Source of the DNA: Thermomonas sp. XSG
GTDB lineage: Bacteria; Pseudomonadota; Gammaproteobacteria; Xanthomonadales; Xanthomonadaceae
DNA: 64,000 nucleotides
Assembly (NCBI RefSeq): GCF_014678725.1
Contig: NZ_CP061497.1
Location: 2,806,001 to 2,870,000, forward strand
Direction: 5' to 3'
The position numbers were made by a program, and so were the translations under genes. A model generated the notes under the pieces. It had not been told where the DNA came from. It did not search any database and saw nothing but the letters and a program-made list of their open reading frames with translations. Positions 1 through 64,000 of this stretch are shown here, one piece after another; positions within the stretch are counted from its first letter, which is position 1, and each line of letters starts with the position of its first letter.

Positions 1-51
1 GGGGGGCGCGGCCAGAGCGAACAGAATGGCGGCGAGCAGGGGCAGGCGCAT
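1..51 (-). CDS. N-terminus of a secreted protein, truncated by the window edge
   Basis: Reading leftwards from an ATG at 51, the reverse strand encodes a signal-peptide-like stretch, [17 protein letters not shown], which runs off the window. A GGAG ribosome-binding site lies just upstream of the ATG on that strand. The gene is divergent from clpS. Only 17 codons are visible, so nothing can be said beyond likely export; the reading rests on the hydrophobic segment plus the RBS. Confidence 0.5.
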
Positions 52-88
52 GGAGGCTCCGGTGCGTGGGTTGATGGGCGGTGCGACG

Positions 89-103
89 TATAATTTGCCC
101 ATG
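89..103 (+). promoter_or_regulatory. Leaderless-type promoter of clpS (TATAAT-N6-ATG)
   Basis: A perfect TATAAT at 89-94 ends 6 nt before the clpS ATG at 101. Transcription would begin at or next to the ATG, so the mRNA would have no leader. No Shine-Dalgarno is present and no good -35 at 16-18 nt was seen. The same spacing recurs at other genes in the window. Confidence 0.55.
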
Positions 104-430
104 CCGAACCAGCCCGACAAGCCGCAGCGCGATCACGACCACGGAACCGTGGTGGCGCCGGCGCGCCCGGAAGTGGCTCGCCCGCCGCAATACACCGTTC
201 TGCTGCTCAACGACGACTACACGCCGATGGACTTCGTGGTCGACGTGCTGATGCGGTTTTTCTCGATGGGGCTGGAGCGCGCCACCCAGGTCATGCTGCA
301 CGTGCATACCCGTGGCCGCGGCGTATGCGGGGTGTTCACCCGCGAGATCGCAGAATCCAAGGTGGCGCAGGTCAACGAGTACGCCAGGCTGAACCAGCAC
401 CCGCTGCTGTGCACGATGGAGCGGGCCTGA
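101..430 (+). CDS. clpS: ATP-dependent Clp protease adaptor ClpS
   Basis: ClpS binds ClpA and delivers N-degron substrates (proteins with destabilising N-terminal residues) to ClpAP. The 109-residue product has the core [13 protein letters not shown] and the substrate-pocket residues expected for the family: N37, D38 and H67. An unstructured N-terminal extension of about 28 residues precedes the fold, as usual. Longer in-frame starts at 26, 50 and 74 exist, but the start at 101 gives family length and sits 6 nt after a TATAAT. clpA follows 71 bp downstream, which matches the family context. Confidence 0.95.
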
Positions 431-501
431 CCGGGATCGGCACTTGTCCCGGGGCCGAATGCGCCCTACATAGGAGCTGACGTACCCGAAGGCAGGTTTT
501 C

Positions 502-2781
<2,280 letters not shown>

Positions 2782-2816
2782 CGCATCCCGGGCATGACAT
2801 CAACGCAGGAGGCCGC

Positions 2817-3143
2817 ATGCGCACCATGGTCGCCGTCTTCGCCCTCGCGTTTGCGGGCGCTTCCTCCGCCGGCAACGACAGGCCGGCGCAGCACCCGGAG
2901 CACGAGATCGTGTTCGCCGCTGCCAGCCAGTTGCTGTCCTGGTGCGAACAGGAGGCGCGCGCCCAGTACGCGGGGCAGGGCGTCACCACCTACCAGTGGA
3001 CCGGCCGTCACTTCGAAAGCGGCAACACCCTGCATGCGGAAGGCAAGATCCGGGCAGGGGGCGAAGACGTGCCGGTGACCTGCGTCGCGGCAAGGGGCGC
3101 ACGTGAGCGCCACGCCACCATCCGGATCGGTCCCGCTTCGTGA
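2817..3143 (+). CDS. Small secreted protein of unknown function
   Basis: A 108-residue ORF begins at an ATG preceded by a strong RBS (GCAGGAGG, 2805-2812). Residues 1-18 form a signal peptide ending ASSAG, so export to the periplasm is likely. Two cysteines in the mature part (in SWCEQEA and VTCVAA) could form a disulfide. The family is not recognised. It lies 35 bp after clpA on the same strand; any functional link to ClpAP is unsupported. The start was chosen by RBS and signal peptide; the frame runs open far upstream inside clpA only as a GC-rich shadow. Confidence 0.6.
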   Translation: MRTMVAVFALAFAGASSAGNDRPAQHPEHEIVFAAASQLLSWCEQEARAQYAGQGVTTYQWTGRHFESGNTLHAEGKIRAGGEDVPVTCVAARGARERHATIRIGPAS

Positions 3144-3209
3144 TGGACGCCGCAGGCTTCGGCGGATCCGCGCTGCGCGGCGCCGGCTGACATCCAGCGC
3201 CTTCCTTCG

Positions 3210-3917
3210 ATGCATCCCTCCGCCCGCCTGCACCTGCTGCCCGTTGCCGTGGCCGCCGCCGAAGCGGGCGCGCAGGGGCAGGACTGGCTGACCGACGCTG
3301 AGCGCCAGCGCCTGCAGGCGATCACCTCGCCGTCGCGGCGCGACACATTCCTGGCCGGACACTGGCAGGCGCGCGTGCTGGCGGCGCAGTGGCTGCAGCT
3401 GGACGTGGGTCGGATTGCGCTGGACGCGCACGCGGATGGCCGGCCGCTGCTGCGGGTGGATGGCGATGCCGCGCCGCTGCAGGTGTCGCTGAGCCACAGC
3501 GGCAACTGGCTGGCACTGGCGCTGGCCGACGCGCCGGTAGGCGTGGACGTCGAACTGCCGCGGCGCGTGCGCGACTGGAACGCGCTCGCGCGCTTCGTGT
3601 TCTCACCGGAGGAATGCGAGCGCGTAGAAGCCGCGGACCCGGCGATGCGCGCCGACGTCTTCCACGCGCTGTGGACGTTGAAGGAGGCGCACGGCAAGCG
3701 TAGCGGCGCGGGCCTGCAACCCCGCGCCGCGCGCGCGCTCACTGCGCGGCCTGCCAGCCCGGCCGCTGCGGAAGCGTTCGGTTGGCGCTTCGGCAATGGC
3801 GCGCTGGCGCTGGCGCTGACGCCCGGAACGCGGCTGGAGCGGATCGAAGGCGTGGCCGGGTCGCCGGCCTGCTGGCACTTCACCGAGAGCGTCGGGAACT
3901 CGCAGGGTCAGGATTGA
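3210..3917 (+). CDS. 4'-phosphopantetheinyl transferase superfamily protein
   Basis: Transfers the phosphopantetheine arm of CoA to a serine of carrier proteins (acyl, peptidyl or aryl carrier domains). The 235-residue product has Sfp-type signatures: SLSHSG at 93-98, the Mg-binding VGVDVE at 110-115 and WTLKEAHGK at 155-163. Its size matches Sfp/EntD-type enzymes rather than the short AcpS. No biosynthetic cluster is next to it, so the carrier partner is unknown. It ends just before the cobalamin riboswitch. Confidence 0.87.
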   Translation: MHPSARLHLLPVAVAAAEAGAQGQDWLTDAERQRLQAITSPSRRDTFLAGHWQARVLAAQWLQLDVGRIALDAHADGRPLLRVDGDAAPLQVSLSHSGNWLALALADAPVGVDVELPRRVRDWNALARFVFSPEECERVEAADPAMRADVFHALWTLKEAHGKRSGAGLQPRAARALTARPASPAAAEAFGWRFGNGALALALTPGTRLERIEGVAGSPACWHFTESVGNSQGQD

Positions 3918-3948
3918 CCGGCTGCGGCATCCCCCTTATCTTGGGGTC

Positions 3949-4158
3949 GTCGGTTCTGGCGGGCACAACCTGTCGGATGAAAAGGGAAGCCGGTGCGGCG
4001 TGCATTCTTTCGGAATGGCGCGCCAATCCCGGCACTGCCCCGCAGCGGTAGGTGGAGACGAAGTCGCGATTCGCACTGGGGCGGTGGCCCTGGGAAGCGG
4101 CGACCAAGGCGGTCGGGCCCATGGCCCGCCACATCCACGAGTCCGAAGACCTGCCGAC
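3949..4158 (+). promoter_or_regulatory. Cobalamin (B12) riboswitch aptamer upstream of nrdAB
   Basis: The conserved landmarks occur in the right order: GGGAAGCCGGTG near 3985, a CCCGGCACTGCCCCGC segment near 4028, GGGAAGCGG near 4092, and the 3' box GTCCGAAGACCTGCC at 4141-4155. A closing P1 helix can form between GTCGG (3949-3953) and CCGAC (4154-4158). The aptamer lies in the 436-bp gap between the PPTase gene and nrdA and points at nrdA. In this class B12 binding normally lowers expression of the downstream gene. The remaining leader (4159-4353) contains a GC-rich hairpin, CCGCGCG/CGCGCGG at 4161-4182, which may be part of the expression platform. Confidence 0.85.
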
Positions 4159-4353
4159 AGCCGCGCGAAGCACGCCGCGCGGTGCCGGCCGAAGAATCTC
4201 CGGGGGGAGATGGCTGGTGCAGCAGGGTCGCCGTGCACGCAGGCCGTGCCGGATCGCAGGCCGTGCGACACCGCGCTTCCACCCTGACGTTTCCGATGCC
4301 ATCCGCGCCTGCGAGGGACAGGCCGGGCCCGTGCATCCGCATGGAGACGCCAG

Positions 4354-6753
4354 ATGTCACAGACCTTGATTGCCGAAGCGCCCGCCGAAGCCCCGGCCGC
4401 CGCGCCCGCGTTCGACCTCACCCCGCCACCCACCGCCACCGCCATGGCGGTGACCAAGCGCAACGGCAGCACCGAGCCGGTCGATCTCAACAAGATCGTG
4501 CGCGCCGTCCAGCGCTGCTGCGACGGGCTGCATGCGGTGGATCCGATGCGCGTCGCCACCCGCACCATCTCCGGCCTGTACAACGGCGCGACCACGCAGG
4601 AGCTGGACGAGCTGTCGATCCGCACCGCCGCGCTGCTGATCGGCGAAGAACCCGAATACGGCCGGCTGGCCGCGCGCCTGCTGGCCAACACCATCACCAA
4701 GGAAGTCTCCGGCCAGGAGATCCACGCGTTCTCGCAGTCGGTTGGCCGCGGCCACGAAGTGGGCCTGATCAACGACCGCCTGCTCGGCTTCGTACAGGCC
4801 AACGCGCGCAAGCTCAACGATGCCATCGACCCGGCGCTGGACCTGGGTTTCGACTATTTCGGCCTGCGCACCCTGTACGACCGTTACCTGCTGCGCCACC
4901 CGCACACCCGCAAGGTGATCGAGACACCGCAGCAGTTCTTCCTGCGCATCGCCAGCGCCTTGAGCGAGGACGTGCCGGAAGCGTTGGCGCTGTACCAGCG
5001 GCTGGGCCACCTGGACTACCTGCCGTCCAGCCCGACCCTGTTCAACGCCGGCACCCGCCATGAGCAGCTGTCGTCGTGCTTCCTGCTGGATTCTCCGCAG
5101 GATTCGCTGGAGTCGATCTACGCGCGCTACGGCGAGATCGCCCAGCTGTCGAAGTTCAGCGGCGGGATCGGCGTGAGTTATTCGCGGGTGCGTTCGCGCG
5201 GCTCGCTGATCCGTTCCACCAACGGCCATTCCAACGGCATTGTTCCGTGGCTGAAGACGCTGGATTCGTCGGTGGCGGCGGTCAACCAGGGCGGCAAGCG
5301 CAAGGGCGCAGCCTGCGTCTACCTGGAAACCTGGCATGCCGACATCGAGGACTTCCTGGAACTGCGCGACAACGCCGGCGACGAGGCGCGCCGCACCCAC
5401 AATCTCAACCTCGCCAACTGGGTGCCGGACCTGTTCATGCAGCGGGTGGAGGCTGGCCAAGACTGGTCGCTGTTCGATCCGCACGCGGTGCCGGAGTTCA
5501 CCGACCTGTACGGCGCGGATTTCGAGCGCGCCTACCTGCAGGCCGAGGCGCAGGGCAAGGCGGCGCGCACGATCCCGGCGCGCAAGCTGTACGCGCGGAT
5601 GATGCGGACGCTGGCCGAGACCGGCAACGGCTGGATGACCTTCAAGGACAAGTGCAACCGCGCCGGCAACCAGACCCTGCGCCCGCACAACGTCATCCAC
5701 CTGTCCAACCTGTGCACCGAGATCCTGGAGGTCACCAGCGCCGAGGAAACGGCGGTGTGCAACCTCGGCTCGATCAACCTCGCGCACCACCTGGACGCGC
5801 ATGGCGATTTCGATTTCGAGAAATTGGCCGAAACCGTGCGGTTGGCGGTGCGCCAGCTCGACCGGGTGATCGACCTCAATTTCTATCCGATCGAACCGGC
5901 CCGCCGCGGCAACCTGCGTTGGCGGCCGGTGGGGCTGGGCTGCATGGGCCTGCAGGACGTGTTCTTCCGCATGCGCCTGGCGTTCGACTCGGAACCGGCG
6001 CGCGCGCTGTCGAAGCGGATTGCCGAGGAGATCTACTTCCACGCGCTCGACACCTCCTGCGAATTGGCCATCGAGCGTGGCGCGCATGCTTCGTTCGCCG
6101 ATACCCGCGCCTCCGTCGGCGAGCTGCAGTTCGATGCCTGGGGCGTGGCGCCGGAACATGCAGGGCGCTGGAACACCCTGCGCGAACGCATCCGGCAGCA
6201 CGGCTTGCGCAACTCGCTGCTGATCGCGATTGCCCCCACCGCCACCATCGCTTCGATCGCCGGCTGCTACGAATGCGTGGAGCCGCAGGTATCCAACCTG
6301 TTCAAGCGCGAAACCCTGTCCGGCGACTTCCTGCAGGTCAACCGCTATCTGGTCGCCGAGCTCAAGCAGCTGGGGCTGTGGACGGCGGAAATGCGCGATG
6401 CGATCAAGCTGGCCGAAGGCTCGATCCAGGACCTGGCGCAGATCCCGGAGACGCTGCGCATGGTCTACCGCACGGTGTGGGAGTTGCCGATGCGCAGCCT
6501 GATCGACATGGCCGCCGAGCGCGGCGCATTCATCGATCAGTCCGCTTCACTCAACCTGTTCATGGAAAGCCCGAGCATCGGCGCGCTGTCGTCCATGTAC
6601 ATGCATGCGTGGAAGCAGGGCATCAAGACCTGCTACTACCTCCGCTCGCGCCCCGCCACCAGGATCGCCAAGACCACCGTGTCCGACTACAGCCCTGCAC
6701 AGGCGGTGGCCTGCTCGCTGGAAAACCCGGAAGCCTGCGAGGCCTGCCAGTGA
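4354..6753 (+). CDS. nrdA: Class I ribonucleoside-diphosphate reductase, alpha subunit
   Basis: Large subunit of the oxygen-dependent reductase that makes dNDPs. The 799-residue protein has an Ala/Pro-rich lead-in (1-30), an N-terminal ATP-cone (about 31-125) for allosteric control, then the barrel. Active-site residues are visible: C242 in SSCFLL, N452-x-C454-x-E456 in NLCTEI, and C469 in CNLGSINL. The C-terminal ACEACQ supplies the redox-shuttle cysteine pair. An RBS (GGAG) precedes the ATG at 4354. The gene sits behind a B12 riboswitch and its stop overlaps the nrdB start, so the two are translationally coupled. Confidence 0.95.
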   Translation: MSQTLIAEAPAEAPAAAPAFDLTPPPTATAMAVTKRNGSTEPVDLNKIVRAVQRCCDGLHAVDPMRVATRTISGLYNGATTQELDELSIRTAALLIGEEPEYGRLAARLLANTITKEVSGQEIHAFSQSVGRGHEVGLINDRLLGFVQANARKLNDAIDPALDLGFDYFGLRTLYDRYLLRHPHTRKVIETPQQFFLRIASALSEDVPEALALYQRLGHLDYLPSSPTLFNAGTRHEQLSSCFLLDSPQDSLESIYARYGEIAQLSKFSGGIGVSYSRVRSRGSLIRSTNGHSNGIVPWLKTLDSSVAAVNQGGKRKGAACVYLETWHADIEDFLELRDNAGDEARRTHNLNLANWVPDLFMQRVEAGQDWSLFDPHAVPEFTDLYGADFERAYLQAEAQGKAARTIPARKLYARMMRTLAETGNGWMTFKDKCNRAGNQTLRPHNVIHLSNLCTEILEVTSAEETAVCNLGSINLAHHLDAHGDFDFEKLAETVRLAVRQLDRVIDLNFYPIEPARRGNLRWRPVGLGCMGLQDVFFRMRLAFDSEPARALSKRIAEEIYFHALDTSCELAIERGAHASFADTRASVGELQFDAWGVAPEHAGRWNTLRERIRQHGLRNSLLIAIAPTATIASIAGCYECVEPQVSNLFKRETLSGDFLQVNRYLVAELKQLGLWTAEMRDAIKLAEGSIQDLAQIPETLRMVYRTVWELPMRSLIDMAAERGAFIDQSASLNLFMESPSIGALSSMYMHAWKQGIKTCYYLRSRPATRIAKTTVSDYSPAQAVACSLENPEACEACQ

Positions 6754-7772
6754 ACGCCCCCCAATCCCGCCAGATGCTGCTCGACCCCGGTTTCGAGCTG
6801 ACCCTCCGCCCGATGCGCTATCCGGGCTTCTACGAGATGTACCGCAACGCCATCCGCAACAGCTGGACGGTGGACGAGATCAACTTCCAGATCGACATCG
6901 CCGACCTGCACGCAAAGATGTCGCCGGCCGACCGCCACCTGATCCATCGGCTGGTGGCGTTCTTCGCCACCGGCGATTCCATCGTCTCCAACAACCTGGT
7001 GCTGAACCTGTACCAGCACCTCAATGCGCCGGAAGCGCGCATGTACCTGTCGCGCCAGCTGTACGAGGAGGCGCTGCATGTGCAGTTCTACCTGACGTTG
7101 CTGGACAACTACCTGCCCGATCCGGAAGAGCGCTTCAAGGCGTTCGCGGCGGTGGAGAACATCCCGGCCATCAGGAAGAAGGCCGAGTTTTGCTTCAAGT
7201 GGATCGATTCACTGCAAGACCTGCGGCGCATCGAAACTCGCGCGCAGCGCCGCCAGTTCCTGCTCAACCAGATCTGCTTCGCCGCCTGCATCGAGGGCCT
7301 GTTCTTCTTCGCTGCCTTCGCCTACGTCTACTACTTCCGCTCGCGCGGGCTGCTGCCGGGGCTGTCGTCCGGCACCAACTGGGTGTTCCGCGACGAAAGC
7401 TGCCACATGGACTTCGCCTTTGAATGCGTGCGCACCATCCGCGCCGAGGAGCCGGACCTGTTCGACGATGAGATGGAGCGGCAGGTGCGCGACATGCTCG
7501 CCGAGGCCATCGAATGCGAGGTGCAGTTTGCCGAGGACGTGCTGTCCGGCGGCGTGGCCGGCATTTCGATCCGCGACATGCGCCAGTACCTGCAGCACTG
7601 CGCCGACCAGCATTTCGCCAAGCTCGGCATGGCCAGGCAGTACCACGTGCGCAACCCGCTGCCGTTCATGGAGCTGCAGGATGTGCAGGAACTGACCAAC
7701 TTCTTCGAACGCCGGGTGTCCGCCTACCAGGTCGGGGTGCAGGGCGAGGTGGAGTTCGACCATGCCTTCTGA
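6750..7772 (+). CDS. nrdB: Class I ribonucleotide reductase, beta subunit (radical-generating)
   Basis: Small subunit that carries the dimetal site and the stable radical used by NrdA. Translation starts at a GTG whose last bases overlap the nrdA stop (GTGA). The ligand pattern fits a tyrosyl-radical enzyme: D76 (GDSIVSN), E107 and H110 in YEEALHVQFY, and Y114 at the position of E. coli Y122. A Tyr there argues against the class Ic (Mn/Fe, Phe) type. At 340 residues the length is typical. It is co-transcribed with nrdA under the riboswitch and overlaps the next gene by 11 nt. Confidence 0.94.
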   Translation: MNAPQSRQMLLDPGFELTLRPMRYPGFYEMYRNAIRNSWTVDEINFQIDIADLHAKMSPADRHLIHRLVAFFATGDSIVSNNLVLNLYQHLNAPEARMYLSRQLYEEALHVQFYLTLLDNYLPDPEERFKAFAAVENIPAIRKKAEFCFKWIDSLQDLRRIETRAQRRQFLLNQICFAACIEGLFFFAAFAYVYYFRSRGLLPGLSSGTNWVFRDESCHMDFAFECVRTIRAEEPDLFDDEMERQVRDMLAEAIECEVQFAEDVLSGGVAGISIRDMRQYLQHCADQHFAKLGMARQYHVRNPLPFMELQDVQELTNFFERRVSAYQVGVQGEVEFDHAF

Positions 7773-8163
7773 GCCGGTGCGTCCGCTCGAGGCGAAGCTG
7801 CAGGAGATCGTCTTCCCCGACCATGCCAACCACCTGGGCACGCTGTTCGGCGGGCAGGCGCTGGCGTGGATGGACAAGGCCGCGTTCATCGCCGCTTCGC
7901 GCTACGCGCGCAGGACGGTGGTGACGGCGCGTTCGGAGCAGGTGGATTTCCGCCTGCCGATCCGCCAGGGCCAGCTGGTGGAAGTGCTGGCGCGGATCGT
8001 CGAGGTCGGCCGCAGTTCGATGCAGGTGGAGGTGGAACTGATCGCCGAAGACCTGCTGGGCGGCGAACGCGAGCTGTGCACGCGCGGGCGCTTCACCATG
8101 ATCGCGCTGGATGGGCGCGGGCGGCCGACCGGGATCCCGGCACTGTCCGAGCACCCGCCGTAG
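7762..8163 (+). CDS. Acyl-CoA thioesterase, hotdog fold (YciA/BFIT type)
   Basis: Hydrolyses acyl-CoA to free acid and CoA. The 133-residue single hotdog domain carries the family motif around H24 and GTLFGGQALAWMD (26-38), with D38 as likely catalytic acid. The start at 7762 overlaps the end of nrdB by 11 nt, so the gene is probably read as the third cistron of the nrdAB transcript. There is no obvious metabolic link to nucleotide reduction. Substrate chain length cannot be read from sequence. Confidence 0.85.
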   Translation: MPSEPVRPLEAKLQEIVFPDHANHLGTLFGGQALAWMDKAAFIAASRYARRTVVTARSEQVDFRLPIRQGQLVEVLARIVEVGRSSMQVEVELIAEDLLGGERELCTRGRFTMIALDGRGRPTGIPALSEHPP

Positions 8164-8217
8164 CAGCGCGCCGCGAGCGCCAGATCGCGCGGGAAGCAGC
8201 GCGCCGCCGCGGCGGGC

Positions 8218-8403
8218 CTATGGGTGGGCGTCGGGATGGCGGGCCAGCCACGCCGCCAGCGTCTGCCGGTAATGCGCCAGTGCTTCGGCGTAGGTGTCGT
8301 TGACGCAGGGATCGCAACCGCTGTCGCAGCAGTCGCTGGGCAGCGGCGCTTCCGGCGGCTGCGGGCGCGGATCGGGATCGAGGCGGGGCAGGGGAATCGG
8401 CAT
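8218..8403 (-). CDS. Small cysteine-rich protein, oxidoreductase-like domain
   Basis: A 61-residue protein with a Pro-rich N-terminus followed by the pattern PSDCCDSGCDPCV (Cys at 25, 26, 30, 33) and a short helical tail ending WLARHPDAHP. This matches the small 'oxidoreductase-like, N-terminal' family, whose biochemical role is undefined. The four clustered cysteines suggest metal or Fe-S binding (inference). It is convergent with the thioesterase gene and divergent from nrdD. A GATAAT ends 7 nt before the ATG, so the transcript may be leaderless. Longer in-frame starts (to 8613) lack support. Confidence 0.7.
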   Translation of the reverse strand: MPIPLPRLDPDPRPQPPEAPLPSDCCDSGCDPCVNDTYAEALAHYRQTLAAWLARHPDAHP

Positions 8404-8416
8404 GGCCGCAATTATC
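8401..8416 (-). promoter_or_regulatory. Possible leaderless promoter (GATAAT-N7-ATG)
   Basis: On the reverse strand GATAAT (8416-8411) lies 7 nt before the start codon of the small cysteine-rich gene. This is one nucleotide longer than the N6 spacing at other genes, so it is a weaker member of the set. No Shine-Dalgarno is seen. Confidence 0.35.
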
Positions 8417-8503
8417 CATGCCCGTGCATGAGGCGGAAATGAGCCGGCGGCGCTGGCCGGTGCTTTCCGCAAATCAATTTGTCGCAAGTTCAAGGAGAGG
8501 ACG

Positions 8504-10279
8504 ATGCAACCAAGCAGTCCCACAGCCATGGCCGGGCGCAGCCTGGTCGATCCGGTCAGCTCGGTCGAGGAATACCTGACCCGCGCGGACTGGCGGGTCA
8601 ATGCCAACGCCAACCAGGGCTATTCGCTGGGCGGGCTGATCCTCAACGTCGCCGGCAAGGTGACCGCCAATTACTGGCTGGAGAAGATCTATCCGCCGGA
8701 GATCGGCCGCGCCCATCGCGAGGCCGACCTGCACATCCACGACCTCGACATGCTCTCCGGCTACTGCGCTGGCTGGTCGCTGCGCACGCTGCTGTACGAA
8801 GGCTTCAACGGCGTGCCCAACAAGGTCGAGGCCGGCCCGCCCAGGCATCTGTCGTCGGCGGTCGGGCAGATCGTCAACTTCCTCGGCACCCTGCAGAACG
8901 AATGGGCGGGCGCGCAGGCGTTCTCCTCGTTCGACACCTACATGGCGCCGTTCGTGCGCAAGGACGCGCTGTCCTACGACGACGTGCGCCAGTGCATCCA
9001 GGAGCTGATCTTCAACCTCAACGTGCCCTCGCGCTGGGGCACGCAGACGCCGTTCACCAACCTCACCTTCGACTGGATCTGTCCCGCCGACCTGCGCCAC
9101 CAGACCCCGTTCATCGGCGGCGAGGAGATGCCGTTCACCTACGGCGAACTGCAGGCCGAGATGGACCTGATCAACCGCGCCTACATCGAGGTGATGAGCG
9201 CGGGCGACGCGCGCGGCCGGGTGTTCACCTTCCCGATCCCCACCTACAACATCACCGCCGACTTCCCGTGGGATTCGGAAAACGCGCGGCTGTTGTTCGA
9301 CATGACCGCGAAATACGGCCTGCCGTACTTCCAGAACTTCATCAATTCCGAGCTGGACCCGGGGATGATCCGCTCGATGTGCTGCCGCCTGCAGCTCGAT
9401 CTGCGCGAGCTGCTCAAGCGCGGCAACGGCCTGTTCGGCAGCGCCGAGCAGACCGGCAGCCTGGGCGTGGTGACGGTCAACTGCGCGCGGCTGGGCTACC
9501 TGCACCGCGGCGATGAGGCCGGGCTGTTCGCTCGGCTGGACGAGCTGCTGGAGCTGGGCCGGCGCAGCCTGGAGATCAAGCGCACCACCATCCAGCAGCT
9601 GATCGACGACGGCCTGTACCCGTACACCAAGCGCTACCTCGGCACCCTGCGCAACCATTTCTCGACGCTGGGGGTGAACGGCATCAACGAGATGGTCCGC
9701 AACTTCACCTCCGATGCGCACGACCTGACCAGCGAGTGGGGCCATGCATTCGCCCTGCGCCTGCTCGACCACGTTCGTGCGCGGATGGTGGAGTTCCAGG
9801 AAGCCACCGGCCAGCTCTACAACCTCGAAGCCACGCCGGCCGAAGGCACCACCTACCGCTTCGCCAAGGAGGACCGCCGCCGCTGGCCGGACATCCTGCA
9901 GGCGGGCAGCCGCGACCGTCCTTACTACACCAATTCCTCGCAGCTGCCGGTGGGCTTCACCGACGACCCGTTCGAAGCGCTGGAGCGGCAGGAAGCGCTG
10001 CAGTCGCGCTACACCGGCGGCACCGTGCTGCACCTGTACATGGGCGAACGCCTGTCCAGCGGCGATGCCTGCCGCGACCTGGTGCGGCGCGCGCTGAGCC
10101 GCTTCCGCCTGCCCTACATCACGATCACGCCAACTTTCTCGATCTGCCCGGAGCACGGCTACCTGGCGGGCGAGCACGAATTCTGCCCGCGCTGCGACGA
10201 GCGGCTGCTGGCGGAACTGCAGGCGGCCGCCGCGCCGACCATTACCGACGTCACGTTCCACGAGGAGATTTCCGCATGA
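8504..10279 (+). CDS. nrdD: Class III anaerobic ribonucleoside-triphosphate reductase, catalytic part without glycyl domain
   Basis: Oxygen-independent reductase of NTPs. The 591-residue ORF has an RBS (CAAGGAGAGG) before its ATG. It begins directly at the catalytic barrel, without the N-terminal ATP-cone found in E. coli NrdD. Near the C-terminus a zinc-ribbon-like site is visible: C548/H551 and C561/C564. The ORF then stops. The glycyl-radical segment that normally follows the zinc site is missing here and is encoded by the next, overlapping ORF. nrdG follows that. Alternatively the break is a frameshift, but the clean ATGA junction argues against it. Confidence 0.9.
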   Translation: MQPSSPTAMAGRSLVDPVSSVEEYLTRADWRVNANANQGYSLGGLILNVAGKVTANYWLEKIYPPEIGRAHREADLHIHDLDMLSGYCAGWSLRTLLYEGFNGVPNKVEAGPPRHLSSAVGQIVNFLGTLQNEWAGAQAFSSFDTYMAPFVRKDALSYDDVRQCIQELIFNLNVPSRWGTQTPFTNLTFDWICPADLRHQTPFIGGEEMPFTYGELQAEMDLINRAYIEVMSAGDARGRVFTFPIPTYNITADFPWDSENARLLFDMTAKYGLPYFQNFINSELDPGMIRSMCCRLQLDLRELLKRGNGLFGSAEQTGSLGVVTVNCARLGYLHRGDEAGLFARLDELLELGRRSLEIKRTTIQQLIDDGLYPYTKRYLGTLRNHFSTLGVNGINEMVRNFTSDAHDLTSEWGHAFALRLLDHVRARMVEFQEATGQLYNLEATPAEGTTYRFAKEDRRRWPDILQAGSRDRPYYTNSSQLPVGFTDDPFEALERQEALQSRYTGGTVLHLYMGERLSSGDACRDLVRRALSRFRLPYITITPTFSICPEHGYLAGEHEFCPRCDERLLAELQAAAAPTITDVTFHEEISA

Positions 10280-10476
10280 ACAACATCGCCAATTCCGCAA
10301 TATCCGCCGCCGCTTCGCTGCGCAACGAAGACCGCCAGCGCTGCGAAGTGTGGACCCGGGTGATGGGTTACCACCGCCCGGTGTCCAGCTTCAACATCGG
10401 CAAGCAGGGCGAGCACGCCGAGCGCTGCTTCTTCAGCGAACGCCCGCGCGCCACGCTGGCCGCCGCCGCCGCATGA
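10276..10476 (+). CDS. Stand-alone glycyl-radical domain of class III RNR (NrdD C-terminal part)
   Basis: A 66-residue ORF starts in the ATGA overlap with the nrdD stop and ends in an ATGA overlap with nrdG. It contains the block that normally ends NrdD: RQRCEVWTRVMGYHRP followed by GKQGEH, with G31 in RVMGY as the expected glycyl-radical residue. Residues 1-17 are a low-complexity lead-in. NrdG would install the radical on G31, and the small protein would have to dock on the large NrdD part, as YfiD does for pyruvate formate-lyase (analogy). No slippery heptamer was seen at the junction, so coupled translation of two polypeptides is the simplest reading. Confidence 0.82.
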   Translation: MNNIANSAISAAASLRNEDRQRCEVWTRVMGYHRPVSSFNIGKQGEHAERCFFSERPRATLAAAAA

Positions 10477-11138
10477 TCCGCGTCGGCGGGATGACGCCGC
10501 TGACCAGCATCGACTTCCCCGGTCGGCTGGCGGCGGTGTTGTACCTGCAAGGCTGTCCCTGGCGCTGCGGCTACTGCCACAACCCCGAACTGCTGCCGGC
10601 GCGTGGGCAGGGCGGGGTTGCCTGGGCGCAGGCCGAAGCGTTCCTGCACCGCCGCGTCGGCCTGCTCGACGCGGTGGTGTTCTCCGGCGGCGAGCCGACC
10701 TCACAGGCCGCGCTGCCCGACGCCATCGCGCAGGTGAAGGCGATGTGCTACCAGGTCGGCCTGCATACCAGCGGCATGTATCCGGCACGCCTGCGCCAGC
10801 TGCTGCCGCAGCTGGACTGGATCGGGCTGGACATCAAGGCGCCCGACGCGCATTACGACGCGGTGACCGGCCGCCGCGACAGCGCGCGTCCGGTGGGCGA
10901 GGCGCTGGAGGCGGTGCTGGCCAGCGGCGTGGCTTACGAATGCCGGACCACCTGGCATCCGGGGCTGTTCCCGCTGCCGGCGCTGTATGGCTTGGCGGAA
11001 GACCTGTTCGCGCGCGGCGTGCGTCACTGGGCGCTGCAGGAATGCCGCGAGGAAGGGCGCGGGCTGGTGGCGGAAGCCACGCTGGACCTGCAGCGGCTGG
11101 GTGCGGGGTTCGAGCGCTTCTGTTTCCGTCGCGGCTGA
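10473..11138 (+). CDS. nrdG: Anaerobic RNR-activating radical SAM protein
   Basis: Generates the glycyl radical on class III reductase by reductive cleavage of S-adenosylmethionine. The 221-residue protein has the radical SAM cluster motif CPWRCGYC (C28, C32, C35) and the GGE-type motif in FSGGEPT. Its ATG overlaps the stop of the glycyl-domain ORF (ATGA), so three cistrons form one coupled unit. It is longer than E. coli NrdG (about 154 residues) and resembles the longer NrdG type seen in Pseudomonas. Confidence 0.92.
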   Translation: MIRVGGMTPLTSIDFPGRLAAVLYLQGCPWRCGYCHNPELLPARGQGGVAWAQAEAFLHRRVGLLDAVVFSGGEPTSQAALPDAIAQVKAMCYQVGLHTSGMYPARLRQLLPQLDWIGLDIKAPDAHYDAVTGRRDSARPVGEALEAVLASGVAYECRTTWHPGLFPLPALYGLAEDLFARGVRHWALQECREEGRGLVAEATLDLQRLGAGFERFCFRRG

Positions 11139-11180
11139 ATCCCGCGTTCCCAGCAGCGCCGGGACGGGCTGGCGCGCGGG

Positions 11181-11195
11181 TAACATGGCGACATG
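11181..11195 (+). promoter_or_regulatory. Leaderless-type promoter (TAACAT-N6-ATG)
   Basis: TAACAT at 11181-11186 is followed by 6 nt and the ATG at 11193 of the MscS-like gene. No Shine-Dalgarno precedes the start. It fits the window-wide -10/N6/start pattern. Confidence 0.45.
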
Positions 11196-11795
11196 GAGGA
11201 ATCCCTGTCCGCCTGGATGCAGTCCAGGATCGAATACGTCGTGGTGGCGCTGCAGGTGCTGGCGATCCTGCTGGCGGCGTGGGCATTGCGCTGGCTGGTG
11301 CGGCGGCTGATCGCACGCCTGGCCGCGCGTTACGAGCTGCCGCCGATGGTGGTGATGGGCGCGCGTCGGGTGGCCACGTTCCTGATCGGGATGGCGGCGC
11401 TGCTGATGGTGCTGGAGCGCTTCGGCGTGTCCGCCGGGGTGCTGTGGGGCGCGTTCACCGGCTTCGCCGCGGTGGCGGCGGTGGCGTTCTTCGCCGCCTG
11501 GAGCGTGCTCACCAACATTTTCTGTTCGTTCCTGATTCTGGTGACCCGCCCGTTCCGCCTGTTCGACCACATCGAAGTGCTGGACAACGGCGAGAAGCCG
11601 GGCCTGGGCGGGCAAGTGATCGACATCAACCTGGTCTACGTGACCCTGCTGGAGCGCCATGCCGACGGTTTCGAAAGCCAGCTGCGGGTGCCCAACAGCC
11701 AGTTTTTCCAGCGTGCGGTGCGGCGCTGGAGCGGCGAGCCGCCGCCGCCGCGCGCGGCCGACGGCGGTGCGCGCCGCTGCGATGACAAACCCTAG
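11193..11795 (+). CDS. Small MscS-family mechanosensitive channel
   Basis: Inner-membrane channel that opens under membrane tension to release solutes during osmotic downshock. The 200-residue protein has three hydrophobic segments (about 17-37, 62-80 and 84-110); the third is Gly/Ala-rich like the pore helix TM3 of MscS. A beta-domain follows (RPFRLFDHIEV, then QVIDINLVYVTL). It lacks most of the C-terminal alpha/beta vestibule of MscS and ends in a Pro/Arg-rich tail. Short channel-like versions of this type are common in proteobacteria. Confidence 0.82.
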   Translation: MEESLSAWMQSRIEYVVVALQVLAILLAAWALRWLVRRLIARLAARYELPPMVVMGARRVATFLIGMAALLMVLERFGVSAGVLWGAFTGFAAVAAVAFFAAWSVLTNIFCSFLILVTRPFRLFDHIEVLDNGEKPGLGGQVIDINLVYVTLLERHADGFESQLRVPNSQFFQRAVRRWSGEPPPPRAADGGARRCDDKP

Positions 11796-11805
11796 GAACC
11801 CGACC

Positions 11806-13047
11806 ATGCCCGCGATCTCGCGCCGCCGCCTGCTGGGTTCCGGCCTGGCGCTGTCGGTGCTGGGGCCATTGGGCCTGCGCGCCGCGCCCACCATCGACGC
11901 GGATGCGGACTGGATCCCTGCCGACGATTTCCTGCGCGAGCTGCCGCGGCAGATGCAGGCACTGGGCGTGCCGGGCATCGCCATCGCGGTGGTCGAGGAC
12001 GGCGGGCTGGCATGGTCGCGCGGCTTCGGCCTGGCGCATGCCGGACGCGGCATGCCGGTGGGTGATGACACGGTGTGGGAGGCGGCCTCGCTGAGCAAGC
12101 CGATGTTCGCCTACGCGGTGCTGCAACTGGTGGACCGCGGCGTGCTGGCACTGGACGCGCCGCTGATGGGTTACGCCAGGCCGGCGTATCTGGGCAAATC
12201 GCCGTGGTTGGCGCAGATCACCGTGCGCGACGTGCTGCGCCATTCCACCGGCCTGCCGGACTGGCGCAAGGACCCGGCCAACGAGCCGCTCGAACCTGCG
12301 GTTGCGCCCGGCATGCGCATCGATTACTCCGGCGAGGCTTTCGTCTGGCTGCAGCTGGCGGTGGAGCGGCTGACCGGCGAAAGCCTGGACGAGACCATGC
12401 GCCGCCTGCTGTTCGACCCCGCCGGCATGCATGGCAGCAGCTACGCCTGGGATGCCGGTCTTGCCGCGCGGTCGGTCTATGGCCATCGACTGGCGGACGA
12501 TGGCGGGATCGCGGTCCCGCCGCAGATGCTGCGCGATGCCTGGGAGGCAGCGATGCCGGTGGCCGAGCGCATCGGCAAGCCGCTGTCCGCGTGGCGCTAT
12601 GCCGACGCGGAGCGCGCGATGCCGGAAGCGCAGGCCGTCGCGCGGCCGGGGCTGGTGAGCTGGCCCAGCGACATCCTGGCCAATGCGGCGGCCAGCCTGC
12701 GCTGCACCGTGCAGGACTACGCTCGGTTCATGGCGCTGATGGTGCACTCGGATCCGCAGCCATGGGAGCTGAAGCCCACCACCCGCGAGGCGATGCTGCG
12801 GCGGCAGATCGACGTGCCCGGCCGCTGGACCGAGAAGGGCCTGGGCTGGAATCTCGAAGCCACCGCGCGTGGGCCGGTGTTCTACCACTCCGGCAGCAAC
12901 GGCGGCATCTTCAAGACCTTCGCGCTGGGCGATGCGCGCCGGCGCCGCGCGCTGGTGGCGATGACCAATGCCGCCAACGGCAACGTGCTGTATCGCCGCG
13001 TGGTGCGCGCGGCGACCGGATTGGACCTGCTGGCGTTCGACCTCTGA
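11806..13047 (+). CDS. Tat-exported serine hydrolase, beta-lactamase/class C esterase fold
   Basis: The 413-residue product starts with a twin-arginine signal (SRRRLLGSG) and hydrophobic stretch ending LRAAP, so folded export is likely. The catalytic SxxK motif is seen in AASLSKP and a Tyr motif in DYSGEAF. These belong to the serine beta-lactamase/penicillin-binding-protein-like family (class C, EstB, peptidase S12); substrate (ester, D-peptide or beta-lactam) is undecided. The start at 11806 is preferred over 11782 because TAGGA lies 9 nt upstream and the upstream gene ends at 11795. It is convergent with the displaced end of tex. Confidence 0.8.
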   Translation: MPAISRRRLLGSGLALSVLGPLGLRAAPTIDADADWIPADDFLRELPRQMQALGVPGIAIAVVEDGGLAWSRGFGLAHAGRGMPVGDDTVWEAASLSKPMFAYAVLQLVDRGVLALDAPLMGYARPAYLGKSPWLAQITVRDVLRHSTGLPDWRKDPANEPLEPAVAPGMRIDYSGEAFVWLQLAVERLTGESLDETMRRLLFDPAGMHGSSYAWDAGLAARSVYGHRLADDGGIAVPPQMLRDAWEAAMPVAERIGKPLSAWRYADAERAMPEAQAVARPGLVSWPSDILANAAASLRCTVQDYARFMALMVHSDPQPWELKPTTREAMLRRQIDVPGRWTEKGLGWNLEATARGPVFYHSGSNGGIFKTFALGDARRRRALVAMTNAANGNVLYRRVVRAATGLDLLAFDL

Positions 13048-13060
13048 CCTTGTGCGGCGA

Positions 13061-13162
13061 TCAGCCGCGCTTGAGGCCCTTCAGGGCATCGGCCATTGCA
13101 CTGTTGAAGGGCGCCTTCTGCTGTGCCGGTGCGGCAGGGTGCGGGCCACGCGCGGCACCGCC
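13061..13162 (-). pseudogene. Displaced 3' end of tex, cut off by the IS3 insertion
   Basis: Read on the reverse strand from the IS edge, this segment gives an open frame ending KAPFNSAMADALKGLKRG and TGA, the Ala/Lys-rich type of C-terminus typical of Tex proteins. Removing the IS and one copy of a GGC target duplication joins it in frame to the truncated tex at 14359. About 33 codons have therefore been separated from the gene and are probably no longer translated. Confidence 0.85.
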
Positions 13163-13207
13163 GTAACCTCCCCCGTCAAGCGGACATTTCAAAAGTAGAA
13201 CGTCTGG
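13163..13207 (+). repeat. Left inverted repeat of the IS3 element
   Basis: Begins GTAACCTCCCCC and matches the reverse complement of the right end (14358 leftwards) over the first 12 nt exactly, and again at GGACA, AAGTAGA and TCTGGC. The orfB stop codon (13176-13178) lies inside this repeat. Confidence 0.8.
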
Positions 13208-14036
13208 CGGGTTGGTTGCGGTACTCGATGGGCGTCATGCCGTTGAGTGCGTCGTGCTCCCGGTGCTCGTTGTAGTCGATGAGGAAGCGCCACGTGGCTT
13301 CGCGGACATCGTCCAGTCGGGCGAACAGGTAGCGGTCGAGCACATCCTCGCGGTAGGTGCGGTTGAAGCGCTCGATGTAGGCGTTCTGGTTGGGTTTGCC
13401 GGGCTGGATGTACTGGATCGCCATGCCGTTGGCCTTGGCCCATGCGGTGAAGGCTTCCCCCAGGAACTCCGGTCCGTTGTCGGTACGCAGCACCTGCGGG
13501 AGCGGCCGTTCCTGGCGGATCTGCTCGAAGATCCGCACCAACCGCTGCGAAGTGATCGAGGTGTCGACTTCGATATGCACGATCTCCCGATTGAAGTCGT
13601 CGATGATGTTGAAGGTGCGGAAGCTGCGGCCACAGGCCAGCGCATCGAGCATGAAGTCGGCGGACCACACGATGTCGGGGTGCTCGGGCACGTACAGCGG
13701 TACGCACTCGCGCTTGGGCAGGCGACGGCTGGCGGCACGGCGCAAGTTGAGCTTCATGGCGCAGTACACCCGGTAGATCCGCTTGTCGTTCCAGTGCGGA
13801 TGGCTCTTCGCCAAGCGCTGGCAGCACTTCCCGAACCCACGACTGGGGCGTTCCTCCACCAGCTTCGCCAGTGCGGCAATCAGTTCGGCATCCCGCACCG
13901 TCCAGTCCAACGGCGGCGCATACCAGGCCGAGCGCGACAGGCCGACACAGTCGCAGGACCGGCGGAGCGGGCGGCCCTGCGTCTCCACCAGGAACCGCAC
14001 CGCCTCGCGCTTCTGCGCCGGCCCTACAGTTTTTTT
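13176..14036 (-). CDS. IS3-family transposase OrfB (DDE integrase part)
   Basis: Catalytic half of the transposase, normally made as an OrfAB fusion by -1 frameshift at seven A residues (14036-14030 on this strand). The rve/integrase core is intact: D in VWSADFM, D in LRTDNGPEF, and E in YIERFNRTY give the DDE triad. An HTH_21-like region (AALAKLVEERPSRGFG) precedes the core. There is no stop in the frame beyond the frameshift site up to 14210, so no separate OrfB start is needed. Confidence 0.9.
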   Translation of the reverse strand, partial: KKTVGPAQKREAVRFLVETQGRPLRRSCDCVGLSRSAWYAPPLDWTVRDAELIAALAKLVEERPSRGFGKCCQRLAKSHPHWNDKRIYRVYCAMKLNLRRAASRRLPKRECVPLYVPEHPDIVWSADFMLDALACGRSFRTFNIIDDFNREIVHIEVDTSITSQRLVRIFEQIRQERPLPQVLRTDNGPEFLGEAFTAWAKANGMAIQYIQPGKPNQNAYIERFNRTYREDVLDRYLFARLDDVREATWRFLIDYNEHREHDALNGMTPIEYRNQPARRSTFEMSA

Positions 14037-14290
14037 GCGATCAACTCCTTCATCGCGGCAATGTCCAGTGCCTGCTCTGCGTACATCCGCTTGAGCTTGG
14101 CGTTCTCGGCTTCCAGATCCTTGACCCGCCTCAGGTCCGACGCCTCCATGCCGCCGTACTTCGACTTCCATTGGTAGTAGGTGGCGGTGCTGATCCCGGC
14201 CTGTCGACACAGATCCTTGATCGGAACGCCGATGTCGCCCTGCTTGAGGATGGCGACGATCTGGGTCTCGCTGAACTTCGACTTCTTCAT
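14024..14290 (-). CDS. IS3-family transposase OrfA (DNA-binding part)
   Basis: An 88-residue helix-turn-helix protein with the typical opening MKKSKFSETQIVAILKQG and the HTH CRQAGISTATYYQWK. A leucine-zipper-like tail (LEAENAKLKRMYAEQ) follows. It binds the IS ends and provides the N-terminal part of the OrfAB transposase. It ends AKKL at a stop just after the A7 slip site. The sequence resembles the IS407/IS2-like branch of the IS3 family. Confidence 0.92.
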   Translation of the reverse strand: MKKSKFSETQIVAILKQGDIGVPIKDLCRQAGISTATYYQWKSKYGGMEASDLRRVKDLEAENAKLKRMYAEQALDIAAMKELIAKKL

Positions 14291-14313
14291 GGAACCTCCT
14301 GACGGAAAGATGC

Positions 14314-14358
14314 CAGAAAGCTCTACTTCTCAGGTGTCCACCTTCAGGGGGAGGTTAC
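14314..14358 (-). repeat. Right inverted repeat of the IS3 element
   Basis: On the reverse strand it begins GTAACCTCCCCCTGAAG and pairs with the left end. The TGA in this end (14346-14344) is read as the stop codon of the truncated tex gene. Confidence 0.8.
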
Positions 14359-16620
14359 GCCGCCATCGCGACGGGCAGGACGCTCGTCGCGACGTGCATC
14401 GGTGCGGGCCTCGCCCACGGGGTCGTCCATGCGCCGGGTCAGCGCGATGCGCTTGCGCGCGACGTCGACCTCCAGCACCTTGACCTTGACGATGTCGCCG
14501 GCCTTCACCACTTCGCGCGGATCCTTCACGTAGCGGTCGGACAGCGCGGAGATGTGCACCAATCCGTCCTGGTGCACGCCGATGTCCACGAATGCGCCGA
14601 ACGCGGCGACGTTGCTGACCACGCCCTCCAGCACCATGCCGGGGCGCAGGTCCTTGATGTCCTCCACGCCGTCGGCGAACTGCGCTGCCTTGAACTCCGG
14701 ACGCGGGTCGCGGCCGGGTTTCTCCAGCTCCTTCAGGATGTCGCGCACGGTGGGTTCGCCGAAGCGCTCGTCGGTGAATTGCGACGGCTTGAGCGAACGC
14801 AGGAAGGACGCATCGCCGATGATCTGCTTCACCTGCTTGCCGCCGGCGGCCAGGATGCGTTCCACCACCGGATAGGCTTCCGGATGCACCGATGAGGCAT
14901 CCAGCGGCTGTTCGCCGTCCATGATGCGCAGGAAGCCGGCGCACTGCTCGAAGGTCTTCTCGCCCAGTCGCGCCACCTTCAGCAGCGCCTTGCGCGACTT
15001 GAACGCGCCGTTGGCATCGCGATGCGCCACGATGTTTTCCGCCACCGTGGCCGACAGCCCGGACACCCGCGCCAGCAGCGCGCCGGAGGCGGTGTTCACG
15101 TCGACGCCGACGGCGTTCACGCAGTCCTCCACCCGCGCATCCAGTGCGCGCGCGAGGCGGTACTGGTCGACGTCGTGCTGGTACTGGCCGACGCCAATCG
15201 CCTTGGGTTCGATTTTCACCAGCTCGGCCAGCGGGTCCTGCAGGCGACGGGCGATGGAAACCGCGCCGCGCAGCGACACGTCCAGGTTCGGGAACTCCTT
15301 CGCCGCCAGTTCCGAGGCCGAGTACACCGATGCGCCGGCTTCGCTCACCACGATCTTCTGCGCCTTCAGCTCCGGCACCAGCTTGAGCAGGTCGCCGGCC
15401 AGCTTGTCGGTCTCACGCGATGCGGTGCCGTTGCCGATGGCGATCAGCTGCACGCCGTGGGCGAGGCAGAGCTTCTTCAGCGTTGTCAGCGATTGGTCCC
15501 ATTGGCGACGCGGTTCATGCGGGTAGATGGTGTCGGTGGCGACCAGCTTGCCGGTGGCATCCACCACCGCCACCTTTACGCCGGTGCGCAGGCCGGGGTC
15601 GAGGCCCAGCACCGCTTTCGGGCCGGCGGGCGCGGACAGCAGCAGATCCTTGAGGTTGTCGCCGAACACGGCGATGGCCTCGCCCTCGGCCTTCTCGCGC
15701 GCCTGGTTGAACAGGTCCAGCAGCAGGTGCATGTGGATCTTGGCGCGCCACGCCAACCGCACCGCGTTGCGCAGCCAGGTGTCTGCGGCGCGACCGCGCG
15801 CGTCGATGCCGGCGTGCAGGGCGATGCGCCCCTCGGCGTACTGGTGGCCCGCCTCGGCATCCGCGCCGGGGTCGAGGTCCAGCTGCAGGAATTCCTCGCG
15901 ACGCCCGCGAAGCAGCGCCAGCATGCGGTGCGAGGGGATCTTCGCCAGGGATTCCGCATGGTCGAAGTAGTCACGGAATTTCTCGCCCGCGGCTTCCTTG
16001 CCTTCCACCACCCTCGACCGGATCAGGCCTTCGCGCGCCAGCCACTCGCGCAGTTCGCCCAGCAGCCCGGCATCCTCGCCCCAGCGTTCGATCAGGATCG
16101 CGCGCGCACCTTCCAGCGCGGCCTTGGCATCGGCCACGCCCTTGTCGGCATCGACGAAGCCGGCGGCGAACTCCTCCGGCACCAGCGTCGGGTCGGCCAG
16201 CAGGCCATCGGCCAGCGGCTCCAGCCCGGCTTCGCGGGCGATCTGCGCGCGGGTGCGGCGCTTCTGCTTGTACGGCAGGTAGAGGTCCTCGAGGCGCGAC
16301 TTGCTGTCGGCAGCTTCGATGTCGGCGCGCAGCTCGTCGGTCAGTTTGCCCTGTTCGGCGATGCTGGACAGGATCGCCGCGCGGCGGTCTTCCATCTCGC
16401 GCAGGTAGGTCAGCCGGGTTTCCAGGTTGCGCAGCTGGGTATCGTCCAGCCCACCGGTCACTTCCTTGCGGTAGCGCGCGATGAAGGGCACGGTCGCACC
16501 TTCGTCCAGCAGTCCCACCGCCGCCTGTACCTGGGCGGTCTGCGCGCCGATTTCCTCGGCGATGGTGGCGGCGATTTTCTGCGCAAGGCTGCGGGCGAGG
16601 GCGGGGGAAAGCTGGGTCAT
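14344..16620 (-). CDS. tex: Transcription accessory protein Tex, C-terminus truncated by the IS
   Basis: Tex is a conserved RNA/DNA-binding protein with helix-hairpin-helix, YqgF-like and S1 domains; it is linked to transcription. The start [15 protein letters not shown] and the motif [15 protein letters not shown] are typical; the YqgF-like domain ([14 protein letters not shown]) and a complete C-terminal S1 domain ([19 protein letters not shown]) are present. The last residues GGVTSP and the stop come from the IS end instead of the native tail, which lies at 13061-13162. About 33 native residues are lost, all after the S1 domain, so function may survive. A start at 16638 (MHESVS) is also possible. 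Confidence 0.93.
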
Positions 16621-16708
16621 CGAAACCGATTCATGCATGTGGAGCCCTGCATTTTCGCGGTGTCGGCCGCTCGAGTCACTCTTGACAGCGGAGGATTGGC
16701 CGGGGCCG

Positions 16709-17200
16709 TCAGGTGGCGGGTGGGTACTCGCGCAGCAGCTGCCATGGAGCCAATCCGCGTTGTTCGATCAGCGCGATGGAGCTGAACGTCACCACGAGGT
16801 CGGCAAGCACGGTTGCGAGCTCCGCCACATCGGGCGGGGTGCCGGTCGCATGGCGCGGATGCAGCAGAGTGAGGTGCGCGCCGTGGATCGGTGCCGCCGG
16901 CCCCAGCAAGGATCGGCGGAGAGCCTGGTATTGCTCCACGCCTTGCGTCGGGCGCAGCAGGATGCAGCCATCGGGCAGCGCCTGCGGCGCGCCGAATCGC
17001 AGGGTGAGGGAGAACGCCTCCAGGCTCGAAAGGCGTCGTTCAAGTGCCGGCCAATCGGCCAGTTCGTCGTCGCGGCACAGTGTCACGTGCGCGGGGATGA
17101 TGGCGTGTTGGCGCGGATCGAGGCGCTGCCGGATCGGTTCGATGATCGCGCGCTGAGGCGGTGGCAGGAACAGGGTGAGCTGACGTCTCATTGGGGGCAT
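16709..17200 (-). CDS. LigT/2'-5' RNA ligase-like phosphoesterase
   Basis: A protein of 160-163 residues with the two HxT motifs of the 2H phosphoesterase superfamily: HVTLCRDDE and HLTLLHPRH. Such enzymes act on 2',3'-cyclic or 2'-5' RNA phosphodiesters; the true substrate is unknown. It lies 14 bp behind the MHS transporter gene on the same strand and is probably co-transcribed with it, although no functional link is apparent. The start may be 17200 (MPPMRRQ) or 17191 (MRRQLT); neither has a clear RBS. Confidence 0.75.
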
Positions 17201-17214
17201 CGCTGCCGGTCGCG

Positions 17215-18495
17215 CTATGCGCTGCGCCGCGCGCGCCACTCCACGAACACGCCCAACGCCACGCCCAGCCCCGCCATCCCGACGATGTAGTGTATCGGCG
17301 CGGCCGGGTTGCCTTTCATCGCTAGGCTCAGCAGCACCGGCGTCAGCCCGCCGGCGATGGCGTAGGCCAGGTTGTAGGAGAAAGACAGCCCGGAGAAGCG
17401 TACCGGCGCGGGAAAGCCGCCCAGCGCGATCGCCGGGATCATCGCTGTCAGGCCCACTGCGCTGCCGGCGACGGCGTAGTGCCACTGCGAATAGGCGCCG
17501 GCCTGCGCCTCGCGGTAGAACCACCAGAACGCGACGCCCAGCAGCAGGCTCCACAGCGCCAGCACGCGGCCGGCGCCGTAGCGGTCCGCCAGCGCGCCGG
17601 CAAGCAGGTTGGCCGCCATCGCCGCCAGCACCGCCAGCGCGTTGCCCGCCAGCGCGGCGTCGCGGCTCACGCCCATGCCCTGCAGGAAGGTGGGCATCAT
17701 CAGGATGGTCACCACCACCGCGGCGGTCAGCAGCCAGGTCAGCAGCATGCCCAGCGCGACCGCGCCGGCGTGGTCGCGCACCACCGCCTTCAGCGGCGTC
17801 TCCGCCGACAGGGCGCGTCGCTGCTGCAGCTCGGCAAACACCGGGGTTTCGTGCAACTGCCGGCGCAGGACCATGGCCAGCAGGCCGAACACGCCGCCGG
17901 CCACGAACGGGATGCGCCAGCCCCAGGCCATCAACTGCGCCTCGTCGAACGCGGCGTTGACCGCGCGCGCGACCAGCGAGCCCAGCAGGATGCCGGCCAG
18001 CAGGCCCAGCGACAGCGAGCCGCAGGCGAGGTTGCGATGGCGCGCGGACACGTGCTCGCTGACGAACACCCACGCACCCGGTGCCTCGCCGCCGATCGCC
18101 GCGCCCTGCAGGATCCGCAGCAGCAACAACAGCAGCGGCGCAGCCATGCCGATCTGCGCATAGGTCGGCAGCAGGCCCATCAGCAGGGTGGGTACCGCCA
18201 TCAGCAGGATGCTCAGCATGAACATCCGCTTGCGCCCGGACAGGTCGCCGAAATGCGCCATCAGCACGCCGCCCAGCGGCCGCGCCAGATAGCCGGCGGC
18301 GAAGATGCCGAAGGCCTGCACCAGCTTCAGCCACTGCGGCATGTCGACCGGGAAGAACAGGGCACCCATGGTGGTGGCGAAGAACACGAACACCACGAAG
18401 TCGTAGAACTCCAGCGCACCGCCCAGCGAGGCCAGCGCGAGGGTCTTGAGCTGTTGGCGGGACAGGCCGGGGGCCGGGGCGTCACTTGCGGTCAT
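17215..18495 (-). CDS. MFS transporter, metabolite:H+ symporter (ProP/CitA-like)
   Basis: A 426-residue inner-membrane protein with about 12 hydrophobic segments. The cytoplasmic loop signature HFGDLSGRKRMFM between helices 2 and 3 and RILQGAAIGGEAPGAWVF in helix 4 are characteristic of the metabolite:H+ symporter branch (citrate, proline/betaine, alpha-ketoglutarate carriers). Substrate is not deducible. A TAGGCT lies 6 nt before the ATG, so the transcript could be leaderless. The LigT-like gene follows. Confidence 0.85.
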   Translation of the reverse strand: MTASDAPAPGLSRQQLKTLALASLGGALEFYDFVVFVFFATTMGALFFPVDMPQWLKLVQAFGIFAAGYLARPLGGVLMAHFGDLSGRKRMFMLSILLMAVPTLLMGLLPTYAQIGMAAPLLLLLLRILQGAAIGGEAPGAWVFVSEHVSARHRNLACGSLSLGLLAGILLGSLVARAVNAAFDEAQLMAWGWRIPFVAGGVFGLLAMVLRRQLHETPVFAELQQRRALSAETPLKAVVRDHAGAVALGMLLTWLLTAAVVVTILMMPTFLQGMGVSRDAALAGNALAVLAAMAANLLAGALADRYGAGRVLALWSLLLGVAFWWFYREAQAGAYSQWHYAVAGSAVGLTAMIPAIALGGFPAPVRFSGLSFSYNLAYAIAGGLTPVLLSLAMKGNPAAPIHYIVGMAGLGVALGVFVEWRARRSA

Positions 18496-18507
18496 CGCGC
18501 AAGCCTA
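18493..18507 (-). promoter_or_regulatory. Weak leaderless-type promoter (TAGGCT-N6-ATG)
   Basis: On the reverse strand TAGGCT (18507-18502) precedes the MHS transporter ATG at 18495 by 6 nt. The match to TATAAT is limited to T-A...T, so it counts only as a weak member of the pattern. Confidence 0.25.
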
Positions 18508-18528
18508 GGGCATGGGCGTCGTTGCGTG

Positions 18529-19734
18529 CTACGCCAGCCAGCGCCGCAGGTGGCGGTAGACCTCCTGGCTGTCGAGCAGGTCCAGATGTCCCGTACCCTC
18601 CACCACCCGCTGGCGGCTGGGTGCAATCGCCAGGCGCCGGCGTGGATCGCGATGCTCGCCCAGGGCACTGGAAACCGGGACCAGCCCGTCGCCGCGCAGC
18701 GCGCGTCCGCCCCGGGTGCTCGACCGCGAGCCCGCCACGGCATAGGCGCGAACCCCGGCGGGCAGCGGAATTGCCGCGCGAGGAGGCGCGGGAGCGTCGC
18801 TGATGGCGCCATGCCGCAGATCGCGGATGCCGGCGCAGCGAAGATCACCGAGCCGCACGAACGGCGCGGTCCACGGCGTGAGCCCCAACGTCTGTTGCAA
18901 CAGGTGGCCGGCGCGCTCCAGCGGCGCGCCGTGGTGGGGCGTGCCGAGGAAGACCACCTGGTCCAGCTGCCGGACCCAGGGCTGCGCGCGCTGCGTGGCC
19001 TCGTGCATCGCGGCCCGCGTGACCAGCCCGCCCATGCTGTGGCCGAGGATGGCGAATCGCTCGAGCGGCAACGGCCAGCCTTCCAGCAGCTGCTGCAGCA
19101 GCGCCGAGAACGCGCGCCCGTTGCTGGCGATCGACAGCCCGCTGTTGTAGTGCAGGTGGATGGCGGTGTAGCCAAGCGCCTTGGCCAGCTGCTCGCCATG
19201 GTCGTGGCCGTTGCGGCGCCACTGCCGGTCGTTCATGCACAGGCCGTGGACCTGCACCAGCAGGCGTGGCGAGGGCGACGACAGGGCGCTGGGCCACTGG
19301 GGTTCGCCGATCGGCAACGCTTGGCCGGCATGGCGCAGGGATGCGGCCAGCGCCAACGGATTGCCGGTCGTGGCGAGCTGGTCGCCGAGGACGCCATTGA
19401 GCGCGGCCAGCAGTGCATCCCGGCGCGCCGATCCTGCGCCCTGCGGCCAACGATCCGCCAGCGGTGCCAGCACGCCGTCCACCGCGCTGCCCAGCAGCGA
19501 CGCGCCGCCGCGGACGGCGCTGTAAGCAAACCCCGCAATGCCGCGTGTGCGCGTGGTCGGCTCCGCCCCGAGCAGGCGTGCGGGCAGGCCAAGCACGTTC
19601 GCGTGCACATTCTCGGCCAGGTCGGTGGTCGCGGTCACGGCCTGCACCAGCAACTGGGCGATGCCTCGCAGGTCTTCCATCCCCTGTGGCGGCGGGAATC
19701 TCGTGGAACCGGCGATGTGCTTGGCAGTACCCAT
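18529..19734 (-). CDS. Alpha/beta-hydrolase, lipase/esterase-like
   Basis: A 401-residue protein. The nucleophile elbow GHSMGGLVTRAA and an upstream oxyanion-type segment (LLVQVHGLCMNDRQW) identify an alpha/beta-hydrolase of the lipase/PGAP1-like type. A Ser nucleophile in the elbow is clear; Asp and His partners are not assigned. No signal peptide is evident, so the protein is probably cytoplasmic or membrane-associated through its central hydrophobic Ala/Gly region. Two adjacent ATGs exist (19737, 19734); the second is 6 nt after a TAGGGT and is preferred on that basis. Confidence 0.75.
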   Translation of the reverse strand: MGTAKHIAGSTRFPPPQGMEDLRGIAQLLVQAVTATTDLAENVHANVLGLPARLLGAEPTTRTRGIAGFAYSAVRGGASLLGSAVDGVLAPLADRWPQGAGSARRDALLAALNGVLGDQLATTGNPLALAASLRHAGQALPIGEPQWPSALSSPSPRLLVQVHGLCMNDRQWRRNGHDHGEQLAKALGYTAIHLHYNSGLSIASNGRAFSALLQQLLEGWPLPLERFAILGHSMGGLVTRAAMHEATQRAQPWVRQLDQVVFLGTPHHGAPLERAGHLLQQTLGLTPWTAPFVRLGDLRCAGIRDLRHGAISDAPAPPRAAIPLPAGVRAYAVAGSRSSTRGGRALRGDGLVPVSSALGEHRDPRRRLAIAPSRQRVVEGTGHLDLLDSQEVYRHLRRWLA

Positions 19735-19746
19735 CATTCCACCCTA
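19732..19746 (-). promoter_or_regulatory. Weak leaderless-type promoter (TAGGGT-N6-ATG)
   Basis: On the reverse strand TAGGGT (19746-19741) is followed by 6 nt and the second of two tandem ATGs (19734). It is a weak hexamer but has the same spacing as the strong cases. Confidence 0.25.
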
Positions 19747-19825
19747 GCGCTGGCAAGCTGAGTGAAAGTTCCAACCCGGCCGCCGGAACGGACAGGCGGG
19801 TTCGCTGGAGCCGGGTGAGGAGCGA

Positions 19826-20929
19826 CTACGAATGCGGGCCGAGGAACAGGTCGTCCTGCGCCGCACTGCCGTCGGGTTCGGCGAAGCCCGACAGTCCCAC
19901 CCCGGCCAGCCGGTAGCGCGTGCCGGCCGGCAGGTCGACGCGCGCGCGCAGCGCGCAGGCGGTGCGTGCCAGCGCGTCCTCGCTGGTCGGCGGCTCCGCG
20001 CCGGTCAGGCTGCGGGTGAGGGTGCGGAAGTCGGCGGTCTTCAGTTTCAGCACCACGGTGCGGGCGATGCGGTCCGGGTGTTGCGCGCGTTCGCGCAGGT
20101 AACCGGCCCAGGTGCTGGTGGCCAGCCGGCGGATATGCGGCTCCAGCTCGTCCAGCAGCAGATCGCTGGCGAAGGTGTCCTCGCTCGAAATCTGCAGGGT
20201 GGGGCGGCCGGTCTGCACCTCGCGCTGGTCCAGCCCCTGCGATAGTTCATGCAGGCGGCGGCCCCAGCGGCCGAAGCGCGCCTCCAGCGCCTCCGCGCCA
20301 AGCGCGCGCAGGTCCGAACAGGTGGCCACGCCCAGTTCGGCCAGTTTTGCTTCCATCACCCTGCCGACCCCCGGCAGGCGTCCCACCGCCAGCGGTGCGA
20401 GGAACGCCTCCACCATCGCCGGCTTGAGCACGAACTGCCCGTCCGGCTTGTTCCAGTCACTGGCGATCTTGGCCAGGAACTTGTTGGGCGCGATGCCGGC
20501 CGAGGCGGTGAGGCTGGTCTCCCCGCGGATCGCATCGCGGATTTCGCTGGCGATGGCGGTGGCGCTGCCGAGGTCGCGCTTGGGGGCGGTGACGTCGAGA
20601 TAGGCTTCGTCCAGCGACAGCGGTTCGATCCGGTCCGTGTAGCGCTCGAAGATCCCGCGCACCTGTTTCGACACCGCCTTGTAGCGGGTGAAGTCCGGCG
20701 GCACGAACACGGCCTGCGGGCACAGCCGCTCGGCGCGCAGCGCCGGCATCGCCGAGCGCACCCCGAACCGGCGCGCCTCGTAGCTGGCGGCGCAGACCAC
20801 CGAGCGGGCCCCTTTCCATGCCACCACCACCGGCAGGCCACGCAGCGATGGATCGTCGCGCTGCTCCACCGACGCGTAGAACGCGTCCATGTCGACGTGG
20901 ATGATCTTGCGCTGCGGGGTTTCGCTCAC
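19826..20929 (-). CDS. dinB: DNA polymerase IV (Y-family, translesion)
   Basis: Error-prone polymerase that bypasses lesions. The 367-residue protein starts at a GTG (VSETPQRKIIHVDMDAFYAS). The metal-binding acidic residues D13 and D107-E108 (LSLDEAYLD) and the steric-gate aromatic pair F17-Y18 are visible. Near the C-terminus QDDLF (358-362) matches the beta-clamp binding consensus. No LexA-type operator was seen. A TAAAAT is placed exactly 6 nt before the GTG, so the mRNA is predicted leaderless despite the GTG start. Confidence 0.94.
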   Translation of the reverse strand: MSETPQRKIIHVDMDAFYASVEQRDDPSLRGLPVVVAWKGARSVVCAASYEARRFGVRSAMPALRAERLCPQAVFVPPDFTRYKAVSKQVRGIFERYTDRIEPLSLDEAYLDVTAPKRDLGSATAIASEIRDAIRGETSLTASAGIAPNKFLAKIASDWNKPDGQFVLKPAMVEAFLAPLAVGRLPGVGRVMEAKLAELGVATCSDLRALGAEALEARFGRWGRRLHELSQGLDQREVQTGRPTLQISSEDTFASDLLLDELEPHIRRLATSTWAGYLRERAQHPDRIARTVVLKLKTADFRTLTRSLTGAEPPTSEDALARTACALRARVDLPAGTRYRLAGVGLSGFAEPDGSAAQDDLFLGPHS

Positions 20930-20941
20930 CCGCCGATTTTA
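20927..20941 (-). promoter_or_regulatory. Leaderless-type promoter of dinB (TAAAAT-N6-GTG)
   Basis: On the reverse strand TAAAAT (20941-20936) is followed by CGGCGG and the GTG start at 20929. There is no Shine-Dalgarno. It is the only GTG in the leaderless set. Confidence 0.5.
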
Positions 20942-20960
20942 GAGCGTTGGCCGTGCCAGC

Positions 20961-22259
20961 TCAGCGCCAGAACGGAATCGCATCGAAGCCCGGGTCGGGA
21001 TGGTCCTTGTCCGGCTTGCGGTCGGCGCGTGGCGGACGGGCGACGCGCAGTTCGTGCCGGCCGCGCGGCAGCTCGCGCACGTCGATCATCGCCAGCAGTG
21101 CGGGGCGGTCGGTGCGCGGATCGCTGGCGATTTCGTAGCGCAGGTCGGTGAGTGTCCTGCCGTCCAGCGTCACCGGGTGCATGTCCTGCAGGCAGGCCAG
21201 TTGGGCTTTCGCCAGCGCCTCGCCGTCCAGCTTACGGATTTGCTCGCCGCACTGATTGCGCATGGCGGCCTCGTCACGACGGGGCTGATACGGCACGACC
21301 AGCTTCAGATAGGGCCCGATGATCACGGCCGACTGCACATAGGGCCGCACGCTGTCCCGGGCGGGATCCCGCTGGTCGTCGTAGTGCGCCGGGCTGACGG
21401 CCAGTGGATCGGCGTCTGGAAAACCGGAATAGTTGCCGATCGCGCTATCGCTCCGCATCGCCAGGAAGCTCGCGCAAACGCCGATGATCGACGCCAGCAT
21501 CACTCCGACGACCGTCGCCATCATCCGGCGTTCGCCGCCGTTGCTGCCGAGGATGGCGATGATCCGGTTGTTGCTTCGGCTCATGCCCATGCGAGTGTAA
21601 AACCGGAGCACGCCGGCGATGAGGCGATGGCCCGGGGTGTCCGGAGGGAACCGGTTGTGCAGATGCTGGTCGAGGCCGGCGGCGACCATGAACGGAGTCA
21701 TGAAGGCCGCGAAGGCGCCGAAAAACAGCCAGATCGGCTTCACCTGCAAACCCAAGGTCTGGGTGGATAACGTCGCCAGAACCAGCATGCAGCAGAAGAT
21801 GACGCAGACGGAAGCAATAATCAGCGCCACGCTGACGCCGATGGCGAAGGCGACGCTGGAGCGGTTGTCGGCGCGCTCGATCGCCGCCTCGGTCGTGCCT
21901 TGGCGCTCGGTTTCGATACTGCGCTGGATCGGTCCCATGCGCAGCCGGTCCAGCCGGATGCCCTGTGGATACACCGAGTGCACGCCGACCAGCGCGATCC
22001 ACTGCGCGCGCAGCATCAAGTGCATGGCGAAGGTGGCCGCCAGCACCACGGCTGCACTCTTGGCGTAGAAGTAGGAGAGCGCCAGCACAATCCGCCAGTC
22101 CTCGTCCAGCCGAGGCTCCAGCGCGAACATCCGGTCATCCAGCCACCCCGGCAGCTGCAGCATGGCGAACACCGCCACGCCGGAGATCAGCAGTTCGACT
22201 TCCCAGGTGGGCGTGGTGCGGCGGGACAGGTGGTGCGTGGCTTCGATGGGTTCGCTCAT
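20961..22259 (-). CDS. Uncharacterised membrane protein
   Basis: A 432-residue protein with hydrophobic segments near 24-38, 60-82, 135-165, 175-197 and 250-270, between polar loops, and a long soluble C-terminal part (about 275-432). That part has a C..C pair (NQCGEQ and LACLQD) and ends in an Arg/Asp/Pro-rich tail. I do not recognise the family. It ends 31 bp before the dinB start on the same strand, but dinB has its own promoter-like element. A topology prediction would place the C-terminal domain. Confidence 0.65.
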   Translation of the reverse strand: MSEPIEATHHLSRRTTPTWEVELLISGVAVFAMLQLPGWLDDRMFALEPRLDEDWRIVLALSYFYAKSAAVVLAATFAMHLMLRAQWIALVGVHSVYPQGIRLDRLRMGPIQRSIETERQGTTEAAIERADNRSSVAFAIGVSVALIIASVCVIFCCMLVLATLSTQTLGLQVKPIWLFFGAFAAFMTPFMVAAGLDQHLHNRFPPDTPGHRLIAGVLRFYTRMGMSRSNNRIIAILGSNGGERRMMATVVGVMLASIIGVCASFLAMRSDSAIGNYSGFPDADPLAVSPAHYDDQRDPARDSVRPYVQSAVIIGPYLKLVVPYQPRRDEAAMRNQCGEQIRKLDGEALAKAQLACLQDMHPVTLDGRTLTDLRYEIASDPRTDRPALLAMIDVRELPRGRHELRVARPPRADRKPDKDHPDPGFDAIPFWR

Positions 22260-22316
22260 GGCCGCCGATGGTGCGGGCGGCGCGCGGTGCTGGCAAGCCC
22301 GGTCGGACCCGCTCGG

Positions 22317-23720
22317 TCAGACCAGCCCGACGCCGTAGAATAGGCCGATCACCACGAACACCGCCATCGTCTTGATGCAGGTGATCGCGAAGATGTCCTT
22401 GTAAGCCTGCCGGTGGGTCAGCCCGGTCACCGCCAGCAGGGTGATCACCGCGCCGTTGTGCGGCAGCGTGTCCATGCCGCCGGAGGCCATCGCCGCGACC
22501 CGGTGCAGCACGTCCATCGGGATGCCGGCGGCGTTGGCGTTGGCGATGAAGGTGTCGGCCATCGCCGCCAGCGCGATGCTCATGCCGCCGGAGGCGCTGC
22601 CGGTGATGCCGGCCAGCGCGGTGACCGTCACCGCTTCGTTGACCAGCGGGTTCGGGATCGACCCCAGCGCATTGGCGACCACAAGGAAGCCGGGCAGGGC
22701 GGCGATCACCGCGCCGAAGCCGTATTCGGAGGCGGTGTTCATGCCGGCCAGCAGCGCACCGGAAATCGCCGACTTGCTGCCCTCGGAAAAACTGGCCTTG
22801 ACCGGCTTCCACGCGAACAGCAGCACGCAGGCGATGCCCGCAAGCAGCGCGCCCTCCACCGCCCAGATCGCCGCGAGCTTGGAGACTTCCTGCACCACCG
22901 GCGCGGGATTGCCGATCACCGCCGGCACGAAGCTGGCGCTGTCACCGTAATGGCCGGGGATCCACAGCGTCAGCAGTTTGTTGGCTACCCCCACCACCAA
23001 CAGCGGCAGGATGGCGATCAGCGGGTTGGCCAGCTTGCCGCCGGCGAACGCGGCCGGTTCGTTGACCAGCGTGGCCGCATCGCCGTAACCCTCGCCGTTG
23101 CGCGCGGCCACGCGCCGCCGCCAGTCGAGGTAGGACAGGCCCACGAGCAGGATGAAGACGCCGCCCAGCGTGCCCAGCACCGGCGCCGCCCAGGTATCGG
23201 TGCCGAAGAAGGTGGTGGGGATGATGTTCTGGATCTGCGGCGTGCCTGGCAGCGCGTCCATGGTGAAGGTGAACGCGCCCAGTGCGATCGTGCCGGGGAT
23301 CAGCCGCTTGGGGATGTTGCTCTGGCGGAACAGCTCGGCGGCGAACGGGTACACCGCGAATACCACCACGAACAGCGATACCCCGCCGTAGGTCAGCAGC
23401 GCGCAGACCAGCACGATGGACAGCATCGCCCGCTGCGCGCCGACCACCCGGATGGTGGCCTGCACGATGGCCTTGGAGAAGCCCGACAGTTCGATCACCT
23501 TGCCGAACACCGCGCCCAGAAGGAACACCGGGAAGTACAGCTTGAGGAAACCGACCATCTTGTCCATGAACAGGCCGGTGAACATCGGCGCGACCAGCGA
23601 CGGGTCGGTCAGCAGCACCGCGCCCAGCGCCGCCACCGGCGCGAACAGGATCACGCTGTAGCCGCGGTAGGCCACCAGCATCAGGAAGCACAGCGCGGCC
23701 AACACGATCAGAAACGACAT
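22317..23720 (-). CDS. GntP-family permease
   Basis: Inner-membrane carrier for a hydroxy acid (family members take gluconate, glycerate, hydroxybutyrate and similar acids). The 467-residue protein opens MSFLIVLAALCFLMLVAYRG, is hydrophobic throughout with 12 or more segments, and has the signatures DALPGTPQIQNIIPTTFFGT and TGSASGGMSIAL of this group. The start at 23720 is preferred because GGGG lies 8-9 nt upstream; 23726 is an alternative. It is divergent from a TonB-dependent receptor, suggesting outer- plus inner-membrane uptake of one compound (inference). Confidence 0.85.
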   Translation of the reverse strand: MSFLIVLAALCFLMLVAYRGYSVILFAPVAALGAVLLTDPSLVAPMFTGLFMDKMVGFLKLYFPVFLLGAVFGKVIELSGFSKAIVQATIRVVGAQRAMLSIVLVCALLTYGGVSLFVVVFAVYPFAAELFRQSNIPKRLIPGTIALGAFTFTMDALPGTPQIQNIIPTTFFGTDTWAAPVLGTLGGVFILLVGLSYLDWRRRVAARNGEGYGDAATLVNEPAAFAGGKLANPLIAILPLLVVGVANKLLTLWIPGHYGDSASFVPAVIGNPAPVVQEVSKLAAIWAVEGALLAGIACVLLFAWKPVKASFSEGSKSAISGALLAGMNTASEYGFGAVIAALPGFLVVANALGSIPNPLVNEAVTVTALAGITGSASGGMSIALAAMADTFIANANAAGIPMDVLHRVAAMASGGMDTLPHNGAVITLLAVTGLTHRQAYKDIFAITCIKTMAVFVVIGLFYGVGLV

Positions 23721-23792
23721 GCCCATCCCCGGCGGCGGATTCAGGGCTGCGAGTGTCGTGGCAGCGGCCGGGCCGGCCCATTGTCCGAACGT

Positions 23793-23837
23793 CCAATGCC
23801 GCAGCGAAGCGTTGCCGCTTACCTTGCCGGGCATTGG
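23793..23837. promoter_or_regulatory. Inverted repeat between divergent permease and receptor genes, candidate operator
   Basis: CCAATGCC at 23793-23800 and GGCATTGG at 23830-23837 are perfect 8-bp arms in the 155-bp intergenic space, with arm centres 37 bp apart (about 3.5 helical turns). This could be a shared operator for the GntP-type permease and the TonB receptor. No regulator gene is adjacent, so the role is a guess. Confidence 0.3.
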
Positions 23838-23875
23838 TGGTAATCGTGCCGCCCGCAGCACCCGGAGGGGGAGTG

Positions 23876-26128
23876 ATGAAACGCAAGCAATTGAGCATGG
23901 CGATCCACGGCGCGCTGGCCGTGTCGCTGCTGGTGGGCGCGCCTGCGCTGGCCCAGGACGCCTCTGCGGCCAAGCAGGACGGCCAGAAGACCACGACGCT
24001 GGAAAGCGTCAAGGTCACCGCGCGCAAGCGCGAGGAGACCCTGCAGGAAGTGCCGGTGGCGGTCACCGCGTTCACCGCGGCCGCATTGGACAAGCTCAAC
24101 GTGGAGGACCTGTCCGATCTTGACGCGCAGGTGCCGAACCTCACCATCTACGCTGCACGCGGTTCCAGCAGCACGCTCACTGCCTACATCCGCGGTGTTG
24201 GCCAGTCCGATCCGTTGTGGGGCGTGGACCCGGGCGTCGGCATCTACATGGACGATGTCTACATTGCCCGCCCGCAGGGCGCGCTGCTGGACGTGTTCGA
24301 TGTCGAGCGCATCGAAGTCCTGCGCGGCCCGCAGGGCACGCTGTACGGCAAGAACACCATCGGCGGCGCGATCAAGTACGTCTCCAAGGGGCTGCGCTCC
24401 GACTTCAACGGCTACGGCTCGGTGACGGTGGGCAATTACGGCCAGCGCGACATCAAGGCAGCGGTGGGCGGTGGTTTCGGCGGCAGCGAATACCTGCGCG
24501 GCCGCATTTCCGTGGCCGACCTGCATCGCGACGGCTTCGGCGAAAACGTCATCACCGGCGCCCAGGTGAGCGACAAGAAGATCCGCGCGTACCGCGCCAA
24601 CCTGGGCGCATACGTCACCGACAAGTTCGACCTGCAGTTCGCATTCGACCATGTCGACGACACCTCCGGCGTGCGCGGCGCGAAGATGCTGGCTCCCAAC
24701 CCGTTCAACTCGATCCCGCTGTACGGCGGCACCGGCCCGAAGGCGCCGATGGCGAGCCGCTACGACGTGCGAAACGGCATGCCGAACGTCAATGACACCA
24801 CCCTCAGTGGCGCCTCGGTCACCGCGAACTTCCGCATGAACGAAGACTGGACGTTCAAGTACGTCTTGGCCAAGCGCGAGTCGGATACCGAGACCAACAT
24901 CGACTTCGACACCACCCAGGACAAGATCGCCGACGTCAAGGCGTTCTACAGCGACGAGCAGGTCACCCACGAGGTCCAGGCCAACTATGACGCCGGCGGC
25001 CGTATGCGCGGCGTGTTCGGCGTCTACAGCTTCGATGGCGAAGCCGGCGGGCAGGTGCTGAACAACTTCTTCAACCTCAGCTTCGGCGACACCCAGGGTA
25101 CGGTCTATACCGAGAGCGTCGCCGCCTACGCGGACTGGACGTTCGACGTCAGCGATAGATTCAGCGTGGACCTGGGCATGCGCTGGACCTCCGAGGACAA
25201 GCACGCGGTGGTCAAGAACATCGGCTATACCGACGGCACTTTCACCAAGCCCAGCGGCGTGGTGGCTGCGGCCTTCGACAAGACCATCAATTTCAAGAAC
25301 CTGTCGCCGAAGATTTCGCTGGATTACCAGGTGACGCCGGACATCATGGTGTATGGCGTGGCCTCCCGCGGGTTCAAGTCCGGTGGCTACAACATCCGCG
25401 CGCAGGCCACCGCGGTGCCGCGTTCCGCCGATCCGTTCCAGGACGAGCAGGTGGACAGCTACGAGGTCGGCACCAAGATGGGCCTGCTGGACCAGCGGCT
25501 GTTCCTGAACCTGTCGGCGTTCCACAACAAGTACAAGGACATCCAGCTCTCCATCTTCACCGAATACACCACGCCGCAGAACACCAAGGCGTTCTTCGGT
25601 GACTTCACCAACGCAGGTGAGGGCACCGTTGACGGCCTTGAAGTCGAGTACCAGTGGCTGGCCACCGACAGCTTCACGATCACCGGCAATCTGGCCTGGC
25701 TGGACGCGAAGTTCGACACCTACATGTTCAAGAACGTCAACATCGCCAAGCAGCAGGAGTTCACCAATGCACCGGACTTCTCGGGTGCGCTGAACGCCGA
25801 GTACCGCATGGACCTGGGTAGCGCCGGCAGCCTGTCCGCGCGGGTGGGTTACAGCTACCAGAGCCGCGTCGTGGCAACCACGGAAGTGGTCTATGACCCG
25901 GTGACCAAGGCGACCGTGCAGCCGATCACCCAGGATGGGTACGGCCTGATCGGTGCCGGCCTCATCTGGAAGTACAACGATGCCTGGACGGTATCCCTGC
26001 AGGGCAGCAACCTGGCCGATGAGGAATATCTCACCACTGGTTACAACCTGTATTCCGCACTGGGCGTGCACACCGGTTTCTACGGTCCGCCGCGCCAGTA
26101 CAGCCTGACCGTGAAGTACGACTTCTGA
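23876..26128 (+). CDS. TonB-dependent outer-membrane receptor
   Basis: Outer-membrane beta-barrel importer energised by TonB-ExbBD. The 750-residue protein has a signal peptide ending APALAQD, a short stretch ESVKVTARKREETLQ that resembles a TonB box plus linker, a plug domain with IEVLRGPQGTLYGKNTIGGA, and a barrel ending in Phe (SLTVKYDF), the normal assembly signal. It belongs to the broad CirA/FecA-like set common in Xanthomonads. A strong RBS (GGAGGGGGAG) fixes the start. The substrate is unknown; the divergent GntP-type permease hints at an organic acid or related ligand. Confidence 0.9.
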   Translation: MKRKQLSMAIHGALAVSLLVGAPALAQDASAAKQDGQKTTTLESVKVTARKREETLQEVPVAVTAFTAAALDKLNVEDLSDLDAQVPNLTIYAARGSSSTLTAYIRGVGQSDPLWGVDPGVGIYMDDVYIARPQGALLDVFDVERIEVLRGPQGTLYGKNTIGGAIKYVSKGLRSDFNGYGSVTVGNYGQRDIKAAVGGGFGGSEYLRGRISVADLHRDGFGENVITGAQVSDKKIRAYRANLGAYVTDKFDLQFAFDHVDDTSGVRGAKMLAPNPFNSIPLYGGTGPKAPMASRYDVRNGMPNVNDTTLSGASVTANFRMNEDWTFKYVLAKRESDTETNIDFDTTQDKIADVKAFYSDEQVTHEVQANYDAGGRMRGVFGVYSFDGEAGGQVLNNFFNLSFGDTQGTVYTESVAAYADWTFDVSDRFSVDLGMRWTSEDKHAVVKNIGYTDGTFTKPSGVVAAAFDKTINFKNLSPKISLDYQVTPDIMVYGVASRGFKSGGYNIRAQATAVPRSADPFQDEQVDSYEVGTKMGLLDQRLFLNLSAFHNKYKDIQLSIFTEYTTPQNTKAFFGDFTNAGEGTVDGLEVEYQWLATDSFTITGNLAWLDAKFDTYMFKNVNIAKQQEFTNAPDFSGALNAEYRMDLGSAGSLSARVGYSYQSRVVATTEVVYDPVTKATVQPITQDGYGLIGAGLIWKYNDAWTVSLQGSNLADEEYLTTGYNLYSALGVHTGFYGPPRQYSLTVKYDF

Positions 26129-26155
26129 TCCAATCCCCGGGTGGAAACGGCGCGG

Positions 26156-26175
26156 CGGCGGGCTTCGGCCCGCCG
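26156..26175 (+). terminator. Hairpin after the TonB receptor gene (UUCG tetraloop)
   Basis: CGGCGGGC, loop TTCG, GCCCGCCG forms an 8-bp stem closed by a C(UUCG)G tetraloop 27 bp after the receptor stop. No long T-run follows, but the very stable hairpin is the probable end of the transcript. Confidence 0.6.
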
Positions 26176-26195
26176 TCGCGTTATTCTCGCCCGCG

Positions 26196-26267
26196 ATGCT
26201 GACCAATGACCTGCGCCCCGCCACGACCCCGCTGTCCACGGCATGCCTGAAGGCGGCGCGATGCTGA
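26196..26267 (+). CDS. Possible 23-codon upstream ORF overlapping the sensor kinase start
   Basis: An ATG at 26196 opens a 23-codon ORF (MLTNDLRPATTPLSTACLKA...) that stops at 26265-26267, just inside the kinase gene (ATG 26261). A TATTCT lies 8 nt before its ATG. It could be a leader peptide whose translation is coupled to the kinase, or chance. There is no conservation evidence from one sequence. Confidence 0.25.
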   Translation: MLTNDLRPATTPLSTACLKAARC

Positions 26268-29200
26268 GCGTCGCCGCGGTCGTGGCCGCGGCCCTGCTGT
26301 GGCTGGGCCTCCTGTTCGGCACCGGGCTTGTCGCGGAGCGGCATCCCGGCGTCTTCGAAAGGCACTGGCGACACGTCTATGCGCTGTCGCTGGCGGTCCA
26401 CTGCACCTCGTGGACCTTCTACGGCACCGTCACCCAGGCGGCGCGCTACGGCTGGCCGCTGCCGCCCACCTTCGTCGGCGCGATCCTGTTCTATGCGCTG
26501 GCGATGGCGTTCATGATGCGGCTGGTGCGGCTGGCGCGTGAAAGCAACGCCACCTCGCTGGCCGACCTCATCGCCACCCGGCTGGGCAAGGATCCCTGGC
26601 TGGCGGCGGTGGTGACCCTGGTTGCGGTGCTCGGCCTGATTCCCTACATCGCGCTGCAGCTGCAGGCGATCACCATGAGCCTGGCCACGGTCACCGGCGG
26701 GCTTGCCACCAGCGCAGATGCGCCGCTGTGGCACGACGGTGCGCTGTACGTGGCCTTGGCGATGGCGCTGTTCGCGATCCTGTTCGGCACCCGCCGGGTC
26801 GATGCGGCCGGGCACAACCGCGGGCTGGTGCTGGCGCTGGCGTTCGAATCGCTGTTCAAGCTGGTGGCGATGCTGGCGCTGGGCGGTTTCGTCTGGCTGG
26901 GCCTGCACGGCATGCCGGAAATGCCCGCTGCGCCTTCGCCGGTGCGCACGGCCGGCGGCTTCATGCCGCTGGTGATCCTGGGCGCGCTGGCGATGTTCGT
27001 GATGCCGCACCAGTTCCACGTCGGGGTGGTGGAGTGTCGCGACGAGGCCGACGTGCGCACCGCGCGCTGGCAGTTCCCGCTGTACCTGCTGCTGATCGCA
27101 CTGCCCACGCTGGCACTGGCCCGCTACGGCGCGGCGCTGCTCGGCGATGCGGTGCCCACCGACATGTACGCGCTGGCGCTGCCGCTTGCGCAGGGCAATG
27201 CCGCGCTGGCGCTGCTGGTATTCCTGGGCGGGCTCAGTGCCGCCACCGGCATGGTGATCGTCAGCACGCTGACGCTGAGCCTGATGATCGGCAACCACTG
27301 GTTCGCGCCTGGCCTGCTGCGCGGCGCCTGGGCACGCGCGGGGGGCGACGGCCATGGCGACCATCGCGGCGACCTGCTGCTGCTGCGGCGCACCGGCATC
27401 GTGGCACTGATGCTGCTGGGCTGGGCTTACAGCCGGCTGGTCAGCGGCAACGAGGCGCTGGCGGATGTCGGCGCTGTATCGTTCTCCGCGCTGGCCACGC
27501 TGGTGCCGGCGCTGGTGTTCGCGGTCTGGCGGCCGCACACGCCCGCCGTTGCCGCTTCGGCCGGCGTGCTGGCCGGCTTCGTGGCGTGGTCGTGGGTAAT
27601 GCTTGTTCCGATGCTGCTGGCCACCGCCGGCGGCGACCCGGCCTGGTTGCGGGACGGGCCCTTCGGGCTGTCGTGGCTAGCGCCGGACGCGCTGTTCGGT
27701 CTGACCGGCTGGAGCAGGCTGGGGCGCGCGGTGGGCGTGAGCCTGTTCGTCGGTGCAGCCACTACGGTGCTGGTGGCCGCGCTGCGCGGTGCGCCCCGCC
27801 ATCGTCAGGCGGGGAGTGCCGACCTGGCCAGCCTGCGCAACGCGGGGCGACGCTTCCTGCCGTCGGCACGCGTGGATGAACTGCTGCGGCATGCACCCGC
27901 CACCGGGCCGGTGCCTGCGCGGATCGAATTGAAGCTTGAACACGAGTTGGCCGCGGTGCTGGGCAGCGCTTCCGCGCGCCTGCTGCTGGACGCGGCGCGC
28001 CGCGATCCGGTGGACGATGCCGACCGTCGCGGCGCCGACCTCGACACCATTGCCGCCATCGTCGGTGAGGCCTCGCAGGACCTGCGCTTCAACCAGCGGG
28101 TGCTGGAAGCGGCGCTGGAGAACATGAGCCAAGGCATCAGCGTGGTCGATGCCGAACTGCACCTGGTGGCCTGGAACCGCCGTTACGAGGAGTTGTTCGG
28201 CTACCCGAAAGGGATGCTGCGGGTGGGGATGCCGATCGCCGAGGCGGCACGCTGGGCGCTACGGGAAATCGCCGGCATCGACCCTGTGCAGGATGTCGCC
28301 GCGCTGGAGCGCCGTCTGGCGCATATGCGCGCCGGCACCCCGCATCTGTCGGAGCGCGTGTTCCGTGGCGGCAGGAGCGGCGAAGACATCATTGTGGAGA
28401 TCCGCGGCAATCCGATGCCGGGCGGCGGCTTCGTCGCCACCTTCACCGACGTCACCGCCTTCCGCCAGGCCGAGGCCGGGCTGAGGCGGGTGAACGAAAC
28501 ACTCGAGCAGCGTGTGGCCGAGCGCACCGCGCTGCTGGAGACCGCCAAGCGCGAGGCCGAGCACGCCAACGACGCCAAGAGCCGGTTTCTGGCGGCCATT
28601 GGCCACGACCTGCTGCAGCCGCTGCACGCGGCGCACCTGTTTACCGATACCCTGCAACAGCGCGGAGAACCCGAGCAGCGCGAACTGGCGCGGCATATCG
28701 GATCGGCGCTGGATTCCACCACCGACCTGCTGACCACCCTGCTGGACATGTCGCGGCTGGAGGCGGGCGGGCTGGTGCCGGAGCCGCGCGCCTTCCCGCT
28801 GGCCGACGTGCTGGACCCGCTGGTGGCCCAGTTCCGCGTGCTGGCCGGGCAGCGCGGCCTGCGCCTGGACTTCGTGCCCACCCGTGTCTGGGTGCGCAGC
28901 GATCCGCAGCTGCTGCGACGGGTGCTGCAGAACTTCCTCGCCAACGCGCTGCGCTACACCGCAAGCGGCCGGGTGCTGCTGGGCGTGCGTCGGTGCGGCA
29001 ACGAGCTGCGCATTGAAGTCCACGACACCGGGCCCGGCATCGATGCCGCCCAGCGTGAAGCGATTTTCGAGGAGTTCCGGCGTGGCGAGGATGCGCCGGG
29101 GCAGGGATTGGGCCTGGGTCTGGCGATTGCCCGCCGTATCGCCCAACTGCTGGGATCGGATGTATCGCTGCGCAGCACGCCCGGTCGCGGCAGCGTTTTC

Positions 29201-29641
29201 GCCATCGACGTGCCCCGCGCGCCGGCGGCGCAGCCGCACCGCGCCGCGCCGCGCGGGTTGGTCGGACTGCGTGTGCTGGTGGTGGACAACGAAGCCCCGG
29301 CGCGCGAGGCGCTGGCGGCAGTGCTGCGCGGCTGGGGCTGCCAGGTGCGGGCCGCAGCCGATGGCGATGCCGCGGCGGCGGTGCTCGCGCAGGAGGCGAT
29401 CGACCTGTGGATCTTCGATTACCACCTCGACGGCGGCGATGACGGCGTGGCGCTGCATGGCCGCCTGGTGGCGGCGTTCCCGGCTTCGCCGTGCCTGATC
29501 CTCAGCGCCGACCAGACCGGCGCGGTACGCACCGCCGCACAGGAAGCGGGTTTGCCGCTGCTGATGAAGCCGTTGCGCCCACTGGCCCTCAAATCAGTGC
29601 TTGACCGGATGCTGGCGGCGCGCGGGTCGGATTTTTCCTAA
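26261..29641 (+). CDS. Hybrid sensor histidine kinase with SSS-transporter-like N-terminus
   Basis: An 1126-residue sensor. Residues 1 to about 480 form a multi-helix membrane domain resembling sodium:solute symporters, as in CbrA. A PAS domain (about 612-735; VLEAALENMSQGISVVDAE, as in NahK/ErcS'-type kinases) and a coiled coil follow. The HisKA has its H in AAIGHDLLQPLH (about 782), then comes a HATPase_c (about 880-985; GLGLGLAIARR), and a C-terminal receiver (about 1003-1120; Asp in WIFDYHLDGG). The start at 26261 is chosen for GAAGG at 9 nt; 26243 is also in frame. A NarL-type regulator follows. Confidence 0.9.
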   Translation: MLSVAAVVAAALLWLGLLFGTGLVAERHPGVFERHWRHVYALSLAVHCTSWTFYGTVTQAARYGWPLPPTFVGAILFYALAMAFMMRLVRLARESNATSLADLIATRLGKDPWLAAVVTLVAVLGLIPYIALQLQAITMSLATVTGGLATSADAPLWHDGALYVALAMALFAILFGTRRVDAAGHNRGLVLALAFESLFKLVAMLALGGFVWLGLHGMPEMPAAPSPVRTAGGFMPLVILGALAMFVMPHQFHVGVVECRDEADVRTARWQFPLYLLLIALPTLALARYGAALLGDAVPTDMYALALPLAQGNAALALLVFLGGLSAATGMVIVSTLTLSLMIGNHWFAPGLLRGAWARAGGDGHGDHRGDLLLLRRTGIVALMLLGWAYSRLVSGNEALADVGAVSFSALATLVPALVFAVWRPHTPAVAASAGVLAGFVAWSWVMLVPMLLATAGGDPAWLRDGPFGLSWLAPDALFGLTGWSRLGRAVGVSLFVGAATTVLVAALRGAPRHRQAGSADLASLRNAGRRFLPSARVDELLRHAPATGPVPARIELKLEHELAAVLGSASARLLLDAARRDPVDDADRRGADLDTIAAIVGEASQDLRFNQRVLEAALENMSQGISVVDAELHLVAWNRRYEELFGYPKGMLRVGMPIAEAARWALREIAGIDPVQDVAALERRLAHMRAGTPHLSERVFRGGRSGEDIIVEIRGNPMPGGGFVATFTDVTAFRQAEAGLRRVNETLEQRVAERTALLETAKREAEHANDAKSRFLAAIGHDLLQPLHAAHLFTDTLQQRGEPEQRELARHIGSALDSTTDLLTTLLDMSRLEAGGLVPEPRAFPLADVLDPLVAQFRVLAGQRGLRLDFVPTRVWVRSDPQLLRRVLQNFLANALRYTASGRVLLGVRRCGNELRIEVHDTGPGIDAAQREAIFEEFRRGEDAPGQGLGLGLAIARRIAQLLGSDVSLRSTPGRGSVFAIDVPRAPAAQPHRAAPRGLVGLRVLVVDNEAPAREALAAVLRGWGCQVRAAADGDAAAAVLAQEAIDLWIFDYHLDGGDDGVALHGRLVAAFPASPCLILSADQTGAVRTAAQEAGLPLLMKPLRPLALKSVLDRMLAARGSDFS

Positions 29642-29663
29642 CGTTCATTCGGGCAAATCCTGC

Positions 29664-29692
29664 TTGGCCGGGGCGGGGTGGGGCGCTACCTT
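29664..29692 (+). promoter_or_regulatory. Sigma70-like promoter of the response regulator gene
   Basis: TTGGCC (29664-29669), a 17-nt spacer and TACCTT (29687-29692) lie 28 bp before the ATG at 29720, in the gap after the kinase gene. This would let the regulator be made separately from the kinase. Confidence 0.4.
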
Positions 29693-29719
29693 GTGCCCTT
29701 CGGACTGGGGAGAGCCGGG

Positions 29720-30373
29720 ATGGGGATCAGGGTATTCATCGTTGACGACCACGCGCTGGTGCGCGCCGGCTTCCGCCTGGTCCTGGGCGCGGAGGGCGAC
29801 ATCGAGGTGGTCGGGGAAGCCGACAGCGCGGAATCCGCGCTGCCGCAGATCCGCAAGCTCAAGCCGGACGTGGTGCTGTGCGACCTGCACCTGCCTGGCC
29901 TCAGCGGGCTGGAACTCACCGAGCGCATCGTCCGTGGCGATTACGGCACGCGCGTCATCGCCGTGTCGGTGCTGGAAGACGGGCCGATGCCACGCCGGCT
30001 GCTGGAGGCGGGGGCGTTCGGCTACGTCGGCAAGGCCAGCGACGCGTCCGAGCTGTTGCGCGCGGTGCGCGACGTGGCACGTGGCAGGAAATTCCTGGCC
30101 AGCTCGATCGCGCAGGGGCTGGCGCTGGCTGGCCTGCACGGAGAAACCGCCTCGCCGTTCGATACGCTGACGCCGCGCGAACTCGAGGTCGCCCTGCTGC
30201 TGAACCAGGGCCTGCGGCAGGAGGCCATCGCGCGCCAGCTCAGCCTGAGCGCCAAGACCGTCAACACCCACAAGACCCGGCTGTTCGAGAAGCTGGGGAT
30301 CCACGACAACATCGCGCTGGCGCGGCTGGTGGGCCAGTACGGCCTGGTCGATCCTGCGCAGGCGGTGCACTGA
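29720..30373 (+). CDS. NarL/FixJ-family response regulator
   Basis: A 217-residue two-domain regulator: a receiver (MGIRVFIVDDHALVRAGF; phospho-acceptor Asp in VVLCDLHLPG) and a LuxR-type HTH (LTPRELEVALLLNQGLRQ... VNTHKTRLFEKLGI). The start at 29720 follows GGGAGAG; the longer frame from 29678 adds non-homologous residues. It lies 78 bp after the hybrid kinase and is its likely partner. The overall form resembles GacA/UvrY or AgmR-type regulators; target genes cannot be told. Confidence 0.9.
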   Translation: MGIRVFIVDDHALVRAGFRLVLGAEGDIEVVGEADSAESALPQIRKLKPDVVLCDLHLPGLSGLELTERIVRGDYGTRVIAVSVLEDGPMPRRLLEAGAFGYVGKASDASELLRAVRDVARGRKFLASSIAQGLALAGLHGETASPFDTLTPRELEVALLLNQGLRQEAIARQLSLSAKTVNTHKTRLFEKLGIHDNIALARLVGQYGLVDPAQAVH

Positions 30374-30431
30374 GTCCTGCGCGATGCCTGCGCCGCCGCG
30401 GCAGCGCTCGAATTCCGATGATGCAAATGAA

Positions 30432-30455
30432 ATGGCGCCGGTTTCCCGGCGCCAT
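30432..30455. terminator. Bidirectional terminator between response regulator gene and rne
   Basis: ATGGCGCCGG, loop TTTC, CCGGCGCCAT gives a perfect 10-bp stem between the convergent genes; T-rich CTGTTTGT follows on the plus strand, and the other strand also has A/T-rich flanks. Confidence 0.7.
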
Positions 30456-30481
30456 CTGTTTGTGCTCGGTACCGCCCGGAA

Positions 30482-33400
30482 TCAGGCGTTGTGACGCGGC
30501 TCGTCCGCATCCTTCTCCGCGGCTTCCGTCGCGGCAACCTGCGCTTCCGGTGCGGCCGGCTCGACCTCCGGCAGCGATTCGAACAGCCCGCGCGTGGTGG
30601 CATCAGGGGCAGGCGCGGCCGCCGGTGACGGCGTGGCGGCTGCGATCGGATCAACGGCCGGCGCCGCTTCCGTCGCGGTCGAAGGCGCTGCCTGCGGAAT
30701 GAGATCCGGCTGGGCGGCGGCAATGCCGGCCTGCGCAACGGCCACTTCCGCCGGGCTGGCGTCCGCGGCCTGCGCCGTGGCGGCCGAGGCGGGAGTCGAG
30801 GTCGCAGCCATTGCATCGCTGGCAGCTGCGGTGCGCTCAGCCTCAACTTCAACGTCGAGGTCCACCGAGGCGGTTGCGCTCACCGCGTCCGCCGGGGGCA
30901 GAGAGTCGGCTTCGGCATCCGCCACCGGTGCGACAGGCGCGACGACATCCGCGGTCGCCGGTGCCGGAGACAGTTCGGGTGCGGCGGCCGCAACGGCTGC
31001 GATCGCTGCCGCTGCCGGCTGCGGTGCCGGTGCTCCGGTCTTCGCAGCGGCCTGCTCGCCGTGGCGCAGCGGGGCAGGATCGGCCGCAACTGCGGAGACG
31101 GCCGGGGCCGGGGTCTCGATGTCGTCGAAGTCGAACTCCGGCTGGTTGGTGTCGGCGCCGACCACTTCGTCCAGCACATCGTCCTGGTCCAGCGTGGCCT
31201 CGTCGGCACCGGCTGCATCACCGTTGCCACGACGGCGGCGACGGCCACCGCGACGGCCGCGACGGCGCTTGCCGCCACCTTCGCCCGTATTGGCCTCATC
31301 CCCCGCGACAGGCGCAATGTCACCGGTGGCTTCCAGCCGCGCTGCTTCGAGCGATTGAACGACTTCAACCGGGGCCGCCGATGGTGCCGTTGCAACCGAC
31401 TGGGCAACGGCGCCGTCATTGGTTGCGATCATGGTCGCAGCGGTGGTGGCAGCCGCTGCCGCGGCTTCCGCCGGCTGTACCGTTTCGGTGGCCGGGCGCT
31501 CCTGCTTCGGCGGGCGCGGCTGCTTCTGCTGCTGCGGCTGCTGCGTCTTTTCCTGCGCCTTCTGTTGCTGCGGCAGGCGCTCCTGCTTCGGCTGGGCCTG
31601 CTGTTGTGGCCTGTCCTGCTTCTGCTGCGGCTGCTGCTTCTGCTTTTGCTGCTGCTTCTGGCCTTCGCCGCGGTTGTCGCGCTGGCGATTGTCGTCACGC
31701 CGACTTTCGTCGCGGCGGCCGTCCTCGCGGCGTCCGTCGCGGTTGCCGCGGCCGTCGCGCTCGTTGCGACGGTTGCCACGCTCGTCGCGGCGGCCATTGC
31801 CTTCGCCGCGCGCGGGGGCCGCAACGGGGGCGGCCGGGGCCGCTCCGAATAGCCCACGCAGCCAGCCGATCACGCCGCCGGTGGCGGGCGCAGCATGTGC
31901 GGTGGGCTGGGCTGCCTGGGCAAAGGCCGGGGTGGGCGCCTGTTGCGGCTCCTGCGGCATCGGCTTGGGGTCGCGCAGCGGTGCCGGCTGGGCCGGCTGC
32001 ACCTTGGTGACGGCCGGCGGCGGGATGTTGAGCTGGGCCTTGGTCAGCGCGATGGTGTTCAGCTTGCGCGGGGTGCCGCGCTGGTAGCTGGGCTTGGTGG
32101 TTTCCTCGCCCATTTCGTTGTCGCGGATGCGGGTGACTTCGTAGTGCGGCGAGTGCAGCTGCTCGTCGGCCACGATCACGATGGGGGCGTCGTGGCGCTG
32201 CTCGATCTCGCGCAGCGCGCTGCGCTTCTCGTTGAGCAGGAAGTTGGCGATCTCCACCGGCGCCTGCACCAGCACCTGGCCGGTGTTGTCCTTCATCGCG
32301 TGCTCCTCGGCGACGCGGATGATCGACAGGCTCAGTGATTCGATGCTGCGCATGCGGCCATGGCCCTCGCAGCGCGGGCAGACGATCTGGCTGGCTTCGC
32401 CCAGCGACGGGCGCAGGCGCTGGCGGCTCATCTCCAGCAGGCCGAAGCGGCTGATGCGGCCGATCTGCACGCGCGCGCGGTCGTACTTGAGTGCGTTCTG
32501 CAGCTTGTTCTCGACGTCGCGCTGGTGCTTGTTGGACGACATGTCGATGAAGTCGATCACCACCAGGCCGCCGAGGTCGCGCAGGCGCAGCTGGCGGGCC
32601 ACTTCCTCGGCCGCCTCCAGGTTGGTGTTGAACGCGGTTTCCTCGATGTCGCCGCCCTTGGTGGCGCGCGCGGAGTTGACGTCGATCGCGGTCAGCGCCT
32701 CGGTCTGGTCGATCACCAGCGCGCCGCCGGAGGGCAGGCGGATGGTGCGCTCGTAGGCGTTCTCGATCTGCGATTCGATCTGGAAGCGGTTGAACAGCGG
32801 CACGTCGTCGGTGTAGTGCTTGAGCTTGCGCTTGTTGTGCGGCATCACCTGTTCGACGAACTCCAGCGCCTCGGCGTACATCTCCGGGGTGTCGACCAGG
32901 ATCTCGCCGATGTCGCTGCGCATGTAATCACGCAGGGCGCGCACGATCAGGCGCGACTCCTGGTAGATCAGGAACGGCGCCGGCTTGCTCAGCGCGGCCT
33001 CGGCGATCGCGCGCCAGATGCTCAGCAGGTAATCCAGGTCCCACTGCAGCTCTTCCGCGTCGCGGCCCACGCCGGCGGTGCGGATGATCACGCCCATCTC
33101 GTCGGGGATGTCCAGCGAATCCATCGCGCGCTTCAGTTCGGCGCGATCGTCGCCCTCGATCCGGCGCGAGACGCCGCCAGCGGTCGGCGAGTTCGGCATC
33201 AGCACCATGTAGCGGCCGGCAAGCGAGATGAACGTGGTCAGGGCCGCGCCCTTGTTGCCACGCTCTTCCTTGTCCACCTGCACAACCACTTCCTGGCCTT
33301 CGCGCAGGAGCTCCTTGATGCCGGCCTTGTTGTGGTCCACGCCCGCCTGGAAATAGTCGCGGGAGATTTCCTTCAGCGGCAGGAAGCCGTGGCGCTCGCC

Positions 33401-33583
33401 GCCGTATTCGACGAAGGCGGCTTCGAGGGACGGCTCGAGCCGGGTGATACGGCCCTTGTAGATGTTGGACTTCTTGTTGTCGCGGGACGGCTGTTCGATG
33501 TCGATGTCGTACAGGTTCTGTCCGTCGACGATGGCGACCCGCAGTTCTTCCGCCTGCGTGGCGTTGATGAGCATTCGCTTCAT
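30482..33583 (-). CDS. rne: Ribonuclease E
   Basis: Central mRNA-decay and rRNA/tRNA-processing endonuclease and degradosome scaffold. The 1033-residue protein starts [20 protein letters not shown] behind AAGGA. The catalytic half (to about 510) contains an S1 domain, the metal-binding Asp in [12 protein letters not shown] and VVIDFIDM, and the Zn-link [10 protein letters not shown]. The C-terminal half is low-complexity: a Pro/Ala linker, a long Arg/Asp/Asn then Gln/Lys/Pro-rich block, an Arg patch (KRRRGRRGG), and an Ala/Pro/Val-rich tail. These are the RNA-binding and scaffold regions, which diverge fast. The frame runs open upstream to 33784, but that part is leader. Confidence 0.95.
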
Positions 33584-34033
33584 TGTGCGTTCCTTGTGCG
33601 CTGCCACACCCGGCATGGGTGCCGCGCGGAACGCCATGGGCGTTTCGCTTCTGGATACCACCAAGCGCGCGGCCGCGCTGGGCGCTGGCCGTGCCGCTTT
33701 CGAGTTTTCCAGCGCTGCCACACCACGGCGAACCGCGGGAGCGCTTTTTCCTTGTAATGGGCTTGCTGGGCCGGCGACCGCCACCGCATGCCTTGTGGGG
33801 AATGGGCGCGTCGCACGGGGCGTTGTTCAACGGGCAGAGTCACGGCGGGGGCCGGCAATGGGCGGGTTTGCCGCGCAGCCGTTAACATGTCCGCCCCGAG
33901 GGCGGTGGCAACGTCACTGCGGCGGGGCTCGCCAGGCAGGCCGGCTTTCGGCCGGATGGGCGGTCAACCGCCCGACACTTCCTGCGAAATCAAACCCTTG
34001 CATCGCCCCCCGAGTGTAGCAGATCAGCCTCCA
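33584..34033. other. 450-bp gap between divergent rne and rluC; probable long rne leader
   Basis: No gene is supported here, although GC-rich frames stay open. On the rne strand several hairpins are possible, including GCGCTGG/CCAGCGC (33682-33688 with 33709-33715). A CCGCCC/GGGCGG hairpin lies at 33891-33905. In E. coli the long rne leader mediates feedback cleavage by RNase E; a similar role is plausible but unproven. An AT-rich GTTAACAT at 33881-33888 is the best promoter-like spot. Confidence 0.4.
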
Positions 34034-34999
34034 ATGACACAGCCGGATACCCCCCCCAGCGGCGGCGCGCGTACCGTCCGCGTTCCCGACGATCGCGCCG
34101 GGCAGCGGCTGGACAATTTCCTGCTGGGCCAGCTCAAGGGCGCCCCGCGCAGCCTGGTCTACAAACTGGTGCGCAGCGGACAGGTGCGGATCAACGGCGG
34201 CCGGGCCAAGGCGGAGCGCAAGCTCGAGGTGGGAGATGATGTCAGGATCCCGCCTGTTCGACTCGAAACGCAGCAGGATGCCGGACGTTCGCCGCCAAAG
34301 GGCCTGCTGGCGGCGCTCGAGGCGTCGATCGTGTTCGAGGACACCCGCCTGCTGGCGATCAACAAGCCATCTGGCATCGCCAGCCATGGCGGCAGCGGCA
34401 TCTCCTTCGGCGTGATCGAGGCGATGCGCGCGCTGCGCCCGCGCGACACGCTGGAGCTTGTCCATCGGCTGGACCGCGACACCTCGGGCCTGCTGGTGTT
34501 GTCCAAGAAGCGTTCCGCGCTGTCGGAACTGCAGCGATTGCTGCGGGAAGATCATGGATCAGGCATCGAAAAGCGTTATCTGGCGCTGCTGGTTGGTCGC
34601 ATGCCGGGCGGTACCATGAGCGTGGATGCGCCGCTGCACGTCGGCCTGCGCCAGGGGGGCGAGCGGCATGTGCAGGTCAACCCGGCCGGCAAGCCGTCGA
34701 TGAGCCATTTCCGGGTGCTCGAGCGGCGTGGGGGGCAGAGTTATTGCGAAATCCGCATCGAGACCGGCCGCACCCACCAGATCCGCGTCCACGCCCAGCA
34801 CATCGGCCATCCGGTGGCGGGCGACGACAAATATGGTGACGAAGCCGCCAACAAGCGCCTGCGCGAGCAGGTCGGGCTGAAGCGGCTGTTCCTGCATGCT
34901 TCCACCCTGGAGTTCGCGCTCGATGGCGGCAAGGCGCCGTATTCGCTCAACGCGCCGCTGGTGCCGGAGCTGATCGAGGTGCTGGACAGGCTGGGGTAG
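34034..34999 (+). CDS. rluC: 23S rRNA pseudouridine synthase RluC-type
   Basis: Isomerises uridines in 23S rRNA (positions 955/2504/2580 in E. coli). The 321-residue protein has an N-terminal S4 domain (about 20-75; QRLDNFLLGQLKGAPRSLVYK), and the RluA/C/D catalytic motif HRLDRDTSG with D147 as catalytic Asp. The divergent position to rne is the usual arrangement in gammaproteobacteria and supports RluC rather than RluD. The start at 34034 gives family length; no strong RBS is visible. Confidence 0.92.
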   Translation: MTQPDTPPSGGARTVRVPDDRAGQRLDNFLLGQLKGAPRSLVYKLVRSGQVRINGGRAKAERKLEVGDDVRIPPVRLETQQDAGRSPPKGLLAALEASIVFEDTRLLAINKPSGIASHGGSGISFGVIEAMRALRPRDTLELVHRLDRDTSGLLVLSKKRSALSELQRLLREDHGSGIEKRYLALLVGRMPGGTMSVDAPLHVGLRQGGERHVQVNPAGKPSMSHFRVLERRGGQSYCEIRIETGRTHQIRVHAQHIGHPVAGDDKYGDEAANKRLREQVGLKRLFLHASTLEFALDGGKAPYSLNAPLVPELIEVLDRLG

Positions 35000-35064
35000 G
35001 TGCCGGACTGGTCTTGGCCGCCACAGACTTCATCCGACACGCCGCGAATATGTTCATGCAGGCT

Positions 35065-35090
35065 TCTCGGCGGCTTGGATGCCGCCGAGA
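35065..35090. terminator. Bidirectional hairpin between rluC and phhB
   Basis: TCTCGGCGGC, loop TTGGAT, GCCGCCGAGA forms a perfect 10-bp stem in the 131-bp gap between convergent genes. No T-tract follows. Confidence 0.55.
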
Positions 35091-35130
35091 GCCAGCGGAA
35101 GCCCACGGCAGCCAATGCCTTCGATGTATT

Positions 35131-35472
35131 TCAGCCCGCCAGCAGATCCGCCTTTGCCGCGCAGATGAAATCGTTCTCGCTCAGCCCGCCGACGTCGTGG
35201 GTGGAGAAGTGCACCACGCAGCGGTCGTAGTGCACCGACAGGTCCGGATGGTGGTTCTCGGCATTGGCGACGTGGGCCAGCGCGTTCACGAACGACATCG
35301 TCCGGTAGTAGTCGGCGAAGCGGAAGGTCTTGCCGAGCACGTGGCCGTCTTCCAGCAGTTCCCAGCCCTGCAGCTGCGGCAGCAACTCGCGGATGCTGGC
35401 TTCCGACAGCCGGTGTTCATGGCCGCGGCGAGCCACGCAACGGGCTTGGGCGAGGGGGATGAGGTCGGCCAT
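35131..35472 (-). CDS. phhB: Pterin-4a-carbinolamine dehydratase (PCD/DCoH)
   Basis: Regenerates the pterin cofactor of aromatic amino acid hydroxylases by dehydrating 4a-hydroxytetrahydrobiopterin. The 113-residue protein shows the family pattern: WELLEDGHVLGKTFRFADY, then ALAHVANAENHHPDLSVHY with the catalytic His pair, and STHDVGGLSENDF. The start at 35472 has a GGAG upstream. Pathway partner phhA is not in the window. It is divergent from nfuA. Confidence 0.9.
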   Translation of the reverse strand: MADLIPLAQARCVARRGHEHRLSEASIRELLPQLQGWELLEDGHVLGKTFRFADYYRTMSFVNALAHVANAENHHPDLSVHYDRCVVHFSTHDVGGLSENDFICAAKADLLAG

Positions 35473-35535
35473 GATGTTCTCCGTGCGCGGGCTGAACCGG
35501 GATGCGGGCGATACGCAGCTGCAACGCAGCGCCGC

Positions 35536-35550
35536 TAGAATAGCCGGATG
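35536..35550 (+). promoter_or_regulatory. Leaderless-type promoter of nfuA (TAGAAT-N6-ATG)
   Basis: TAGAAT at 35536-35541, six nucleotides (AGCCGG), then the nfuA ATG at 35548. There is no Shine-Dalgarno. Confidence 0.5.
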
Positions 35551-36141
35551 ATCCAGATTTCCGAAGCCGCGCAGACCCATTTCCGCAAGCTGATCGAGCG
35601 CGAGGCGATTCCCGGTCTGGGCGTGCGTCTGTCCGCCCAGCAGCCCGGCACAGCGCGTGCCGACGTGCGTCTGGAATTCGCCGAGCCGGCCGAGCTTGCC
35701 GGCGACGAGTGGGCAATCGATTGCGAAGGCTTCACGCTGTGGCTGGATGCTCCCAGCGTGCCGTTCCTCGACGGCGCCGAAATCGACTACGCGACGATGG
35801 CGACGGGCGGCCAGCTGCAGATCCGCGCACCGCGGATCAAGGGCGTGGCACCGGGCGAGTCGGCATCGCTGGTCGAGCGCGTGCGCTGGGTGATCGAGAA
35901 CGACATCAATCCGCAGTTGGCCATGCACAAGGGCCACGTCACCCTCACCGAGATCACCGCTGACGGCATCGTGGTGCTCAATTTCGGCGGCGGCTGCCAC
36001 GGCTGCAGCATGGTGGACATCACCCTGAAGCAGGGCGTGGAGAAGACGTTGCTGGACAAGGTGCCGGGGGTGGCCGGGGTGCGCGATGTCACCGACCATG
36101 CCAGCGGCAGCGCGCCGTACATGTCGAACGGCGGGACCTGA
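35548..36141 (+). CDS. nfuA: Fe-S biogenesis protein NfuA
   Basis: Carrier that hands [4Fe-4S] clusters to client proteins. The 197-residue protein joins a degenerate A-type (IscA-like) N-domain lacking the usual cysteines (1 to about 97) to a NifU-type C-domain with the cluster motif GGGCHGCSM (C150, C153). This architecture is diagnostic of NfuA. A leaderless-type promoter precedes it. The next gene starts 15 nt downstream and may be co-transcribed. Confidence 0.93.
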
Positions 36142-36156
36142 CGGAACCGGGCGCGC

Positions 36157-37875
36157 GTGACGACGGCACAGGACCTGATCGCCGCGCTCGAACAACGGCG
36201 CCTGCTCAAGCGGGGGCACGCTGATGCGCCGGGGGAAATGCCTGCCGGCTGGCAGCGCTGGTTCGACGCGCAGCCGCAGGCCGATGCCGGTGCCGCGCGC
36301 GCGCATATCGAAGCCTGGGTGGCGCCGCTTGCGGAGCGCCTGACCTATGCGGCGCAGGGCCGTGCCGCGCGGCTGGGCCTGCCGTTCTTCCACTTGCAGC
36401 GGCTGGCGCGCCCGCACGACCCCCGCGATGGGCGCGTCCTGCGGATCGGCGTGGGCGCCGCCGACATCGTGCTGCACCTGCTGCTGGCGGCCACGCTGCT
36501 GTGGCTGATGTACCTGCATCTGGCCGAACTGGCGCGGCAGGACGACGAGCCAGGCCAAGTGGTGCAGGTCCATTTCATTGGTCGCGGCAATGCCCAGGCG
36601 GGTGGTGGTGCGGTTGCCGAGCAGGGGGCGCAGGGCGCGCCGTTGCGGGCTTCCCCTGCCTCCCGCCGGATGCCGGCGCCTGCGCAGGAAGCCGCCGCTG
36701 CGTCCGCGCAGCCCTCGGAGACGGCGGTGCCGCCGGCGGTGGAGCAGGTCGCTTTGCCGCAGCAACAGTCGATCGATGCCAGCCGACCGGTGCCGCAGTT
36801 GGAGCAGGTGCCGACGCCGCCGGAGGCGCGCCAGGTGCTGCAGGTGAGCGAGGTGCCGCAGCCGCAGCCGGACGGATTCAAGCTGCCGCCGCCGCGCGAA
36901 CGCAGCGTGGTGTTGCCGCAGGCGACGCTGCGGGAAGCCCATCCGCGGCCGCAGGTGGAGTCGCTTCCGATGCTCGAAACGCCTGCACCCCGCGCGCTGC
37001 AGCCCTTGCCGCAGCAGGCGCAGTTGCGCGCGCCGGAATTGCGCGAAAAGGTGCGGGACATCGAAGTGTTCCGGCCGGATGCGCGCCTGCAGGCGCGCGA
37101 GCGCACGGCGCCGACTGCCGATGCCACGGCGCAGGTGCGGGTGCCGCGGCCGGTCGGGCAGGTGCGTGAATTGCCATTGAAGCCGGATCCCGGCGGTGCA
37201 GCCGTTGCCGCGCCAGAGCGGGGCAACGCCCCGGCGGGCGGCGGCGCGCGTGCGGCGAGCGCCGGCGCCGGCCAAGTGCAGGCCGGCAGCGGACAGGGCG
37301 TACGAACCGCGAAGGCGGGCGGGCGTGGCGTCGCAGCAAAGGGCGCCGGTGCCGGTCCCGGGTTGAAGCCGGCACCGGGCGGGTGGCCGGGCGCGGCGAA
37401 GAGCGATGACTGGGGTGCCTCGCAGCGTAACGTCGCCGGGACAGGCAATGGCGACGGCCGCGAGGGTGATGGCAAGTCCGGCCTGTTCAACGCCGACGGC
37501 AGCGCGCGCCTGCCGGACGAATGGTCCAGGCAGGACGGGCTGGACCTGGATCGGGCGGGGACTTGGCTCAAGCGGCCTGGACTGGAATACCGTGGCACGC
37601 GCTTCGACAAGTACTGGATCCCGCAGGGTACGCTGCTGCAGGAATGGGTGCGGCGCGGGATCAAGGAGCTGTCGATCCCGATTCCCGGCACCGGCCTGAA
37701 GCTGAAGTGCGTGGTGTCGCTGCTGCAGTTCGGCGGCGGCTGCATGCCGGTGGACCCGGACGTGAACGAGCAGTCGTCGACCGGTCGCGCCGCGCCCGCG
37801 GTGCCGTTCAAGCCCGAGCTGCAGGAAGACAACGGCAGCGTGCGCCCGGCGCCCGTGCCTGCGGAAAACCCATAG
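36157..37875 (+). CDS. Proline-rich single-pass membrane protein ('transmembrane repetitive protein')
   Basis: Starts at a GTG. The 572-residue protein has a cytoplasmic N-domain (1 to about 95), one hydrophobic segment (about 98-122, VLHLLLAATLLWLMYLHLAE), then a long Pro/Gln/Ala/Val-rich stretch (about 150-350), a Gly/Ala-rich part (about 350-430), and a compact C-terminal domain (about 440-545) with two cysteines (KCVV and GGCMP). The layout resembles TonB-type periplasm-spanning proteins but no TonB C-terminal motif is seen. Such proteins are annotated in Xanthomonads without known function. It follows nfuA by 15 nt. Confidence 0.6.
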   Translation: MTTAQDLIAALEQRRLLKRGHADAPGEMPAGWQRWFDAQPQADAGAARAHIEAWVAPLAERLTYAAQGRAARLGLPFFHLQRLARPHDPRDGRVLRIGVGAADIVLHLLLAATLLWLMYLHLAELARQDDEPGQVVQVHFIGRGNAQAGGGAVAEQGAQGAPLRASPASRRMPAPAQEAAAASAQPSETAVPPAVEQVALPQQQSIDASRPVPQLEQVPTPPEARQVLQVSEVPQPQPDGFKLPPPRERSVVLPQATLREAHPRPQVESLPMLETPAPRALQPLPQQAQLRAPELREKVRDIEVFRPDARLQARERTAPTADATAQVRVPRPVGQVRELPLKPDPGGAAVAAPERGNAPAGGGARAASAGAGQVQAGSGQGVRTAKAGGRGVAAKGAGAGPGLKPAPGGWPGAAKSDDWGASQRNVAGTGNGDGREGDGKSGLFNADGSARLPDEWSRQDGLDLDRAGTWLKRPGLEYRGTRFDKYWIPQGTLLQEWVRRGIKELSIPIPGTGLKLKCVVSLLQFGGGCMPVDPDVNEQSSTGRAAPAVPFKPELQEDNGSVRPAPVPAENP

Positions 37876-37954
37876 CGTCGATCAGCGATGCCCGGACTTG
37901 TTGCGGGGGACAGGTGATGCCCTTGCGCTGCCGGCCATCAACGAAGCGGGCGAC

Positions 37955-38263
37955 TCAGGCGCGTGCGCCCAGCGACTGCACCATCAGTGTGCGCAGGGCG
38001 GCATCATCGCGCGCCACCGGCGGCGCGATCTCGGTCAGCGAAAACCCGCGCGCCAGCGCATCGTCCTCGTCCAGTCCTTCGAACGCCACGAACTCGGCGT
38101 CCATCAGCGCGGCGCGCGCAGTGTCGATGCTGTCGTAGGCGAGGGTGTTGCCATCGCTGTCGAAGACCTCCGCGGTCCCGGCCTCGCGTTCGCGCAGGCG
38201 TGCCCACACCACGGTGCGGCCCAGCGTGGCCAGCCACCAGCTGTCGTTGTCCGTTTCGCTCAT
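37955..38263 (-). CDS. Small hypothetical acidic protein
   Basis: A 102-residue acidic protein, MSETDNDSWWLATLGRTVVW at its start, with no signal peptide or hydrophobic segment. The repeated pattern of D/E-rich turns (DSDGNTLAYDS, GLDEDDALARGF) gives no recognised domain. Its ATG overlaps the stop of the upstream membrane protein gene (ATGA), so the pair is translationally coupled and lies in the asnS operon. Confidence 0.65.
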   Translation of the reverse strand: MSETDNDSWWLATLGRTVVWARLREREAGTAEVFDSDGNTLAYDSIDTARAALMDAEFVAFEGLDEDDALARGFSLTEIAPPVARDDAALRTLMVQSLGARA

Positions 38264-38576
38264 GACAATCCCTTTCCGATGATCCACAGCACGCCGCCCA
38301 TCGCGATCCCGCCCAGGATCACCAGCAGGGAGATGCGCGAAGGCGTGGCCAGCCCCGACAGGCTGCGGTCGGACGCGCTGCGATAGTCGCCGCGCAACAG
38401 CCACCAAAGGGCCACGGGCTTGAGGAAAGCACCGGGGCCGAACTGTTCCACCAGCCGCGGATGGCGGTCGCGCAGGTGCACCAGTGTCAGCGGCCAGAAG
38501 ATCACGAAGGCGGTGGCGCCGGCGATCGCGATCGCGAATGCGGTCAGCGCCAGGAACAGGACCAGATCGGCGTCCA

Positions 38577-38577
<1 letters not shown>
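38260..38577 (-). CDS. Small membrane protein with two hydrophobic segments
   Basis: A 105-residue protein with hydrophobic segments near 5-30 (LVLFLALTAFAIAIAGATAF) and 83-101 (ISLLVILGGIAMGGVLWII), and a charged stretch between them. The family is not recognised. The ATG overlaps the asnS stop (TGATG), and the next ORF overlaps its own stop, so asnS and two small genes form one tightly packed transcript. The role is unknown. Confidence 0.65.
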
Positions 38578-39977
<1,400 letters not shown>

Positions 39978-40028
39978 CTTGAAATCCTGCGTTGCAAGCA
40001 TGAAATAGAGCGGGGAGTTTACCGGAGC

Positions 40029-40043
40029 TACAATCCCCGCATG
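40029..40043 (+). promoter_or_regulatory. Leaderless-type promoter of the IscA-like gene (TACAAT-N6-ATG)
   Basis: TACAAT at 40029-40034, six nucleotides (CCCCGC), then ATG at 40041. There is no Shine-Dalgarno. Confidence 0.5.
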
Positions 40044-40382
40044 GCCATTCTGCTGACCGACACCGCCCGCGACCGCATCCGCGGCTACCTTGATGCCGAC
40101 CCCGCCGCCTTGGGCCTGCGCTTCGGCGTTTCCCGCAGCGGCTGCTCGGGCTGGGGCTACAAGGTGGACATGGCGCGCGAGCAGGGCGCGGACGACGTGG
40201 TGTTCGACGCCGGCGGCGTACGCATCTTCGTCGATGCCGCCAGCCTGCCGCAGGTGGACGGCACCCGCATCGACTTCGTGAAGCAGGGGTTGAACGAACA
40301 GTTCACCTTCGACAATCCCAATGTGACCGGCGGCTGCGGCTGCGGCTCCAGCTTCACCACCGGGCTGGTCCAACTGGCCTGA
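40041..40382 (+). CDS. A-type Fe-S carrier protein (IscA/HesB family)
   Basis: A 113-residue protein that binds iron or Fe-S clusters for delivery to apo-proteins. The three conserved cysteines of A-type carriers are present: C35 in [10 protein letters not shown] and the C99-x-C101 pair in GGCGCGSSF. It stands alone rather than in an isc operon, so it could be called IscA or ErpA; the sequence does not decide. It lies between asnS (divergent) and rpsF. The other Fe-S gene in the window, nfuA, has the same kind of start. Confidence 0.88.
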
Positions 40383-40383
40383 T

Positions 40384-40412
40384 TTGCACGCAAGTGCTTG
40401 ATTGGCCATAAT
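40384..40412 (+). promoter_or_regulatory. Sigma70 promoter of the rpsF-rpsR-rplI operon
   Basis: TTGCAC (40384-40389), a 17-nt spacer and CATAAT (40407-40412), immediately after the IscA-like stop codon. Transcription would start near 40419 and give a leader of about 110 nt before rpsF. Confidence 0.7.
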
Positions 40413-40418
40413 GGTCGG

Positions 40419-40528
40419 CTCCCGCTTGCGGGGGGCTCTTGCCCGAACGCGCCTGTCCATGTCACCGGCAGGTGGCCGAGGGCTGTCCGGCCGGCATCGC
40501 GCCAGCCGCCATCCACAAGGAAACCACC
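40419..40528 (+). promoter_or_regulatory. rpsF leader, candidate S6:S18 autoregulatory RNA
   Basis: The leader holds GC-rich pairing options around CACCGGCAGGTGGCCG and GGCCGAGGGCTGTCCGGCC (about 40460-40492). In many bacteria the rpsF leader binds the S6:S18 complex for feedback control. I cannot fold the RNA here, so the assignment rests on context and the presence of pairable segments. Confidence 0.35.
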
Positions 40529-40942
40529 ATGCGTCACTATGAAATCGTGTTCCTGGTCCATCCGGACCAGAGCGAGCAGGTCCCGGCGATGATCGAGCGC
40601 TACAAGGGCGCCATCGAGGCCGGCAACGGCAAGATCCACCGCCTGGAAGACTGGGGCCGCCGCCAGCTGGCCTACCCGATCCAGAACCTGGTGAAGGCGC
40701 ACTACGTGCTGCTGAACATCGAGGCCGAGCAGTCCGTGCTGGACGAGCTGGTCGACACGTTCCGCTTCAACGACGCGATCCTGCGCCACCTGGTCATGCG
40801 TCGCGACGACGCGGTGACCGAGCAGTCCCTGATCATGAAGAACAAGGACGAGAAGGGCGACAAGCCCGAGCGTCGCCGCCGCGACGACGAGAGCGACAGT
40901 GCCGTGGGCACTGGCGAATCCGATAACGCCGAAGCCGCCTGA
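40529..40942 (+). CDS. rpsF: 30S ribosomal protein S6
   Basis: A 137-residue protein beginning [17 protein letters not shown], behind AAGGAAAC. The conserved [10 protein letters not shown] and [10 protein letters not shown] segments are present. The C-terminal tail is long, Lys/Arg then Asp/Glu/Ser-rich, as in species whose S6 is glutamylated or simply extended. First gene of the rpsF-rpsR-rplI operon. priB, which sits between rpsF and rpsR in E. coli, is absent. Confidence 0.96.
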
Positions 40943-40953
40943 GGAGCACGTCC

Positions 40954-41184
40954 ATGTCCAAGTTCTTCCGCCGCCGCAAGTTCTGCAAGTTCACTGCCGA
41001 GGGCGTGACCGAGATCGACTACAAGGATCTCAACACCCTGCGCCAGTACCTGACCGAGACCGGCAAGATCGTGCCGAGCCGCATCACCGGCACCAAGTCC
41101 AAGTACCAGCGCCAGCTGCAGAACGCCGTCAAGCGCGCTCGCTTCCTGGCTCTGATCCCGTACACGGACAACCACAACGTCTGA
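40954..41184 (+). CDS. rpsR: 30S ribosomal protein S18
   Basis: A 76-residue protein of standard length, [17 protein letters not shown] at its start, with the conserved segment [19 protein letters not shown]. It pairs with S6 on the 30S platform. It starts 11 nt after rpsF behind a GGAGCA ribosome-binding site. The single cysteine in RKFCKF is a remnant of the zinc-type N-terminus of other S18 forms. Confidence 0.97.
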
Positions 41185-41270
41185 TCCCGCTCGTTGACGA
41201 GCAAGCCCGTCCATTCGGACAGCCACCGTTGCGGCGCATCGCGCGCCGCTAACGAATACGGAGCAACACC

Positions 41271-41726
41271 ATGCAACTGATCCTCCTGCAGAAGGTCACC
41301 AACCTCGGCAATCTCGGCGACAAGGTCGACGTGAAGCCGGGCTACGGCCGCAACTACCTGGTGCCGCAGGGCAAGGCCGTGCCGGCCACCGCCGCCAACC
41401 TGGCCGAGTTCGAGGCCAAGCGCGCCGAGTACGAAGCCAAGGCCCAGGCCACCCTGGATGCCGCTTCCGCGCGCCAGGCCAAGCTGGCCGATGCCAGCGT
41501 GACCGTGGCCGCCAACGCGTCCACCGAAGGCAAGCTGTTCGGTTCGGTCGGCCCGCGCGAAATCGCCGAGGCCCTGACCAAGCAGCTGGGCGTGGAAGTG
41601 AACAAGTCGGAAGTGGTGATGGGCGAAGGCCCGCTGCGCCACACCGGCGAGTTCGAGGTGCTGGTGCACCTGCACGCCGACATCGACACCACCGTCAAGG
41701 TGGTGGTGGTGCCGGAAGCCGCCTGA
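41271..41726 (+). CDS. rplI: 50S ribosomal protein L9
   Basis: A 151-residue protein with the N-domain signature [33 protein letters not shown], a central helix, and a C-terminal domain. Binds 23S rRNA at the base of the L1 stalk and helps keep the reading frame. Last gene of the operon; a strong terminator follows. Confidence 0.97.
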
Positions 41727-41752
41727 TACGGCCGCCAGCCAGCATGACCGCG

Positions 41753-41783
41753 ACGGGCGCCGCAAGGCGCCCGTTTCGTTTTT
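41753..41783 (+). terminator. Intrinsic terminator of the rpsF-rpsR-rplI operon
   Basis: ACGGGCGCC, loop GCAA (a GNRA loop), GGCGCCCGT, then TTCGTTTTT: a 9-bp stem followed by a T-rich run. It is a textbook Rho-independent terminator 26 bp after the rplI stop. Confidence 0.9.
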
Positions 41784-41831
41784 ACGGAACGTCGGAACGA
41801 TCACTGTCGCAGCCAGTGAGATGCCCACCGG

Positions 41832-41840
41832 TTATCCACA
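41832..41840 (+). promoter_or_regulatory. Perfect DnaA box upstream of dnaB
   Basis: TTATCCACA matches the DnaA-box consensus TTATNCACA exactly. It lies 106 nt before the dnaB start. A degenerate second copy, TTATCTGCA, follows at 41844-41852. DnaA could bind here and regulate dnaB. Confidence 0.55.
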
Positions 41841-41905
41841 GGGTTATCTGCAACGCTTGCCGACGGCGCCGACTACGATGATCGTTTCCACCGCACAACA
41901 ACGAC

Positions 41906-41925
41906 CGGCCCGCCATGACGGGCCG
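41906..41925 (+). other. Hairpin in the dnaB leader
   Basis: CGGCCCG, loop CCATGA, CGGGCCG: a 7-bp GC stem ending 20 nt before the dnaB ATG. It may be a pause or translation-control element, or without function. Confidence 0.35.
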
Positions 41926-41945
41926 ACAGGGGAGTCACGCTGCCG

Positions 41946-43358
41946 ATGAGCGCAAGGTCGGGGATCCGTTCCGATGCCAGCTTCCAGACCCGCAACGAGC
42001 ACCGGGTCGAGCAGCTGCGCGTGCCGCCGCAATCGATCGAGGCCGAGCAGGCGGTGCTGGGCGGGCTGATGCTGGACCCGAACGCGTTCGACCGCGTGGC
42101 CGACCAGCTGGTGGAGGAGGATTTCTACCGGCGCGACCACCAGCTGATCTACCGCGCGGTGCGCGAACTGGTGGAGAAGAACCGCCCTTGCGACGCGGTG
42201 ACGGTGGGCGAGTGGTTCGATTCGCAAGGCATCAGCGAGCAGGTCGCCGGCGGTGCCTATCTGGTCGAGCTGGCCGCCAGCACGCCCAGCGCGGCCAATA
42301 TCAAGGCCTATGCGGAAATCGTCCGCGACAAGGCGGTGCAACGCCGGCTGATCGACGTCGGCACTACCATCGTCAACGACGGCTTCCAGCCCGAAGGCCG
42401 CGACTCCGGCGAACTGCTGGCGCAGGCCGAATCGGCGGTGTTCGCGATTGCCGAAGGCCATTCGCGCGGCAAGCAGGACTTCACGCCGGTGCGGCGCGCG
42501 CTGGCCGAGGCGTTCGAGATCCTGCAGAAGCGCGCCGAGAACGGCGGCGGCATCACCGGCCTGCCGACCGGTTATTCCGAGTTCGACCAGATGACCGCCG
42601 GCCTGCAGCCCACCGACCTGATCGTGCTGGCCGCGCGCCCGGCGATGGGCAAGACCACCTTCGCCCTCAACATCGCCGAATACGGCGCGCTGAAGTCGAA
42701 GAAGGCGGTGGCGGTGTTTTCGATGGAAATGTCCGCCGGGCAGCTGGCCATGCGCCTGATCTCGTCGCTGGGCCGGGTCAATGCGCAGCGGCTGAAGGTC
42801 GGTGATCTGGAGGACGAGGACTGGAGCCGCGTCACCGGGGCCATCGCCCAGCTCAGCGGCATCAAGATCTTCATCGACGACACCCCGGGCCTGTCCCCGG
42901 AGGTGCTGCGCGCCAAGGCGCGCCGGCTCAAGCGCGAGCACGACCTGGGCCTGATCGTGATCGACTACCTGCAGCTGATGCAGGTGCCCGGCAACAGCGA
43001 GAACCGCGCCACCGAGATCTCCGAGATCAGCCGCTCGCTGAAGGGGCTGGCGAAGGAGCTGAACGTGCCGGTGATCGCGCTGTCGCAGCTCAACCGCTCG
43101 CTGGAATCACGCACCGACAAGCGGCCGGTGATGGCCGACCTGCGCGAATCCGGCGCGATCGAGCAGGACGCGGACATGATCGTGTTCATCTACCGTGACG
43201 AGTACTACAACAAGGAAAACTCGCCGGACAAGGGCCTGGCCGAGATCATCATCGGCAAGCACCGAAACGGCAGTACCGGCAGCTTCAAGCTGAAGTTCTT
43301 CGGCGAGTACACGCGCTTCGACAACCTGGCGCACGACACCGTCGGCAGCTTTGAGTGA
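41946..43358 (+). CDS. dnaB: Replicative DNA helicase DnaB
   Basis: Hexameric helicase that unwinds DNA at the fork and binds primase. The 470-residue protein has the N-terminal primase-interaction domain (VPPQSIEAEQAVLGGLML), and the RecA-like helicase core with Walker A ARPAMGKTTF, Walker B LIVIDYLQLM and the Arg-finger region near LKRSLESRTD-like NRSLESRTDKRP. No intein interrupts the core. The gene is preceded by a DnaA box and followed by alr. Confidence 0.96.
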   Translation: MSARSGIRSDASFQTRNEHRVEQLRVPPQSIEAEQAVLGGLMLDPNAFDRVADQLVEEDFYRRDHQLIYRAVRELVEKNRPCDAVTVGEWFDSQGISEQVAGGAYLVELAASTPSAANIKAYAEIVRDKAVQRRLIDVGTTIVNDGFQPEGRDSGELLAQAESAVFAIAEGHSRGKQDFTPVRRALAEAFEILQKRAENGGGITGLPTGYSEFDQMTAGLQPTDLIVLAARPAMGKTTFALNIAEYGALKSKKAVAVFSMEMSAGQLAMRLISSLGRVNAQRLKVGDLEDEDWSRVTGAIAQLSGIKIFIDDTPGLSPEVLRAKARRLKREHDLGLIVIDYLQLMQVPGNSENRATEISEISRSLKGLAKELNVPVIALSQLNRSLESRTDKRPVMADLRESGAIEQDADMIVFIYRDEYYNKENSPDKGLAEIIIGKHRNGSTGSFKLKFFGEYTRFDNLAHDTVGSFE

Positions 43359-43415
43359 TGGCATGCCGAAGGTTGGCTAGGCAGCCGCGGCGGCGCGTGT
43401 TCGAATAGCGCCCCT

Positions 43416-44558
43416 ATGAGCGAACTGATGAGCCAGCGGCCGACCCGGATCGTGGTCGACCTGGACGTGCTGGGCGGCAACCTGCGCGCGATCCGCGCGA
43501 AGGTCGGCGTGCCGGTGATGGCGATCGTCAAGGCCAATGCCTATGGCCACGGCCTGGTGCCGGTGGCGCACCACCTGCAGGCGCAGGGCGTGGAGCAGCT
43601 GGGCGTGGCCTTCGTCGAGGAAGGCATGGCGCTGCGCAGGGCCGGCATCACCGTGCCGATCCTGGTGCTGGGCGGCATCCTCGGTCGCCAGGTCGGGCAG
43701 CTGATCCAGCACGACCTGGAAATCACCGTGTCCTCGCTGGACAAGCTGCGCAAGGTCGAGGTCGCCGCCGAGCGGCTGGGCCGCAAAGCGGTGGTCCATC
43801 TGAAGATCGACACAGGGATGGAGCGGATCGGCGTGCACAGCTATTCGTGCGGGCCGATGATCGAGGCGGCGGTGGCCTCGGGCTGGTGCACGGTGAAAGG
43901 GGTGTATTCGCACCTGGCCTGCGCCGACGATCCCACGTCGGCGATGACCGCGCTGCAGCTGGAGCGTTTCCAGGAGGCCTGCGCCCATTTCGAGCGCATC
44001 GGTGCACCCATGCCGATCCGCCACCTCGCCAATTCCGGCGGCGTACTGCATTACCCGGAGACCTGGCTGGACATGGTGCGGCCGGGGATCATGCTCTACG
44101 GCGTGCTGCCCGACCCGGACGCGCACCGCACGGTGGACGTGAAGCCGGCGCTGTCGCTGATCTCGCAGGTGGTCTATTTCAAGACCGTGCTGGCAGGGCA
44201 CCCGGTCGGCTATGGCGCCACTTGGGCGCCGCCGCATGACACCCACGTCGTGACCGTGCCGATCGGCTATGGCGACGGCTATCCGCGCGCGCTGTCCAAC
44301 TGCGGTGAAGTGCTGATCCGTGGCCAGCGCCGGCCGATCGTGGGCCGCCTGTGCATGGACCAGTTCATGGTCGACCTGGGCCCGGACGGCAGCGCCTACG
44401 TCGAGGACGACGTGGTGTTGATCGGCACGCAGGGCGGCGAAACGATCAGCGTCGAGGACGTGGCCAAGCGCGCCGGCACCATCGGCTACGAAATCCTGAC
44501 CCGGCTCAACGAGCGCGTGCCGCGTGAATACGTGGGCGGGCCAACGGCGGTCGTCTGA
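43416..44558 (+). CDS. alr: Alanine racemase
   Basis: PLP enzyme converting L-Ala to D-Ala for peptidoglycan. The 380-residue protein has the PLP-lysine motif VKANAYGHG (K39) and the second catalytic region VGYGATW with its Tyr. It is 57 bp after dnaB, a dnaB-alr order common in gammaproteobacteria. A stop-rich short space and no clear RBS lie before the ATG; TCGAAT is 9 nt upstream. Confidence 0.95.
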   Translation: MSELMSQRPTRIVVDLDVLGGNLRAIRAKVGVPVMAIVKANAYGHGLVPVAHHLQAQGVEQLGVAFVEEGMALRRAGITVPILVLGGILGRQVGQLIQHDLEITVSSLDKLRKVEVAAERLGRKAVVHLKIDTGMERIGVHSYSCGPMIEAAVASGWCTVKGVYSHLACADDPTSAMTALQLERFQEACAHFERIGAPMPIRHLANSGGVLHYPETWLDMVRPGIMLYGVLPDPDAHRTVDVKPALSLISQVVYFKTVLAGHPVGYGATWAPPHDTHVVTVPIGYGDGYPRALSNCGEVLIRGQRRPIVGRLCMDQFMVDLGPDGSAYVEDDVVLIGTQGGETISVEDVAKRAGTIGYEILTRLNERVPREYVGGPTAVV

Positions 44559-44573
44559 CCAGAGCCCTGCGGG

Positions 44574-44639
44574 CTGCACTCCGCGTTGACCACTCGTCAG
44601 GCGGCGTGATTCACTCGCCGGGACTACCGGGGAGTGCAG
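44574..44639 (+). promoter_or_regulatory. Inverted repeat that can sequester the RBS of the WS/DGAT gene
   Basis: CTGCACTCC (44574-44582) is perfectly complementary to GGAGTGCAG (44631-44639). The right arm contains the Shine-Dalgarno GGAG and ends one base before the ATG at 44641. The 48-nt interior can form a further small stem, CGGCG/CGCCG (44602-44606 with 44616-44620). In mRNA this would bury the ribosome-binding site, so it may act as a translational switch or thermosensor. Confidence 0.45.
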
Positions 44640-44640
44640 G

Positions 44641-46140
44641 ATGGCCACGTCGAAGCCGCGCCTGAAGCGTCCTGCCGAGCCATTGCGCCGGCCCAAGCGC
44701 GAACCGATGTCACGCGTGGACACCGCCTGGTTGCGGATGGAACGCCCAACCAACCCGATGATGATCACCGGCGTGCTGATGCTTGCCGAGCCGATGCAGC
44801 TTGCGCAGCTGAAGAAGGTGATCCAGCAGCGGTTCCTGTCGTATGCGCGGTTCCGGCAGAAGCCGGTCGATGGCGCGGCCGGGGCGCAGTGGGTCGAGGA
44901 CGAGCATTTCGACCTCGACTGGCATGTGCGCCTGGCGGGGTTGCCCGGACGCCCGGGACGGGCCTCCGAGAAGCGCGCATTGGAGCGTTTCGTCAGCGAG
45001 CTGGCGTCCAGTCCGCTGGATCCCACCAAGCCGTTGTGGCAGTTCCACTTGGTCGAGCGCTACCAGGGCGGCTCGGCGGTGGTGGCGCGCATCCACCATT
45101 GCTATGCCGACGGCATCGCGCTGGTGCAGGTGCTGCTGTCGCTGACCGACACCAGCCGCGAATCGTCCTCGGCCTCCCGGCTCGACAAGGCCTGGCTGAA
45201 GGAACAGGCGGCCCCGGTGGCGCGCCGGGTGGGCGCGATGGAGCGCTACATGAAGCTCGGCGGCAAGGCGCTGGGGCAGGGCATGGCGATGATGCAGGAC
45301 CCGTCGCTGGCCACGCTGCTGGCGAAGGAAGGCGGCGACATCGCCCGCGAGCTGGTGCATGCGCTGGCGCTCCCGGATGACCCGCCGTCGTTGCTGCGCG
45401 GCCAGCTGGGCGTCAGCAAGCGGGTCGCGTGGGCCGAGCCGCTGGAACTGGAGGAGGTGAAGGCGGTCGGCCGCGCCTGCGACTGCACCGTCAATGACGT
45501 GCTGATGGCCGCCGCCGCCGGTGCGCTGCGTGGCTACATGCGCGACCGCGGCGAGGCGCTGGAGGGCCTGAGCCTGCGCGCGACCGTGCCGGTCAACCTG
45601 CGCCCGCTGGAACACGCGAAGAAGCTGGGCAATCACTTCGGCCTGGTCTTCCTTGACCTGCCGGTGGGCGAGGACAACCCGCTGCGCCGGCTGCAGCGCG
45701 TGGCCGAATGCATGAACCAGCTGAAGGAGTCGCGCCAGGCCATCGTCGCCTACGGCCTGCTGGCTGCGCTGGGCATCGCCCCGCAGCCGGTGCAGGAGAT
45801 CGCGCTGGAGCTGTTCAGCCGCAAGGCCAGCGCCGTGGCGACCAACGTGCCCGGCCCGCAGCAGCCGCTGTACATGGCCGGCTGCACCGTGCGCGAGATC
45901 ATGTTCTGGGTGCCGCAGACCGGCTCGATCGGGCTGGGCCTGTCGATCCTCAGCTATCGCGGCAAGGTGCACTTCGGGATGATCGCCGACGCCCGTCTGG
46001 TACCGGACCCGGATGCGGTGGTCCGTCGATTCGGCGAGGAATTCGAAAAGCTCCTGTATCTGGCGATGATGGGGCCCTGGGATGCGCCGCTGGATGCAGC
46101 CGCGGCGGAGGCCCTGCTGCAAGACGCAACCTTGGCTTAA
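44641..46140 (+). CDS. Wax ester synthase/diacylglycerol acyltransferase (WS/DGAT)
   Basis: Esterifies acyl-CoA to fatty alcohols or diacylglycerol, making storage lipids. The 499-residue protein has the condensing motif HHCYADG (H152-H153...D157-G158) and the family's PLWQFHLVER and NVPGPQQPLY segments. Length is near 450-500 as usual. An N-terminal extension (1-22) is Lys/Arg/Pro-rich. Homologues are scattered in gammaproteobacteria, so the acceptor alcohol is open. Its RBS lies in a perfect inverted repeat. Confidence 0.88.
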   Translation: MATSKPRLKRPAEPLRRPKREPMSRVDTAWLRMERPTNPMMITGVLMLAEPMQLAQLKKVIQQRFLSYARFRQKPVDGAAGAQWVEDEHFDLDWHVRLAGLPGRPGRASEKRALERFVSELASSPLDPTKPLWQFHLVERYQGGSAVVARIHHCYADGIALVQVLLSLTDTSRESSSASRLDKAWLKEQAAPVARRVGAMERYMKLGGKALGQGMAMMQDPSLATLLAKEGGDIARELVHALALPDDPPSLLRGQLGVSKRVAWAEPLELEEVKAVGRACDCTVNDVLMAAAAGALRGYMRDRGEALEGLSLRATVPVNLRPLEHAKKLGNHFGLVFLDLPVGEDNPLRRLQRVAECMNQLKESRQAIVAYGLLAALGIAPQPVQEIALELFSRKASAVATNVPGPQQPLYMAGCTVREIMFWVPQTGSIGLGLSILSYRGKVHFGMIADARLVPDPDAVVRRFGEEFEKLLYLAMMGPWDAPLDAAAAEALLQDATLA

Positions 46141-46231
46141 CGCGGCGGCGCCCGTTCACATTCAGGCCACGATCCGCCGCCTAGCCTCATCGCCGCAACG
46201 CCACCGTGCCATCCAGACGAGGAGTCACCCA

Positions 46232-46906
46232 ATGAAGCCGCATTTCAAGCTCGCCATCCTGGGCGTGTGCCTGGCCACCATGACCGCCGGCTGCGCCACC
46301 TACACCGGCCAGACCAACGATCCCAACGATCCCAACCGCACCAAGCGCGGCGCGCTGATCGGTGCGGCCATCGGCGCCGCCGCGGGCCTGCTCAGCGGAG
46401 ACAGCGCAGTGGAGCGTCGCCAGCATGCGATGGTCGGTGCCGGTATCGGGGCGCTCGCGGGTGGCTCGATCGGCGCCTACCAGGATCGTCAGGAAGCCGA
46501 GTTGCGCCGCGCCACTGCCGGCACCGGCGTCGACGTCAGCCGCGACGGCGACGTCATCAAGCTGAACCTGCCGGATGGCGTGACCTTCGACTTCAACAAG
46601 ACCAACGTCAAGCCGCAGTTCTACCCGGCCCTCAACACCATCGCCGGCACCCTGCGCGAGTACAACCAGACCATCGTGGAGGTCAGCGGCCATACCGACA
46701 GCATCGGTACCGATGCGATCAACCAGCGCATTTCCGAGCAGCGCGCCAATTCGGTGGCCAGCTACCTGATCGGCCAGGGCCTGCAGCGCGAGCGCTTCGA
46801 GATCGTCGGCATGGGTGAACGCTATCCCATCGCCAGCAACGACACCGATTCCGGCCGTGCGCTCAACCGCCGCGTGGAAATCCGCCTGCTGCCGCTGCGT
46901 TCGTAA
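46232..46906 (+). CDS. OmpA-family outer-membrane lipoprotein (YiaD-like)
   Basis: A 224-residue lipoprotein: signal peptide with lipobox TAGC (C21), a glycine-zipper region (about 39-80, GALIGAAIGAAAGLLSG and AGIGALAGGSIGAY), and a C-terminal OmpA peptidoglycan-binding domain with VEVSGHTDSIG and NRRVEIRL. It probably links the outer membrane to peptidoglycan. RBS GAGGAG lies upstream. A hairpin follows at 46933-46955. Confidence 0.9.
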   Translation: MKPHFKLAILGVCLATMTAGCATYTGQTNDPNDPNRTKRGALIGAAIGAAAGLLSGDSAVERRQHAMVGAGIGALAGGSIGAYQDRQEAELRRATAGTGVDVSRDGDVIKLNLPDGVTFDFNKTNVKPQFYPALNTIAGTLREYNQTIVEVSGHTDSIGTDAINQRISEQRANSVASYLIGQGLQRERFEIVGMGERYPIASNDTDSGRALNRRVEIRLLPLRS

Positions 46907-46932
46907 GCCGCACGGCAAATCGTTCCACCGGG

Positions 46933-46959
46933 GCGGGCCGCGCAATGCGGCCCGCTTCC
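46933..46959 (+). terminator. Terminator after the OmpA-like lipoprotein gene
   Basis: GCGGGCCGC, loop GCAAT, GCGGCCCGC followed by TTCC: a 9-bp perfect stem 26 bp after the stop codon. Confidence 0.65.
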
Positions 46960-46992
46960 GTATCCGGCGGATGAACGGCATCCTTCCCGGCC

Positions 46993-47020
46993 TTGTGAAT
47001 GCCGCCACCGCCCCTATACT
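46993..47020 (+). promoter_or_regulatory. Sigma70 promoter of ssrA
   Basis: TTGTGA (46993-46998), 16-nt spacer, TATACT (47015-47020). Transcription would start near 47027, about 22 nt before the mature 5' end, which RNase P would form. Confidence 0.7.
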
Positions 47021-47048
47021 GCGGGTGTCGGTAAAATCGATGCTTCCC

Positions 47049-47403
<355 letters not shown>

Positions 47404-47408
47404 CTACC

Positions 47409-47445
47409 AAAACCCCAACCGGTCACGGTTGGGGTTTTTCTTTGG
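47409..47445 (+). terminator. Intrinsic terminator of ssrA
   Basis: AAAACCCCAACCG, loop GTCA, CGGTTGGGGTTTT, then T C TTT: a perfect 13-bp stem running into a T-tract. It also lies before the rnd stop on the other strand. Confidence 0.92.
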
Positions 47446-47488
47446 AGGCCATTTTTCCCGCCTCCATTGGCGCCGGCAGGGGCGAGGG

Positions 47489-48568
47489 TCAGAGCAGCGG
47501 GGCCAGACGCGGTTCCAGCAGTGGACGGCGCCAGCCGGCCAGCTGGCCGTTCCAGCCGCTGCCGTCCTGCAGCGCTTCCAGCACCTTGCGCGAGGCGAGC
47601 AGGCCTTCCGGGAGCTGCAGCTCGGCGGCGACCGCGGCCACGGCTTCCTGCAGGGCACGCAGCTGCTTTTTGTCGCGATCATCGCCGCGTGCCATTGGTG
47701 CTTTCGATTCGTCGGCCAGCGGCGTGATCAAGGCTTCCCACAGTGGCGTGCGCAGGCTGCGCGGGGCTTTGGGGTTGGCATCCAGCAGGGCGTCGAAGCG
47801 CAGCCGGCTGTCCAGCTTCTGGCGGGCCAGCGCCACCGCCAGTTCGTTGTCGAGGATCCAGCTGCGGGGGCGGTCGCTGCTGCGCGCCTGCGCGTCGCGC
47901 CAGCGCAGCATGCGCAGCAGCCGGCGCTGGCCCTCCGCGTCGAGGAACTGCGCGCTGCGGATCGCAAGATGCGGCCAGCGCTCGCCGTCGTCACTGGCGG
48001 CATTGGCCAGTTGGCGGGCACTGTCTTCTTCCAGCCACGCGGTACGGCCGTTGCCGGCCAGGCGCGCCTGCAGGTCGCGATGGAGGGCGTGCAGGTGGCG
48101 CACGTCGTCGGCTGCGTATTCCAGCTGGGCGGGCGACAGCGGCCGGCGCAGCCAGTCGGAACGGGTTTCGCCCTTGGCCAGCTCCACCCCGGTCACGGCC
48201 TGCACCAGCTTCTGGTAGCCAAGGCCGGCCCCCAGCCCGCACATCGCGGCCGCGGCCTGGGTATCGAACAGCGGCGTCGGCAGGGTGCGGCAGGCGTACT
48301 GGAAAGCCACCAGGTCTTCGCTGGGGCTGTGCATCAGCTTCAGCACGTCGGGGTTGGCCAGCAGCGGGGCCAGCGCTTCGCGCATGCCGGGGCGCAGCGG
48401 GTCGACCAGCAGGATGTCGTCATCGCTTTCGCCCAGCGCGATCTGCACCAGGGCCAGCTGTGGCCAGTAGGTGCGTTCGCGGATGAACTCGGTGTCCAGG
48501 CCGATCGCGGCGGGCGGGTTCTCAAGGCGAGCGCGCAGCGCGCCGGGGGTATCGATCCAATGTGTCAT
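47489..48568 (-). CDS. rnd: Ribonuclease D
   Basis: 3'-to-5' exonuclease involved in tRNA 3' maturation. The 359-residue protein has a DEDD exonuclease domain opening GLDTEFIRERTYW (D25, E27), and KLMHSPSEDL and LEYAADDVRHL further on, then HRDC-type regions. The frame runs open to 50329, but the ATG at 48568 gives family length. CATAAT sits 6 nt before that ATG. It is convergent with ssrA. Confidence 0.94.
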   Translation of the reverse strand: MTHWIDTPGALRARLENPPAAIGLDTEFIRERTYWPQLALVQIALGESDDDILLVDPLRPGMREALAPLLANPDVLKLMHSPSEDLVAFQYACRTLPTPLFDTQAAAAMCGLGAGLGYQKLVQAVTGVELAKGETRSDWLRRPLSPAQLEYAADDVRHLHALHRDLQARLAGNGRTAWLEEDSARQLANAASDDGERWPHLAIRSAQFLDAEGQRRLLRMLRWRDAQARSSDRPRSWILDNELAVALARQKLDSRLRFDALLDANPKAPRSLRTPLWEALITPLADESKAPMARGDDRDKKQLRALQEAVAAVAAELQLPEGLLASRKVLEALQDGSGWNGQLAGWRRPLLEPRLAPLL

Positions 48569-48580
48569 CCGCACATTATG
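48566..48580 (-). promoter_or_regulatory. Leaderless-type promoter of rnd (CATAAT-N6-ATG)
   Basis: On the reverse strand CATAAT (48580-48575), six nucleotides (GTGCGG), then ATG at 48568. There is no Shine-Dalgarno. Confidence 0.45.
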
Positions 48581-48658
48581 CGGTTGCCGGAGGCTGGCCC
48601 ATGCCCTAAGTTCGTCGGCACCGCCAATCGGCGGGTGCAGGACTGATGGAGCTGGAGT

Positions 48659-50512
48659 TTGCGCGCAGGAGGTTTCCTCATCCCGCTGTTGCTGCTGCTG
48701 GCCGGTTGCAAGCCGGAACCGGAGGCGCCGGCACTGGCACTGCAACCGGTGCCGGCGCAGGAGCGGCTGCCGGCACCGGCGCCTGTGCTCGAACCCGGCC
48801 GGGTCAGCATCCGCGGCGATGACGCGCTGGCCGACGTGCTGAGCTGGACGCTGCCGGAAGCCCGCATCGACCAGCCGGCGCGCGCCCGCGCCAATGCGCG
48901 GCGGGCGCTGGCCAAGGGTGATCTGTTCGAAACCGGCGAATCGGCGATCCCGCTGCTGCTGGCGCTGCGCAAACTGGAGCCGGACAGTGCCCAGGACGCG
49001 CGATTGCTGGAAAAGGCCCGCGCTGCGCTGCTGGCGCAGGCGTGGATGGCGCTGGATGCCGGCGAAGACCTGGCGTCGCTGCGCTATGCCCAGCGCCACG
49101 GCACCGTGCTGCGCACGCTGTGGCCCGAGCTGCCGGAGGCGAAGACCTATCTGGATGCGGTGGATCGGGCCGGCCAGGCCTTCGACCTGTGCCTTGCCGG
49201 AGAGCGCGCGCTGCGGGCGGGGAATCTGGACGCCCCGGGCGGCGCGCTGGAACTGTTTCGCCAGGCGCAGGCGCTGTGGCCGCTGCAGACCCGCGCCCAG
49301 CGCGGCATCGCCGCGGTCGAGGCCGCGGTGCTGGTGGAGGCACAGGCGCTGGCGGCGGGCGGGGATTTCGAGGGCGCCTATGCAGAACTGGCACGGGCAG
49401 GGCGCGTGCGCAATGACGCGGAGGCGATCACGGCGACGCGGCAACGCATCGAGGCGATGCGCACCGACCGGATCCGCCGGTTGGGCGATGAGGGCCTGAT
49501 GGCGCTGGCCGACCCCGCCGGCCTGCAGTTCGCCCGCGAGCGGCTGGCCGAGATCCTGCGGATCGCGCTGCCCGGCACCGGTGCCGGCGTGGCGCTGCGC
49601 CAGCGCATTGATCTGGTGGGTCATTACGGGCTGTTCCGCCCTGGTCAGGTGTTCACCGAGGAAATGCAAGCGGGCGGGCGTGGACCAGCGCTCAGCGTGC
49701 TGCCGCGTGGCGGTTTCATGATGGGTGCGCCGGAAGACGAGGAGGGCGCGACTCTGGACGAACAGCCGCGGCATCAGGTGCGTCTGGATCGCGGTTTCGC
49801 AATGACCCGGCACGAAATCACGGTGGGCCAGTTCCGGCGTTTCGTCCAGGCCACGGGTTTCGTGCCGCGCGCCACCCAGCGCGGCCACTCGCTGGCTTAC
49901 GACGCGCGCAGCGGCAATTTCCTGCGCGGCAGTGGCATCGACTGGCAGTCCGGCTACGACGGCCGTCCGGCCGCGGACGACATGCCGGTGATCCACGTCA
50001 CCGCCCGCGATGCCGAGGCTTACGCAGCGTGGCTGTCGGCGCAGACCGGCGCGCACTACCGCCTGCCCAGCGAGGCCGAGTTCGAGTACGCCCTGCGGGC
50101 GGGGGGACAGGCGCTCTACCCATGGGGCGCGGGTGCGCCTCCGGCGAGCGTCGGCAACCTCGCCGGTGGCAGGGACGTGTCGGCACGCGGGCGACGCTGG
50201 AGCAATGCCTTCCTTGGCTATGGCGACGGCTGGTGGGGGCCGGCGCCGGTGGGCAGCTTCGCGCCGAATGCCTACGGCTTGTACGACATGGCGGGCAACG
50301 TCAGCGAGTGGGTTGCGGATTGCTGGCACCGCGGCTACCGGCGCGCGCCGGCCAACGGCCAGGCCTGGGTGAATCCGGGCTGCCGTACGCGGATGTATCG
50401 TGGCGGTTCTTGGGCCAGCGCCCCGGCGCAGGCGCGTTCGGCGTGGCGGGCCTCGGGCGGCGTCGACGTGACCAACGCGCGGGTGGGTTTCCGGCTGGTG
50501 CGGCAGCTGTGA
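48659..50512 (+). CDS. Lipoprotein with C-terminal SUMF1/formylglycine-enzyme-like domain
   Basis: Starts at a TTG with GGAG 7 nt upstream; no in-frame ATG fits. The 617-residue protein has a lipobox LLAGC (C17), a helical repeat region (about 60-300, TPR-like in pattern), and a C-terminal FGE-sulfatase domain (about 345-615): GGFMMGAPEDEE, EITVGQFRRFVQ, RLPSEAEFEYALRAGG, YDMAGNVSEWVADC, YRGGSWAS, VGFRLVRQ. The fold is used by formylglycine-generating enzyme and by ergothioneine-type and binding-only relatives; no catalytic cysteine pair was confirmed. Outer-membrane or periplasmic location is expected. Confidence 0.82.
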   Translation: MRAGGFLIPLLLLLAGCKPEPEAPALALQPVPAQERLPAPAPVLEPGRVSIRGDDALADVLSWTLPEARIDQPARARANARRALAKGDLFETGESAIPLLLALRKLEPDSAQDARLLEKARAALLAQAWMALDAGEDLASLRYAQRHGTVLRTLWPELPEAKTYLDAVDRAGQAFDLCLAGERALRAGNLDAPGGALELFRQAQALWPLQTRAQRGIAAVEAAVLVEAQALAAGGDFEGAYAELARAGRVRNDAEAITATRQRIEAMRTDRIRRLGDEGLMALADPAGLQFARERLAEILRIALPGTGAGVALRQRIDLVGHYGLFRPGQVFTEEMQAGGRGPALSVLPRGGFMMGAPEDEEGATLDEQPRHQVRLDRGFAMTRHEITVGQFRRFVQATGFVPRATQRGHSLAYDARSGNFLRGSGIDWQSGYDGRPAADDMPVIHVTARDAEAYAAWLSAQTGAHYRLPSEAEFEYALRAGGQALYPWGAGAPPASVGNLAGGRDVSARGRRWSNAFLGYGDGWWGPAPVGSFAPNAYGLYDMAGNVSEWVADCWHRGYRRAPANGQAWVNPGCRTRMYRGGSWASAPAQARSAWRASGGVDVTNARVGFRLVRQL

Positions 50513-50560
50513 GAAGGATGCTCACGCCGTGTTGAGGGGCGCCCGCTAGTCTTTTCGCCG

Positions 50561-50590
50561 ATGCCCGAGACGGGCCGGAGGACACGATGA
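50561..50590 (+). other. Possible 9-codon leader ORF overlapping the M48 peptidase start
   Basis: ATG at 50561 opens MPETGRRTR and stops at 50588-50590, overlapping the peptidase ATG (ATGA). A TAGTCT is 8 nt upstream of this ATG. The peptidase also has its own GGAGG. The arrangement is like the short ORF before the hybrid kinase, but chance is likely enough to keep confidence low. Confidence 0.2.
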
Positions 50591-51471
50591 ACCGCAATCC
50601 GATTGGAACCCGCCGTGGTGGCGGCCTGCGCATCTGGGTGTTGGTGCTTTTTGCCGGTTATGCGGCGTGGTACTGGTACTCCAACCGCAGCGTGGATGCG
50701 CTGACCGGCGAGACGGTGGTGATCGACAAGAACATCTCGCCCGAGCAGGAAACAGCGTTGGGCCTGCAGGCCTACCAGGAGGTGCTGCAGCAGGAGCGCC
50801 CGCTGCCGGCGGATGCGCAGGTCTCGCGACAGGTCGGTGCGATCGCGCAACGGCTGATTGCCAAGATCCCGCCGGTGTCCGATGCCTTGGCCGCCGAAAA
50901 CGGAATGCAGGCGAGCCACATCGAGAAGTCCTTCGACTGGAAGGTGACGGTGCTGGAATCCGACCAGGTCAATGCATTCTGCCTGCCGGGGGGCAAGATG
51001 GCGGTGTATACCGGCTTGCTGCCGGTGGCCCAGAACGCCGACGCGGTGGCCGTGGTGATGGGGCACGAAATCGCCCACGCGCTGCTGCGCCACGGCGCAC
51101 AGCGCATGACCCGCGGCAAGCTGGAGCAGATCGGACAGATGGCCGGAGCGGCCAGCGGCATGGACCAGAACACCATGCAGGCGGTGATGCAGGCCTATGG
51201 CTACGGCAGCGCGCTGCCATATGCGCGCAGCCAGGAAACCCAGGCCGACGAACTGGGGCTGATGCTGGCAGCAGCGGCCTGCTTCGATCCGCGCGAATCG
51301 GTGCCGCTATGGGAGCGCATGGATCGGAACTCGGGCGGTGGCGCGCCGCCGGAATTCGCCTCCACCCATCCCAGCGCCGGTACCCGCATCCAGCAGCTGC
51401 AGGCGCTGATGCCGAAGGCACTGGCCTACCAGGCGAAGTTCTGCGAAACGGCCGCCAGCGCCGCGCGCTGA
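50587..51471 (+). CDS. M48-family metallopeptidase (LoiP/YcaL-like)
   Basis: Zinc peptidase of the BepA/LoiP/YcaL group that maintains envelope proteins. The 294-residue protein has an N-terminal hydrophobic anchor (about 14-30), the zinc motif HEIAH (160-164) and the downstream third ligand Glu in SQETQADELG. No lipobox is present, so it is probably anchored by the N-terminal helix facing the periplasm. RBS CGGAGGA fixes the start. It follows the SUMF1-type lipoprotein gene by 74 bp. Confidence 0.87.
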   Translation: MNRNPIGTRRGGGLRIWVLVLFAGYAAWYWYSNRSVDALTGETVVIDKNISPEQETALGLQAYQEVLQQERPLPADAQVSRQVGAIAQRLIAKIPPVSDALAAENGMQASHIEKSFDWKVTVLESDQVNAFCLPGGKMAVYTGLLPVAQNADAVAVVMGHEIAHALLRHGAQRMTRGKLEQIGQMAGAASGMDQNTMQAVMQAYGYGSALPYARSQETQADELGLMLAAAACFDPRESVPLWERMDRNSGGGAPPEFASTHPSAGTRIQQLQALMPKALAYQAKFCETAASAAR

Positions 51472-51575
51472 CGGCGCACTGCCACGCTTGCGAGCGGCTT
51501 GCGCATCATCCCGCATGACTCGTGGCGACGGGTCCATCTGCCTTGACGGCTGCGGGCGCGCAGCGCTGTGATCGA

Positions 51576-52076
51576 CTACAGCCACCACGCCAGCGCGAAC
51601 AGGCCCAGCATGGCAAACGCCAGTGCGAGCTTGAGCGCGGTGCCGAGCAACAGGCCTACCCAGGTGCCTGCGCCGACCTTGGTGGCGTGGCCCACCCGAT
51701 GTGGATGCAGGCTGCGGTGATGGGCCAGCTCACCGGCCAGTGCGCCGATGAACGGGCCGAACAGCAAACCGGGCAAGCCGAACAGCAGTCCCACCAGGGT
51801 GCCGATGGCCGCGCCCCACATCGCCATCCGGCTGGCGCCGACGCGCCGGGCGCCGTGGGCCGTGGCCCAGAAATCCACGGCCACCGACACCAGCGTCAAC
51901 ATCGCCAGCACGATCAGCGCGGGCGCGCCGATGGCCTGGAAACTACCAGCCCACGCCGCCAGCAGCATGCCGGCGAACATCAGCGGTATCCCCGGCAGCA
52001 CCGGCAACACGGTGCCCAGCAGGCCGACGAGGATCAGCAACGCGGCGATCAGGTAGTAGATCGTGGTGGAATCCAT
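51576..52076 (-). CDS. DUF456-family membrane protein
   Basis: A 166-residue inner-membrane protein with about four to five Gly/Leu-rich hydrophobic segments (YLIAALLILVGLLGTVLPVL, ALIVLAMLTLVSVAV, and two Gly-rich C-terminal ones). The motif LPVLPGIPLMFAG near the start and GLPGLLFGPFIGALAGEL are characteristic of DUF456. Function is unknown. It is convergent with the M48 peptidase gene. No clear RBS is visible. Confidence 0.78.
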   Translation of the reverse strand: MDSTTIYYLIAALLILVGLLGTVLPVLPGIPLMFAGMLLAAWAGSFQAIGAPALIVLAMLTLVSVAVDFWATAHGARRVGASRMAMWGAAIGTLVGLLFGLPGLLFGPFIGALAGELAHHRSLHPHRVGHATKVGAGTWVGLLLGTALKLALAFAMLGLFALAWWL

Positions 52077-52177
52077 GGCGGCTCGCAGCGGGCAGGGCGG
52101 GGCATTGTGCCGGGTGTGAGAACGGCCCGCACCGGGCGGGCCGTTCAGCGGCACCAGCTGGAGGGAGGGGCGCGCGG

Positions 52178-52654
52178 TCAGCGCAGGTAGGCCTGGCCGT
52201 TTTCGATCCGCACCCGCGCGCCCTCGCGGAAGCCGGAGACATTCGACTGGGTGACCTTCACCGTGCGGCCGTCGTCCATGCGCACGTGAACGGTGTAGCC
52301 CTCGCTGCGGTTCTTCTGGATGGCGCTGCCCGCCGCTGCGCCGGCGGCGGCACCGGCCACGGCGGAAATGTTCTGGTTACCCTTGCTGCCGCCGGTGTGG
52401 GCCGATACCTCATGGCCGGCAACGGCACCAATCAGGCCACCGATGAGGGCGCCGGAGGTCCCGGAGGCGCCGCCGACGGTGATCTGGGTGACGGTGCCGC
52501 AGTTGCCGCAGGTATTGTCGTACCCGCTATAGCTGGCGCTGCCGCCGTAGCCGCCCCCGCCATAGGCGGGCGCGGTGCTGGCGCAGCCGGCGCTCGCTCC
52601 CAGTGCGAGCGCGAGGGCGGCGGTGCCGAGGATGGTGTGGATGCGAACAGCCAT
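52178..52654 (-). CDS. Glycine-zipper lipoprotein (SlyB/OsmB-like, 2TM)
   Basis: A 158-residue protein with a lipobox SAGC near residue 24 and a Gly/Ser/Tyr-rich stretch containing a C..C pair (TCGNCG). Two glycine-zipper membrane segments follow (ALIGGLIGAVAGHEV; AVAGAAAGAAAGSAI), then a soluble C-terminal domain with VHVRMDDGRTVKV. This is the 'glycine zipper 2TM' type of outer-membrane lipoprotein. RBS GGAGAC precedes the ATG at 52654. Confidence 0.82.
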   Translation of the reverse strand: MAVRIHTILGTAALALALGASAGCASTAPAYGGGGYGGSASYSGYDNTCGNCGTVTQITVGGASGTSGALIGGLIGAVAGHEVSAHTGGSKGNQNISAVAGAAAGAAAGSAIQKNRSEGYTVHVRMDDGRTVKVTQSNVSGFREGARVRIENGQAYLR

Positions 52655-52833
52655 GTTCTGTCTCCTTTCAGTACGCGGGGATCGCGGGGGAATGGAATAC
52701 CTTGACACCCCGATCCTGTGCCGCGGCGCATGAACGACAGCCACATCCGCCTCTTGCGCGCGGGATGCGCTCAGCAGGGGTTCACCGCGGTGCAGCCGGA
52801 GTGAAGGGCAGGGCTGTTTCGATGGCCAAAGAG

Positions 52834-52858
52834 AAAGCCGCCCGGGGGCGGCTTCTTC
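52834..52858 (-). terminator. Terminator of the cytochrome gene
   Basis: On the reverse strand AAGCCGCC, loop CCCG, GGCGGCTT followed by TCTCTTT: an 8-bp stem and T-rich run, just beyond the cytochrome stop at 52883. Confidence 0.7.
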
Positions 52859-52882
52859 GTGTGCAGCATGGAGACGCTGCAA

Positions 52883-53338
52883 TCAGCCGCGGAAGTCGCG
52901 ATGGCAGGCCTTGCAGGAATCACCCAGCGACTTCATCGTGCCGGCCAGGCTCTGGCAGCTCAGCGGCGGCGCGCTGACGGCCTTGTCGGCAGCGGCCCGC
53001 ATTGCCGCGGCGGCGGTGCGGAAGCGCTCGTCGTCGCGCAGGTCGGGGAAGGCGGGTTCAAGGTCGTTGCCCAGCATCCGCAGGGTCTGCAGGTGCGGCA
53101 GCACGTCGGTGGCGCCGCAGCGGTTCTGCTCCATTGCCGCCTTCAGCTGACCCATGTGCCAGCCCTGCACTTCCATCAGCGAATCCGGGAAATGGTCTTT
53201 GCGCGCATCGAGTGCACGCATCGCCATGACCGTGGCAATCGCGCCAACCACCAGGCCGAGGATGAGCAGGAACAGATAGCGCCCGGCGTTGGACGAACGG
53301 GTAGCGGCAGGCTTGCCGGCGGGATCGGGATTGGACAT
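52883..53338 (-). CDS. Membrane-anchored cytochrome c, c'-like
   Basis: A 151-residue protein with a hydrophobic N-terminal anchor (about 20-40, YLFLLILGLVVGAIATVMAM) and a single C-terminal heme motif CKACH (C142, C145, H146). A C-terminal CxxCH preceded by helices is the pattern of cytochrome c'-type proteins; the exact class is not certain. The heme domain should face the periplasm. RBS GGAG lies upstream of the ATG. No oxidase or reductase gene is near. Confidence 0.78.
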   Translation of the reverse strand: MSNPDPAGKPAATRSSNAGRYLFLLILGLVVGAIATVMAMRALDARKDHFPDSLMEVQGWHMGQLKAAMEQNRCGATDVLPHLQTLRMLGNDLEPAFPDLRDDERFRTAAAAMRAAADKAVSAPPLSCQSLAGTMKSLGDSCKACHRDFRG

Positions 53339-53461
53339 GGCGTCTCCGGAGGAATCGGATGGAAGTGGAACCCGTGGATGGTGGCACAGCGGCCCCGGTC
53401 GCGTAACCACCGGTGCATCGCTCCATGCGGATGGACGCACCGGGGTGGGCGGGGGCGACAG

Positions 53462-54202
53462 TCACCAGCCCATGTGGTGCCCGCCGTTGATGTCGAGGTT
53501 GCTGCCGGTGATCCAGCCGGCCTGTTCGTCGGCAAGGAAGCCGACGCCATAGGCGATCTCTTCCGGCGTGCCGAGGCGGCCGGTGGGGATGTCGGCGATG
53601 ATCTTGGCGCGCACCTCTTCCGGCACTGCCATCACCATGTCCGTGGCGATGTAGCCCGGGCTGATGGTGTTCACGGTGATCCCGTTCCTGGCGTTCTCGC
53701 GCGCCAGCGAAATGGTGAAGCCGTGCATGCCGGCCTTCGCCGCCGCGTAGTTCGCCTGCCCGTACTGGCCCTTCAGTCCGTTGATCGAGCTGATCTGGAT
53801 GATCCGCCCCCATTTGCGATCGCGCATGCCCTCGATCACCGGGCGGGTGACGTTGAAGCAGGAGTTGAGGTTGGTATTGATCACGTCCATCCACTGGTCG
53901 GCCTTCATCCGGTGGAAGGTGCCGTCGCGGGTGATGCCGGCGTTGTTGACCAGAATGTCGATCGGGCCGAGGGTCGCCTCGACCTCGCGCACCATCGCTT
54001 CCGCCTCCTGTGGCGAGGTAACGTCGCCTTTCACGATGGCGACGTCGAAACCCTCCGCCTTCATCTTCTCCTGCCAGGCGCGCGCCTTTTCCTCGTTGCG
54101 GTAATTGGTGGCGACCTTGTGGCCCATTCCGGCCAGACGCTTGACGATCGCGGTGCCGATGCCGCCGGTGCCACCGGTGACCAGTGCAACTCTGGAAGTC
54201 AT
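53462..54202 (-). CDS. phbB: Acetoacetyl-CoA reductase, NADPH-type SDR
   Basis: Reduces acetoacetyl-CoA to 3-hydroxybutyryl-CoA for polyhydroxyalkanoate synthesis. The 246-residue short-chain dehydrogenase has the cofactor motif TGGTGGIG (9-16), NNAG, the Ser in ISSINGLKGQYGQ and the catalytic YAAAK, and ends INGGHHMGW, typical of PhbB. FabG (fatty-acid synthesis) is the close alternative, but this tail and the SSINGLKGQ segment favour PhbB. No phaA or phaC is in the window. RBS GAGGAG precedes the ATG. Confidence 0.88.
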   Translation of the reverse strand: MTSRVALVTGGTGGIGTAIVKRLAGMGHKVATNYRNEEKARAWQEKMKAEGFDVAIVKGDVTSPQEAEAMVREVEATLGPIDILVNNAGITRDGTFHRMKADQWMDVINTNLNSCFNVTRPVIEGMRDRKWGRIIQISSINGLKGQYGQANYAAAKAGMHGFTISLARENARNGITVNTISPGYIATDMVMAVPEEVRAKIIADIPTGRLGTPEEIAYGVGFLADEQAGWITGSNLDINGGHHMGW

Positions 54203-54243
54203 GTACAGCTCCTCGTGAAGGGCGGAAGACGGATGTCCCGATT

Positions 54244-55152
54244 CTAGGCACGGGTGATGGCGTTTGCGTTGTGCGCTGCGGCGCAAACGCTGCGGGCCTG
54301 GAGGGGAACGCGATCCAGCCGGAATGCGGCCAGCGCCCTGTCCAGGAAGGCCGTCGCGGAGGGCGTGGTGGCGTCGGCAAGTGGCGCTTGGCCAAGGCAG
54401 TTCCACAACCGCTGGAGCGTCACCAGCGGTTCGTCCACGCGCACCGGCAGCGCGGCCTCGGACTTCGACAGCTTGCGGCCGTCCGCGCCCAGCAGCAGGG
54501 GCAGGTGCGCGTGCCGCGGCGTCGGCAGGCCCAATGCACGCTGCAGCAGGACCTGCCGGGGGGTGGAGTCCAGCAGGTCGGCGCCGCGCACCACGTCGGT
54601 GATGCCCTGGTCGGCATCGTCCACCACCACGGCCAGCTGATAGGCCCAAAGGCCGTCGCTGCGGCGCAGCACGAAGTCGCCGACCTCCAGGTCCACGCGC
54701 TGGGCCACATGGCCATGGATGGCATCATCGAAAGCGATGCTGCAGCCGTCCGGCACGCGCAGGCGGATGGCCGGATCCGGTCGCCGGCGGCCCGCCACGC
54801 AGCGCCGGTGGATGCCGCCGGCCGCCGCCAGCTCGCTGCGGCTGCAATGGCATTCGAACGCCCAGCCGCCCGCCAGCAGGCGCTCCAGCGCGGCCTGGTA
54901 GAGGGGGGCGCGCCGGCTCTGGTATTCGACCGGGCCATCGGGGTGCAGGCCGAACGCCGCCAGCGTGTCCAGCTGCGCCAGCGCCGCGCCCGGGACTTCC
55001 CGCGGCGGGTCGATGTCCTCGATCCGCACCAGCCACTCCCCGCCGGCCTGGCGCGCCAGCAGCCAGCTGCCCAGCGCGGCGAGCATCGACCCGGCGTGCA
55101 GCGGCCCGCTGGGGGAAGGCGCGAAGCGGCCGCGGTAGCGTGGCCCGCTCAC
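54244..55152 (-). CDS. gluQ: Glutamyl-Q tRNA(Asp) synthetase
   Basis: Attaches glutamate to queuosine in tRNA-Asp, a paralogue of GluRS without the anticodon-binding half. The 302-residue protein begins at a GTG. The HIGH-like motif is [10 protein letters not shown], the KMSKS-like one RKLSKSE, and a Cys-rich zinc segment ECHCSRSEL with RRCVAG follows. The length shows the truncated architecture. Confidence 0.92.
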
Positions 55153-55240
55153 GGATTCAGGGAGGTGTATTGATTTCGCACTTGGTCGGCCACACTACCC
55201 GGGTAGCCGCGCATCGGGCGCGGAAGGATCGGAATTATCC

Positions 55241-56098
55241 ATGTTCAATCGTGTTTTCCTCTTCCTGGCGACCAACCTGGCGGTGCTGGCCCTGGTCAGC
55301 ATCGTGATGTCCGTGTTCGGGGTGAATCCCAACCAGTTCGGCGGCCTGCTGGTCATGGCCGCGCTGTTCGGCTTCGGCGGCTCGATCATCTCGCTGCTGC
55401 TGTCGAAGTGGATGGCCAAGCGCAGCACCGGTGCCCACGTCATCGAGCAGCCGCGCAACGAGGCCGAGCAGTGGCTGCTGTCCACCGTGCGCCGGCAGGC
55501 CGAGGCGGCCGGCATCGGCATGCCCGAGGTGGCGATCTACGACGCCCCCGAGATCAACGCCTTCGCCACCGGCGCCAACCGCAACAACGCGCTCGTGGCG
55601 GTGTCCACCGGCCTGCTGCGGGCGATGAACCGCGACGAGGCCGAGGCGGTGCTGGCGCACGAGGTCAGCCACGTCGCCAACGGCGACATGGTGACAATGG
55701 CGCTGCTGCAGGGCGTGCTCAACACCTTCGTGATCGTGCTGGCCCGCGTGGTCGGCCGGGTGGTGGACGGCGCGATCAGCGGCAACCGCGACAGCGATGC
55801 GCCGGGCTTCGGCTACTACATCATCGTGTTCGTGCTGGAGATGGTCTTCGGCGTGTTCGCCTCGATGATCGCGATGTGGTTCTCGCGCCACCGCGAGTTC
55901 CGCGCCGATGCCGGCGGTGCTTCGCTGGCTGGCCGCCACAAGATGATCGCCGCGCTGGAGCGGCTGGCGCAGACCCACGGCGCCAGCACCCTCCCCAAGC
56001 AGGTGGCGGCGTTCGGCATCAGTGGCGGGATGAGCGGTCTGCTGCGCAGCCATCCGCCGCTGGAGGACCGCATCGCGGCGCTGCGCCAGGCCGGTTGA
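55241..56098 (+). CDS. htpX: Protease HtpX
   Basis: Inner-membrane zinc metalloprotease (M48) acting on misfolded membrane proteins, normally envelope-stress induced. The 285-residue protein has two N-terminal hydrophobic segments (about 5-27 and 36-55), the active-site motif HEVSH (140-144), further hydrophobic segments, and the third ligand Glu in [18 protein letters not shown] lies upstream. It is a second M48 peptidase in this window (the first is at 50587). Confidence 0.95.
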
Positions 56099-56123
56099 TC
56101 CGGGAACGCCTGAATGCACCACG

Positions 56124-56149
56124 CGAAGCCCGCCACCCGGCGGGCTTCG
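56124..56149. terminator. Bidirectional terminator between htpX and the fimX-like gene
   Basis: CGAAGCCCGCC, loop ACCC, GGCGGGCTTCG is an 11-bp stem in the 74-bp gap between convergent genes; a T-rich stretch follows on the plus strand. Confidence 0.7.
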
Positions 56150-56154
56150 TCGTT

Positions 56155-56188
56155 CTCAGGCGTCGAACTCGCTCAGGCGTCGAACTCG
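56155..56188 (-). repeat. 17-bp tandem duplication covering the 3' end of the fimX-like gene
   Basis: CTCAGGCGTCGAACTCG occurs twice head-to-tail (56155-56171 and 56172-56188). The copy at 56172-56188 contains the last codons and TGA of the fimX-like gene; the outer copy lies just past the stop and repeats the codons EFDA plus a stop in another register. It looks like a recent slippage event with no effect on the protein. Confidence 0.85.
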
Positions 56189-58272
56189 TAGTTCATGTCC
56201 GGGCCGGCGATGGCCAGGAAGTTGCCCTCGACATAGTCGATGCCCTGCGAGAACAGGATGCTCATGCTGGCGGCGTCCTGCACGAACTCGGCGATGCTCT
56301 GGATGCCGAGGTCACGGGCCTTCTGCGCCAGTTCGCGCACCCGGTTCTGGTTGGCCTGGTTCTTCGACAGGTCTTCCATGAAGCTGCGGTCGATCTTGAC
56401 GAAGCCCGGGGTGAAATGGGACAGCAACTGGAACGAGTCCAGCCCGGCGCCGAACTGTTCGAGCACCAGCTTGCAGCCCAGCCTGCCGATCGCAGCGGCG
56501 AAATCCTGGGTGGCGCGCAGGTTGATGAACACCTTGGACTCGGGCAGTTGCAGCAGCAGCGCGTCGCCGGGGACCCCGTGCGCGGCCAGCTGCTCGCCGA
56601 TGTAGGCAGGCAGGGTGGAGTCCTGCAGGGAGGCCTGGGTGATCTTCACCAGCAGCGTCACCGGCTTGCCGGCGCGCGCGCGCGCGCCAAGCACCGAGAT
56701 GGCATGACCGATCACCCAGCGGTCGATCTGCCCCAGCAGCCCGTGTTCCTCGGCGATCGGCAGGAAGTTCATCGGCGTGATGGTTTCGCCGGTGCCCGAT
56801 TCCAGCCGCAGGTAGCTTTCGTACATCGCCCGCGGCTCGCCCAGCAGGTGGATGATCGGCTGGTAGTGGAGCAGGAAGCGGTCGTTGGCCAGCGCGTCGT
56901 GCAGGCGGTCCACCCAAGCCTGGATGCGTTCTTCCTCGGCGCGATCGGTGGCGCTGGGGTCGAACACTTCGGCATGGTTGCCGCCCACGCCCAGCGAGGA
57001 CTGCAGGCATTGGCTGGCCTTGGCCAGCACCTGGGTGACGCTGGCGATCTTCTCGCCGATCTGCACGCCGCCAATGCTGGCGGTGATGGTGCTGGAGCTG
57101 CCACCGACCTCGAACAACCGCGCCGCGAACGCGTCGATGATGCGATCGGCGAGCGCAGCGGTGCGTGCGTGATCGCCGCGGGCCAGCACCGCGAAACTGT
57201 GCTCGCTGAAACGCGCGGCGTGGACGCTGCCGTCGGCCAGCTGCTCGCCCACCACCTGGCGGATGCAGTCGGCGATCGCCGCCAGCAGGTCGTCGGCGCT
57301 GTCCAGTCCGATCTCCTGCAGGATGCGCTGGTAGTTGTCAGGCTCCAGCAGCAGCAGGCCGTACTGGGCGCGCTGCTGGGCGGCTTCGGCCACCGCGTCT
57401 TCGAGCACGCGCAGGAAGGTGGGGCGGTTGAGCAGGCCGGTGCTCTGGTCGCGCTGGCGCAGTTCCTCGACCTCGCGGGCCAGCTCCGGGTCCACCTCGG
57501 CGGCCTGGTGGCGGAAGATCACCTGCTGGCAGGCCTCGCCCTGGTATTGCGCGGCGGTGAATTCCATCACCGCCGGGAACTCGTTGCCGTCGGCGTCGTG
57601 CGCGGTCAGCTCGTAGCGCGGCGGCGCTTCCTCGCCCTTGGACAGGCTCTTGAGCAGCGCCTTGAACGCGGTCACGTCGCCGGGCGCCACCAGGTCGAGC
57701 AGCGACATGCCCTCGATGTCCTCGAACGATTCGAAGCCGAACATCTCCAGGTAGGCCTGGTTGGCCCGGATGTGCATGCCTTCGTGGATGTATGCGATGG
57801 GCTCGCGCGAGGAATCGATCAGCATGTCGCAGCGGCGCTGGGTCTCGCGCATCTGCGCCTCCAGCCGGCGCTGGGTGCGACGGGCCTCCAGCGCCTGCCA
57901 TTCCGTCTGCACGGTCTTCAGGAACTGCTGCGGGCGGTCGCGCAGGGCCACCGCCTGCGCGCCCAGCGCCTGCACGTTCTCGAGGATGTCGTCGCTGATG
58001 CCGTCCAGCGTGGCCAGCAGCGGGACGTCGCGGCCGCAGCCGATGACCGCCTTGGCCACCTGCTCGAAGGGCAGCAGGGCGGAGGCATAGTCGGCCAGCA
58101 CCATGTCGACCGGTTGCCCGGCCAGCATCTCGACCATCTCATCCAGCGATTCCGGGCGCAGTGGGCGCACCGCGGTACCGGCGTTGCGCAGGCGGCTGAC
58201 CAGGGCCTCGGCCTCGTTGACCAGATCGGCCACCAGCATCAGTCGCAGCGCAATGTCTTTGCCTGTGGCCAT
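56173..58272 (-). CDS. fimX: FimX-like degenerate GGDEF/EAL c-di-GMP receptor
   Basis: A 699-residue regulator. Its order is a receiver-like N-domain (1 to about 130), a PAS domain (about 145-260; PIAYIHEGMHIRANQAYLEM), a degenerate GGDEF domain (about 290-430; AARFSEHSFAVLAR replaces the GGDEF loop), and a degenerate EAL domain (about 450-690; YESYLRLES replaces EAL). This is the arrangement of FimX, which binds c-di-GMP through its EAL domain and controls type IV pilus assembly with PilZ/PilB. Both catalytic motifs being lost argues for a receptor, not an enzyme. Family naming is by architecture and not proven here. Confidence 0.8.
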   Translation of the reverse strand: MATGKDIALRLMLVADLVNEAEALVSRLRNAGTAVRPLRPESLDEMVEMLAGQPVDMVLADYASALLPFEQVAKAVIGCGRDVPLLATLDGISDDILENVQALGAQAVALRDRPQQFLKTVQTEWQALEARRTQRRLEAQMRETQRRCDMLIDSSREPIAYIHEGMHIRANQAYLEMFGFESFEDIEGMSLLDLVAPGDVTAFKALLKSLSKGEEAPPRYELTAHDADGNEFPAVMEFTAAQYQGEACQQVIFRHQAAEVDPELAREVEELRQRDQSTGLLNRPTFLRVLEDAVAEAAQQRAQYGLLLLEPDNYQRILQEIGLDSADDLLAAIADCIRQVVGEQLADGSVHAARFSEHSFAVLARGDHARTAALADRIIDAFAARLFEVGGSSSTITASIGGVQIGEKIASVTQVLAKASQCLQSSLGVGGNHAEVFDPSATDRAEEERIQAWVDRLHDALANDRFLLHYQPIIHLLGEPRAMYESYLRLESGTGETITPMNFLPIAEEHGLLGQIDRWVIGHAISVLGARARAGKPVTLLVKITQASLQDSTLPAYIGEQLAAHGVPGDALLLQLPESKVFINLRATQDFAAAIGRLGCKLVLEQFGAGLDSFQLLSHFTPGFVKIDRSFMEDLSKNQANQNRVRELAQKARDLGIQSIAEFVQDAASMSILFSQGIDYVEGNFLAIAGPDMNYEFDA

Positions 58273-58310
58273 GCGGAAGATCTTGCGGTGTTCGTTGCCG
58301 ACAGGCTACA

Positions 58311-59351
<1,041 letters not shown>

Positions 59352-59442
59352 GTCGGGCTGCAAGAAAACCGTTCCGGCCACGCCGGAATCCTCGCCAAAC
59401 TCACAGTTTAGCCGCCCGGACGGGTGGCCCCAAGGAGCACCC

Positions 59443-60009
59443 ATGGCCACTCTGGGCATGAACGACGTCAAATCCGGCCAGAAGATCCTCGTCAACAACG
59501 AGCCCGCGGTCATTTTCGAAACCGATTACGTGAAGCCGGGCAAGGGCCAGGCCTTCACCCGCGTGCGCTACCGCCAGATCCGCACTGGCCGGGTGCAGGA
59601 AATCACCATGAAGTCCACCGATTCGGTGGAGGCCGCGGACGTGGTCGATACCGACATGCAGTACCTGTACACCGATGGCGAGTACTGGCACTTCATGAAC
59701 CAGGAGACCTTCGAGCAGGTGCAGGCCGACAAGGCCGGCGTCGGTGATGCCGCCAAGTGGATCAAGGGCGAGGAAGACTGCGTGGTCACCCTGTTCAACG
59801 GCAACCCGATCCAGGTGACCCCGCCGAACTTCGTCGAGCTGAAGATCGTCGAAACCGATCCGGGCGTGAAGGGTGATACCGCCGGCACCGGTGGCAAGCC
59901 GGCCACCCTGGAAACCGGCGCAGTGGTGCGCGTGCCGCTGTTTGTCGCCCAGGATGAAATCATCAAGGTCGATACCCGCAGCGGCGAATACGTCAGCCGG
60001 GTGAAGTAA
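59443..60009 (+). CDS. efp: Elongation factor P
   Basis: Relieves ribosome stalling at polyproline stretches. The 188-residue protein has three beta-barrel domains. The modified lysine is K34 in [13 protein letters not shown], consistent with beta-lysylation by the divergent epmB. RBS AAGGAGC lies upstream. It is followed after 3 nt by an amidohydrolase gene, so the two are probably co-transcribed. Confidence 0.97.
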
Positions 60010-60012
60010 GCA

Positions 60013-61350
60013 ATGACGGATACCGCCCCGCAGCCCTGCGATCTGCTGATCGAAGCCGGCTGGGTGGTCCCGGTGGTCCCGCACGGCGTGGTCCTCCCGG
60101 ATCACGCCGTTGCCGTTTCTGCCGGCGCCATCGTTGCCGTGCTGCCCATCGCCGAGGCACGCACGCGCTTCGCTGCGAAGGAAACCGTGTCGCGCCCGGA
60201 CGCCGCGCTGATCCCCGGCTTGGTCAACGCCCACACCCACAACCCGATGACCCTGCTACGCGGGATCGCCGACGACCTGCCGTTGATGAACTGGTTGCGC
60301 GAGCACATCTGGCCGGTGGAAGCGGCGGTGATCGGGCCGGAGTTCGTGGCCGACGGCATGGCGCTGTCGATCGCCGAGATGCTGCGCGGCGGCACCACCT
60401 GCGCCAACGAGAACTACTTCTTCCCCGACGTGCAGGCCGGCGTCTACAAGAAGCACGGTTTCCGCGCGCTGGTTGGCGCGGTGATCATCGATTTCCCCAG
60501 TGCCTGGGCGAAGTCGGACGACGAATACTTCGACCGCGCCTGCGAACTGCACGATGCCTGGCGCCTTGATCCGCTGGTCGGTACCGCGTTCGCCCCGCAC
60601 GCGCCTTACACGGTCAACGACGCCAATTTCGAGCGCGTGCGGATGCTGTCCGACCAGCTCGATGTGCCGGTGCACCTGCACACCCACGAGACCGCGCAGG
60701 AAGTCGCCGACTCGATCAGCCTGCACGGCCAGCGTCCGCTGGCGCGGCTGGACCGGCTGGGTCTGGTCAACGACCGGCTGATCGCGGTGCACATGACCCA
60801 GCTCACCGAGGCCGAGATCCACCTGTGCGCCGAGCGTGGCGTCAGCGTGGTGCATTGCCCGGAATCCAACCTCAAGCTGGCTTCGGGCTTCTGCCCGGCC
60901 TGCGCGCTGCTGAAGGCGGGCGTGAACCTCGCCATCGGCACCGACGGCTGCGCCAGCAACAACGACCTCGACATGTTCGGCGAGACCCGCACTGCCGCGC
61001 TGCTGGGCAAGGCAGTGGCCAACGATGCCGCCGGCTTCTCCGCGTTCGAGGCCCTGCACGCGGCCACGCTGGGCGGTGCCAGGGCGCTTGGCTTCGATGC
61101 GCGCATCGGCAGTATTGAAGCCGGCAAGCGCGCCGACCTGGTGTGCGTGGACCTGTCGCAGCTCGAGACGCAGCCGCTGCACCACGTGGTCTCGCAGCTG
61201 GTCTACGCCACCGGTCGCCAGCAGGTCAGCGACGTCTGGATCGACGGCGTGGCCAAGCTGCGCCAGCGCGTGCTGGCGGACATGGACATCGACGCCATCG
61301 TCGCCAACGCCAGGCAGTGGCGCCAGCGCATTGCCGCCATCCAACGATGA
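60013..61350 (+). CDS. TRZ/ATZ-family amidohydrolase, MTA/SAH deaminase-like
   Basis: Metal-dependent deaminase of the cytosine/guanine-deaminase superfamily. The 445-residue protein has NAHTHNPM near 75 (metal ligands), [22 protein letters not shown], and [14 protein letters not shown], in the order of 5-methylthioadenosine/S-adenosylhomocysteine deaminases. It sits immediately before ubiG, a SAM-dependent methyltransferase gene; conversion of SAH to S-inosylhomocysteine would be a plausible link, but this is inference. It could also be another TRZ-like enzyme. Confidence 0.82.
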
Positions 61351-61384
61351 TTTTCCTCCCGCAGGGATCCGCAGGACGCCACCC

Positions 61385-62098
61385 ATGAGCGAAACCGCCC
61401 AGACCAATTTCCACCAGGCCGAGCTCGACAAGTTCGACGAGCTGGCCCAGCGCTGGTGGGACCCCAGCGGTCCGCAGAAGGCGCTGCACGCGCTGAACCC
61501 GGCGCGGCTGGGCTATGTGGCGGAGCGGACCACCCTGCGCGATGCGGCCGTGCTGGACGTGGGCTGCGGCGGCGGCCTGCTCAGCGAGGCCCTGGCCAAG
61601 GCCGGCGCCCGCGTCACTGCCATCGACCTGGCGCCGAACCTGCTGAAGGTCGCGCGCCTGCACGGCCTGGAGTCGGGCGTGAAGGTCGAATACCGGCAAC
61701 TGGCGGTGGAAGCGCTGGCCGAGGAGGTGCCGGGCTCGTTCGATGTCGTCACCTGCATGGAGATGCTCGAGCACGTGCCCGATCCGGCCTCCATCGTGCG
61801 CGCCTGCGCGACCCTGCTGAAGCCGGGCGGACGCCTGTTCCTGTCCACCCTCAACCGCACCCCGGCCGCGTTCGCGCTGGCCATCGTCGGCGCGGAATAC
61901 GTGGCACGGCTGCTGCCCAAGGGCACCCACCAGTACCGCGACTTCATCAAGCCCTCCGAACTGGCGCGGCTGCTGCGCGAGGCCGGGCTGGCGCTGGAGG
62001 ACGTCAGCGGCCTGATGTACGAGCCGTGGCGCAACGCCGCGCGGGTAGTCCGGCGTACCGACGTCAACTACCTGGCCTGCGCGCGCAGGCCGGAATGA
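61385..62098 (+). CDS. ubiG: Ubiquinone biosynthesis O-methyltransferase UbiG
   Basis: Performs both O-methylations in ubiquinone synthesis. The 237-residue class I methyltransferase has the SAM-binding motif [13 protein letters not shown], the typical start [19 protein letters not shown], and [11 protein letters not shown]. It sits 34 bp after the amidohydrolase gene and overlaps gph by an ATGA junction, so the operon order is amidohydrolase-ubiG-gph. Confidence 0.95.
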
Positions 62099-62760
62099 GC
62101 CCGGTGTTTCCGAAGCTGGTGCTGTTCGACCTCGACGGCACCCTGCTCGACAGTGCGCCGGACATGGTGGCCACCGTCAACCAGATGCGCGCTGCAAGTG
62201 GACAGGGGCCGATGGCGCTGGAGGCGCTGCGCCCGCACGTGTCCAAGGGCTCGCGGGCGATGAGCGCGGCGGCGTTCCCGCAGCTGGGCGGGGACGTGCC
62301 GGGGGAGATGATCCGCGAATTCCTCGACATCTACGAGCAGGTGCTGGGCAAGCACAGCGTGCTGTTCGACGGCGTGGCCGAGCTGCTGGACGCCATCGAG
62401 GCCGCCGGCAGCCGCTGGGGCATCGTCACCAACAAGCCGGAATACCTGGCCCGACAGGTGCTGCCGGCACTGGGTTGGGAAACGCGCAGTGCCATCCTCA
62501 TCGGCGGCGATACCCTTCCCGAACGCAAGCCGCATCCGCTGCCGCTGCTGCACGCCGCGGCAGAACTCGGCGTCGCCATCGACGACTGCGTGTACGTCGG
62601 CGACGACCGCCGCGACATCGACGCCGCCCGTGCCGCCGGCATGCGCTCGGTGGTCGCACTCTGGGGTTACCGCCCGGATGGCGACGAGCCGGCGGTGTGG
62701 GGGGGCGACGTGATGGTGGCAACGCCGCGCGACCTGCTCGGCGGGATCCCCACCCGCTGA
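62095..62760 (+). CDS. gph: Phosphoglycolate phosphatase, HAD family
   Basis: HAD hydrolase removing phosphate from 2-phosphoglycolate or a similar small substrate. The 221-residue protein has the motif [10 protein letters not shown] (nucleophile D12, general acid D14), GIVTNKP and [11 protein letters not shown]. The ubiG-gph pair is common in gammaproteobacteria. The start at 62095 overlaps the ubiG stop (ATGA). Confidence 0.9.
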
Positions 62761-62798
62761 TCAGAGCAGGCCGGCCGGCTTCCACGCCTCCGCCCGCC

Positions 62799-62813
62799 TA
62801 CAATTTCCCCATG
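62799..62813 (+). promoter_or_regulatory. Leaderless-type promoter (TACAAT-N6-ATG)
   Basis: TACAAT at 62799-62804, six nucleotides (TTCCCC), then ATG at 62811 of the squalene/phytoene-synthase-like gene. There is no Shine-Dalgarno. Confidence 0.5.
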
Positions 62814-63482
62814 ACCGACAGCGCCTCCCTCGACAGTTTCCTCGCCAAGTGGCGGGCGCAGTGGCCGGAATGGGCCGTGGCGGAAGTGTTCCTGCCGGCA
62901 GCGCAGCGCCTGCGAGCGCGCGCCTGGCTGGCCCTGCGTGGCGAGCTTACCGAGGCGGCCTGGGGCGGGGACGATCCGACGCCCGGCGCGGCCAAACTGG
63001 GCTGGTGGGAAGAAGAACTCGCGGGCTGGTCGCGTGGCGCGCGCCGCCATCCCTTGGGGCTGGCGCTGCAGAAGCTGCCTGTGGACTGGTCGCTGCTGGT
63101 CGCCGGCATCCCCGCGCTGCGGGCCAGCCGCAGCCCCGAAGGCGACCGCGCGGCGAGCCTGCGCGGGCTGGAGCCGTTCGCACGCGCGCAGGCGGTGCTC
63201 GCCGCGCAGTTGTTTGACGCCACGCCGCCGGCATCCACGCAGGCGATGGCCGAAGCGCTGCTGGCCGAATGGGTATTGCACCTGCCGGTCCGCGGCGTGC
63301 CGGCGGCCGGCACCGATATCCCCAGTCTGCTGGCGTTGCCCCTGTTGCGGGATGCGCCCCGGGTCGAGCGCATCCATGCCGCGCTGGTGCGGACGCGGCT
63401 GGGCCGGTTGGCGCGTGGCGCCAAGGGCCCGCTGCCTGCGCCGGTAGCGCTGTGGGCCGCTTGGCGCGCCGCTCGCGGCTGA
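62811..63482 (+). CDS. Squalene/phytoene-synthase-like protein, probably non-catalytic
   Basis: A 223-residue alpha-helical protein. WWEEELAGWSRGARRHPLG resembles the helix C region of squalene/phytoene synthases and their NDUFAF6-like relatives. The two Asp-rich DxxxD motifs needed for prenyl diphosphate chemistry were not found. It may be a divergent member with another role; confidence in family is moderate. It has a leaderless-type start and precedes folE2. Confidence 0.6.
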   Translation: MTDSASLDSFLAKWRAQWPEWAVAEVFLPAAQRLRARAWLALRGELTEAAWGGDDPTPGAAKLGWWEEELAGWSRGARRHPLGLALQKLPVDWSLLVAGIPALRASRSPEGDRAASLRGLEPFARAQAVLAAQLFDATPPASTQAMAEALLAEWVLHLPVRGVPAAGTDIPSLLALPLLRDAPRVERIHAALVRTRLGRLARGAKGPLPAPVALWAAWRAARG

Positions 63483-63539
63483 CCAGCCTGGCGGCGCGGA
63501 TGCACCAGAGCGTTGCGCGGGCGCTCATTCCCGCACCGG

Positions 63540-63554
63540 TACAATGTCGCGATG
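63540..63554 (+). promoter_or_regulatory. Leaderless-type promoter of folE2 (TACAAT-N6-ATG)
   Basis: TACAAT at 63540-63545, six nucleotides (GTCGCG), then ATG at 63552. There is no Shine-Dalgarno. No Zur-box-like palindrome was found nearby. Confidence 0.5.
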
Positions 63555-64000
63555 CACAAGACCGTTTCCCCCGTCTCCCTGCCCGATGTCGCCTTTGACG
63601 CGGTCGCGCTGGCGCGCCCGCTGGACTGGGTGGGAATGGACGGCATGGCCCTGCCCATCCGCCTGCCTGGCGAGGGAGGCACGCCGCTGCTGGTACCGGC
63701 CAGCGTCGATGTGGCCGTCAACCTGCGTGATCCCGACGCCCGCGGCATCCATATGTCGCGGTTGTACCTGCAACTGCAGGAAGGCCTTGCGAACGAAACC
63801 CTGGGTGCGCCCTCACTGCGGCGGTTGCTGGACGCCTGCATCGCCTCGCAGAAGGGCTTGGCCGAACGTGCGCGCCTGCGCCTGCGCTTCGACCACCTGC
63901 TGCTGCGCCGCGCCCTGCGGAGCGACAACGCCGGCTGGAAGCGCTACCCGGTGGAGATCGAGGCCGAGCTGGTCGATAGCCATTTGCGGCTGACCCTGGG
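63552..64000 (+). CDS. folE2: GTP cyclohydrolase FolE2, N-terminal part, cut by the window edge
   Basis: First enzyme of folate synthesis in its zinc-independent type-IB form. The visible 149 residues include LPDVAFDAVALARPLDWVGM and RGIHMSRLYLQL, both characteristic of FolE2, not the FolE fold. The gene continues past the window. In other bacteria folE2 is often zinc-regulated, but no Zur site is seen here. Confidence 0.88.
   Translation, partial: MHKTVSPVSLPDVAFDAVALARPLDWVGMDGMALPIRLPGEGGTPLLVPASVDVAVNLRDPDARGIHMSRLYLQLQEGLANETLGAPSLRRLLDACIASQKGLAERARLRLRFDHLLLRRALRSDNAGWKRYPVEIEAELVDSHLRLTL

Follow-up and report, generated by a model that had tools for sequence, protein, structure and literature searches.

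Organization of the locus

The window, a 64,000-nucleotide stretch of the Thermomonas sp. XSG genome (a single contig of 3.05 Mb, rated 100% complete), carries on its forward strand three overlapping genes of class III ribonucleotide reductase (RNR) type: an nrdD body of 591 residues (8504–10279), a separate glycyl-radical ORF of 66 residues (10276–10476) and an nrdG of 221 residues (10473–11138). A first-pass annotation of the sequence had described an nrdD that ends past its zinc knuckle and is joined via two successive ATGA overlaps to the small ORF and the downstream nrdG; its coordinates, lengths and overlaps proved exact. Within nrdD, an AGGAG Shine-Dalgarno (SD) sequence for the small ORF is located at 10263–10267, with a spacing of 8. 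A mobile insert between the two parts, such as an intron, intein or homing endonuclease, is ruled out, as the window ORFs overlap by 4 bases.

The 562 positions of PF13597 were matched in two parts, positions 2–529 by the body and 532–561 by the 66-residue ORF, each of which passes the family cut-off on its own (30.6 bits for the small ORF; cut-off 26.2). The radical segment thus forms an ORF in its own right, as the annotation had maintained, and NCBIfam returned only NrdD models for it. The body is an NrdD of the NF006126/PRK08270 type (1043 bits, cut-off 548; profile positions 96–650 of 684) and also scores above the cut-off of TIGR02487, a profile for class III RNR membership; Pfam revealed no ATP-cone in it. 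The third ORF is an NrdG2 radical SAM activase, the expected NrdG partner (TIGR02495, 187 bits, cut-off 131; PF04055). A structural model of the body (mean pLDDT 72.5) retrieved class III RNRs exclusively at Foldseek ranks 1–36 (E 5e-23 to 4e-19, TM 0.56–0.65), while the small chain modelled alone gave no confident prediction (pLDDT 59).

The body comprises the barrel, a finger loop and a zinc knuckle. The finger-loop cysteines expected of a class III RNR are found in an MCCR motif read from the sequence (M292-C293-C294-R295; 9377–9388), C293 and C294 being invariant among 44 aligned bodies; according to a section of a published article, class III finger loops fall into two lineages, and MCCR characterizes one of them (PMC9669993). 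Residues C548, H551, C561 and C564 (10145–10195), likewise read from the sequence, are predicted to form the zinc knuckle by analogy with class III RNRs; C548 and H551 are invariant and C561 nearly so in an alignment (A3) whose relatives stop near there. The C-terminal radical glycine that class III enzymes usually carry in the same chain lies here in the separate ORF. In an alignment, RVMGYHRPVSSFN from a fused relative corresponds to RIVGYLVPVSAFN of T. maritima NrdD, and the radical glycine is accordingly predicted to be G31 of the small ORF, within RVMGY (10366–10368), a residue that does not vary among 26 aligned small ORFs.

Conservation of the two-gene arrangement

A scan of named genomes yielded at least 522 stretches that encode relatives of the locus, out of 580 matched; the best 80 relatives (77–96% identical) were used. 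The split was found in all 80 and nrdG lies inside the locus in 79; a continuous nrdD in relatives, which the annotation had named as a finding that would speak against it, did not occur among these 80, and 16 fused genes were encountered in the wider family. The comparison of related loci that the annotation proposed revealed the same ATGA split in two genomes of the same genus (G015 and G024). In G025, which belongs to another genus, both parts share one frame; a stop codon, a run of eight codons and an ATG preceded by an SD sequence come between them. The conservation of the split in relatives, including another genus with another frame relation, indicates that it reflects more than chance. 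A sequencing error is rejected, since G015, G024, G025 and the best 80 relatives are split too.

Judged by sequence matches, the split class III RNR occurs in Alpha-, Beta- and Gammaproteobacteria as well as on one Campylobacterota plasmid. Within the family of the window organism its distribution is patchy, 14 of 395 genomes having the body. The split operons L084, L093, L089 and L112 (77–81% identical to the window) come from contigs that are short or binned and bear the labels Elusimicrobiota, Acidobacteria or Thermoflexus; they may represent misbinned proteobacterial DNA. In L006 (genome G052, from another family of the same order), the body frame is interrupted and the small ORF downstream is intact.

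On plasmid pHG1 of Cupriavidus necator H16, a body of 676 residues, a 66-residue ORF and nrdG are annotated as three genes, the small ORF bearing the name nrdD. NrdDG is reported, in part of the published account, to be essential to complete denitrification in this strain (PMC2864759), and 5138 presumably corresponds to the small ORF. With the split operon present in H16 and NrdDG reported as essential there, it is very probable that the split form is functional in vivo.

Frames, distances and translation signals

We parsed 203 bodies, 179 of them distinct over the last 400 residues, from a locus set to which two of the scans contributed 30 of 31 and 30 of 38 of their matches. Classification by regular expression gave 142 split, 28 fused and nine bodies without a small ORF; on inspection, the last nine resolved into two split, two fused and five unlinked. 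Half of the 28 fused genes (14; L128–L141) are other NrdD types with 22–25% identity, leaving a PRK08270-type set of 165, with 144 split, 16 fused and five unlinked.

Across the 142 split loci, the small ORF lies in frame 0 relative to the body in 39, frame 1 in 48 and frame 2 in 55. The distance from the end of the body to the start of the small ORF ranges from −13 to 376 bases (median 33.5), with 652 bases in L006, whose body is interrupted; a 4-base overlap as in the window is seen in 15. The chosen start is ATG in all 142 loci, and an SD sequence of at least 4 bases precedes 97% of the small ORFs vs. 18% of 4,415 body-internal ATGs, a result favoured by the SD-aided choice of starts.

When 80 body-bearing genomes were searched with a small-ORF profile, the radical piece was matched in every one, the match falling within the fused gene where the genes are fused. 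In five of these genomes the small gene stands apart from the body: G1168, G1051 and G898 carry the two on different contigs, and the separation is about 9 kb in G723 and 2.3 kb in G1176. The small gene adjoins nrdG in four of the five; a reading of 6 kb around it in G898 revealed no nrdG. G898, a 0.7-Mb genome, encodes a stand-alone small ORF of 124 residues with a long N-terminal extension (L220:2707–3081). Frameshifting cannot join such unlinked pairs. Together, the split relatives, varying frames and unlinked genes lend strong support to the two-polypeptide reading put forward in the first-pass annotation.

Fused forms and phylogeny

As 16 family members are fused, function does not depend on the split. 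Among the fused NrdDs examined, 8–12 residues separate the last zinc cysteine from the arginine of RVxGY, with five exceptions bearing longer connectors of 14–50 residues: L143 (Acidiphilium), L144 (Actinomyces oris), L160, L167 and L181. The fused genes L143, L144, L178 and L181 show 75–79% identity. In split genes, the two new ends together amount to a median of 42 residues (22–57, n = 141), and the small chain keeps a conserved ERQxC-like segment.

In a tree, the five genes with longer connectors and L178 (connector of 8) branch from within the split genes, a position that points to re-fusion as their likely origin. Moreover, a fused clade with connectors of 8 takes in a split gene of Sulfuricurvum (L145). 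On this quick tree of 80 rows, with long outgroup branches, split vs. fused states need six changes, and either one fission or several may lie behind the split.

Viral and prophage-like copies of the small protein

Scanning viral contigs with a small-ORF alignment, we confirmed that 200 of 207 stretches encode the small protein. Eighty of these 200 were inspected, some in loci as short as 4 kb; the viral open frame is at most 130 residues long in 66 and longer, with an unsure start, in 14. With one NrdG query, no nrdG was detected near the viral copy in the 80 loci, some of which span 4 kb only. Among 50 whole viral records, which are fragments, 49 match PF13597 solely at its last 50 positions, and 47 pass the family cut-off. 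The single record among the 50 with a real body is L266, the other viral loci among the 80 inspected giving body scores of at most 57. L266 (viral record G1280) is a 64.5-kb contig that carries an NrdD body together with a small ORF distinct from it, and nrdG was not found within its 16-kb locus.

According to PHROGs, the neighbors of viral copies include tail fibre or virion proteins (L243, L251), a tape measure protein (L234), a major head protein (L287), a portal protein (L271), a head-tail adaptor (L313), a head closure protein (L298) and an endolysin (L257). Seven of the 20 scanned neighbors belong to no family with a named role, four lacking any match and three matching only families of more or less unknown function. 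The viral small ORFs are under purifying selection, with a median dN/dS of 0.28 and all values below 1 in 274 pairs with dS of 0.15–1.2. A cysteine-rich N-terminal extension is present in eight of 59 distinct viral small ORFs (L262, L271, L276, L277, L283, L289, L292 and L307). In L271, the PF13597 match extends back to position 513, and a viral protein of this type may bring its own zinc knuckle.

Extra copies of the small gene were found in five of 80 bacterial genomes (G809, G866, G869, G886 and G1214), all of which have a split body. The copy in G1214 is located between endolysin and spanin genes in prophage-like DNA, and that in G869 lies near endolysin and integrase genes, also in prophage-like DNA. 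In G866, a weak and divergent match is found in prophage-like DNA with a tail collar gene nearby; the copies in G809 adjoin genes that read as mobile-element-like, and the one neighbor scanned in G886 gave no match. No close copy was detected in 50,697 isolate phage records, the best matches (E 0.02) falling at places annotated as NrdD or unannotated.

A probable two-chain class III ribonucleotide reductase

We observed two ORFs, conserved widely, with their own translation signals and with unlinked gene pairs in some genomes, and we consider it very likely that they specify a natural two-chain class III (anaerobic) RNR. In such an enzyme, the large chain would bear the barrel, the MCCR finger loop and the zinc knuckle, and the radical glycine would reside on a second polypeptide of some 66 residues, translated independently from a ribosome-binding site of its own. 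This small chain would dock beside the zinc knuckle in place of the C-terminal loop of an ordinary NrdD, its conserved DEERQxC segment being a candidate docking element. NrdG would take hydrogen from G31 of the small chain, and the putative radical on this residue would then start catalysis at the finger-loop cysteines. Oxygen cuts known glycyl radical enzymes at the radical glycine. In a two-chain enzyme, oxygen damage would presumably destroy only the small, replaceable chain.

A single chain produced by programmed frameshifting or readthrough, or a split that is an assembly error, might be considered instead, as slippage is conceivable at 4-base overlaps, which occur in 15 of 142 loci as well as in the window; however, given three frame relations, distances of up to 376 bases in intact loci, SD sequences before the starts and genes that are not adjacent in five genomes, we regard this reading as hardly credible. 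The variable frames and gaps and the genes on different contigs exclude frameshift fusion as a general mechanism. The operon could also be decaying, with the small ORF as a remnant next to a pseudogene. Its patchy occurrence in 14 of 395 family genomes would fit decay, as would a dN/dS of 0.81 for the small ORF in one of seven comparisons with relatives, in which the small ORF (0.22–0.81) evolves faster than the body (0.09–0.38). Yet the low values of the body, the intact catalytic motifs and an arrangement that is the same across classes make decay very improbable.

Within a two-chain enzyme, the small chain might serve as an exchangeable cartridge, the split confining oxygen loss, in bacteria that meet oxygen, to a chain of about 60 residues and phages and mobile elements carrying the cartridge alone; stand-alone and viral or prophage-like copies lend circumstantial support to exchange as a spare part, and on these sequences we hold the idea to be quite possible, if short of probable. 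The enzyme might instead be a fixed heteromer that arose by neutral fission, in which the small chain is assembled once without exchange and the viral copies are chance captures. Fusion and fission both occur on the tree (six changes), as expected of a near-neutral trait, the viral records, not one of which has a completeness rating of 90%, are fragments that could contain host DNA, and a close copy is absent from the 50,697 isolate phage records. On the other hand, the viral copies are under purifying selection, sit among tail, portal, head and lysis genes and, in 49 of 50 records, consist of the radical piece alone. With evidence on both sides, we give the fixed heteromer even chances.

Relation to known systems

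The class III NrdD/NrdG systems of T4, T. maritima, P. copri and S. thermophilus have in common with the window genes the barrel, finger-loop cysteines, zinc knuckle, RVxGY motif and NrdG, but carry the glycine in the same chain, 8–12 residues past the zinc site, whereas it lies in a second chain here. YfiD/GrcA and T4 Y06I, the spare parts of pyruvate formate-lyase, are likewise small free glycyl-radical-loop proteins that also occur in viruses. Unlike YfiD/GrcA, the small ORF has an NRDD-type sequence (PF13597); no YfiD/GrcA-type or Gly_radical Pfam match was found for the window ORF (E up to 1) or for ten other small ORFs (E up to 0.01). The likeness to YfiD drawn in the first-pass annotation may thus apply to function but does not extend to family, since PF13597 alone was matched. 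Moreover, the body here lacks a loop of its own, unlike in the YfiD/GrcA case, so that the small chain would be a subunit first and a spare part second at most.

The split class II RNR NrdJa/NrdJb of Pseudomonas aeruginosa is likewise an RNR encoded by two genes of one operon, both of which are needed, but, as portrayed in part of the relevant report, it is B12-dependent and its small part serves disulfide exchange and bears no radical (PMC4520616). The body in the window is an NRDD, not an NrdJ, and an identity as a split class II RNR was rejected. Phage nrdD genes with introns, inteins or homing endonucleases also occupy more than one ORF, according to a section of PMC3653736; the window split differs in having no insert and in a break at one functional point that is conserved over bacterial classes. 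The window small ORF and nine other small ORFs tried match phrog_4132 (PHROGs v4), which has the same radical block, though the match spans only about residues 113–158 of the 179-residue profile. This family is listed in PHROGs v4 with unknown function and no assigned role.

The annotation knew of no description of a split NrdD. We found none of it or of its viral small subunit in open-licence literature, an earlier mention elsewhere being possible; databases, however, already call the small ORF of relatives "nrdD". In a passage of a 2015 article, RNR specialists called split NrdJ the sole split RNR in a non-viral organism (PMC4520616). In the portion of a 2021 article that bears on the question, spare parts are described as validated for pyruvate formate-lyase only, the authors suggesting that other glycyl radical enzymes may have them as well (PMC8683613). 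The stand-alone viral copies are direct spare-part candidates and render this question testable. With radical and catalytic chain apart, activation, docking and oxygen damage could be studied one chain at a time. If the small chain is exchanged, the system would be the first glycyl radical spare-part system beyond pyruvate formate-lyase; phages would use their cartridge to keep up or take over the DNA-precursor supply of the host in anaerobic infection, phrog_4132 would gain a role, and few viral genes serving nucleotide supply would be smaller than the viral small ORFs.

Gene neighborhood and regulation

Just upstream of the split operon, class I nrdA and nrdB lie on the same strand (4354–8163), with a small thioesterase-like ORF between them; nrdA is found near the split operon in 7 of 81 loci of relatives. 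An FNR-like pattern gave 16 loose matches in the window vs. 5.4 expected, with none within 8300–8504, and the one NrdR-like box pattern tried had no match anywhere in the window. By eye, NrdR-like palindromes can be discerned upstream of nrdD in L003 and L005. About 2 kb downstream of the operon, the translation of an ORF on the reverse strand (13176–14210) reads as that of an IS3-type transposase.
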